A DNA stretch of 36,182 bases, taken from positions 1 through 36,182 of the IMG/VR virus record IMGVR_UViG_3300013132_000121; one strand, 5' to 3'. This document shows, piece after piece, positions 1-36,182 of this stretch (position 1 is the stretch's first letter; each line of letters starts with the position of its first letter). A program made the position numbers and the translations under genes. This stretch comes from a virus. The notes beneath the pieces were generated by a model. The model did not search any database and was not told the DNA's origin. It saw nothing but the letters and a program-made list of their open reading frames with translations.

Positions 1-201
1 GACACTATAGTTTCTCAGCTGTCGTGTATATCTGACGGCGGGACTGGATCAACATCCCTTGACTCTATAGTAGCAATGGGCGGGGCGAAATTCACATCTA
101 CTCAAGGGGAAATTCTAAGCCTCAGCCTCGTAAAAAATACAACCGCTACACTGACAGAGACTTTTGCAAGTTACACGGGCATTGCTCTAATAAGGATATA
201 G
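1..201 (+). CDS. C-terminal fragment of a small tail/fibre protein (5' end outside window)
   Basis: An open frame runs from base 1 to a TAG at 199-201 and gives the last 66 residues of a protein. The fragment is rich in Ser, Thr, Gly and beta-branched residues and ends in a hydrophobic strand (ALIRI), as beta-sandwich fibre-tip domains often do. The next gene begins two bases after the stop, so it is translated in the same operon. By position it belongs after the tail fibre gene that lies at the other end of the window. No family is recognised; a C1q/TNF-like jelly roll is possible but not shown. Confidence 0.6.
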   Translation, partial: DTIVSQLSCISDGGTGSTSLDSIVAMGGAKFTSTQGEILSLSLVKNTTATLTETFASYTGIALIRI

Positions 202-203
202 AC

Positions 204-608
204 ATGACATATCTAGCTACACAAAATCCCAGTTTTTATCGAGAAAATTCTGGCACTATATCAGTTATAAGTGGTGCAAATTTTTTTGAAGTAGGCGCAC
301 TTCAACCATGTTTCTCATCCGCTAGTCAGACGCACGCGCCATTTGGTGTATCGTATATATGTGCTAGGGTAGATGGAGATGCGGACTCTACCCATCCTCT
401 AGCGACACTATGCCTATCACCATCTATATCACCATCAAATACAAGAATCGCATCCAGCTTGACTCAGAACAGAGTGGAGACGGCTCAAAGCAACTCAACG
501 GCGATATCGCCTACAAAAGGAACGCTATCAGTAGTAGCGACTAATCGGGATAGTGGCGATCAAATCGTGACATCAAATTTTTTGTTTTTACATCTCATCT
601 GTAGGTGA
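204..608 (+). CDS. Small Ser/Thr-rich tail-tip or fibre-associated protein, hypothetical
   Basis: This gene encodes 134 residues. The start ATG is preceded by AAGGA at about 191-195 and lies two bases after the previous stop. The protein is unusually rich in Ser, Thr, Asn and Ala, has little charge and no obvious transmembrane segment, and looks beta-structured. Its first residues (MTY) match those of the partial gene at the far end of the window, which may hint at a shared N-terminal element. It sits between the tail fibre region and the lysis gene in the same operon, so a role in the virion tip or host recognition is inferred from context only. I do not recognise a family. Confidence 0.6.
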   Translation: MTYLATQNPSFYRENSGTISVISGANFFEVGALQPCFSSASQTHAPFGVSYICARVDGDADSTHPLATLCLSPSISPSNTRIASSLTQNRVETAQSNSTAISPTKGTLSVVATNRDSGDQIVTSNFLFLHLICR

Positions 609-611
609 TTT

Positions 612-1097
612 ATGTCTTTCTTTCCTATACTATCAGCCGGCTTATATGTGGCACAAATAGAGATGATACAAACGACAAGCTCGGCAGGTGCTAGCGGGGC
701 AACAGCCAAGATGAATCTGGGGGCTATTTTACACGATTCCGGCGGGCTTCTAAGCATATCAGATAATGAAATTGTTCTCCCACAGGGATATGAGTTTATG
801 TGTATCGGTTGTATCACTGAGAACGCCAAGACTGGCACATCATCAGTAGGGACGAGCATAACTTTTTTTGTAAATGGTGCGGTAGCATCGCCCACGCTAG
901 TAGGGATATGGATGGGAGGTGTGAGCTCGGGATTTGGCACAAGTCCAACGTTAATCGCATATCTAAAGACGGTGTCAGCACAATCAACACTAAGCGTATG
1001 CGACAACAACGCATCGACTGGATTTAATATACCATACAACTCAGGTACAGCGACAGTCCCCAACTCAGCAATCACTATTTTGTACAAGGCGCTATAA
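612..1097 (+). CDS. Small beta-rich tail-tip or fibre-associated protein, hypothetical
   Basis: This gene encodes 161 residues. ATG 612 follows AGGTG at 602-606 and the previous stop by three bases; its own stop overlaps the next start as TAATG. The chain alternates short hydrophobic and Ser/Thr/Gly stretches, and ends with a hydrophobic strand (SAITILYKAL) much like the end of the fragment at 1-201. That pattern suits a trimeric jelly-roll head domain like those seen in C1q/TNF-like phage fibre tips, but this is inference. The operon position, after the tail fibre and before the endolysin, supports a virion or receptor-binding role. Confidence 0.6.
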   Translation: MSFFPILSAGLYVAQIEMIQTTSSAGASGATAKMNLGAILHDSGGLLSISDNEIVLPQGYEFMCIGCITENAKTGTSSVGTSITFFVNGAVASPTLVGIWMGGVSSGFGTSPTLIAYLKTVSAQSTLSVCDNNASTGFNIPYNSGTATVPNSAITILYKAL

Positions 1098-1474
1098 TGC
1101 AAGTAACTAAAAACTTTAAATTAAGTGAATTAGAATTTCACGATAAAATACCGCCCGAGTTGATTGTTAATGCAGTTGAGCTTTTGCAAAATCTGCAGAT
1201 CATCCGAGATCATTTTCAAAAGCCTATTGTCATCATCAGCGGGTATCGATCCCCCGCTAGGAATGAAGCGATAGGCGGTGCAAAAAAATCTCAGCACATG
1301 GAAGCCAAGGCAGCAGACATCAAAATCTCTGGCGTACCTACAGAAGAGATTTACAATCGAATTGACAAGCTCATGGCACAGGGTAAAATCAAGACTGGCG
1401 GGCTTGGGCTCTATGTCAGATCAGGCTTCGTGCATTACGACACTAGGGGCGTGAAAGTGAGGTGGCAGGGATGA
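1097..1474 (+). CDS. Endolysin, M15-family zinc peptidase (D-Ala-D-Ala carboxypeptidase-like)
   Basis: This 125-residue protein carries the M15 zinc site: SGYRSP at 48-53, His67 and Asp74 in SQHMEAKAAD, and His113-Tyr-Asp115 near the C terminus (GFVHYDTRG). These are the metal ligands and catalytic-site pattern of the peptidase M15_3/VanY-like family. Phages use such enzymes to cut peptide cross-links of peptidoglycan at lysis. The length is typical of a single catalytic domain and no separate wall-binding domain or signal peptide is visible, so export would need a holin. The next gene overlaps it by ATGA and encodes a small membrane protein, which supports a lysis cassette. Confidence 0.9.
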   Translation: MQVTKNFKLSELEFHDKIPPELIVNAVELLQNLQIIRDHFQKPIVIISGYRSPARNEAIGGAKKSQHMEAKAADIKISGVPTEEIYNRIDKLMAQGKIKTGGLGLYVRSGFVHYDTRGVKVRWQG

Positions 1475-1728
1475 ACAGCGACATGATCTCTATATCCGCT
1501 ATGACTGCAGTAATCACTACTCTCTATCCGCTGATCAAATTTTTATCTGCCTATGACAGGCGTATCGCAATACTAGAACAGCAAAATCTCGAGTTTAGCA
1601 AAAAGCACGACAAAACCGAGAATGAATTACATGATATACAAAGATCAATGCACAAGATTGTTGTGAGTCTTGAACGCATTGAGACAAATATTGAGCATCT
1701 AAAAGACAACAAAAGATTTGAATCATAA
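1471..1728 (+). CDS. Small membrane protein with coiled coil, putative holin
   Basis: ATG 1471 overlaps the endolysin stop (ATGA) and has GAGGTGG just upstream, so I prefer it to the GTG at 1462. The 85-residue product has one hydrophobic segment near the N terminus (about residues 7-24, ISAMTAVITTLYPLIKFL). A long charged helical region that looks like a coiled coil follows. One membrane span plus a soluble helix, directly after an endolysin, fits a holin or holin-associated protein, but no family signature is seen. XhlA-like proteins have the opposite order (coiled coil first, span last), so that assignment is not made. Confidence 0.55.
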   Translation: MNSDMISISAMTAVITTLYPLIKFLSAYDRRIAILEQQNLEFSKKHDKTENELHDIQRSMHKIVVSLERIETNIEHLKDNKRFES

Positions 1729-1774
1729 GGCTTGGCGTGTTTAAATGGGCATCCCTCTTTTTCAAGGATGCACG

Positions 1775-3703
1775 ATGTCACAAAATAAAATTCTCGGTCA
1801 AGTGGCTTTTGCCACACAATACGCAAAAATCAAGGCAGATGGTAGCAGAGAGAGCTACGCCGACGCTATGGGCAGAGTCAGGGATATGCACGCCGAAAAA
1901 TTCCCACTGCTCGCAAAAAGAATCCATCAGGTTTTCAATGACTTTGTCATGCCTCAAATTGTATTCCCATCTCAAAGATCGACTCAGTTTGGCGGTGATG
2001 CCATCAAGAGAAACAATATGAGACTGTACAACTGTACGGCAAGCTACTGCGATCGAGTCCGCTTTTTTGCTGAGGGCTTTTGGCTCTTGATGAGTGGATG
2101 TGGCGTGGGCTTTTCTGTGCAAAAGCATCACATTGACCGCTTGCCAAGGCTGATCACAGCAGAGCAAAGAGACGCACGAATCAATAAAATTCATGTGGTG
2201 GCAGATAGTATCGAGGGATGGGCTGATGCCGTCCTAGCCCTAGTGTCTAGCTATATGCCCATGAATGGGGATGAGGCAAAATATTGTATCAGCTTTCATT
2301 ACGATCAGGTACGCCCAGAGGGATCGCCGATCTCTATCGGTGGGGTCGCCCCCGGTCCCCAAGTGCTAAAAACTGCCATCGAGCGAGTCAAAGGCATACT
2401 AGATCAGGCGGTCAATGATGGTCAATACAAAATCCGACCTATACAAGCTTTTGATATTTTCATGCACATATCTCACGCAGCTCTCCTATCGTCTCGCAGG
2501 GCGGCAACCATTGCCCTTTTTTCTCCTGATGATGATGAGATGATGAACGCCAAGACGGGCGATTGGTGGATGACTCAGCCTCAGAGGGCGTATGCAAATA
2601 TCTCTGCTCAAATCGATACATCATCGCTCACAGAGAAAAAAAATGTATTTGCTCAGATAGTCGATACCGCCCGACAGTATGGAGAGCCGGGCTTTTTCTT
2701 TGCCCATTCAACAGAGTATGCGACAAATCCATGCGGTGAGATTGGTCTATATCCCCGCATCCTAGAGGCAGACGGCACATGGTCAAGTGGATGGGCAGTG
2801 TGCAATCTAAATGAAATCGTGATCCCTAACATCCAAGACAATCATCATTTCATACAGGCTTGCAGTGCTGCAGCATTTTTAGGCACTCTGCAGGCATCTT
2901 ATACAGAGACGGGCTATCTCGGCGATGTGTCTAGACGCATCATAGAGCGTGATGCACTGATAGGCGTATCTATGACGGGTATCATGCACAATCCCAAGCT
3001 GATAGAAAATAAAAATCTTCTGCAGATGGGCGGGCTCATGATCAGGAATGAGAACGAAATCACCGCCAAGGCGATCGGCATCAATCAAGCCCTGCGTTGT
3101 ACGACCATCAAGCCAAGTGGCAACAGCTCCACAGTGGCGGGCTGTTGTGCGGGCATCCATCCATATCATGCCCGATACTACATCCGACGCATGAGGATAA
3201 ATAAAATCAATCCTATATGGGCAGAAATTTTAAATAAATTGCCTCAAGTGTGCGATGATAGCGATCCACAGGTTGGGATTGTGGCTTTTGCCTGTGAAGC
3301 TCCTGAGAAGGCAATTTTGAGAAAAGACATTGACGCTATTGAATTTTTAAACAAAGTAAAGTTTTTTCAAGATTATTGGGTGATGGCGGGCAATAGAGAG
3401 ATCGAATCGCAAAAAGGCTTGACTCACAATGTCTCAAATACCTGCACAGTCAAGGCTGATGAATGGGACGCAATCAAAGATCGCATTTGGGATCTCAGGA
3501 AGTCAGTCAGGGGCATCAGCCTTTTAAGTGACTACGGCGATACTGTATATAAAAATGCCCCATACGAGACCAGCGACATCAATGATGAATACTATAAAAC
3601 TCTGCTAGATGCAGATTGGTCGCTAGTCGATTTTAGCTTAGGCGGATATGTCGAGAGCCCACAGGCTGATCCTGCCTGTGCAGGTGGCGTCTGCCTGCTA
3701 TAG
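1775..3703 (+). CDS. nrdJ: Adenosylcobalamin-dependent (class II) ribonucleotide reductase
   Basis: This is a 642-residue enzyme that reduces ribonucleotides to deoxyribonucleotides. ATG 1775 has AAGGA at 1764-1768; an in-frame ATG at 1745 lacks a well-placed site. Visible active-site features are Cys87 (NCTAS), the finger-loop NPCGE with the expected thiyl Cys320, Cys343 (AVCNLNE), the phosphate-binding-type stretch KPSGNSSTVAG and a C-terminal pair Cys635/Cys640 (ACAGGVC). This is the layout of monomeric class II enzymes such as Lactobacillus RTPR and phage relatives; no separate small subunit or activase is present. The Cys320-Cys343 spacing (23) is longer than the 11 of RTPR. It is the last gene of the late operon and converges on recT, overlapping it by six bases. 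Confidence 0.9.
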   Translation: MSQNKILGQVAFATQYAKIKADGSRESYADAMGRVRDMHAEKFPLLAKRIHQVFNDFVMPQIVFPSQRSTQFGGDAIKRNNMRLYNCTASYCDRVRFFAEGFWLLMSGCGVGFSVQKHHIDRLPRLITAEQRDARINKIHVVADSIEGWADAVLALVSSYMPMNGDEAKYCISFHYDQVRPEGSPISIGGVAPGPQVLKTAIERVKGILDQAVNDGQYKIRPIQAFDIFMHISHAALLSSRRAATIALFSPDDDEMMNAKTGDWWMTQPQRAYANISAQIDTSSLTEKKNVFAQIVDTARQYGEPGFFFAHSTEYATNPCGEIGLYPRILEADGTWSSGWAVCNLNEIVIPNIQDNHHFIQACSAAAFLGTLQASYTETGYLGDVSRRIIERDALIGVSMTGIMHNPKLIENKNLLQMGGLMIRNENEITAKAIGINQALRCTTIKPSGNSSTVAGCCAGIHPYHARYYIRRMRINKINPIWAEILNKLPQVCDDSDPQVGIVAFACEAPEKAILRKDIDAIEFLNKVKFFQDYWVMAGNREIESQKGLTHNVSNTCTVKADEWDAIKDRIWDLRKSVRGISLLSDYGDTVYKNAPYETSDINDEYYKTLLDADWSLVDFSLGGYVESPQADPACAGGVCLL

Positions 3704-4636
3704 GCGAGCTACGCTGACAAGCACGCCTTGAGTTGATGGCTTGATGTTGACTGCATAATAGATTCGCTGTCCGAAGATGTCACTATATGCCTCGATGTTT
3801 TGATTTGAGATGCTATCAAAAAGACCGACTAGATGCAGATTGCCCATAAAGATGTCCATGGTCTGCCCATTCTTTAGATCTAGCATCTCGTCGTAATGGT
3901 CGAACAAATTCGCTTTAAGCTGCTTTGATTGCATATCACTCATCTTATGATTAAATGTGATATTTGATGTATCCGCAGGCTCTTCTACCTTGACGGGCAC
4001 AGGTGCGATCTCGGGCTTGGGCTGTGCCTTGGGCTGTGTCTTTGCAGGTAGCTTTGCATCTTTTGCTAGAGCTGTACCCTCTGACTCATCGATCAAGGCT
4101 AGTCTCTCATGCTCAGGCATATCTAGGCTATCTGCCATCTCCATCACATCATACCCGCTGATCACATCTGCAAATACCTCACGAACAGCCATTGATCGAC
4201 AGCGTGCAAATAACATTTGCTGAGGCATCTTCTGCCATTGTTGACTAGATGCGAGCCCTTGCTGCTTTGCCATCTCGATTGTAAATCGAATCGTATGCTT
4301 AATATCCTTGGGCTGATCATTGCGTTGGCACTCGATCACGCACTCGGTGGCAGTGGTGGATACTGTCTTGAAATAGCGAACCTTACCAGAGCTCAACACG
4401 AGACCGAATAGGGCGTGAACTTGAAATGCAGGCTTGCCTTTGAGGTTGTGCATATTGTCGAGGATCTCTGCCATTGTCCAGCCGTATTTGATCCCATAGC
4501 TGAGATATGCACTGACGAGGCTTTGAGCTGTCCAACCATCACGAGCGAGGTATGTGGCAAGCTTGATCATTGATTCCATGTTGCTAGCGATGAGGTTCAT
4601 CTCCTGCATTGCGTTTTGAATTTTTGCGAGACTCAT
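3698..4636 (-). CDS. recT: RecT-like single-strand annealing protein
   Basis: This is a 312-residue protein. Residues 15-180 show the RecT family pattern: an N-terminal helical part with WTMAEILDNMHNLKGKP, then a core ending in KMPQQMLFARCRSMAVREVF and DVISGYDVMEM. RecT proteins coat and anneal single-stranded DNA during phage recombination and replication. A low-complexity Ala/Pro/Lys/Gln linker follows (about 190-225), and then a C-terminal segment of about 85 residues that I do not recognise. ATG 4636 has AAGGAC upstream. The gene is monocistronic behind a strong promoter at 4691-4719. No partner exonuclease gene is recognised in the window. Confidence 0.75.
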   Translation of the reverse strand: MSLAKIQNAMQEMNLIASNMESMIKLATYLARDGWTAQSLVSAYLSYGIKYGWTMAEILDNMHNLKGKPAFQVHALFGLVLSSGKVRYFKTVSTTATECVIECQRNDQPKDIKHTIRFTIEMAKQQGLASSQQWQKMPQQMLFARCRSMAVREVFADVISGYDVMEMADSLDMPEHERLALIDESEGTALAKDAKLPAKTQPKAQPKPEIAPVPVKVEEPADTSNITFNHKMSDMQSKQLKANLFDHYDEMLDLKNGQTMDIFMGNLHLVGLFDSISNQNIEAYSDIFGQRIYYAVNIKPSTQGVLVSVARL

Positions 4637-4673
4637 TTTGATGTCCTTGTGTTTTGTCTGTTGCGTTGACTTT

Positions 4674-4719
4674 TTGTCATTGACAAGTAAAATATAAAAT
4701 ACTTTTTTGAATAAGTCAA
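4674..4719 (-). promoter_or_regulatory. Sigma-70-type promoter of recT with a palindrome at the start point
   Basis: On the minus strand TTGACT (4719-4714) and TATATT (4696-4691) are separated by exactly 17 bases, which is a strong sigma-70 arrangement. The expected start is near 4684, about 48 bases before the recT ATG. Just at the start point lies a perfect 13-bp palindrome, TTGTCATTGACAA (4674-4686), well placed as an operator. The region 4637-4748 is otherwise very AT-rich and holds no gene. Confidence 0.65.
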
Positions 4720-4748
4720 ATATTTTTTTTAAATTTCAAATATATTTT

Positions 4749-6161
4749 TTATAAATCATTGATTGAGAATGTCTCGCCGATAAATCTATGCTCCGTCTTG
4801 CCATCCTGTCCATGTCGATTTTTAACAACAATCAGCTCGATCTTATCTCGATCTGCGACCTCATTGTATTTGATATCACGATAAAGCATAGTAATCACAT
4901 CTGCGTCTTGCTCAAGACTGCCCGACTCCCTGAGATCGCTTGCCATAGGTCTTTTAACTGCCCGCCCCTCCACATCTCGATTTAACTGAGCTAGTGCGAT
5001 GACTGCACAATCGAATTGCTTTGCTAGATTCTTTAGACCTCTGCTGATCTCAGCGATCTCTTGCTCTCTAAAGTTTGCCTTGCTTGGCTCTCTCACGAGC
5101 TGCAGGTAGTCGACGACAATCAGACCAAGAGGCACGCCCGAGCTCGCCCGATGGTGTTCACAGGCTGAGTAAATCTTTTCTAAAGTCATAGGCGTATCAA
5201 TGAACTGCAGATGATCTGCGTTTGCTATATCATCTAAAGCCTTGTCAAATCGATCGAATTCCCTTTGATCCCACTCATGAGCGAGCTTGTTTAGATTGCT
5301 ATTTGATACCATGCTGATACTGCAGGCGAGACGCTGGATCAGTTGTGTATTAGGCATCTCTAAAGAGAAAAATAAATTTTTTGTACCAACGCAATCACGA
5401 GAGGATAAAAACTTTAAGGCGACTGCAGTCTTGCCCATGCCCGGGCGTCCTGCGTATATATAAAAACATCCCTTTTTAAATCCTCCTCCCAAGAGCTCGT
5501 CATGCTCTGCTAAAAATGTCCTGATGACGGGCGGGCGTACAAATAGGCTATCTCTCACAGTCTTTGCGAGCGATCCATTGTTATCAGGCTTATCGGGAAG
5601 CATTGCTTTAAAATTGCTGATCAGCTTGTTAATTGCCCCTGTGGCTGACTCATCATCCAAGCCCAAGTCTAGCATGAGTCTTGATTTTTGACTTTGGCAG
5701 ATGCCTATCCTAAATGTGATCACATTGCGAATGTGTGCTAGTGCTGCGTTCTCGACTATGGGCGTATTCGTCCTAGGCTCTTGTATGTCCAGTTGCATCA
5801 TGTATTCTAGCATCTCATCGGGCTCATAAGACTCTTTCATGTCGCAATACTGCTTAAAAGGTCCCTTTAAGGCGGGATAGATGACATTGCGATATTCTTT
5901 ATCTAGCTCAAGGAGAGTGGTTAGCCCGCCCCGTCTCAATATGCGAACGACTGCGACATAGATCAATCTATTGGGCTCGAAATGCAGCAGCTCTGCGTTG
6001 CCCTGTAGTACTCTCATAACTGTCTGTTGGATATGTGGCAGATGATAGCAGAGCAAATCGCCCATAAGCTTGAGCTCTTCTTTGATCATGATTACATATT
6101 TTCTTTGATTTGATGCTGTCTTGAGATGATCGTTAAATTCTTTTTGAAAATTGATATACAT
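4749..6161 (-). CDS. dnaB: DnaB-like replicative helicase
   Basis: This is a 470-residue RecA-fold helicase. The N-terminal half (1-200) is helical, as in the DnaB N-domain and linker. The C-terminal motor shows Walker A GRPGMGKTA (238-246), EMP at 268-270, Walker B LIVVDYLQ (347-354), ALAQLNR (389-395), the RPMASDLRESGSLEQDAD segment (404-421) and KNRHG (447-451), which includes the usual arginine-finger region. It should unwind the phage fork as a hexamer. It lies in a three-gene operon after an HTH regulator and a small membrane protein. ATG 6161 has only a weak upstream GAG. No primase domain is visible, so host primase is probably recruited. Confidence 0.93.
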   Translation of the reverse strand: MYINFQKEFNDHLKTASNQRKYVIMIKEELKLMGDLLCYHLPHIQQTVMRVLQGNAELLHFEPNRLIYVAVVRILRRGGLTTLLELDKEYRNVIYPALKGPFKQYCDMKESYEPDEMLEYMMQLDIQEPRTNTPIVENAALAHIRNVITFRIGICQSQKSRLMLDLGLDDESATGAINKLISNFKAMLPDKPDNNGSLAKTVRDSLFVRPPVIRTFLAEHDELLGGGFKKGCFYIYAGRPGMGKTAVALKFLSSRDCVGTKNLFFSLEMPNTQLIQRLACSISMVSNSNLNKLAHEWDQREFDRFDKALDDIANADHLQFIDTPMTLEKIYSACEHHRASSGVPLGLIVVDYLQLVREPSKANFREQEIAEISRGLKNLAKQFDCAVIALAQLNRDVEGRAVKRPMASDLRESGSLEQDADVITMLYRDIKYNEVADRDKIELIVVKNRHGQDGKTEHRFIGETFSINDL

Positions 6162-6166
6162 TATGA

Positions 6167-6394
6167 TTACTCAGTGAAAAAATATAAAATTCCTAGTGCG
6201 TTGACATAAACATAGGTGATGAAGACTGCCAAGTAAAAGCAGACCTTTAGGGCATAGATTACAGGGCTGATGAGCTGTGAGACGGGCTGATTTAGATCGA
6301 CAGCAGGTGGGGCATAAAACACTAAAGGCTCTTGCTCTTCTACTTGTGGGCGAACGATGGGATATAGACCGACATTGAAATCTTGTTGACTCAT
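6167..6394 (-). CDS. Small single-span membrane protein, hypothetical
   Basis: This gene encodes 75 residues and its start overlaps the stop of the preceding HTH gene (ATGA at 6391-6394). The first 40 residues are soluble and Pro/Gln-rich. Residues from about 43 to 71 form one long hydrophobic stretch (SPVIYALKVCFYLAVFITYV and onward) that ends almost at the C terminus, so it looks like a tail-anchored or single-span membrane protein. It stands between a regulator and the replicative helicase. A link between replication and the membrane, or an early host-takeover function, is possible but only inferred. No family is recognised. Confidence 0.65.
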   Translation of the reverse strand: MSQQDFNVGLYPIVRPQVEEQEPLVFYAPPAVDLNQPVSQLISPVIYALKVCFYLAVFITYVYVNALGILYFFTE

Positions 6395-6618
6395 TTTTTA
6401 TCTCCTAAAAATTGCATACAGGTTGGATGTGGATACATGAAAAACTGATGAGACACGCCTAGCTTGGCTTGCATCTCGATTGCGATAGAGTATTTGCAGA
6501 CTGCATGATCTTTGAGTCTTGCAGATAGGACTTGAACGCTGACGCCAAGTACTTGAGCCATTTCTGTTAGGCTTTGACTTTTGGCTGTTCTGAGAGCCAT
6601 GGATTTTTTATTGCTCAT
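6391..6618 (-). CDS. Small helix-turn-helix regulator (Cro/antirepressor-type size)
   Basis: ATG 6618 has an excellent AAGGAGGT upstream and gives 75 residues; an ATG further upstream (6693) would add a hydrophobic leader read through the promoter and is rejected. Residues about 17-45 form a helix-turn-helix pattern (LTEMAQVLGVSVQVLSARLK). The product is basic at its N terminus and fits a Cro-like or replication-control DNA-binding protein. It is transcribed divergently from the replication initiator, and its likely targets are the sites in the shared promoter region at 6642-6689. It starts the operon that includes the helicase. Direct DNA binding is inferred from the motif. Confidence 0.7.
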   Translation of the reverse strand: MSNKKSMALRTAKSQSLTEMAQVLGVSVQVLSARLKDHAVCKYSIAIEMQAKLGVSHQFFMYPHPTCMQFLGDKK

Positions 6619-6641
6619 GATACCTCCTTTAAGGTTCTTTT

Positions 6642-6689
6642 TATTTATCAAAAATAATATTGAAAAGTCAAATAAAATTTTGATATATT
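6642..6689. promoter_or_regulatory. Divergent promoter region between HTH gene and replication initiator, with an iteron-like site
   Basis: On the plus strand TTGAAA (6660-6665) and TATATT (6684-6689) are 18 bases apart and would drive the initiator gene. On the minus strand TTGACT (6671-6666) with a weak TAAATA (6647-6642), 18 bases apart, would drive the HTH-helicase operon. The two -35 boxes abut. TTTATCAAAAATAATATT at 6644-6661 matches the 18-bp iteron inside the initiator gene at 14 of 18 positions, and a half-site TTTTGATAT lies at 6678-6686. This suits autoregulation by the initiator or control by the HTH protein. Confidence 0.55.
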
Positions 6690-6723
6690 GCAAAAAGATT
6701 TAAACATTAAAAAGGAATGCACT

Positions 6724-7920
6724 ATGAAGCTATTCAAAGAAGCGGGATTCTATGGCCTATTCAATATCAATCGATCTGCACTAAAGAGCAATGCCAAGGC
6801 AGTACTCGTTAGGATGATTGAGATTTATGAGACTGGAGACACTATAGATCGATCATTCATCAGCTCTTACTCATATATAGGTGAGCTGATACACATGGAC
6901 AGGCAGGCGGTGGCTAGGGCTACAAAAGAGCTGATCGATGAGAGGCTGATCAGCCTAGAGATCAATCAGTCTGCAGGTAATTTAAGTCGATTCACTTTCA
7001 CTCAAGAGCTGCTGTCTCGCTTTGATTTAGGGACGGGCAGATATACAAAAAACGCCAAGAAAATATCCCCCCCTCATATCAAAAATGATATGACCCCTCA
7101 TATCAAAAATGATATGACCCCTCATATCAAAAATGATATGACCCCTCATATCAAAAATGATCACAATATAGAAGACTATATAGATGACTATTTAGAGGAT
7201 AGCTTATTTAATATTTCAATAATGCGTGCGTGCGTGAGTGAGAATCTTTTCATAAAGACAGCGGGCGGGCTAGAATGGAATAAAAACTTTTTGCCCTGTG
7301 AGGATGGATTCGAGAAGCAGGCATCTCATGGAGAGCACTATAAGCGGGATGAAAAAGGCAATCGCATTGTGTCAGATAATGGGATTAAAAATAGAAAGCT
7401 TAGAATGTGTCAGCCCGTATGCGATACATACTTCACGCTAGACGCCTCTATTTTGAGCTATAATCAAAGATCAAGGGCTTTGCTATATCAGCATATAGGT
7501 AGCATGAAAAACAACGCTAAAAATGCCCATTTTTTAATCATCAAAGAAAACGCTCTAAAATCGAGTCTAGGATATCTCATTCATAAGGCTCTGCATTTTG
7601 CAGGTAGCTCACTAGTCATGATCGACTCATGGGAGAATATAGTAAATCAAGAGCTACGCTTTTGGCAGGATTCAAGGAGTAAGCGATCATCAGACTCAAA
7701 ATGTTTTGCTGACAGATCAAAGCCCTATGACATAACGATAATTGTTGATTTTCTGCCCAAGGCGAGAGATGTACAAAGTCAAGTCTTGCGTGATCTGGTG
7801 ACACATGACAAGCCTATCATATTTATCACTACTGCTATCGATGAAAACGCATTTGAATTTAGGGGCGATAACTTCCTAAAGGCATTTCAAGACAAGACTA
7901 CTCTAATCGAATTAAGCTGA
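6724..7920 (+). CDS. Replication initiator: winged-helix domain plus degenerate AAA+-like C-terminal domain, carries iterons
   Basis: ATG 6724 has AAGGA seven bases upstream and gives 398 residues; an ATG at 6688 is not preceded by a site. Residues about 18-95 look like a winged helix-turn-helix (SYIGELIHMDRQAVARATKE, then DERLISLEI) as in lambda O-type and other phage initiators. Residues 117-146 repeat PHIKNDMT, which is simply the coding of iterons at 7072-7161. The C-terminal part has FLIIKENALKSSLG where a P-loop would be, ITIIVDFLPK like Walker B (338-346) and KPIIFITT like sensor 1, suggesting a helicase-loader-type AAA+ fold that has lost its P-loop. That last point is inference. The gene converges on the dCMP deaminase gene and overlaps it by 23 bases. 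Confidence 0.75.
   Translation: MKLFKEAGFYGLFNINRSALKSNAKAVLVRMIEIYETGDTIDRSFISSYSYIGELIHMDRQAVARATKELIDERLISLEINQSAGNLSRFTFTQELLSRFDLGTGRYTKNAKKISPPHIKNDMTPHIKNDMTPHIKNDMTPHIKNDHNIEDYIDDYLEDSLFNISIMRACVSENLFIKTAGGLEWNKNFLPCEDGFEKQASHGEHYKRDEKGNRIVSDNGIKNRKLRMCQPVCDTYFTLDASILSYNQRSRALLYQHIGSMKNNAKNAHFLIIKENALKSSLGYLIHKALHFAGSSLVMIDSWENIVNQELRFWQDSRSKRSSDSKCFADRSKPYDITIIVDFLPKARDVQSQVLRDLVTHDKPIIFITTAIDENAFEFRGDNFLKAFQDKTTLIELS
7072..7161 (+). repeat. Iterons: 24-bp tandem repeat, three full copies and a partial fourth
   Basis: The repeat period is exactly 24 bp, with units at 7072-7095, 7096-7119 and 7120-7143 and an 18-base partial unit at 7144-7161. Each unit holds the inverted repeat CATATCA-AAAA-TGATATG (first at 7075-7092); the fourth copy loses the end of the right arm. 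Copies are identical where complete. The period is a multiple of three, so the gene stays open. Its place inside the initiator gene is that of the lambda iterons inside gene O. Confidence 0.95.
7072..7232. other. ori: Putative phage replication origin (iterons plus AT-rich stretch)
   Basis: The iterons are followed at once by an AT-rich stretch (about 7161-7232) with runs such as AATATAGAAG, CTATATAGATG and TTATTTAATATTTC. The order iterons then AT-rich unwinding region, inside an initiator gene and beside a divergently transcribed helicase operon, copies the lambda origin plan. No DnaA-box or primer promoter was identified. Confidence 0.6.
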
Positions 7921-8341
7921 TCCCATGAGCTGATAGATAGTCCTCGCCCGTACTAGTCCATCTCTGCCCGCCCCGATAATAGACTGTCTTAATCCCTGAT
8001 TGAATAATGACCTTAGAGCAGATGAGGCAGGGCGGGGCAGTGATCACAATGCAGGCATCAGCCAAGGCGATACCCTCATAGACGGCATTGGCTATCGCAT
8101 TGATCTCTGCATGGATACAACCAACTTCAATTCTCTCACCGCTAGGTATGCCTAGCCTATCCCTATCGCAGCATGATCCCCCGCATAAAATCGATTCACT
8201 TTTGCGAGCCTGCCCATTGTATCCAGTGGACAAGACAGCCTTGCGATCTGCCCTAAAAATTACCGCTCCCACCTTTGCTCTTGGGCAGGGCGATTGCTTT
8301 GATATCGTGCGAGCTACCTCATCCCATATATCAACACTCAT
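7898..8341 (-). CDS. Deoxycytidylate (dCMP) deaminase
   Basis: ATG 8341 has AAGGA eight bases upstream and gives 147 residues; the longer open frame upstream to 8395 lies inside the neighbouring gene and lacks a site. The zinc and catalytic motif is HAEINA with PPCLICSKVII, the H-A-E and P-C-x-x-C pattern of the cytidine/deoxycytidylate deaminase family. CGGSCCDRDR upstream resembles the extra structural zinc ligands of phage T4-type dCMP deaminases. The enzyme turns dCMP into dUMP, the substrate of the ThyX made from the same operon. It is the last gene of that operon and overlaps the transglycosylase gene by 11 bases. Confidence 0.9.
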   Translation of the reverse strand: MSVDIWDEVARTISKQSPCPRAKVGAVIFRADRKAVLSTGYNGQARKSESILCGGSCCDRDRLGIPSGERIEVGCIHAEINAIANAVYEGIALADACIVITAPPCLICSKVIIQSGIKTVYYRGGQRWTSTGEDYLSAHGISLIRLE

Positions 8342-8765
8342 AGCAGAAATCCTTATCCGATCCATGCCTGCATTCGAGCTCACGAGCAAGAGCAATGATC
8401 ATTTTAGATCGCCTGCCACACACGCCCTTATTGCCCATAGCATATCTGCCAAGAGCAAGGCAGATCCCTGTAGATCTATCCATCCAGTATCTCAAGGCGA
8501 TCATGCCCGCTTCTATATCCGAGCAGTGCTGGCAGTCAATAAATTTTCGCTTTACCTGCATAGGACCTACCGCCCCATGAGACGATATCACTTTTCTATC
8601 AAATCTGCTCTCATGGTATGCCAAGGCAACGGCAACATAGGCATCGATTTTATACTCCATTGCAAGTCGTGCCACCTCTTGGCAGGTATCAACTCGATGA
8701 GCTGATGGGACAGGCTCTGCCATGCTAGCGAGGTATAGGCACACGCCTAAAAAGTCATTCATCAT
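8331..8765 (-). CDS. Lytic transglycosylase (SLT-type muramidase fold)
   Basis: This 144-residue protein has the transglycosylase signature: the catalytic-type HESRFD with Glu52, then GAVGPMQV (65-72) and ALGRYAMG (104-111), matching the ES-GLMQ-AYN pattern of the SLT family. Such enzymes cleave the glycan of peptidoglycan non-hydrolytically. The first 20 residues are weakly hydrophobic (FLGVCLYLASMA) and could act as a poor signal or anchor. Cysteines are frequent (nine). The gene overlaps the zinc-ribbon gene before it and the dCMP deaminase gene after it, so it is made in a nucleotide-metabolism operon rather than the lysis or tail operon, which is unusual. Confidence 0.8.
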   Translation of the reverse strand: MMNDFLGVCLYLASMAEPVPSAHRVDTCQEVARLAMEYKIDAYVAVALAYHESRFDRKVISSHGAVGPMQVKRKFIDCQHCSDIEAGMIALRYWMDRSTGICLALGRYAMGNKGVCGRRSKMIIALARELECRHGSDKDFCYEC

Positions 8766-8928
8766 CGTCTTCTATCTCCTCATCGGGATCTAGTGTGTCA
8801 TCTAAAAAATCATCGTCGTACGATTGACGATAGACGGTAGCTACGCACTCAGCACAAAAGCTATATTCAAAGCCCTGTAGGTGGTCTAGCCCTTGGAGTC
8901 TGCCTCCGCATTTGATACATCTTGACAT
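8755..8928 (-). CDS. 57-residue zinc-ribbon protein with acidic tail
   Basis: This small gene starts at ATG 8928 inside the 3' end of thyX and has GGAG eight bases upstream. It ends at 8755 and overlaps the next start by 11 bases. The product begins MSRCIKCGG and has FCAEC about 18 residues later, giving two CxxC knuckles of a zinc ribbon. The last 20 residues are almost all acidic (DDDFLDDTLDPDEEIEDDDE). Tight overlaps on both sides, a good ribosome binding site and the paired cysteines argue that it is real. The acidic tail could mimic DNA or bind a basic partner; its function is unknown. Confidence 0.75.
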   Translation of the reverse strand: MSRCIKCGGRLQGLDHLQGFEYSFCAECVATVYRQSYDDDFLDDTLDPDEEIEDDDE

Positions 8929-9587
8929 CTAATCAACTCCATAGATCGAGGGAAATAAATGCGGGCTAAGTTTAGCACAGCCTCAGCAAAATCTCTCATC
9001 TCTTTTTGGGCGTGATCGTCAAGTCTCAGCTCAATGAAATTCATCACAGCCTGCAGACTCGCAGTCCATATCGCTTTAGAGTACATCCCCACAGGTAGCA
9101 TGACACGAGCCTGCTCACGACATACGCCCATATCGATCAGTTTAGCGTAGTTTCTATAGGCGACCTCATAGGATTCATCTAAAAGGGCGGTGGCCTTGAG
9201 CTGCTCGTCTCTTGGTAGGATGCCCAAGGACGACTGCTTATTTTTGCTATCCTGCAGTCTCCACAGCACAGGGCGAAAGGCTTCACTCTCGCCCATATCA
9301 ACATACCTAGCCGAGATCTCATTCCAAGAGCAACCAACCTGATGTTTCATCCACTGCCTTAAAACGAAAATCGGAGCGGATATCTCAAAGCGGATTGACG
9401 CATGACGAAAAGGGCTAGTGTGCTTATTTGCCCATAGATATCGCAGTAGCTTCTCATCCCTCTCTGTCCACTCCTTGCTCTCCTTGTCATAGCTGACTCG
9501 TGCCGTATTTACGATCATAAGATCACTGCCTAGCACGCATCCATCGCCCACTCGCACATAGCCGTCGTGTACAAAAATTTGGTTCAT
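8886..9587 (-). CDS. thyX: Flavin-dependent thymidylate synthase ThyX
   Basis: This 233-residue enzyme methylates dUMP to dTMP with FAD and methylenetetrahydrofolate. The ThyX region runs from HTSPFRHASIRFEI (56-69) through LRQWMKHQVGCSWNEISARY (76-95). The classical RHRxxSxNExSxRY appears in the variant K-H-Q-V-G-C-S-W-N-E-I-S-x-R-Y, a form I recall from other phage ThyX proteins. ARVMLPVGMYSKAIWTASLQ and IELRLDDHAQKEMR are the usual C-terminal folate/dUMP-site segments. ATG 9587 has AAAGG eight bases upstream. It heads an operon with a zinc ribbon, a transglycosylase and dCMP deaminase, under a promoter at 9609-9637. Confidence 0.93.
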   Translation of the reverse strand: MNQIFVHDGYVRVGDGCVLGSDLMIVNTARVSYDKESKEWTERDEKLLRYLWANKHTSPFRHASIRFEISAPIFVLRQWMKHQVGCSWNEISARYVDMGESEAFRPVLWRLQDSKNKQSSLGILPRDEQLKATALLDESYEVAYRNYAKLIDMGVCREQARVMLPVGMYSKAIWTASLQAVMNFIELRLDDHAQKEMRDFAEAVLNLARIYFPRSMELIRCQDVSNAEADSKG

Positions 9588-9591
9588 TTGC

Positions 9592-9620
9592 TTGACCTTT
9601 CACTAGATTTTATATAGAAT
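9592..9620 (+). promoter_or_regulatory. Promoter of the SSB-terminase operon
   Basis: TTGACC (9592-9597) and TAGAAT (9615-9620) are 17 bases apart, each matching the sigma-70 consensus at five of six positions. Transcription would start near 9627 and reach the SSB ATG at 9681. It overlaps the opposite-strand thyX promoter. Confidence 0.6.
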
Positions 9621-9637
9621 GTTTTAGAATCTTCTAA
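9609..9637 (-). promoter_or_regulatory. Promoter of the thyX operon, overlapping the SSB promoter
   Basis: On the minus strand TTAGAA (9637-9632) and TATAAA (9614-9609) are 17 bases apart. The -35 box is part of a 14-bp inverted repeat TTAGAATCTTCTAA (9624-9637). Because this box lies just downstream of the SSB -10 box, the two divergent promoters probably interfere or share an operator. Confidence 0.55.
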
Positions 9638-9680
9638 TTAGATTTGCACTTATCAGTATAACACAAATCAAGGATAAATC

Positions 9681-9992
9681 ATGATTAACAGCATCACACT
9701 AGCAGGCAGAGCGGGCAAGGATTTTATTCTAAAGCCCATCGGTACAACACTAAACAAGGCAGTGGGCACTATCGCATATCAAAACAGAAAAGACAGCCCG
9801 GTAAGTTGGTTTAATGTTGATATCGTTTCTTTTGGGACTGATCCCACAGCTCGCAAGGCGTCTGAGCAAATCAAAAAGGGCGATCTCGTTCTGGTCGAGG
9901 GCAAGATGCTATCTAATACCTCCGAGGACGGTAAAACATACTGGAAGCTCGAGGCTCACAGTTTCAACCTCATCAATAAGGAGCAGGCATGA
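9681..9992 (+). CDS. ssb: Single-stranded DNA-binding protein
   Basis: This 103-residue OB-fold protein starts MINSITLAGRAGKDF, the usual first strand of bacterial and phage SSB (N-x-x-x-L-x-G-R-x-G). WFNVDIV follows at about 42-48, then KGDLVLVEGKM at about 66-76 and KTYWKLEAHSF at about 84-94. It is shorter than cellular SSB and has no acidic C-terminal tip, so it may not recruit host SSB partners. AAGGA precedes the ATG. The next gene starts inside its stop (ATGA). It heads the operon that contains the terminase genes, which is less usual than placement with recT. Confidence 0.85.
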   Translation: MINSITLAGRAGKDFILKPIGTTLNKAVGTIAYQNRKDSPVSWFNVDIVSFGTDPTARKASEQIKKGDLVLVEGKMLSNTSEDGKTYWKLEAHSFNLINKEQA

Positions 9993-10216
9993 AAAAAATT
10001 AAACGATCAAGTCATACTCTCTATCTATCGAGCAAACTGATCGATAAGCTCAATGAGCTCGCAGATACCATCAGCTCGAGCCCGTCAAAAATCATCGAGG
10101 CTTGCGTTGTCGATATTGTCGATGACAAGGCATCACGCATCAAGGCCTTTATCGAGACGGTCGATGTCGAGGACAGTATCGAGAGAATCAGCGATCGAAT
10201 CTATAAGGGAGAATAA
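9989..10216 (+). CDS. Ribbon-helix-helix DNA-binding protein (CopG/MetJ-Arc type)
   Basis: This 75-residue protein overlaps the SSB stop by four bases. Residues 8-42 fit a ribbon-helix-helix: a beta strand HTLYLSSKLIDKL, a helix, the turn TISSSPSKII and a second helix. Such dimers bind operator DNA through the strand. The C-terminal part is charged and helical. The place between ssb and terS suggests control of this operon or of late genes, possibly through the inverted repeat at 9624-9637; this is inference. Confidence 0.65.
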   Translation: MKKIKRSSHTLYLSSKLIDKLNELADTISSSPSKIIEACVVDIVDDKASRIKAFIETVDVEDSIERISDRIYKGE

Positions 10217-10217
10217 A

Positions 10218-10724
10218 ATGGGCATAGACGACAGGATCAAAAAGCGAAAGCAGGTTGAAGCTGTCGATGAGACGGCAGAGATCGCCCCGCCTGTAAAGCA
10301 AGACGCCCCCAAGAAGACAGTCGCCGACTCGAGAAAAGAAAAGGTTCTCTTCTTCATCTCCGAGGGCATGAGCCTGCGACAAGCTTCAATCATGGCGGGC
10401 GTCGATCCCGCTACGATATACAAATACAAGACGCACGATCCTAGCTTTATCATAGAGGTCGAGCAGGCTAGACTAGCATATCGCATGAGGCTAGTCGACA
10501 AGGTGAAGCTCGCTAGTGAGACGGATTGGCGTGCTGCCAAGTTTCTGCTCGAAACTCAATTCGCAAGTGAATTCGGACCAACGCAACAGATCGAAATCAC
10601 TACAGACAAACCTAAATCAATCGTGATCGATATGGTCAATCAGATCAAGGGGATAGAACATGATAAGCCTAGTGAACAGGCAGACGCACAACCAAGCGAT
10701 CCCATGGACGATGATCAAGGCTGA
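10218..10724 (+). CDS. terS: Terminase small subunit
   Basis: ATG 10218 has AAGGGAG upstream and gives 168 residues. An open frame extends upstream to 10053 but overlaps the previous gene in another frame and is rejected. Residues about 38-80 hold a helix-turn-helix (SLRQASIMAGVDPATIYKYK), followed by helices (EQARLAYRMRLVDKVKLA) and DWRAAKFLLETQFASEFG. That final motif is typical of phage small terminases and related packaging-initiation proteins. The last 20 residues are acidic and polar. The large subunit follows after two intervening genes, so pairing is by position and motif. The first sigma-like gene starts inside its 3' end. Confidence 0.75.
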   Translation: MGIDDRIKKRKQVEAVDETAEIAPPVKQDAPKKTVADSRKEKVLFFISEGMSLRQASIMAGVDPATIYKYKTHDPSFIIEVEQARLAYRMRLVDKVKLASETDWRAAKFLLETQFASEFGPTQQIEITTDKPKSIVIDMVNQIKGIEHDKPSEQADAQPSDPMDDDQG

Positions 10725-11283
10725 GGATGGCTATATCTTTGATCTCAATGATGCAGAAAACCAAGAGACAGTCAAAAGCATTGTGAAAAACTCATTTAAG
10801 GGGCGTGGTGGCTACGATGAGGATCATCTAGCAGGCTTCTATATCGAGCTAGAAAAATGCCTTAAAAAATCGTATGGCTTTAAAGATCGAGGTCGCATTT
10901 TAGGATACATTCGAGCCGTCGCCCGCTTTCACTATTTGACAGATTATCTCAGCCCTAAGAGACGCATAAAATATGAGGTGGCAAACGCTATCATCATAAA
11001 CGCCGATTCATACAGCGACTACGATTTAGACGCCTACTACATGGATCATGCGTCAATCGATACGACAAGCCCCGAGAGCTCAATCTTGATCGCCCTAGAT
11101 ATGCAGGGTTTTCTATCTAGGCTAGATGATGATGATATGCCACTGATAGAGCTGATGATACAGGGACATGGATATGCAGAGACCGCCAAGGAGCTTGGCG
11201 TCAACGCAAATTCTTTATTTACAGGCACGCATCGCCTCAGAAAAAGACTACAAGCAAGCTGGGCTAAAAGATACCAAGCCTAA
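10660..11283 (+). CDS. ECF-sigma-factor-like protein, copy 1 of a tandem pair
   Basis: This 207-residue protein starts inside terS; the start is confirmed by alignment with the next gene (MISLVN versus MINLMN). Residues about 52-108 resemble sigma region 2, with RILGYIRAVARFHYLTDYL followed by basic SPKRRIKYE. The C-terminal part (about 155-200) resembles region 4, with a helix-turn-helix in LIELMIQGHGYAETAKELG and HRLRKRLQ. The overall size matches ECF sigma factors. It could redirect host RNA polymerase to late promoters, or be a terminase accessory protein that reuses the HTH. Its N-terminal 35 residues are nearly the same as those of copy 2. Assignment is by pattern only. Confidence 0.55.
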   Translation: MISLVNRQTHNQAIPWTMIKAEDGYIFDLNDAENQETVKSIVKNSFKGRGGYDEDHLAGFYIELEKCLKKSYGFKDRGRILGYIRAVARFHYLTDYLSPKRRIKYEVANAIIINADSYSDYDLDAYYMDHASIDTTSPESSILIALDMQGFLSRLDDDDMPLIELMIQGHGYAETAKELGVNANSLFTGTHRLRKRLQASWAKRYQA

Positions 11284-11319
11284 CGGCCATAAAAAACACA
11301 AAAAATCCAAGGACGCAAA

Positions 11320-11991
11320 ATGATAAACCTAATGAACAAAAAGAAAAAGATCGAGCCTAGCCCATGGACATTGATCAAGGCAGAGGATGGATTCGTCTTT
11401 GATCTCAATGATGCAGAAAATCAGGAGACCATAGAGAAGATGCTAAACAAATCTTTTAAGGGAAGATCGGGATATAGCGATGATCATCTTGTGGGATACT
11501 ACATCCTGCTCGAGAGATACCTAAAGCAAGCCAAGGCTTTTGAGAGTCGTGAACGCATCCTAGGATATCTAAAAGCAGTCGCAAGGATTCACTATCTATC
11601 AGGCTTTCTTAATTCAAGGCGACGATCAAAATATGAGATCTCAAGTGCTGATATCATGGGCGTAATGCAAAAGGGAACGCCCATCGCTCCACGCAGAGAC
11701 TACCAGAGTCAAGCGGGCTATACCGATCAACAGCTCGATTCATTCTATTCAAAAAATGCAGATGTTAAGTCGATGACCATAGAAGAGTCAATAATCCTTG
11801 GCATCGACCTAGAGAGGCTATTAGACGCCGTCCATGAAAAAGATAAACATATGCTAGATCTCATCATCACTGGTCATCGTCATGTCGACATCGCACAGGA
11901 CATGGGACTAAAAGAGAATACCGCCTCTACCATGGTCAAGAGACTTAAAGGCAAGCTGTCCACTGCATGGAGAGAGCAATATGAAGCTTAA
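11320..11991 (+). CDS. ECF-sigma-factor-like protein, copy 2 of a tandem pair
   Basis: This 223-residue paralogue lies 36 bases after copy 1; AAGGACG precedes its ATG. Shared features include PWTLIKAEDGFVFDLNDAEN at 15-34, a region-2-like helix set with RILGYLKAVARIHYLSGFL and basic NSRRRSK (79-104), and a region-4-like helix-turn-helix MLDLIITGHRHVDIAQDMG (178-196) followed by VKRLKGKL. It has about 16 extra residues in the linker between the two parts. The 3' end overlaps the terL start by 11 bases. Two diverged copies suggest separate promoter targets or timing; direct function is unproven. Confidence 0.6.
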   Translation: MINLMNKKKKIEPSPWTLIKAEDGFVFDLNDAENQETIEKMLNKSFKGRSGYSDDHLVGYYILLERYLKQAKAFESRERILGYLKAVARIHYLSGFLNSRRRSKYEISSADIMGVMQKGTPIAPRRDYQSQAGYTDQQLDSFYSKNADVKSMTIEESIILGIDLERLLDAVHEKDKHMLDLIITGHRHVDIAQDMGLKENTASTMVKRLKGKLSTAWREQYEA

Positions 11992-13345
11992 TGAATTACA
12001 GATGAATCTCATCAAAGCCCTGCTTCTATCGAGCGATAATTTTATCGCCGTTCGTGCAGGCTGGGGCAGTGGCAAGACTTCTGCCCTAGTCTTTGCCTTG
12101 GCAGCATGGGCAGAAGCTCATCCCTCTCTATCTAGCCTACTGATCACAGATACGGCGGGCAGATATAGGCAAGTACTCGCTCCCGAAATTCAAAAATGGC
12201 TAGGCGATGAGGGATGGATATATCATGCACTCGAGGGCAAATGGACTGCCCCTAATGGCCATGTCGTATGGACTCGCTCCTATTTTAGACCGGGCACGCA
12301 AGACGCATCACAAAATAGCCTTGAAGGGCTTAACATTACTAGCGGGCTCGCAGTCATCGATGAGTGTCAGATGCTGACCGAGGAGGTCGCCTATAAAGCC
12401 CTTGGTCGTCTCCGATCAGGACCAACGCCCAAGCTGATCATGGTCGGTCTGCCCGTGTGGGATGCGTGGTGGGTAAAGATGGCAGAGAAAGCGGGATGCA
12501 ATCCCCTTTTTTTTACTAGCTATGTTAATCAGGACAACCTGTCCGCAGACTGGTTCGAGGCGACTAAAAATTTACCTGAGGACGAGAGACGGGCGATGAT
12601 TGAAAATATGCCCATGCCACCAAGCGGGATGATCTATAAGGAATGGTCTATGAGTCATGTCATCAAAGGATGGCAGTATCGCCCAGAGTACAGCGGTCGA
12701 ATTGCGATCGACTTTGGCTTTAGAAAACCAAGCGTTTTGATCTTAGTTCATGATCCATCTCTGCAGGCTGATGTCATCTGTGCAGAAATCAATCCACAGG
12801 AAATCACGCTCAAAGAGCTAGCATCTTTGATCCTGCAGAAAGCCTGCCCCCGAGAGCTGTCAAATAAATATCCTAATCGCATCTTGCTAGACGGGGCAAG
12901 CGGGGATAAGGCTGGCTCTGCCCGTAGCGATCGCACTGCTCAATCAGCTTTCAAAGAGCTCAAAGAGTCTCCCGAGAATGGCGGTATCGGGATGCCTTTT
13001 AGATGGTGCACTGATCCGATCAAGACGGATGTCATGAACGGGATTCAACGCACTAAAAGGCTGATCGCTCAAAAGAAAATCTTATGTACTCAAGAGGTAT
13101 GGGACGCAGAAGCAAGCGGGAACAGCTTTAGAAAGGCGATACTAGGCTACGCATGGGACGGCAAGGAGTCGCCTAAAAAAGACGGCAAGGAAGATCCGCT
13201 CGATGCCCTGAGATACGATGTTATAAATTGGTCGTGGCGTGATACAGATCTCCCTGATAGGACTATCCCTATCGATCATAGCGACAAGGCAATAGCCATT
13301 ATCGAGCAAAGAAGACAACTCAATCGAGATTTGAGGAGGTTTTAG
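11981..13345 (+). CDS. terL: Terminase large subunit
   Basis: This 454-residue packaging motor has an ATPase part with Walker A RAGWGSGKT (25-33) and Walker B GLAVIDECQ (122-130), and a nuclease part. The nuclease acidic residues are Asp244 in RIAIDFGF, Asp304 in ILLDGASGDK and the Asp405/Asp408 pair in KEDPLDALRYD, the RNase H-like metal site of terminases. It drives DNA into proheads through the portal and cuts concatemers. ATG 11981 has GGAGAGAG upstream and overlaps the previous gene. Confidence 0.93.
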   Translation: MKLNELQMNLIKALLLSSDNFIAVRAGWGSGKTSALVFALAAWAEAHPSLSSLLITDTAGRYRQVLAPEIQKWLGDEGWIYHALEGKWTAPNGHVVWTRSYFRPGTQDASQNSLEGLNITSGLAVIDECQMLTEEVAYKALGRLRSGPTPKLIMVGLPVWDAWWVKMAEKAGCNPLFFTSYVNQDNLSADWFEATKNLPEDERRAMIENMPMPPSGMIYKEWSMSHVIKGWQYRPEYSGRIAIDFGFRKPSVLILVHDPSLQADVICAEINPQEITLKELASLILQKACPRELSNKYPNRILLDGASGDKAGSARSDRTAQSAFKELKESPENGGIGMPFRWCTDPIKTDVMNGIQRTKRLIAQKKILCTQEVWDAEASGNSFRKAILGYAWDGKESPKKDGKEDPLDALRYDVINWSWRDTDLPDRTIPIDHSDKAIAIIEQRRQLNRDLRRF

Positions 13346-13513
13346 ATGAAAGCAGATGATCGCTTGGCCATGCTCGAACAGTACATCGATCTAGGGCTAT
13401 CACTATCAAAAGACGACATTAAGAGGCTTTATCGCCATAGCGGGCAGATAAGGACTAAAAAATATCCCACGCTAAAAGATGGACTAAAGAGGCACTATGC
13501 TAGACCTAGATAA
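13346..13513 (+). CDS. 55-residue basic protein, hypothetical
   Basis: This gene begins directly after the terL stop with GAGGAGG at 13333-13339, one of the best ribosome binding sites in the window, and overlaps the methyltransferase start by 17 bases. The product is helical and basic (ends KDGLKRHYARPR); residues about 8-30 (AMLEQYIDLGLSLSKDDIKR) could be two short helices. It has no cysteines or membrane segment. I do not recognise a family. The coupling suggests a packaging accessory or a leader for translation of the methyltransferase. Confidence 0.6.
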   Translation: MKADDRLAMLEQYIDLGLSLSKDDIKRLYRHSGQIRTKKYPTLKDGLKRHYARPR

Positions 13514-14252
13514 GATTCACTTGGGCGACTGCTTGGAGCTGATGCCATCGATACCAGATAAAAGCATTGATATGATTCTTTGCGATTTGCCTTATGGGAC
13601 AACCGATTGTAAATGGGATTCGATTATTGACATGGGCAAATTATGGCCTCAATATGAAAGAGTAATTAAGGACAATGGGGCTATTGTGTTGACAGCTCAA
13701 GGTGTTTTTTGTGCTGAACTAATTTCATATAAAAAAACATGGTTTAATCATGACTATGTGTGGATAAAAAACCAGCATTCAAACTTTGCCTTGGTAGGCA
13801 TCCAACCATTTAGAATTTTTGAAAATGTGCTTGTGTTTAAAAATCCACAAAAGCCAAGAGTTACTTTTAATTTTGATGATAGAATTAAGGGCATACAAAA
13901 AAAATATAAAAATGATTTAAAAAGAAAACAGTATGGTGAAGAATCACGATCTAGACAACATAAAGAATATGTATCTAAAGAATATGAAAACTATCCTAAA
14001 AATGTACTCTATTTTGATTGCGAACGAGGCCAGCACCCAACACAAAAGCCAGTCCCTCTTTTTGAATACCTGATCAAAACCTACACGAATGAAAATGAAG
14101 TAGTGCTGGATAATTGCAGTGGAAGCGGTACGACAGCCATCGCCTGTCTAAACTCAAACAGGCGTTTTATCTGCATTGAGCGGGATGAAGCCTATTACAA
14201 AAAATCACTCGATCGCATAGCCGATCACGAACCACTTTTGAGGTTGATATGA
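13497..14252 (+). CDS. DNA methyltransferase (N6-adenine/N4-cytosine, beta-type order)
   Basis: This 251-residue enzyme has the catalytic motif IV CDLPYG (29-34) near the N terminus and the SAM-binding motif DNCSGSGTTAI (205-215) near the C terminus. HPTQKPVPLFEYLI lies just before the latter. This catalytic-first order is that of beta-class amino methyltransferases. A short lysine-rich region between them (about 118-172) would be the target-recognition part; the recognised sequence cannot be read. No restriction partner is seen, so it is probably an anti-restriction or regulatory modification. The gene is much richer in AAA and AAT codons than its neighbours, which suggests later acquisition. 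Confidence 0.88.
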   Translation: MLDLDKIHLGDCLELMPSIPDKSIDMILCDLPYGTTDCKWDSIIDMGKLWPQYERVIKDNGAIVLTAQGVFCAELISYKKTWFNHDYVWIKNQHSNFALVGIQPFRIFENVLVFKNPQKPRVTFNFDDRIKGIQKKYKNDLKRKQYGEESRSRQHKEYVSKEYENYPKNVLYFDCERGQHPTQKPVPLFEYLIKTYTNENEVVLDNCSGSGTTAIACLNSNRRFICIERDEAYYKKSLDRIADHEPLLRLI

Positions 14253-14377
14253 CACTACATAGCATTGAGCTTTTAAAGCAGATCATTTCTGCACTGCTAC
14301 CAGATGACGAGCCTATCCGATCAAAGCTTTTAGCGGTCATCGCTGAGATCGAGGCAGACCTAAAAACAGAGGACTAG
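14249..14377 (+). CDS. 42-residue acidic helical protein, hypothetical
   Basis: ATG 14249 overlaps the methyltransferase stop (ATGA) and has GAGG about five bases upstream. The product (ends IEAEADL-like acidic helix, IAEIEADLKTED) is short, acidic and probably all helical. It converges on the PP-loop gene, whose stop overlaps by four bases. The open frame, start context and coupling support translation, but its size makes this uncertain and no function is suggested. Confidence 0.45.
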   Translation: MTLHSIELLKQIISALLPDDEPIRSKLLAVIAEIEADLKTED

Positions 14378-15201
14378 TGCGACGAGCTGTCGCACAATCC
14401 CCAGCTGAGACAGCCTTGAAACGATTCATCATTTTCAAATAGATCTAACTGATCTCCATAAGCCCACTCTATGACCTGATCGATTTTACCTCTATTAAAA
14501 AAAGAGTGAAGTGCGTTATTGTCAGGATTCTTTTTTAATATGGTTTCATGCACTTCATCCTCTAGTCGTCTGATGAGATCAAACCGACTAGGCAGAATGC
14601 GATGTGCGTTTTTGACCTCATCCTTTCTAGAATAGATGCAAGGGAAGCAACCGACACGACTAAAGCCCTTTAGATAAAGAGGGTTAGGCTTTATCCCATG
14701 CCTATGATGAATGTCAATGACTTGCTCTGTACTCCACTCTATGAGCGGGCGATATATATAGGATTCGTCTTTATCTTCCCATTCGCCTAAAGTCGATCTA
14801 GCCTTGGATTCTGCCCGCCTGATCCCGACTGCATTTATGGGCTTTTTTTTAAAGTCTAATCGAATTTCATTGAGATAGTTTTGAATGGGCACAACCTTTA
14901 AATTTATCGTGCATACTCTGTTTTGTTGGGCAGGAAAGAAATTATTTTTGATAATATATTCCTCTAGCCCCCCCCCCGTAGTTTTAAAGTATTTTTCATT
15001 TTTTATGCGAATAATTTTTATTTTAAGAATCGCTTCTAAATACTCTAGATAATCGTAGGTCAAGGGATGCTCCCAGCCCGTATCACAAAACACAGGAGTG
15101 AAAATAATGTTATTCTCAATAAGATAAAGCATCATTGCTGTTGAGTCTTTACCGCCTGACACTGATGCGATGACAGGGCACTCATTTAATAGGTCTTGCA
15201 T
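14374..15201 (-). CDS. PAPS-reductase-family PP-loop protein (DndC/phage type)
   Basis: This 275-residue protein has the PP-loop SGGKDST (15-21), which binds ATP or adenylyl substrates. FCDTGWEHP (38-46), CTINLK with Cys97 (97-102), VGIRRAESKAR (125-135) and RVGCFPCIYSR with Cys185/Cys188 (182-192) follow. This set is shared by phage PAPS-reductase-like proteins (Pfam PF01507) and by DndC of the phosphorothioation system. True PAPS reductases act in sulfate assimilation; in phages the role is unsettled and may be nucleic-acid modification. No DndDE or cysteine desulfurase partners are seen. ATG 15201 has AGGA upstream; the promoter is at 15227-15255. Base composition is AT-rich, like the neighbouring methyltransferase. 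Confidence 0.75.
   Translation of the reverse strand: MQDLLNECPVIASVSGGKDSTAMMLYLIENNIIFTPVFCDTGWEHPLTYDYLEYLEAILKIKIIRIKNEKYFKTTGGGLEEYIIKNNFFPAQQNRVCTINLKVVPIQNYLNEIRLDFKKKPINAVGIRRAESKARSTLGEWEDKDESYIYRPLIEWSTEQVIDIHHRHGIKPNPLYLKGFSRVGCFPCIYSRKDEVKNAHRILPSRFDLIRRLEDEVHETILKKNPDNNALHSFFNRGKIDQVIEWAYGDQLDLFENDESFQGCLSWGLCDSSSH
14377..14395. terminator. Hairpin at converging gene ends, possible terminator
   Basis: GTGCGAC-GAGCT-GTCGCAC is a perfect 7-bp inverted repeat with a 5-base loop. It sits where the plus-strand packaging operon and the minus-strand PP-loop gene meet, overlapping the last codons of the latter. There is no T-run directly after it on the plus strand; on the minus strand TTTTT comes about 12 bases later. 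It may terminate or protect mRNA ends. Confidence 0.45.
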
Positions 15202-15220
15202 GATAGTCCTAAAGTAAATT

Positions 15221-15258
15221 TAGAACATTCTATCGACCTTTTTTTGATAAATCAAAAA
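15221..15258 (-). promoter_or_regulatory. Promoter of the PP-loop gene with two palindromes
   Basis: On the minus strand TTGATT (15255-15250) and TAGAAT (15232-15227) are 17 bases apart. The -35 box lies in the inverted repeat TTTTTGATAAATCAAAAA (15241-15258), and the -10 box in TAGAACATTCTA (15221-15232). The ATG is about 20 bases from the expected start. The first palindrome shares an ATCAAAAA core with the iterons; the second resembles sequence at the SSB/thyX promoters. Confidence 0.6.
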
Positions 15259-15816
15259 TCAATGCGATCTTTTTTCTAGCTTCTCGATTCTCTCCTTGAG
15301 GTCGTCATCCATGACTTGAATTGAGATACTCTTCTTTTCTGCATCATCGATCCTAGATGTCATGATGTCTAGACGGCGGGCAAGGTCTTTGCGTTCTAGG
15401 TCGCAGGCTACCGCATGGTCTCGCTCGTCCTGCTTGCGTTCCTTGTACGACTTGTAAAATAGGACTGCCAAGAGGATCGCTATCGTTAAGGGTAAATTGT
15501 TACCTGTGAGCTGATTGATCTGCTTAAAAAGATCGATCTCTTGAAGTGGGGCTTGCTCAATCACGGGCTGAGTTTTTGGCAGGTCTTGAGCCTGCAGAGA
15601 TGGGATAAAATCCATGTCAACATCGCTTTCTATAGGTATAAAGGCATCTGCTATTTTAACAGCTTTTGTTTTTGGTTTATCAACCTTTTCACTGATTGCC
15701 TTGAAAACAAGCTTTGAGCCCGCCATAAATTCACACTCGGTCGCATTGTATAGTCTGCCCTCATAGTAAATTCTGCCATCGCTATTTAAATAAAATTCTC
15801 CGCTGATTATGCACAT
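15259..15816 (-). CDS. Membrane-anchored coiled-coil protein, hypothetical
   Basis: ATG 15816 has a perfect AAGGAGA nine bases upstream and gives 185 residues; the open frame extends to 16023 but that part lies in the structured non-coding region and lacks a site. Residues 1-40 form a small beta-rich domain (ISGEFYLNSDGRIYYEGRLY). A Pro/Gln-rich linker (about 45-95) follows, then a short hydrophobic segment at 109-121 (PLTIAILLAVLFY) and a charged helix to the end that looks like a coiled coil (DDLKERIEKLEKR). The layout suggests an envelope-facing or membrane-tethering protein. A spanin or exclusion role is conceivable, but nothing identifies it. Confidence 0.6.
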   Translation of the reverse strand: MCIISGEFYLNSDGRIYYEGRLYNATECEFMAGSKLVFKAISEKVDKPKTKAVKIADAFIPIESDVDMDFIPSLQAQDLPKTQPVIEQAPLQEIDLFKQINQLTGNNLPLTIAILLAVLFYKSYKERKQDERDHAVACDLERKDLARRLDIMTSRIDDAEKKSISIQVMDDDLKERIEKLEKRSH

Positions 15817-15842
15817 AAAAGCTCTCCTTGTGTGTTTATAGT

Positions 15843-15924
15843 ATGCCCGATCGATCCTTTTGAGAGTTAGTATTTGAACGCAGTTTTTTGGGTTGTGATA
15901 CGAGTAGCACATTAGATCGGGCAT
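15843..15924. repeat. Long-loop inverted repeat, possible structured leader RNA
   Basis: ATGCCCGATC at 15843-15852 is perfectly complementary to GATCGGGCAT at 15915-15924, with 62 bases between. On the minus strand it would lie 14 bases before the ribosome binding site of the membrane coiled-coil gene. Inside the loop GTG/CAC arms around CTACTCGTAT could form a further small stem. Confidence 0.55.
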
Positions 15925-16028
15925 CCATCGAAAGAATAACATGATTTTGCGTGTTATGAGTATGTCTGTTGCAAGACGATTGACTTTATCCTTGGATTTG
16001 ATTTTAGCGACCAGACCGCACACATCTA

Positions 16029-16072
16029 TCTCGTCCGAAGCCTTTTAGGTGCGTCCAAGGCAGAGGACGAGA
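16029..16072. ncRNA. Compound hairpin (8-bp stem, 3x3 internal loop, 5-bp stem)
   Basis: TCTCGTCC (16029-16036) pairs with GGACGAGA (16065-16072), and inside it GCCTT (16040-16044) pairs with AAGGC (16057-16061), leaving a symmetric three-by-three internal loop and a 12-base end loop. A second CGTCC copy in the end loop (16052-16056) could compete for GGACG. No T-run follows on either strand, so it does not look like a simple terminator. Transcription is not shown. Confidence 0.4.
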
Positions 16073-16079
16073 AATAATC

Positions 16080-16110
16080 TTGATCTTTTGTTGTTTTTTT
16101 GTGTTATAGT
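16080..16110 (+). promoter_or_regulatory. Possible promoter of the head-tail operon
   Basis: TTGATC (16080-16085) and TATAGT (16105-16110) are 19 bases apart across a T-rich spacer. The spacing is long for sigma-70. The site is 37 bases before the portal ATG. A different promoter type read by the phage sigma-like proteins is possible. Confidence 0.35.
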
Positions 16111-16146
16111 ATTGATCGAATTAAAGTTTTTTTGTACGGGTAAGCA

Positions 16147-17553
16147 ATGCAGTATCTCAATCTAAAATCTGTCGGTAAAAATGGCGATGAGACAGACTAT
16201 CAGCCTCTGCCTCCTCTTTATCGTGCCTATGGTATCCCCGGGACAAATTTAAGCGGTGGCAGTATATCAGGCAAAGAACAAAATCCAAGATTGACGGGCA
16301 GACAATGGACACTCACAGCAGAAGATATGCTCGCTAGTGATCCCATTATACGCAGATCATGGGCGTTGATTAAGCAGACTCTTTTATCTGCCAAGTGGAT
16401 TTTTAAGGCAGGTATTGAGGGCGATACAGTGAGTGAAGAGCTCGCCCGCTTTGCTAACGAGGCGTTCGGCTTTGATGGATACAGCGGGATGATGGACATG
16501 ACATGGGAAGAGCAATTAAGCTATCTTCTCGAATTTATCCCCATGGGGTGGAGGTATGCAGAAGAGCTTTACTGTTGCGAGCCTGACAGCATAGGCAGAG
16601 AGAAGATCTTCTTAAAGCGATTTGCTGATCGTGAGCCCACAAGTCATCAAAGATGGTTGACTGCAGACGGCGTGACACTTGAGGGCGTCATGCAAAATAT
16701 GGTCGGCGGGGTACAGCCCGAGCCTATCCCTGCAGGTAAAATGCTATTATTAACTTTGAATAGAACAGGCTCAAATTTTGAAGGCCAAGGGCTTCTCCGT
16801 CCCTGCTGGTGGTGGTGGTCTCAAAAGCAGAGAATCGCTAATTTGATGTCTATCGGCGTTGAACGATGGGCAATTCCCACGCCCAAGGTGATAGTCGATA
16901 TGGAGATCGCAGAGAGATCAGGCTTTACTCAAGGCGAGATTACCGCAATGATTCAAGAGGCAGAGGCACAGGCTCGAGATTATATCGCTCAAGAGCAAGG
17001 CTATCTCATTGAGAATACGGCGATCAAATTCGATTCATTCGGTAGCCAAGGTCAATTCAACCCTGATGGAGCTCTAAAGGTCATCCAAGAGTGCGACAAC
17101 CAAGTATCACAAGCCTTTTTTGCTCAATTCATGAATCTTGGAATTAGCGACACAGGATCAAGGTCTGTGGGCGAGGTGCATCTATCAGTCTTTAGGCGTG
17201 CCTGCATCAATTATCTTGACTTGGTAGCATCTGCAATCAGCGGGCAAGATAGACGGGGCGGTGGTACAATCGGTCGTCTCATCAACTGGAATTATGGCAG
17301 AATTGAGACAACCAAGCTCCCCAAGCTGACACACATGGGACTAGATAATGATGAGCTCACAGATGCCTTAAACAGCTTGCCCGCCCTAGTACAATCTCAG
17401 CTCTTGACTCCTGATGACAATCTTGAGCGTGCTATCCGACAGCGTATCGGTGCGGGCGATCTGCCCACTGATGCGACTAGGACAAGCCAAGATAGAGCCA
17501 TCGCACAAAATCCTAGCCTAGCCATGGCAGAGCGTTTAAGGGGCTTAAAATGA
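16147..17553 (+). CDS. Portal protein, DUF935/Mu gp29-like
   Basis: This 468-residue protein is the first gene of the head operon. LTAEDMLASDPIIRRSWALI (55-74) and the following LLSAKWIF, then RWLTADG, IPAGKMLLLT and GLLRPCWWWW, follow the pattern of DUF935 portals, where the Met/Leu-rich helix and the PAGK segment recur. FGSQG and DNQVSQAFFAQFMNLG belong to the C-terminal half of that family. Portals form the dodecameric DNA gate at one capsid vertex and dock the terminase. The run of four tryptophans is eye-catching. The protease/scaffold gene starts at its stop codon. Confidence 0.8.
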   Translation: MQYLNLKSVGKNGDETDYQPLPPLYRAYGIPGTNLSGGSISGKEQNPRLTGRQWTLTAEDMLASDPIIRRSWALIKQTLLSAKWIFKAGIEGDTVSEELARFANEAFGFDGYSGMMDMTWEEQLSYLLEFIPMGWRYAEELYCCEPDSIGREKIFLKRFADREPTSHQRWLTADGVTLEGVMQNMVGGVQPEPIPAGKMLLLTLNRTGSNFEGQGLLRPCWWWWSQKQRIANLMSIGVERWAIPTPKVIVDMEIAERSGFTQGEITAMIQEAEAQARDYIAQEQGYLIENTAIKFDSFGSQGQFNPDGALKVIQECDNQVSQAFFAQFMNLGISDTGSRSVGEVHLSVFRRACINYLDLVASAISGQDRRGGGTIGRLINWNYGRIETTKLPKLTHMGLDNDELTDALNSLPALVQSQLLTPDDNLERAIRQRIGAGDLPTDATRTSQDRAIAQNPSLAMAERLRGLK

Positions 17554-19085
17554 GTGCATTTGATAAGAAGATTGTGCGTGCTGTCATCAGTGGACACACA
17601 AAGCAGATGAATCTAGCTATCCCCGACAAATACAGCCATATTGATTTTATCCCACCTAAAGGCGCTCAAGATGCTGCTAAACGAGCACTAGAGAACCGAG
17701 CGAAAAAGCCCGCCTCACAGCGTGGTATGACAGCGGTCGGCATTGCCCGAGCAAGGGATTTGATCAATGGAAAACAGCTATCGCCCGATACCGTCCGCAG
17801 AATGTTGGCATATTTCACTCGACACGAGGTCGATAAACAAGGCTCGACTTGGTCGGACTATGGCAAGGGTCGGCAGGCTTGGGATGGTTGGGGCGGTGAT
17901 GCAGGCTATACATGGGCGAGGAAGGTTGTCGGACAGATGGACAAGGCAGACGAGGCGACTAAAGCACTTGGAGAAAATATGGACAACTCGGAATCATCAC
18001 TTATTAAGGGCAAAGCATTTTTAACCTTGGCTTTAGGAGCTGTCAATAGTCGCATGAATGGCGAGGCGATCAGCGATATCACAGAAGATCATCTTAAAGA
18101 GATGGTTAGGCTCTTCTATGCTCGCAAAGAGCAAGATCCTGTTATCATCGACTGGAATCACGCATCGTCCCCATTTGTGGGCGGTGCGTTAGCGTCTCCA
18201 GATGTTGCCATGGCACTAGGGCAAATCGCCGATTTAGAGATCAAAGATGGTGGGCTTTATGCCTATCCTCTATATACATCTAAAGGCGCTAAAATCGTCG
18301 AGGAGTCAGAGGGGCAGTTATGGTCTAGCCCTGAGTTTGTCCTAGGCAATATCTATGCGAGAGACGGCGGGGAGCTGATCGGTAATGCCCAGCTCTTGGC
18401 CATCACGCTCACGCCTAGACCTGCACAACAAAATAATAAAATCGATCGTATTCTTTTATCGGAGAACATCATGGATCAAAACGAATTACTACAGAAATCA
18501 GCTGAGGAGCTTGTCGCTATGGTACTTGAAAAAGACGCACTAGTGAAGCAGCTTGAGGCAAAGATTGCGGGCTATGAAGCGGAAGAGGACGCCTCGGTAT
18601 CCGAGGAAGTCGCCCCGCTCAAAGAGGATGACAAGAAGGATGAGAAGATGGGCGAAAAGATGGGCGATGGATACAAAGCCATGTCAGAAGCCTCAGCCCT
18701 CGCCCTCAATGAAATGTCAACCAAGATCGCCACATTGAGCGAACAGGTCGCCAAGCTCACACAAGAGAAGCACATTGCAGAACGCAAGAACGCAATCGAT
18801 GCACTCTTGAACACTGGTAAAATCGCAGTGGCAGAGAAATCACTAGCCGAGCAAGCCTATGACATGAGAAACGCTAATGGTGCTTTTTGGCAGATGTTTA
18901 GCGAACGCAAGGCGAACCAAGCAGTAAACCTATCCGAGATCGGTCATGCTTCCACAGCAAAGCCCGTCTCTCTCAGTGAAAGAGTCGAGCAAATCAAAAA
19001 AGAAAAGGGCATCACATTTGCCCAAGCTCTCGATCTTTTACGCACTCAACACGCAACCGAATATAATTCATTTTTTGGAGGTTAA
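17550..19085 (+). CDS. Prohead protease-scaffold protein (Mu I-like)
   Basis: This 511-residue protein has three parts. Residues 35-135 form a domain common in phage head modules (PPKGAQDAAKRALENR, then GIARARDLINGKQLSPDTV and RHEVDKQG). Residues about 150-295 match the Mu I-like prohead protease, with VIIDWNHASSPFVGGALA and QLWSSPEF. Residues from about 308 form a charged helical scaffold with a likely coiled coil (LNEMSTKIATLSEQVAKLTQ). The protease would cut scaffold and itself during head maturation. A strong internal ribosome binding site allows separate synthesis of the scaffold part. It overlaps the portal stop by four bases. Confidence 0.75.
   Translation: MSAFDKKIVRAVISGHTKQMNLAIPDKYSHIDFIPPKGAQDAAKRALENRAKKPASQRGMTAVGIARARDLINGKQLSPDTVRRMLAYFTRHEVDKQGSTWSDYGKGRQAWDGWGGDAGYTWARKVVGQMDKADEATKALGENMDNSESSLIKGKAFLTLALGAVNSRMNGEAISDITEDHLKEMVRLFYARKEQDPVIIDWNHASSPFVGGALASPDVAMALGQIADLEIKDGGLYAYPLYTSKGAKIVEESEGQLWSSPEFVLGNIYARDGGELIGNAQLLAITLTPRPAQQNNKIDRILLSENIMDQNELLQKSAEELVAMVLEKDALVKQLEAKIAGYEAEEDASVSEEVAPLKEDDKKDEKMGEKMGDGYKAMSEASALALNEMSTKIATLSEQVAKLTQEKHIAERKNAIDALLNTGKIAVAEKSLAEQAYDMRNANGAFWQMFSERKANQAVNLSEIGHASTAKPVSLSERVEQIKKEKGITFAQALDLLRTQHATEYNSFFGG
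18471..19085 (+). CDS. Nested scaffold protein from internal start (Mu Z / lambda Nu3-like)
   Basis: Inside the protease gene and in the same frame, CGGAGAAC lies seven or so bases before ATG 18471 (MDQNELL). This would give a 204-residue protein equal to the C-terminal scaffold part without the protease. Mu gpZ and lambda Nu3 are made in just this way from within their protease genes. The product is acidic and helical, rich in Glu, Lys and Ala, as scaffolds usually are. Use of the start is inferred from the site and precedent. Confidence 0.6.
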   Translation: MDQNELLQKSAEELVAMVLEKDALVKQLEAKIAGYEAEEDASVSEEVAPLKEDDKKDEKMGEKMGDGYKAMSEASALALNEMSTKIATLSEQVAKLTQEKHIAERKNAIDALLNTGKIAVAEKSLAEQAYDMRNANGAFWQMFSERKANQAVNLSEIGHASTAKPVSLSERVEQIKKEKGITFAQALDLLRTQHATEYNSFFGG

Positions 19086-19087
19086 AA

Positions 19088-19480
19088 ATGGCTTTTAACG
19101 ATCAAAGCATCTATAAGTCCTTTATCGCATCCGCAAGCATTACAGCGTTTCAACTCGTAAAGCAAGATAATGCAGGCAAGGTTACCCCATGTACAGCCGA
19201 TACTGATGTCCCCGTGGGCGTAGCTCAACAAGCTGTTTCTAGCGGTGAAGTTGTCAATGTATGTGTTCTAGGTCTCAGCCGTGCAGTAGCAGGCGGGACT
19301 ATCACTGCAGGCACTCATTTTTATGTCATGCCCGGTCTAGCAGGTAAAGTTTATGCTTATGCTTCTGCAGGCGAGGGCGTACAAACCATCGCAGGGCGTT
19401 TCTTAGCAAATGCGGTCAATACCGCTGGTTCTGCTAACGAACAAATCGAAATCATTTTCTCCCCATCCGCAGGAGTCTAA
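19088..19480 (+). CDS. Capsid decoration protein, DUF2190-like
   Basis: This 130-residue beta-rich protein contains KQDNAGKVTPCTADTDVPVG and AGTHFYVMPGLAGKV, the pattern of small DUF2190/decorator proteins. These bind the outside of HK97-fold shells and stabilise them. It starts three bases after the protease-scaffold stop with GGAGG upstream, and the capsid gene follows five bases after its own stop. Position and composition both fit a cement protein. Confidence 0.7.
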   Translation: MAFNDQSIYKSFIASASITAFQLVKQDNAGKVTPCTADTDVPVGVAQQAVSSGEVVNVCVLGLSRAVAGGTITAGTHFYVMPGLAGKVYAYASAGEGVQTIAGRFLANAVNTAGSANEQIEIIFSPSAGV

Positions 19481-19484
19481 TTAA

Positions 19485-20516
19485 ATGGCAAATCCAAGCT
19501 ATAGCAATATTCATCCAGTCAACGAGATCTTAAAGAACCTAGCCATTGAAGCCATTCCAAGCGATGGACAGCTGATTGCTGATAAGGTCATTGAAAAGGT
19601 CGATGTCTCCGCTCTCGGTCCTAGCGGTACTCTCTTAATTGAAGAGACTCGTAATTTTATGGGAAGCCCTGATGTTGACGCAGAAAGAGCGCCCGGAGCA
19701 AGTCGCCAAGCTATCGGTAATTTTGATCGTACCTCTACTACTTTCAATACCAAGATTTACTCTCTAAAAGATGCCATCGCTATTGAAGATATCCGCTATT
19801 CTCAATATCCCGGCAATGAAGAGACTCGCTCCTTTAAGAAGGTGCAAAGATCAATGCTTTTGAATCGTGAATCACGCCTCGCAAGCTTGCTTTTTGGTGC
19901 ATCAAACTGGGGTTCATATACCTCTGCTCTCGCAAGCCTTGGCAATAGCTCTAAAGGCACTCAATGGAATTCTGCAGGTGCAGAGCCTTTGACCGATTTA
20001 CACGCCCTTATCGATGTTATTCGTGCTAATGCACATGGCATCTTGCCCGATACCTTGGTCTTGGGCTATGGTGCTTTGCGTGCCTTGTCTAGAGCTCCTG
20101 ATATCAGAGGCTTCTTTACTGCAGGTTCTACCGCTCAAGGCACAGCTGCAGGCAATCGCATTATGCAGGATGATATGGTTATCAGCGTTCTAAAGGAAGT
20201 TTTAGGCTTGCCTAATGTTTTTGTTGGTAGTGCTAGAAAAGAGACAGCAAATCCCGGCTTAACATCTAGCCAAGCTCAAATTTGGACAGATGACAGCGTA
20301 TTTATGGGTATCATGAAGGGCTCTGATGCTGTGGTCAATAAGAATGGGACAAAGGTCATGCCTGTTGCTGCCCTCAATTTTGAGTATGCAGGTTTTACCT
20401 CAGGTTCTTATGATGACCTAGAAATGACCAAGAGAACCGTATGGCTCGAGCATACCCACCAAGACAAGGTTATCGCTCAAAACTATGGCTTCCTACTCAC
20501 TGACTGTCTAGCATAG
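19485..20516 (+). CDS. Major capsid protein
   Basis: This 343-residue protein sits where the major capsid gene is expected, after protease, scaffold and decoration genes. TTFNTKIYSLKDAIAIEDIR, LADLH-like helices and the late segment QIWTDDSVFMG followed by TVWLEHTHQDK fit the HK97-fold capsid of the gpE/encapsulin-like group; no exact family is claimed. Synonymous codon use shifts here: CGT/CGC, CTC and GGT/GGC replace the AGA/AGG common elsewhere, as expected for a very highly expressed gene. It has no N-terminal cleavage region long enough to act as a fused delta domain, consistent with a separate scaffold. Confidence 0.8.
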   Translation: MANPSYSNIHPVNEILKNLAIEAIPSDGQLIADKVIEKVDVSALGPSGTLLIEETRNFMGSPDVDAERAPGASRQAIGNFDRTSTTFNTKIYSLKDAIAIEDIRYSQYPGNEETRSFKKVQRSMLLNRESRLASLLFGASNWGSYTSALASLGNSSKGTQWNSAGAEPLTDLHALIDVIRANAHGILPDTLVLGYGALRALSRAPDIRGFFTAGSTAQGTAAGNRIMQDDMVISVLKEVLGLPNVFVGSARKETANPGLTSSQAQIWTDDSVFMGIMKGSDAVVNKNGTKVMPVAALNFEYAGFTSGSYDDLEMTKRTVWLEHTHQDKVIAQNYGFLLTDCLA

Positions 20517-20529
20517 TGAGCGAGCTGAT

Positions 20530-21453
20530 ATGCTTTCTTTGTTTTGCCCTCACTGTGGCGGTACTAGCTCAAATCATGCCCTAGCAGAAGGGGAAGCCGA
20601 TCAAAAGGCGATCTCCGATCTTAAAAAGCAGGTGGCAGAGGAGCAAAACGAAGAGATGAGAGCTCTCTTGAAATCACGCCTTGGCATCCTTGAAAAGGAA
20701 GTACAAGCGACTGCTGACTTTCAAAAAGAGCTAGAAAAAGCTACCGCCAAGCTTCACTCGGCGATAGCAAAAATAATGAGGAATGGACAGGGCAACCTCT
20801 TAATCAATATGACTCCTCAGCAACTGAGAGATTTTTTGATCAGTGAGGGCTTGGGCGATGCAGTGGTATTTTTTCAAAAAGCCCAGCTCGATATCGTCGA
20901 CTTGTCAAATAAGGCGATGATCGCAATCGATCCTACATTCATCAGCGGTGATCCCGATTTAATCAGTGCGACAATTACTCGCACAATTCAAAGCGTATTT
21001 GATGATGCCCTATTGCCTGAGATAAGCAAGGGCATAAAGGATGCAGTCAGCACAGCTGCAGTCATAGGATCGATAAAATCCCCGCTCGATGCACTCGCTC
21101 AAACATTTGATAGGGCTACTCGATCAAATACGACAGAAGCCCGCCTAAAGATCGCTGAGTTTGGGCGATCGGTGCAGGCAGTAAACGCAGAGCAAGCAGG
21201 GCTAGATCTATTCATATATGTGGGACCGAAAGACGGTATAACTCGCCCTTTTTGTCGCAAGATTATAAGCAAGGGAAGAGTCTTTAAAAAAGATCAAATC
21301 TTAAAAATGAACAATGGGCAGGGGGCGGGACCTGTGATCACGACTGCAGGTGGCTATAACTGTCGGCATTCATGGTCGCCTGTCAGCAAGGGATTTGCCA
21401 AGGTGATGGGACTAGATGTGGCAACAAATAACGATATCAAGGATTTACAATGA
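20530..21453 (+). CDS. Minor head protein, Mu F-like
   Basis: This 307-residue protein starts with a CPHCGG zinc-knuckle-like motif. A long charged helical region follows (about 25-85), and then the C-terminal Mu F-like domain with YVGPKDGITRPFCRKI and GGYNCRHSWSP. That domain is found in minor head proteins that sit at the portal vertex or are ejected with DNA (Mu gpF, SPP1 gp7 family). The start with only a short cysteine motif before the helices is unlike Mu gpF. It overlaps the next gene by four bases. Confidence 0.7.
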   Translation: MLSLFCPHCGGTSSNHALAEGEADQKAISDLKKQVAEEQNEEMRALLKSRLGILEKEVQATADFQKELEKATAKLHSAIAKIMRNGQGNLLINMTPQQLRDFLISEGLGDAVVFFQKAQLDIVDLSNKAMIAIDPTFISGDPDLISATITRTIQSVFDDALLPEISKGIKDAVSTAAVIGSIKSPLDALAQTFDRATRSNTTEARLKIAEFGRSVQAVNAEQAGLDLFIYVGPKDGITRPFCRKIISKGRVFKKDQILKMNNGQGAGPVITTAGGYNCRHSWSPVSKGFAKVMGLDVATNNDIKDLQ

Positions 21454-22400
21454 TAAAAGCACAGCAAGGCAAAGACTATAATTTTTTGTGGCAAGCTCCA
21501 TCTGCTATCAGTGGCACGCCATCAATTACTTTTCATTTAGAAAGTGGCGATATCACATCTAGCATGACACAAGGGCGGGCGTCTTTGACTGCTACTGCCA
21601 TATCAGGCGATAGGCGTAGTCTCACGCTATCAGCATCTGCCACAAGCCTAAATCCTTTTCAAAGCCAAGCTTTTCTATTGACTGACGGGGATGACTATTT
21701 CTCTATCAAGCCTATTCGCATTGTGGGCACAAGCCTAATCATTGCTGATCCACTGCCAAGAGATATCTCTTTTACTACATCAGCAACCGTGCAATTTGCA
21801 TCATGGACATATACGGCGAGCAGTGCGACTATCACAGCAAGCAGGGGCGATATCGCATTTACTATCGACTATGTGCAGAGCCTTGGCGGGCAGACAATTA
21901 ACAAGGTCGAAAAGGGAATCTTAAAGGTCGTCCCCCGCCCTTTTGATACAGGGCTAGACCATGCTCGATTATGTGGCATATTCCCACATATCGCAGATAT
22001 CGCCCCAAGGCGTGCAAATGGCTTTGAAGAGATTATATCTGCATCCCTCGATGAGCTCGCTCTATATGTCAGAGACTTGATCGTGCCTGATGATGTCGAT
22101 GAGGATGATATCCATAATGCAAATGAGCTTTTGCAGGCTCACGCATATCTAGCTATCGCCCGCATTCATGAGATCAATGGCAATATTGACTTGAGCGAGA
22201 AGATGCGTAATAGGGGCATCGAGCTTGCAGACCTAGGCATGAGAACGATCAGCCTAGATCTAAATAAGAATGGCACAATCGAGGATAACGAGCTTAACAT
22301 CAGAGCCAAGGGAAAAGGCTATATTACTGGGAATATGGCAAGTCGTATCGTGTCAAATGATGAAAAAAGCTTCATGCCATCTAGGGCGATGAGACACTAA
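21450..22400 (+). CDS. Head-tail connector candidate with an EF-hand-like loop
   Basis: This 316-residue protein has a beta-rich N-terminal half (1-165) that resembles small beta-sandwich virion domains. The helical C-terminal half (about 170-265, LCGIFPHIADIAPRRA, SLDELALYVRDL, then QAHAYLAIARIHE) resembles helical head-tail adaptors. At 270-281 DLNKNGTIEDNE has every ligand position of an EF-hand calcium loop, with Asp1, Asn3, Asn5, Gly6, Ile8 and Glu12. The gene lies between the minor head protein and the tail-completion genes. The connector role is inferred from position. Confidence 0.5.
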   Translation: MIKAQQGKDYNFLWQAPSAISGTPSITFHLESGDITSSMTQGRASLTATAISGDRRSLTLSASATSLNPFQSQAFLLTDGDDYFSIKPIRIVGTSLIIADPLPRDISFTTSATVQFASWTYTASSATITASRGDIAFTIDYVQSLGGQTINKVEKGILKVVPRPFDTGLDHARLCGIFPHIADIAPRRANGFEEIISASLDELALYVRDLIVPDDVDEDDIHNANELLQAHAYLAIARIHEINGNIDLSEKMRNRGIELADLGMRTISLDLNKNGTIEDNELNIRAKGKGYITGNMASRIVSNDEKSFMPSRAMRH

Positions 22401-22913
22401 ATGAAAACCAAGATCAATCTCTCTCTGCCATCATTGGCGATGACTCAGCCTAAAATGTTGGCCATAGGGCTCGACATGGTATCGATCATCAAGATGCGAA
22501 TTTACAAGGGCATAGATGCAAATGAAAAGCCATTTTTAGCGTACTCGACGAAGCCTTTGTATGTATCTAAAAAGAGCCCTCTTGGCAGACGGCTTGCCCC
22601 CAAGGGCGGGATCAAGACAAAGAGCGGAATGTATTTTGAGGGCGGATATCGTGAATACAAAGAAAAATCACGCAAGCGGTCAAATGCGATCGAGGGGCAG
22701 ACCGCAGAAGTCGATCTCACACTATCAGGAATGATGATGCAAAATTTTACGGTGCTATCATCGACCGCTCGTAGCTTTATTATTGGCTTATTGCCTCCTG
22801 TGAGACACTATGGCTATAATGTAAATCAAAAAAGGTCTTTCATCGGGCTGTCGCCTAAAGAGGTCGATCAGCTGATTGAGATCGTAAAAATAAATCTTCT
22901 GGAGACCACATGA
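22401..22913 (+). CDS. Head-tail joining / virion morphogenesis protein candidate
   Basis: This 170-residue basic protein has the order seen in phage virion morphogenesis proteins (Mu gpG-like neck or tail-completion group): a middle LTLSGMMMQNFTVLSS and a late HYGYNVNQKRSFIGLSPKEVDQL. In relatives the R-x-F-I/L-G-L-S segment is near the C terminus. It starts directly after the previous stop and overlaps the next gene by four bases. A role at the neck is likely; the exact family is not certain. Confidence 0.6.
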   Translation: MKTKINLSLPSLAMTQPKMLAIGLDMVSIIKMRIYKGIDANEKPFLAYSTKPLYVSKKSPLGRRLAPKGGIKTKSGMYFEGGYREYKEKSRKRSNAIEGQTAEVDLTLSGMMMQNFTVLSSTARSFIIGLLPPVRHYGYNVNQKRSFIGLSPKEVDQLIEIVKINLLETT

Positions 22914-23371
22914 GCAAAGGCATTTCATCAGCCATAGATCATCTCATCGATCGCCTAGAGAGCCTAACGCCCAAGAGCGATTCTTATCATCATTTTGTCT
23001 GCATCAGTGATGCGAGTGGCAGAAATTTATCCTTGGAATCGAGATCAAATCAAAACAGACTTTTTGATATCCGCTTTCAAACACTAGCTCAAGATGACGG
23101 GCAGGCAGGCATAAGCGGGCGTAAAAGAATCGATTTACTATTGAGAATCCGCTATGATATAGGCGGGGATTTAGCACTGCTAGACCGCATGATCGCAGAG
23201 GATTCTAGTCAGCTGATCAACTCTCTAAAACAACCTGAGTATCAATTTGATGATACGGGCATAGTATCGCTCATCACAAGCACAGCCACACTATCCGAGA
23301 TCTCAAATGATCCTAGTCAGGTCGGCTATCTCTTAACTCTACCATTCACTCTTTTATATCTTGAGGATTAA
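22910..23371 (+). CDS. Tail terminator candidate
   Basis: This 153-residue protein opens with a helix (SSAIDHLIDRLESLTP) and continues as alternating strands with RIDLLLRIRYDIGGD and LLTLPFTLLYLED at the end. The size and the helix-then-strand layout, and the place just before the major tail protein, match tail terminator or completion proteins (lambda gpU-like). No sequence motif proves it. The next gene starts three bases after its stop. Confidence 0.5.
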   Translation: MSKGISSAIDHLIDRLESLTPKSDSYHHFVCISDASGRNLSLESRSNQNRLFDIRFQTLAQDDGQAGISGRKRIDLLLRIRYDIGGDLALLDRMIAEDSSQLINSLKQPEYQFDDTGIVSLITSTATLSEISNDPSQVGYLLTLPFTLLYLED

Positions 23372-23373
23372 AC

Positions 23374-24666
23374 ATGACAGTAACACATAGAAGTATATCA
23401 GTCTCATCAGAGGCGTCTTTTGGCTCTATCGATAGCTCAAACGGTCTCCCATCTCCTAGCGGGCTAAGTTTTATTTCTTTACCCTGCGAGCGTGATCCCA
23501 TCGTGATCTATGGCGATGTAGTGGTCAATGAGAGAAGCGAGGGGCGTGATGGTCCTCATGGGCTACCTCCAGAGCCTGACACAGTATGGAGCGGGTCAAG
23601 CCGAGTACAGAGACGCACTGGGCAGGTGCAGATCACTATCGACTTTACTACAGTCGGAGCAGATGCAAATACTTATGCAGGGACAGGGCTTGGCAAGCTT
23701 TTAAATGCGGGCTTCCTAACTAGCCTCCCGCTCTTTACCAGTGCTGACACTGTCACAGGCGACGATGTCAATTTTTTCACTCCCACAACCACAAACACAA
23801 ATTACAAGATCGGCGGTATTGTGGGCAGTATCATTGCGGGGCGTTGTGAGTACTCAGCAGTAACTAGCAACAATAGAGCAGGTGCAGGCAAGATCGGCGT
23901 TTCTCCTGCTTTTAGCGATGAGCCTGCTACAATTTATCCGCTTCAAACTTGGTATGTTCCCACCTCAACCTCAAGCGGGCAAGTGGTCGAATCACTTTGC
24001 TTTAGAGTCGACGGCGTGGGCTTTAGAACCTATGCTTATGGCTGTAAACTAGCATCTCTAAATATCAGCGTGACTAATGGTCGCCTATTGGGACAATTTA
24101 CATTCCAAGCAGCTCTCATCCAAGACGATCACGCTAACGCAAGCGGTCCTGTCGAGCCTGTTGTTTTAGGCGGTGCGACTCAGCATTTTAGAAATGCTTA
24201 TGCGGTAGTTTCTAGCCCTGTGGCATATTCTAGAAGCAATATCGCAGGTACTACAGGCGAGGAGTTGGATCGTATCGCTTTAGATGCTGAGACTTTTACA
24301 TTTAATATCACAAACACATTAACGCCCAAGGGCTTCTCAAATAACATTTTGACCATGTCCGACATGGAGGTGAGCAATGTTGATCTTGAATGTACCATCA
24401 CCTTGTCAGCAGTAAAAAGCGATATCGCAGACGATTTCAAGGATAGAGTTATCCGTCAAGTGTTAATAGGAACAGGACCTATCGGGAATGGCAAGGGCAT
24501 GGCTTTATTTATCCCTGCAGGATATCTCACAGTCGATCCTAATAAATATGATGTTAGCGGTGAGATTGTGAAGCAAGCCTTGACCTATAAGCATACCCGA
24601 TTCGGCGGTGATGTGGGTACTACACAGCCCGCAAATAGCCCTATCAGACTAGCACTAGGAATCTAA
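23374..24666 (+). CDS. Major tail tube protein candidate
   Basis: This 430-residue, beta-rich protein has few lysines and many Ser, Thr and Gly (for example TVWSGSSRVQRRTGQVQITI and TFTFNITNTLTPKGFS). It directly precedes the frameshifting chaperone pair and tape measure gene, where siphophages keep the tube gene. It is longer than many tube proteins, so an added surface domain is likely, perhaps the Thr/Ser-rich part at 100-200. No contractile sheath gene is seen nearby, which supports a non-contractile tail. Confidence 0.65.
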   Translation: MTVTHRSISVSSEASFGSIDSSNGLPSPSGLSFISLPCERDPIVIYGDVVVNERSEGRDGPHGLPPEPDTVWSGSSRVQRRTGQVQITIDFTTVGADANTYAGTGLGKLLNAGFLTSLPLFTSADTVTGDDVNFFTPTTTNTNYKIGGIVGSIIAGRCEYSAVTSNNRAGAGKIGVSPAFSDEPATIYPLQTWYVPTSTSSGQVVESLCFRVDGVGFRTYAYGCKLASLNISVTNGRLLGQFTFQAALIQDDHANASGPVEPVVLGGATQHFRNAYAVVSSPVAYSRSNIAGTTGEELDRIALDAETFTFNITNTLTPKGFSNNILTMSDMEVSNVDLECTITLSAVKSDIADDFKDRVIRQVLIGTGPIGNGKGMALFIPAGYLTVDPNKYDVSGEIVKQALTYKHTRFGGDVGTTQPANSPIRLALGI

Positions 24667-24667
24667 A

Positions 24668-25180
24668 ATGCTCTCATTTTCTACATCTTCACTCACTGCC
24701 ATTGAGGTAGCAATCACTTGCGATACAGCTCTAGACATGACAGATCAAGATAAGGTTTTATATCTCAAGGGGCAAAGAAACCTCTTGAAATGCAAGCCTG
24801 ATCAAAATCCTACTTTATTCGTGTTAAAAGCCTTATCGCCTGCTGAGAGAGAGGATGCAGAAATCAAAGCGGGTGCGTATACTAGAAGCGAGCTAGGGCG
24901 TATGCTATATCTAGAACAGCCTGACAGTAGCAAAGATCGAGCCTATTGGCACGACTCACTCACAGACAAAGAAAAGACGGCATTGGCAGAGTACAACGCA
25001 TATTTGAATAGAGTATATCAAGAGATGATCAAGATCTCGTGCGTTGAAATCAAGGGCGTCAGTGGGAAGCCTTGGGATTTGATTCAATCGATTAAACCAG
25101 ATATCGTGAGAGTGCAGACAATCGGCGAGCTAGTCGCCCACATATCAAATTTATCTCTGCTAGGTGAAGCGGGAAAATAG
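24668..25180 (+). CDS. Tail assembly chaperone, short (G-like) product
   Basis: This 170-residue helical protein ends at TAG 25178-25180, immediately after a slippery GGGAAAA. It starts one base after the tail-tube stop. It has conserved-looking helical segments such as LSPAEREDAEIKAGAY and SLTDKEKTALAEYN. Size, position between tail tube and tape measure, and the recoding site identify it as the upstream product of the tail chaperone pair, equal to lambda gpG. Chaperones of this type coat the tape measure protein during tail assembly and leave before completion. Confidence 0.8.
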   Translation: MLSFSTSSLTAIEVAITCDTALDMTDQDKVLYLKGQRNLLKCKPDQNPTLFVLKALSPAEREDAEIKAGAYTRSELGRMLYLEQPDSSKDRAYWHDSLTDKEKTALAEYNAYLNRVYQEMIKISCVEIKGVSGKPWDLIQSIKPDIVRVQTIGELVAHISNLSLLGEAGK

Positions 25181-25608
25181 CTATCGCATCCTCAATATGG
25201 CTATCGCAAAACAAGGGGCGATCATGGGGATGCGAGCAATGTAAATCACAGCCAAGGCTGAGGGGATTGCGTGGAGATTGTGGCGGTGCATTTAAACGGG
25301 GATTGCCCCATCTAGATGAGGATGAGCAAGGCTTGTTTATCCCTGCGTATAGAGTAGCTCCTAACTGCTCAGAAGAGTACAGCGATTTAAAAATAAGATC
25401 CTGCCCTGTGGCATCTGCAAACCTCATCGCCCCGATCGCTCAAAATTATTTTAGGCATATCAACAACTTATTTGATTTAAAAAACGCATATCCTAGCCCG
25501 TCTTGTGCTATTGTAGAGGCGATAGATTTATTGCATCATCACTACACAGAGCTAAAAAATAAGCTTGCTCAAGAGCAAATCGAGGAGGCACAAATTGGCA
25601 GAAAATAA
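24668..25608 (+). CDS. Tail assembly chaperone, -1 frameshift (GT-like) product
   Basis: A slip by one base at GGGAAAA (25171-25177) continues translation as IAIASSIWLSQNK and adds 143 residues to the TAA at 25606-25608, giving a fusion of about 313 residues (join 24668..25177,25177..25608). The extension has no start codon of its own near the beginning and holds a Cys cluster WGCEQCK with a later GDCGG, as many T-domains have. The T-like part normally binds the tape measure protein. The tape measure gene starts inside its end. Confidence 0.8.
25171..25235 (+). promoter_or_regulatory. Programmed -1 frameshift site: slippery heptamer plus nested stem
   Basis: The heptamer G-GGA-AAA is in the correct phase and is followed by TAG. 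Six bases later TCGCATCC (25184-25191) pairs with GGATGCGA (25228-25235), and inside it ATCGC (25203-25207) pairs with GCGAT (25218-25222). Lambda uses the close relative GGGAAAG. The spacing fits a stimulatory structure. Confidence 0.75.
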
Positions 25609-27742
25609 GATAGAAATCGAGGTTGATGTCATAGGCATGGAATCAGCTCAAAAAAAGCTAGATGGCATAGAGGGATCAGCCAAGGGCATCGGAGAGAGCG
25701 TCAAGGGCGTTGGCGAGAGCTTCAAGGGCGTTGGGGCGGTGGTGTCTGCTCAGGGCGGGGCTATGGGTGAAGCCTTTGGGGCTCTTGGTGAGTCAGTCAG
25801 TGGCGTAGTCGATGGCGTGGGGCAGTTTAGCGAGGCACTACAAAGCGGTGGCAAAATAGGCATCTCATCAGTCTTGGGTTTGTTAGGTCCTATCTCTGCG
25901 ATAGTCGGGGCTTTGGCTTTGGCTGTCGAGGCTTGGCGACAGTTTAGCGGTGCTGCTAAAGAAGCCGAGCAGATAGAGGCGGCAGTCAGTGCGGCAGCAG
26001 GCGATCTCACTGCAAAGATGGAGGAATTAGCAGACAAGGGAATCAAGGCAACATCTGATCAGCTTAAAAGCTTAATTTCATTAAATACAGAAGCTAGGTT
26101 AAAACTAGAAATATTAAATGAGAAAAATGCTAGTTTAACAAAAATCTATATTGAGCAGATGACAGCAGAGCGAGATTTAATCCGAGTTAAGGAAGAATAT
26201 AAAAATCTGACAAAAGAAGAGCTCTCTACTTTATCGGATTTAACTGCTGCCAACTTTAGATTAAAAGAGGCTAATCAGGCAGTAGCCAAGGCTCAAGATG
26301 AATTAACTCAGGGATATGCTGATGCACTTCCAGCAATAGAAAAAGCTCAGGAATATCAGAGAAATCTAGCTATGACTCAGCAAGAGGCAACAGATGCCTT
26401 GAAGGCTCAACTTGAGATACAAAAACAACACAATGACCTATTATTAGCAACATCTGATCTCAGCGATTACGAGCGTAATATACAGGCTAAGGAAGATGAA
26501 TTGATGGTTGATAGAGAGCTATCAGCCCAAAGAAATAAAAGCATAGCTGAGATACAGGCTCTCACAAAATCAATAGAGGATGAAAATAAAACTAGGGCTG
26601 AGGGCGAGGAATTATATCTAAAAGAAATCAAAAATCAAAAAGAATTGCAGGCATTAAAAGATGCAGAAGTTAAGCGACTAAAGGATGAAACCAAGGCAAG
26701 GGGCGATGCGTTTAGAGCAAGGCAACAACAGTTAATCGGAGAGCAATCACAAGTCAACGCCCTGAGAATACAGCTAGAAAAAGATGGCGTTGATGAACAA
26801 ATAGCACTAGCCGTCAACACATATACAACTCAGCAAAAATTAAATAAAAACAATAAAAATCAACTGATAATTGCAGAATTACAATATCAACAACAATTAA
26901 ATGATATTGCAGATCAGGAGATAGCAAGGCAACAGGCATCTCAGCTTGCTTTAGAGCAGTCTCAGCTTGCTAAAATCGGCTCTTTGCAGGAGGAAGCCTA
27001 TAAAGAGATCGAGATAGAAAAGACCAAGGAACAGGCTAAAAAAGACCTGACTGACAAGATGGCTTTGCTAGATATACAGCTCACACAGACGGGCTATGAT
27101 CAGCAAATCGCAATGCTAAACAAGCAGATGGAGATCGAGCTTGCTATTGTTGAAAAGGGCAGTTTAGCAGAGTTAGAAATCAAAAAGAGATATCAGCTTG
27201 CGACTAAGGGAATGCACAATGAAAGCATTACAATGCTCAGAGATTTTGCAGACGCACAGGCTCAATCTTTTACTGCATCCTTGGCATCTGCCATCATGGG
27301 CGGGGAATCGATTCAAGCCGTACTCAAGGCGAGTCTGCAGGGCTTGGCTACCGAGGCACTAGCACGATCTTTATATGAGGGGGCGGCAGGCTTGGCGAGT
27401 CTTGCCCTTGGTCCTGTCGGTGGCGTGTCTGCGTCTCAGCATTTTGCTGCGTCCGCTGCTTTTGCGGGCGTGGCTACTGTGGCAGGCTTGGCGGGCTCTG
27501 CAATCCCATCCTCAAAAGCTAGTGCATCAAGTGGATCATCTCCGAGCGGGATGGCACAGACAACACAGGTACAACGCCCAGAAGCTCAAAAAAGCGAGCC
27601 TATGGTTTTCAATGTAAACTTCTCGGGTGCGACTATCTATGATACAAAAGAGTCTGCCAAGAGAGCTCTCAGCGATGAGATCGTCAAGTACATAAACGAG
27701 CCTAGAAGAGGTTCGCCAAGATTGAGAGTACAAAATGCCTAG
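25595..27742 (+). CDS. Tail tape measure protein
   Basis: A TTG at 25595 with GAGGAGG six bases upstream is the best start and gives 715 residues; another TTG-type start 30 bases earlier has no site. The N-terminal part repeats a Gly-rich helix pattern (GESVKGVGESFKGVG), then a hydrophobic span (SVLGLLGPISAIVGALALAV) near residue 100. About 350 residues of charged coiled coil rich in Gln, Glu and Lys follow, then an Ala/Gly hydrophobic C-terminal part (AAGLASLALGPVGGVSASQ). This is the plan of tape measures, which set tail length and help DNA pass the membrane. At about 0.15 nm per residue the tail would be near 107 nm. Confidence 0.88.
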   Translation: MAENKIEIEVDVIGMESAQKKLDGIEGSAKGIGESVKGVGESFKGVGAVVSAQGGAMGEAFGALGESVSGVVDGVGQFSEALQSGGKIGISSVLGLLGPISAIVGALALAVEAWRQFSGAAKEAEQIEAAVSAAAGDLTAKMEELADKGIKATSDQLKSLISLNTEARLKLEILNEKNASLTKIYIEQMTAERDLIRVKEEYKNLTKEELSTLSDLTAANFRLKEANQAVAKAQDELTQGYADALPAIEKAQEYQRNLAMTQQEATDALKAQLEIQKQHNDLLLATSDLSDYERNIQAKEDELMVDRELSAQRNKSIAEIQALTKSIEDENKTRAEGEELYLKEIKNQKELQALKDAEVKRLKDETKARGDAFRARQQQLIGEQSQVNALRIQLEKDGVDEQIALAVNTYTTQQKLNKNNKNQLIIAELQYQQQLNDIADQEIARQQASQLALEQSQLAKIGSLQEEAYKEIEIEKTKEQAKKDLTDKMALLDIQLTQTGYDQQIAMLNKQMEIELAIVEKGSLAELEIKKRYQLATKGMHNESITMLRDFADAQAQSFTASLASAIMGGESIQAVLKASLQGLATEALARSLYEGAAGLASLALGPVGGVSASQHFAASAAFAGVATVAGLAGSAIPSSKASASSGSSPSGMAQTTQVQRPEAQKSEPMVFNVNFSGATIYDTKESAKRALSDEIVKYINEPRRGSPRLRVQNA

Positions 27743-28928
27743 TTATGATAAATCGCCAAATTTCATGCTCATGAGCGACTTTGACGCTCGCAATTTTACA
27801 TCAACGCTTTACACAAGGGCGGGATCAAATATTGCGTTAAATAGCAGTGGTCAAGTCGTTTTTGATGATCCTGTCTATTTCTTAAATGGGCGTGGTCAAT
27901 CTGCCACAACATCGCTCAAGGCGTGCCTAGAAGCTGATCTAGGCGATACATGGGCTATCTCTATAGATAGTCAAGATCGTATTAAGTGGGAATGCACAGC
28001 TAGTCAAAATCAAGATATCGAGACTCAATTTGGGGGCGGTGGTATTTGGGGGCTAGACGGTGATTATACAAACATGAGCGGGACATCAGTCACCTTTGCG
28101 GGGCAGTGGCAGAGGGGGAATCAAATTTTTTGGTCTGCTGGTAGTGCTCTATATGGGCGTATATCATATAGCGACTCATCGACTGCATATCCGACTTATT
28201 ATCCATCATTCCCAGTTGCCCAAGATGTCCCATCGCTTTTATCTGTTCGATCGGGCAGTGGCATTTATTGCCTGCAGTCAGCAGAGGAAGCCTTATTTAG
28301 CGACTATGTGCAATGGGTTCTCGGTGATGACGGCAGAGTGATGCAGATCGTCAATCATGTCGCAAATGCAAGCCTAGTTAATTTCTCTTGGGTTGATACA
28401 GCCTTTAGAGACAGATTAGGATTTAGCGGGCTCGAGACATGGCAGACGATCTATGGTCGCAAGGTCATGATCGCTGACAATGTCATGCCCGGCGTCCTAG
28501 CTCCATCTCGACCATACGAGGATCATCATCTTGCGTTTGATAGAATAAGTGACACTAGGAGAAAAGGAGATGGCAGCTATGGCACAAACTTTAAAGGCAG
28601 TTTTGCAAAATCTGTTTTGCGATTTTATATCGATGGTATCGCAGACATACAGGATGACTATCGCCGATTTATATTTGATCTTGGCGAGTATTTTTATATA
28701 GGCGCAAAGATCAGTTTAATTCAAGAGGTGGGCGAGCCAAGATTGAATCGCATGACGACTCAAATCAACGCATCATCGCCTGCATATAGCCTCACTCACA
28801 CAAGCGAGGACAATGGAATGCACGGGATTATTACAGGCACGATCACAAGCATCACTAGCGATCTGCCCTTTGAAAATCGCATCATGAGACGCATCCCCGT
28901 CTCCATGGAGATTGCCCATGACAAATAG
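27735..28928 (+). CDS. Minor tail protein (distal tail/baseplate region), hypothetical
   Basis: This 397-residue protein overlaps the end of the tape measure gene by eight bases. It is beta-rich with many aromatic residues (IFWSAGSALYGRISYSDSST, DETQFGG-like Gly runs, VLRFYIDGIAD). The last 130 residues (SKSVLRFYIDG to the end) look more regular than the Ser/Tyr-rich first half. By position it corresponds to the distal tail protein that joins tube and hub in siphophages. I do not recognise a specific family, so the name is positional. Confidence 0.55.
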   Translation: MPSYDKSPNFMLMSDFDARNFTSTLYTRAGSNIALNSSGQVVFDDPVYFLNGRGQSATTSLKACLEADLGDTWAISIDSQDRIKWECTASQNQDIETQFGGGGIWGLDGDYTNMSGTSVTFAGQWQRGNQIFWSAGSALYGRISYSDSSTAYPTYYPSFPVAQDVPSLLSVRSGSGIYCLQSAEEALFSDYVQWVLGDDGRVMQIVNHVANASLVNFSWVDTAFRDRLGFSGLETWQTIYGRKVMIADNVMPGVLAPSRPYEDHHLAFDRISDTRRKGDGSYGTNFKGSFAKSVLRFYIDGIADIQDDYRRFIFDLGEYFYIGAKISLIQEVGEPRLNRMTTQINASSPAYSLTHTSEDNGMHGIITGTITSITSDLPFENRIMRRIPVSMEIAHDK

Positions 28929-29955
28929 CTTTACTCTGCCCTTGGCGGGCAATAACGCAAGGCTAGAGCCTGATGCGTTCATAGCAGGCAAAGACATCAG
29001 CGATCTGCAGAGTCAGCTTGGCAAGGTGGGCAGACTGCAGAACTATATTCATGCCTATCATGGTACAGGTGCGATCATCACGCAACACTTTGAGGATGGT
29101 ATTTTCTATTATTCATCAGCCACTTTGAGAGAGGTCTGCAGATGGAGAATCCCTGCAATATCAGCAAATCATAAGACGATAAAGATCACGCTCAAGGGCG
29201 GTGGCACAAATGGCAAAGTCTTTTTTACTCTCTCGAATAGCAGTAGCTCAGGCTCAAAAGACTTCACCTTCAATTCTACTAAATTTGATCAGGGCTCGAT
29301 TACCTTGGCGTCTGTGAGTGCTGAGTATAGCTATCTAGTCTTGAGCGTGCAGAATACAATACAGATCGATTATCTATGTATCGATTATCTGCCTCTCACT
29401 TCCCCATTGGCAGAGAGCAGAGTAAACGCCGTCTATATGAACAGCTTTTTTTATCCCTTTGGCGATGACTCCTTTGATATGGATCAACCTCTCTCATCAG
29501 CCCTAGGGCAACAGCTCATAAACAATATCAGAGTACTGCAGAAAAGACCTCGTATGCTTTTTAGTGCGAGCGGGCTAGATCTTCCAGAGTCGACAACAAG
29601 TCCGACTTTTGGGCATCTGCGACCACAAAAGGGCTTGACCGTCAATGATTTATTTGCATTAAATACAAGCTTCATTTCATGGTATAATCGCAATAGGCTC
29701 GGATTTACATACAAGCTAGTCATGTATGTCGAGAACCTGACCGCCCATGACTTCTCTTTTTCTGTATATAATAGACAGATCACGATCACTGCAGGCACGA
29801 CGGCACAGTGGGTCGAGTATGACATCGCAACAATTTTCAATGCTGACGGCGTGGACGGTGATCTATCTATGCCCTTGATTGAGTTTTCACCTAGGATGAC
29901 ATACTTTTTGACAAACGCATCACCTATCTTATCGATCTCTTTTTGGGGGGCATGA
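28918..29955 (+). CDS. Minor tail protein, hypothetical
   Basis: ATG 28918 has GGAG seven bases upstream and gives 345 residues; an in-frame TTG at 28912 is less likely. The start overlaps the previous gene by 11 bases and the stop overlaps the next start. The protein has alternating strand patterns with KTIKITLKGGGTNGKVFFTL and SFSVYNRQITITAGTTAQW, fitting two or more beta-sandwich domains of the carbohydrate-binding or virion type. A tail-tip or baseplate role is inferred from place in the operon. No family is recognised. Confidence 0.55.
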   Translation: MTNSFTLPLAGNNARLEPDAFIAGKDISDLQSQLGKVGRLQNYIHAYHGTGAIITQHFEDGIFYYSSATLREVCRWRIPAISANHKTIKITLKGGGTNGKVFFTLSNSSSSGSKDFTFNSTKFDQGSITLASVSAEYSYLVLSVQNTIQIDYLCIDYLPLTSPLAESRVNAVYMNSFFYPFGDDSFDMDQPLSSALGQQLINNIRVLQKRPRMLFSASGLDLPESTTSPTFGHLRPQKGLTVNDLFALNTSFISWYNRNRLGFTYKLVMYVENLTAHDFSFSVYNRQITITAGTTAQWVEYDIATIFNADGVDGDLSMPLIEFSPRMTYFLTNASPILSISFWGA

Positions 29956-30608
29956 TGGCAATAATACCAAGTACGACAATCCTTGCCCCATCTTCCAGCG
30001 AGGTAAATGCGGGCGTCCCCGTCCATAGTGCAGTCATGATGCTGATAGCAGATCAAACAAATCACCTTGCCTTTGCCAAGGCTAAAAGACATCAGATTGG
30101 CTTTATCAATCGAACCTATCCTAGGACATGGACGCAGAATCAGGCTGACTATACCACTGAGGATTATTATATCGATCAGATATCTGTAGAAAATACAAAT
30201 AGAGCATATACTCAAATCCTGCAAACCACTTCAAATTGTCGATATATTGTTTTTTCTTTTGCGTATAGAACTCATGAAAATAGCGATCGATCGATTTCGA
30301 TTACTGCCTTTAGAAATCCCCGCACAACGCAAGACATCATCGACAATGGATGTTTTTTGAGCGTGGCTAATGGGCAGTTATCGTCCACTTATGATCCCGA
30401 TGGATCAGCCAACTATTGGAATCAAGCATCAATGTCTAGCGGTGGCGATATATCATCGACATCAGTTTTACAGACGATCTATCCTAGACCGCTATTTATC
30501 CCAGAGGCTTATAGGGGGCAGGAGATAGGCGTTAAGTTTGATTGTATTAGAGTAAGACTGGATAATATTTGTTTATATGAGGCTTTTGACGAGGTGATAA
30601 ATGATTAA
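29955..30608 (+). CDS. Minor tail protein, hypothetical
   Basis: Two adjacent ATG codons (29952 and 29955) follow GGGGGG at 29945-29950; 29955 has the better spacing and gives 217 residues. The protein is beta-rich, with SAVMMLIADQTNHLAFAKAK near the N terminus and PLFIPEAYRGQEIGVKFDCI near the C terminus. It overlaps the hub gene by eight bases. It shares with the preceding protein a style of long strands and polar loops, so both may build the same tail-tip structure. Function is not identified. Confidence 0.5.
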   Translation: MAIIPSTTILAPSSSEVNAGVPVHSAVMMLIADQTNHLAFAKAKRHQIGFINRTYPRTWTQNQADYTTEDYYIDQISVENTNRAYTQILQTTSNCRYIVFSFAYRTHENSDRSISITAFRNPRTTQDIIDNGCFLSVANGQLSSTYDPDGSANYWNQASMSSGGDISSTSVLQTIYPRPLFIPEAYRGQEIGVKFDCIRVRLDNICLYEAFDEVIND

Positions 30609-33240
30609 CGATGATAGAACAGCTCGAGTTTATGGGCTAGAAATAGCAGGGCTTGCGACTCGCTTTTATTATAGGGCATCGCCCTTTATTGCTGAGGTCA
30701 TAGGATCATCACCTGATGAGATATCATATACGGATATCGACTGCATAGAGAGCATCAGCGACTATGTGGCAGATCTAGAGCCTAGCGGTGGTATAGCCAC
30801 ATATTCGCCCATGAGTGTCAGCCTTGTTATGGATAGGATGAGAGGCACTGGTCAAGATCCTCATCGAATTTTTGGGCGTGTCATGCGTTCATCGTCTGTG
30901 TGGAGTGGTCAGCTAGTGCAGGCTATCGCTAGGGATGATGATCAGCCCACTATCATAGTCGATACTGATCCATCGCTCTCATATCCTCATCTAGTGCATA
31001 TCGGAGCAGAGTCTTTTTTGATCAGTGGTCAATCTCAGGTCGGAGATGTCTATCATCTGACTTGTGAGCTACGCATTGGATTTAGGCAGATGCACGACAT
31101 TAGACTAGACGGGACAGATACGCCCATAGTGACAAGCGAGATCGTCTCTTGGCGTGGACGGCAGGCGTCGATCTACTGTGCTAGCGTCGACGAAAATGGC
31201 ATTATCACAGATAATCAAGTTGTTTTTCATGGCATGATTGAGCGATCACCTGACATCAGCGACCTGACCGCAATATCAATATCAATCGTTCCGATTTCTG
31301 CCATCGTCGACAACAAAGTGGCAGGTCCTAAAAACAGTACTCAGCTAGTGCATGGGCATCATTATTTTGATCAATCGGCTAGATATAGGATAAATAACAT
31401 TCAAAAGCTGGGCGACAATAGGTCGTTTATAGGTGGGGGATATTTCATAGAGTTTTCAAATGGGCTTGCGTCAACTGATGAGATCATGGATAAGATCAAC
31501 TCGATCTCAAGAGGTGCAGAGCCCGGCACTTGGTTTATCAAAAGACAGGCAGGTGGATATTATTTAGTCTTGAATCCGCATAGCAACGCAAGCACAGTGC
31601 ATCAGGTTTTCACTGATGACATTAGCCTAGTAAAGCTAGATCAGCTATCTAGATCGGGCAATGCTCTAGATTTTAGATATATATCCGATGATCCCGTATG
31701 TCTAAATTTTGGCGTCAATTTCTCATCAAGTGAAGCTCCCATTAGAACCGCCAAGGATGAGAAGGCATATCAATTTGATATAGATAGAGATCTAAATTTG
31801 TACTATTATTTATATCAAACTGAGACTTATGCAGAATATCAAATCAAGGGCGTAGCCTTGGGATGGTATGAATATGGAGAAAAATATTTACTTGTGCAGG
31901 ACTCTTTAGGTCTGCCCGCTTCCTATGATGGCACGCTATATGCGATAGAGATCAAGGCGTATGGCAAGACTTTTAAAGCCATGGCAAAAAGTGAGACGGC
32001 GGTATCAGTGGGATATCTCATCGAGCTAGATCAGGATAATACTTATAATAGAGGTCTGCCGAGCTTTGGCGACTTCCTAGATTCTACCGAGAAAATCGAG
32101 ATATCAAGAGGGCTGTTGATTGAGAATAAGCCTGCTGGTGAAGTCATGCTCGAGATACTAGAGAGCGGGGGCGGGGGCGGTATAAATGGGGCATATGATT
32201 TGCACTTGGTGGGATGTAATATCGATCAGGCTTTTATCGATGAGCAGAGCTTCTTATCATATCAAAGTGCGAGCAATATCAGGGATTGGCAATTCAATTT
32301 AAGCATTGACGATATCACAGCGAGAGATATTTTAGAGCCTCTACTGAGAGTCATGGGCTGTGCGATAGTCATGGACAGATCATCATTTTATCCACGCCTA
32401 AAGTTGATCAGCGTTGGGCATGAGTCGGATGAGAATCAAGCCTTGATCACTGATGATGATATGCTGATAGACAGTGCCACTTATTGGACTGTGTACGAGG
32501 ATATCATAACGCAATTCAAATTTATTTATGACCTGCAGAACGAGAGACCGACCGAGAGAGTCATCAATAATTTTGCTGCCATCAATCAACTTGCGGGCGA
32601 GACTAGAAGCGAGGAATATAAATTATATGGGCTGACTTCCGAGATTGTGGGCAATGCAAGAGCGGGGGATTTTCTGCAGTTTTTTAGAGCCACCTACTCT
32701 CGACTATTTCGATTATATGGACAGGCGATCAGGCAATGGGTTTTTTCTATCACATCGGGGGCAGGCTTTAGTCTCGATGTGGGATCAAGCCTGAGAGTGT
32801 CAAGTGATTTTCTCAAGGGCTACAGCGATGACTATGGGATCACCGATCAAGTCGGACTGATCGTCTCGATGAGGCTATCTCTATTTGGTGAGGGCTGTGA
32901 GCTAAAACTAAATCACTATGGACTGAGCTCGCCCACATGGAACGCCTCGGCGAGAGTGGATCAAGTGATCAACTCGACGACCGTCTCGATAGTCGCAGAT
33001 CAATTCTCAGCATCGGACAAATCTTTTTTTAGTGTCGGTGATGCTGTCGTGCGATATACATGGGGAGCAAACGACACAAAAACAGCATTGACAATATCTC
33101 AAATAAACGGGCTTCAAATTGTTTTTAGTGGCAGTCATGGAGCTACTGCAGGCGATATCATACAGCCTGCATCGTATACACTAGCAAGCACAGCCCACAA
33201 AAAAAGGGCATACATAGACAGAGGATATAAGTATGAGTGA
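30601..33240 (+). CDS. Large tail hub/tip protein candidate
   Basis: This 879-residue protein is the largest of the tail-tip genes and lies between the minor tail genes and the fibre module, the usual place of the central hub. AGGTG precedes the ATG. The N-terminal part (YSPMSVSLVMDRM, then RQASIYCAS and VFHGMIERSPDISDLTAI) resembles a gp27-like hub strand pattern. The middle has a Gly-rich joint (ESGGGGGING, about 520-530), and the late part (ITARDILEPLLRVMGCAIV, then RLYGQAIRQWVFSIT) is helical and strand mixed as in hub domains that bind the membrane-piercing part. The C-terminal 100 residues form a small beta domain. The assignment rests on size, order and general pattern. Confidence 0.55.
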   Translation: MINDDRTARVYGLEIAGLATRFYYRASPFIAEVIGSSPDEISYTDIDCIESISDYVADLEPSGGIATYSPMSVSLVMDRMRGTGQDPHRIFGRVMRSSSVWSGQLVQAIARDDDQPTIIVDTDPSLSYPHLVHIGAESFLISGQSQVGDVYHLTCELRIGFRQMHDIRLDGTDTPIVTSEIVSWRGRQASIYCASVDENGIITDNQVVFHGMIERSPDISDLTAISISIVPISAIVDNKVAGPKNSTQLVHGHHYFDQSARYRINNIQKLGDNRSFIGGGYFIEFSNGLASTDEIMDKINSISRGAEPGTWFIKRQAGGYYLVLNPHSNASTVHQVFTDDISLVKLDQLSRSGNALDFRYISDDPVCLNFGVNFSSSEAPIRTAKDEKAYQFDIDRDLNLYYYLYQTETYAEYQIKGVALGWYEYGEKYLLVQDSLGLPASYDGTLYAIEIKAYGKTFKAMAKSETAVSVGYLIELDQDNTYNRGLPSFGDFLDSTEKIEISRGLLIENKPAGEVMLEILESGGGGGINGAYDLHLVGCNIDQAFIDEQSFLSYQSASNIRDWQFNLSIDDITARDILEPLLRVMGCAIVMDRSSFYPRLKLISVGHESDENQALITDDDMLIDSATYWTVYEDIITQFKFIYDLQNERPTERVINNFAAINQLAGETRSEEYKLYGLTSEIVGNARAGDFLQFFRATYSRLFRLYGQAIRQWVFSITSGAGFSLDVGSSLRVSSDFLKGYSDDYGITDQVGLIVSMRLSLFGEGCELKLNHYGLSSPTWNASARVDQVINSTTVSIVADQFSASDKSFFSVGDAVVRYTWGANDTKTALTISQINGLQIVFSGSHGATAGDIIQPASYTLASTAHKKRAYIDRGYKYE

Positions 33241-33427
33241 TGACAAAAAGCCCTTAACGATGAAATTTTTATCCGATGAGATCGAGCTGCTCAAGGATGA
33301 AATCGAGGCACTAAAAAGGCAAATCAACGCTTTTTCTATGCGAGAGCAAAATATTGAAAAACAAACGAAAAAAATCGTTATACTGCATGATGAACCTATA
33401 ACAATAAAGGCTAAGAACCATGAATAG
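33233..33427 (+). CDS. Small coiled-coil protein, hypothetical
   Basis: This 64-residue protein starts inside the end of the hub gene with GAGGAT upstream. Residues 10-48 form one charged heptad-like helix (LSDEIELLKDEIEALKRQIN), a strong coiled-coil candidate, followed by a short strand (KKIVILHDEPITIKA). It could be a trimeric collar or a fibre-attachment element between hub and fibre. The next gene overlaps it by eight bases. Confidence 0.6.
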   Translation: MSDDKKPLTMKFLSDEIELLKDEIEALKRQINAFSMREQNIEKQTKKIVILHDEPITIKAKNHE

Positions 33428-33800
33428 ATTACAGTATGCCATAGGCACAGGCGAATATATCGCTTGCAAAAGCACTTCTGCTAATGCGTCCACCGATTGG
33501 ACAGATCTAAATAGCAGTGATTTTATCGACTCTAAAACAGGATCTGCCTTGTCTGCTGACTTGGCTTTTGCTGAGTTATCCATCTATAATCCAGGTGCGA
33601 CAACTGCCTATCTAAAGCTGAGGGCTCGCACAGGTGCAGGCGACTCTACCGCTGATGAGCTCTTTGTCTTGGCGGGCGGTGCGATCGATCTGCAGTGTGC
33701 AGGGCTAAGAGACGGGGCAATCGTGAATATCGCATATAAAAAAGGTGCATCAGGCGATAATGTTCAACTTATTTGTGCATTCAATAGAAAGGCTGTTTAA
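33420..33800 (+). CDS. Small beta-sandwich virion protein, hypothetical
   Basis: This 126-residue protein has alternating strands (LAFAELSIYNPGATTAYLKL, then DELFVLAGGAIDLQC) and few charged residues, typical of a small beta-sandwich virion domain. It resembles in style the short proteins that precede long fibres in other siphophages. It overlaps the coiled-coil gene at its start and is followed two bases later by the fibre gene. Role is inferred from context. Confidence 0.6.
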   Translation: MNRLQYAIGTGEYIACKSTSANASTDWTDLNSSDFIDSKTGSALSADLAFAELSIYNPGATTAYLKLRARTGAGDSTADELFVLAGGAIDLQCAGLRDGAIVNIAYKKGASGDNVQLICAFNRKAV

Positions 33801-33802
33801 TC

Positions 33803-36022
33803 ATGGCAATTATTATTAAACCTCCTGTGAGTGGCGGTGGCGGTGGCGGTGCTGTTGACTCTGTGAATGGGGCGACTGGCGTAGTCGTTTTAACGACCGA
33901 CAATATCGATGCAGGATCAAATGCAGACCGTCAATATTTTACAAGTGCTATTCAAAGTGATATTGACGGCAAGGCGAGCAGTGGCGATCTATCTGCACTA
34001 GATGGCAGACTGACCACAGCCGAGGGCGAGATCGATACTCTGCAGGGCGATCTATCTACAGCTCAGAGCGACATTTTATCGGTGCAGGCTAAAACGCTTT
34101 ACTCTCACTCTCACTATGTGAACGACGGCGTAAATGACATTCAAGCGGTACTAGATGATATAGCAGGCGATAGCGGTATCAATGCGATCTATCTGTCAGT
34201 AGGATCGTATGGTGGTTCTACCGTCTCAATCAGCGATCACGCAAATGTCAACATTATCGCTCCAGAGAGTCCAACTGGCGTTCATGGATGCGAGCTTGTA
34301 TCTAGAGGGCTGACCATATCAGGAGCGAGCACAACACGAATCAAAATTGAAAATCTAAATATCGAGGGGGCATTGCTCATCAATGGCACTCAAGGCAGAC
34401 ATTATTTTAAAAATGTGATTTTTGATTCCACGGTGACCATCACAAATGCGGCAGCTAATTTTATCACTTTTGAGCAATGCTCTTTTGCGGGTGGCATTTC
34501 CATTGCGTCAACAGTGACGGCGACTGTTTATTTTGACCGATGCACTATGGGCAATCAGCTAGTGACATCTCTGCGTGCAGGGGCGGGATCTCCACTGCTA
34601 ACAATCTTGACGGAGTGCAGTGGCGTAAACGCATCACAGGTCAACCTGACTTCAAATGTCGTTTTAGTCGGTCGTACAGGCTTCAATGATTTGTCTGTCG
34701 TGCAGTATCAAAACAGCGATTCTTATGTGTATGACCTAAATAATGGCTTGTCTACATCGTTTAGCGGATCTTATACAGAGCTGAGAAATAAGCCCACCAT
34801 CCCATCAGCATACACAGACGAGCAGGCAAGAGACGCAGCAGGCACAGCCCTTGCGAATGGGACTCACACAGGGATCAGCTTTGTAAATAATGATGGCGGG
34901 GACACTATCGACGCAACTGTATCGCTTGCTAGTTTTTCAACAGATAATTTATCTCAAGGCTCGACAAATAAGTATTTTAGCGACACTTTGGCGAGAGGTG
35001 CATTTACTGCAGGGGCAGGGATTTCTATCACTACAGGCACGATCGCATCGACCATCACGCAGTACACAGACGCTGATGCAGACGCACGAATCACAGCACA
35101 AAAAGGACAAGCGAATGGAATTTGCGAGCTAGATGCAAATAGTCATGTTCCTAGCAACCACTTGCCCCCGCTTGCGATCACCGATGTTAATGTGGTGGCA
35201 GATGCTACCGCTCGCCTCGCCTTGACTGCTCAAGAGGGCGATGTCGCCATCCAAACAGATGACTCTAGCTCTTGGATTTATGATGGCACTACATGGATCG
35301 CCTTTGGCACAAGCGGGGCGGTAGTATCTGTCAATGGGCAGACAGGCACTGTCTCGCTCGATACCGATGATGTGAGCGAGGGTGCGACAAATAAGTATTT
35401 TAGCGACACTTTGGCGAGAGGTGCATTTACTGCAGGGGCAGGGATTTCTATCACTACAGGCACGATCGCATCGACTATCACTCAGTACACTGATGAGCTT
35501 GCTCAGGACGCATCAGCCTCTCTTTTCACTACGGGCACTCATGCGGGCATTAGCTACTCGTATGTGGACGGATCAAATAAAATTGATTCAACCGTCTCTC
35601 TGGCAGGGTTTAGCATTGACGATCTGAGCGATGTCGATACAAGCACAACGCCTCCAGCTAGCGGGCAGGCTCTGGCGTGGGACGGTAGTAATTGGATTCC
35701 CACTACTATCTCAGGCGGGATTAGTGCAGCTCGTATCCCGATCACAAATAAAACGACAAGCTTTGCGATTTCTGATCCAGTGTCAGCCTCAGTTATCGAG
35801 GAGCATTACGCTATGGATAGCACAAGCCCAACCACTTTCACGCTTCCAACAGCGGTTGGGAATAATGGCCTAACCTATGATATTACGAATGTTAATGCAG
35901 GCGTTGTGACTGTGGCAACAGTCAGCTCACAGACCATCAGCGGGCTAGCTAGTCTATCCCTATCAAGTCAATGGCAATCCGTAACAGTCCGCTCGAATGG
36001 GACAAACTGGATTATAAGATGA
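33803..36022 (+). CDS. Tail fibre / receptor-binding protein with internal repeat
   Basis: This 739-residue protein begins with a Pro then Gly6 linker and AVDSVNGATGVVVL, a motif (VNGxTGxV) that recurs near residue 510 (VVSVNGQTGTVSL) and is common in phage fibres. A short coiled coil (about 60-95) follows, then about 200 residues of beta-helix-like short strands (STTRIKIENLNIEGALLING). Two copies of a unit containing NKYFSDTLARGAFTAGAGIS come next, 141 residues apart, and then a Ser/Thr-rich tip. Such proteins are trimeric and bind host surface structures. The next gene overlaps its stop by ATGA. Confidence 0.85.
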   Translation: MAIIIKPPVSGGGGGGAVDSVNGATGVVVLTTDNIDAGSNADRQYFTSAIQSDIDGKASSGDLSALDGRLTTAEGEIDTLQGDLSTAQSDILSVQAKTLYSHSHYVNDGVNDIQAVLDDIAGDSGINAIYLSVGSYGGSTVSISDHANVNIIAPESPTGVHGCELVSRGLTISGASTTRIKIENLNIEGALLINGTQGRHYFKNVIFDSTVTITNAAANFITFEQCSFAGGISIASTVTATVYFDRCTMGNQLVTSLRAGAGSPLLTILTECSGVNASQVNLTSNVVLVGRTGFNDLSVVQYQNSDSYVYDLNNGLSTSFSGSYTELRNKPTIPSAYTDEQARDAAGTALANGTHTGISFVNNDGGDTIDATVSLASFSTDNLSQGSTNKYFSDTLARGAFTAGAGISITTGTIASTITQYTDADADARITAQKGQANGICELDANSHVPSNHLPPLAITDVNVVADATARLALTAQEGDVAIQTDDSSSWIYDGTTWIAFGTSGAVVSVNGQTGTVSLDTDDVSEGATNKYFSDTLARGAFTAGAGISITTGTIASTITQYTDELAQDASASLFTTGTHAGISYSYVDGSNKIDSTVSLAGFSIDDLSDVDTSTTPPASGQALAWDGSNWIPTTISGGISAARIPITNKTTSFAISDPVSASVIEEHYAMDSTSPTTFTLPTAVGNNGLTYDITNVNAGVVTVATVSSQTISGLASLSLSSQWQSVTVRSNGTNWIIR
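34962..35070 (+). repeat. Direct repeat in fibre gene, copy 1
   Basis: Bases 34962-35052 are identical to 35385-35475, and the next 18 bases differ at only three positions. The copies are 423 bp (141 codons) apart and in frame. The repeat encodes the NKYFSDTLARGAFTAGAG unit of the fibre. Confidence 0.95.
35385..35493 (+). repeat. Direct repeat in fibre gene, copy 2
   Basis: This is the second copy of the 109-bp repeat. Near identity at the DNA level, including synonymous positions, shows recent duplication or gene conversion rather than selection on protein alone. Confidence 0.95.
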
Positions 36023-36182
36023 CATACATGATCTCAAGCTTTGCCACTAGTGAATCTAAAATGGCATTTATCCAAGCTACAACTCAAACTTTTTTAACGA
36101 GTGCTGGCACATATCAAGTTAATTTCGGTGCTGTCAACCAGAGTGACGGCTTTGATTTGTCTATCTCAGGAGGTACGATTGC
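36019..36182 (+). CDS. N-terminal fragment of a small tail-tip/fibre protein (3' end outside window)
   Basis: ATG 36019 overlaps the fibre stop (ATGA) and the frame is open to the end of the window, giving 54 residues. The sequence (SAGTYQVNFGAVNQSDGFDL) suggests a beta-sandwich domain. It begins MTY like the gene at 204. It may be the missing start of the fragment at 1-201, but direct joining of the window ends would stop it after four more codons. Confidence 0.6.
   Translation, partial: MTYMISSFATSESKMAFIQATTQTFLTSAGTYQVNFGAVNQSDGFDLSISGGTI

Follow-up and report, generated by a model that had tools for sequence, protein, structure and literature searches.

A probable lambda-type replication origin inside the initiator gene of an uncultivated freshwater phage

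Introduction

The lambda plan of a replication origin was worked out in a few model phages. The lambda origin lies in gene O, the gene of its initiator, and the initiator O and the loader P come from separate genes. Each lambda iteron is bound by O as a dimer, with an AT-rich region lying to the right (PMC6022878, PMC7466680). In SPP1, direct repeats and an AT-rich unwinding element make up the origin oriL inside gene 38; gp38 is the origin binder, gp39 the loader and gp40 the helicase, a phage helicase of the DnaB family (PMC6316719).

Here we analyze an IMG/VR virus record of 36,182 bp (the whole stretch is called ‘the window’) that encodes terminase, portal and tail genes along with a replication module. 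On the minus strand the module has genes for a RecT-like annealing protein, a DnaB helicase and a Cro-like regulator; the initiator gene follows on the plus strand, and after it come, in this order, dCMP deaminase, transglycosylase, ThyX and SSB. The features around the initiator gene are:

6724..7920, plus strand: initiator gene, 398 aa, ATG start (ORF, structure model, fold matches, PHROG)
4749..6161, minus strand: phage DnaB-type replicative helicase (Pfam DnaB_C, 1.6e-67; tblastn)
6391..6621, minus strand: regulator with a Cro/CI-like HTH, divergent to the initiator gene (classed by PHROG as transcriptional regulator; match to Pfam HTH_3 under the cut-off); its synteny is maintained in relatives
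6660..6689, plus strand: promoter-like TTGAAA-18-TATATT upstream of the initiator gene (consensus scan, in which such elements as a class are not above chance)

The iteron array and the AT-rich tract

Two features inside the initiator gene are central to the argument:

7070..7161, plus strand: iteron array, 24-bp unit, 3.83 copies (repeat, dyad and motif counts)
7163..7222, no strand assigned: AT-rich tract, 78% A+T, probable DNA unwinding element (duplex stability, position in relatives)

A sequence-only reading of this DNA had described three perfect 24-bp repeats and a partial fourth, and this count holds: copies of the unit are 100% identical and the array is in frame within the ORF, with TRF run on the locus in its own genome in agreement. 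The unit is TCATATCA-AAAA-TGATATGA-CCCC. The same reading had seen an inverted repeat with 7-bp arms around AAAA; the dyad is there, with arms of 8 bp rather than 7. The array contains four TCATATCA and three complete TGATATGA half-sites (in the fourth copy the left half-site is complete and the right one is reduced to TGAT), and it can be described as a chain of half-sites changing orientation every 12 bp. Because AAAA and CCCC linkers alternate, perfect 8-4-8 dyads overlap; six of them are found in the array and none elsewhere in the window. The 18-bp core CATATCAAAAATGATATG occurs exactly at 7075, 7099 and 7123, and with three mismatches at 7147; allowing up to three mismatches, four sites are observed in the window against 0.08 expected by chance.

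The AT-rich stretch that had been noted directly after the repeats was located precisely by nearest-neighbour energies: 7163–7222 is the weakest 60-bp duplex of the initiator gene, and it begins 2 bp past the array end. In the whole record it ranks third (z 3.6; 0.17% of positions are equally weak), the two weaker duplexes, 4693–4752 and 6628–6687, being mainly intergenic. In the lambda control, the weakest 60 bp of gene O begins 4 bp after iteron 4.

The resemblance to lambda extends to layout. In the window as in lambda, the initiator gene contains dyad iterons whose centre is A-rich, with the weakest duplex just 3′ of the array; the first codon of the array is 116 in the window and 117 in gene O. 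Lambda iterons, ATCCCTC-AAAA-CGAGGGA, share the A4-centred dyad. The window differs from lambda in its half-sites, in a regular 24-bp period and in having no detectable full-length homology to O. Thus, of the earlier statement that repeats and protein are not lambda-like, the part on the arms is right, whereas the layout and the start codon are like those of lambda. With SPP1 oriL the window shares repeats and an AT-rich element within the gene of the origin binder as well as a phage DnaB-family helicase; in SPP1, in contrast, the loader has a gene to itself (39) and there is another origin, oriR, whereas no second array was found in the window.

GC skew around the array tracks gene orientation; it is therefore confounded and gives no independent support for an origin. 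Hairpins of the single strand were also considered as a functional element. Three of 8 bp (z −8.5) form on the plus strand of the array, as they would in any dyad array.

Two further repeats were observed. The region 4693–4752, which melts more easily than any other 60 bp in the record, is situated at the recT-dnaB junction and carries a 20-bp A/T repeat in roughly three loose copies (seen in L002/L003). In locus L034 a 21-bp repeat, TTTACATTGTCAATAAAAA, is present both at the recT-dnaB junction and at the initiator promoter; these repeats are probably regulator operators.

Relatives of the window

Neither a tblastn search of 50,697 phage records with the initiator nor a DNA search with the initiator region produced a match, and a search of genome contigs with the initiator or the terminase found no relative. 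For the initiator itself, only three relatives were found, all of them near-identical and in IMG/VR. The array sequence is identical in these three contigs; in one of them, L003, identity over the initiator gene is ∼97%, and the array together with the start of the AT-rich tract differs at 1 of 128 positions. A search with the terminase, on the other hand, retrieved 64 loci of one freshwater phage group with the order of the replication module kept.

Of the syntenic loci retrieved, 21 have a complete initiator gene, and every one of these genes contains a tandem array; its period varied from 15 to 48 bp and its start from codon 116 to codon 156. The initiators fall into six families, the window included, with unrelated iterons and no sequence common to the arrays of different families; a profile search of viral contigs with the initiator alignment added no further family.

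Family 1: window
Family 2: L034, L045/L047 (one protein family, two arrays)
Family 3: L019/L023/L048/L060/L064
Family 4: L015/L016/L030/L031/L062
Family 5: L024/L029/L041/L042
Family 6: L012/L013/L068/L071 (different initiator protein)

Inverted half-sites around an A4 centre were found in several families, as in TATGGACA-AAAA-TGTCCATA of L030 and ATTAGGGGA-AAAA-TCCCCTAAT of L019; such a dyad was not seen in the arrays of L024 and L012. Measured from the array end, the start of the weakest 60-bp duplex of the gene falls within −9 to +11 bp in L012, L019/L023, L024 and L034/L045/L047. Together with the window, five of the six initiator families have it at the array end, as does lambda O. In the remaining family it starts at −13 in L030 and lies away from the array in L015 and L031. 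The chance of such a five-of-six placement is ∼3e-8 under a uniform model, which ignores a tendency of linker composition; we read this value as ‘not chance’.

One could propose that the array is a cluster of operators, serving the Cro-like repressor or autoregulation of the initiator, with the origin located elsewhere. Dyad sites would fit a repressor dimer too, and a partly matching site, TATCAAAAATAATAT, at 6646–6660 immediately precedes the −35-like hexamer in the promoter of the initiator gene. Over the full 20-bp dyad, however, this site matches at 14 of 20 positions, no better than background, and was rejected as an operator; initiator promoters of the other families have no such iteron-like site. 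Moreover, dyads within the gene, 350 bp downstream of its start, would make poor operators, and the constant presence of the AT-rich tract 3′ of the array would be left unexplained. We consider the operator reading highly unlikely.

The four members of family 6 are otherwise close to the window (terminase; ThyX 94%, SSB 92%); in these phages the replication module is exchanged wholesale. Their initiator has 358 aa and 15-bp repeats, and their DnaB is diverged.

A more local difference was seen within family 2. The initiators of L034 and L045 share 96% identity in their C-terminal 280 residues and 70% in their N-terminal 116, and their arrays differ. In the DNA, divergence sets in ∼240 bp ahead of the gene and covers promoter, N-domain, array and AT-rich tract; it ends sharply near L034:4040, beyond which identity is mostly 95–100%. 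This pattern, in a single informative pair, is suggestive of an exchange of an origin-specificity cassette, of which it is the trace one would expect.

Some relatives carry a second tandem array, with the 18-bp unit TCAAGGCTGATGAAGCTG, downstream of the initiator gene; its copy number is variable and reaches 7.8. Its positions are:

L064:4430-4568
L023:4790-4874
L058:265-367

DNA repeat or repeated peptide

Since the array is translated, it could be argued that the repeat acts as a flexible or interaction linker of the protein, (PHIKNDMT)n, spread by slippage and having no role as DNA. Array copies do encode an identical peptide, the linker is predicted to be disordered, and slippage does alter copy number. 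Whole 24-bp units are gained or lost among near-identical phages: L019 has 2.5 copies and L023 3.5, L045 has 5 and L047 4. Yet sister genes encode unrelated peptides at the place of the array. In one family (L015/L030/L031/L062) the repeat TATGGACAAAA continues in a second frame within one gene, with PMDKN read in one frame and LWTKM in the other; therefore it is the DNA that is conserved and not the peptide. Three copies with all codons alike would arise with a chance of ∼1e-5 if recent duplication is left aside, and a peptide linker needs no palindromic 8-4-8-4 architecture. We find the peptide reading so improbable as to be almost negligible. The comparison of homologous genes supports the view, already put forward from the sequence, that PHIKNDMT probably lacks any function by itself; it behaves as a passenger.

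The initiator protein

Two domains are predicted at the ends of the protein:

6724..7023, plus strand: winged helix-turn-helix domain, residues 1–100 (predicted structure, VIA-align match to CRP)
7390..7917, plus strand: C-terminal AAA+-like domain, about residues 223–398, with a degenerate P-loop KENALKSS (fold matches)

Two structure models were made, with mean pLDDT of 52 (window protein) and 57; built from 11 sequences only, they are of modest confidence. In the model of the window protein, helices and strands occupy residues 10–100 and 225–398; the linker is of low confidence over 101–246 and shows no structure at about 101–224. The N-terminal domain aligns with the winged helix of CRP (VIA-align Z 9.8, 1.2 A over 66 residues). 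In most members the N-terminal halves match PHROGs of O-like or initiation proteins; ‘replication initiation O-like’ phrog_678 is matched by 6 of 11 members, at 7.6e-7 in L034 and marginally, at 0.0012, in the window. The proposal that the N terminus looks like a winged helix-turn-helix thus finds backing in both the model and the PHROG matches, and the predicted domain is the probable iteron-binding domain.

The score of the window protein against TIGR01610 (phage_O_Nterm), 12.8 bits with E 0.12, is far below the curated cut-off of 45.5 bits, and an hhalign profile comparison with lambda O gave no match; for these reasons the initiator, although it would work like O, cannot be filed as an O protein. 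A phmmer search of PDB sequences with the window protein returned nothing informative.

By its predicted fold, the C-terminal half seems to belong with the AAA+ domains of DnaC, IstB and DnaA. Top matches were IstB, DnaA, DnaC and DnaI for two different members, the window protein (Z 11–12.5) and L024 (Z 12–13.6), while Pfam and PHROGs contained no family for the C-terminus of the window protein. Walker A (GxxGxGK[ST]) is absent in the window and degenerate in all other members but L024, which has an intact P-loop, GSAGSGKT, and matches PHROGs of DnaC-like loaders at 2.8e-6 and 1.2e-5. The window protein would accordingly have the fold of a DnaC-type loader without its nucleotide site, and ATP-driven loading may not occur because of the degenerate P-loop.

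The members of the DnaC/DnaI/IstB/DnaA group share the predicted fold; the window protein differs from them in being fused to a winged-helix initiator domain, and in its P-loop, degenerate also in most relatives. It resembles an initiator with a helicase-recruiting domain joined to it, encoded beside a phage DnaB (4749–6161), the probable client of the C-terminal domain. In lambda the two roles are divided between O and P; the window protein seems to combine them, having an AAA+-like domain in the initiator polypeptide, and DnaB is phage-encoded. The literature searched describes no initiator–loader fusion of such kind, an absence that is not proof; the modelled fusion would be the new element with respect to lambda and SPP1.

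We rate recruitment of the helicase by the C-terminal domain as rather likely. With the origin placed correctly, the domain could instead be a degenerate AAA+ module for oligomerization or strand opening, as in DnaA, the helicase being recruited otherwise; this affects only the last step of the mechanism, helicase recruitment. DnaA and Hda are matched about as well as DnaC, Bac_DnaA of Pfam is a weak match for L034/L045, and all members except L024 have lost Walker A. L024, however, matches loader PHROGs, and no separate loader gene is seen beside the phage DnaB in the window, where small unannotated genes could hold one. We regard this alternative as a serious contender, though less likely than not.

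Probable origin and proposed mechanism of initiation

The initiator gene has tandem dyad iterons and, directly 3′, an easily melted tract, as in a lambda-type origin. An in-gene theta-type origin of a tailed phage, built on the lambda plan, is in our judgement very probable from sequence comparison, because (i) the perfect 8-4-8-4 dyad array is unique in the window; (ii) the weakest duplex of the gene starts right after it; (iii) arrays of different sequence recur at similar codons in relatives; (iv) L034 and L045 differ in a block including both the N-domain and the array; (v) phages that are near-identical differ in array copy number by whole units; (vi) most members have O-like PHROG matches and the DnaB gene is next door. 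The sequence-only reading had proposed a lambda-like origin inside the initiator gene; it is still the best one, given the arrays in 21 of 21 relatives and the adjacent weak duplex in five of six families.

Initiation may proceed as follows. Initiator dimers would use their N-terminal winged helix to bind the dyad iterons, a step strongly supported by comparison of sequences. The nucleoprotein complex on the array would then strain and open the AT-rich 7163–7222, as its position and duplex stability suggest. The C-terminal AAA+-like domain may recruit the phage DnaB and place the helicase on the opened strands, to which predicted fold and gene context point. The repeated peptide of the linker would be a mere translation of the DNA sites.

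One could go further and see here a one-protein initiation system, made of an iteron-binding winged helix, origin DNA serving as linker codons and a (mostly nucleotide-free) AAA+ domain recruiting the helicase; promoter, DNA-binding domain, iterons and unwinding element would form a specificity cassette exchangeable between co-occurring phages, with the helicase-loading end kept. For this wider picture we see the chances as evenly balanced.

In this uncultivated freshwater group, one spot of the initiator gene holds six or more independent iteron alphabets, a natural experiment on co-evolution of initiator and origin specificity. Should the C-terminal domain indeed recruit DnaB, this domain would be a minimal loader joined to the origin binder, and P-loops ranging from intact to degenerate would test the need for ATP in phage helicase loading.

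Other features of the record

Tandem paralogous genes, 10660–11283 and 11320–11991, with 40% identity, are situated directly before the terminase; the C-terminus of each is weakly similar to sigma-70 region 4. Between terminase and portal, a gene for a PAPS-reductase-domain protein (14374–15201, minus strand) adjoins that of an N6/N4 DNA methylase (13497–14252, plus strand); the pair may be involved in modifying DNA or in evading defence. A B12-type ribonucleotide reductase-like gene (1745–3703, plus strand) is present in this 36-kb phage, with dCMP deaminase and ThyX close by.
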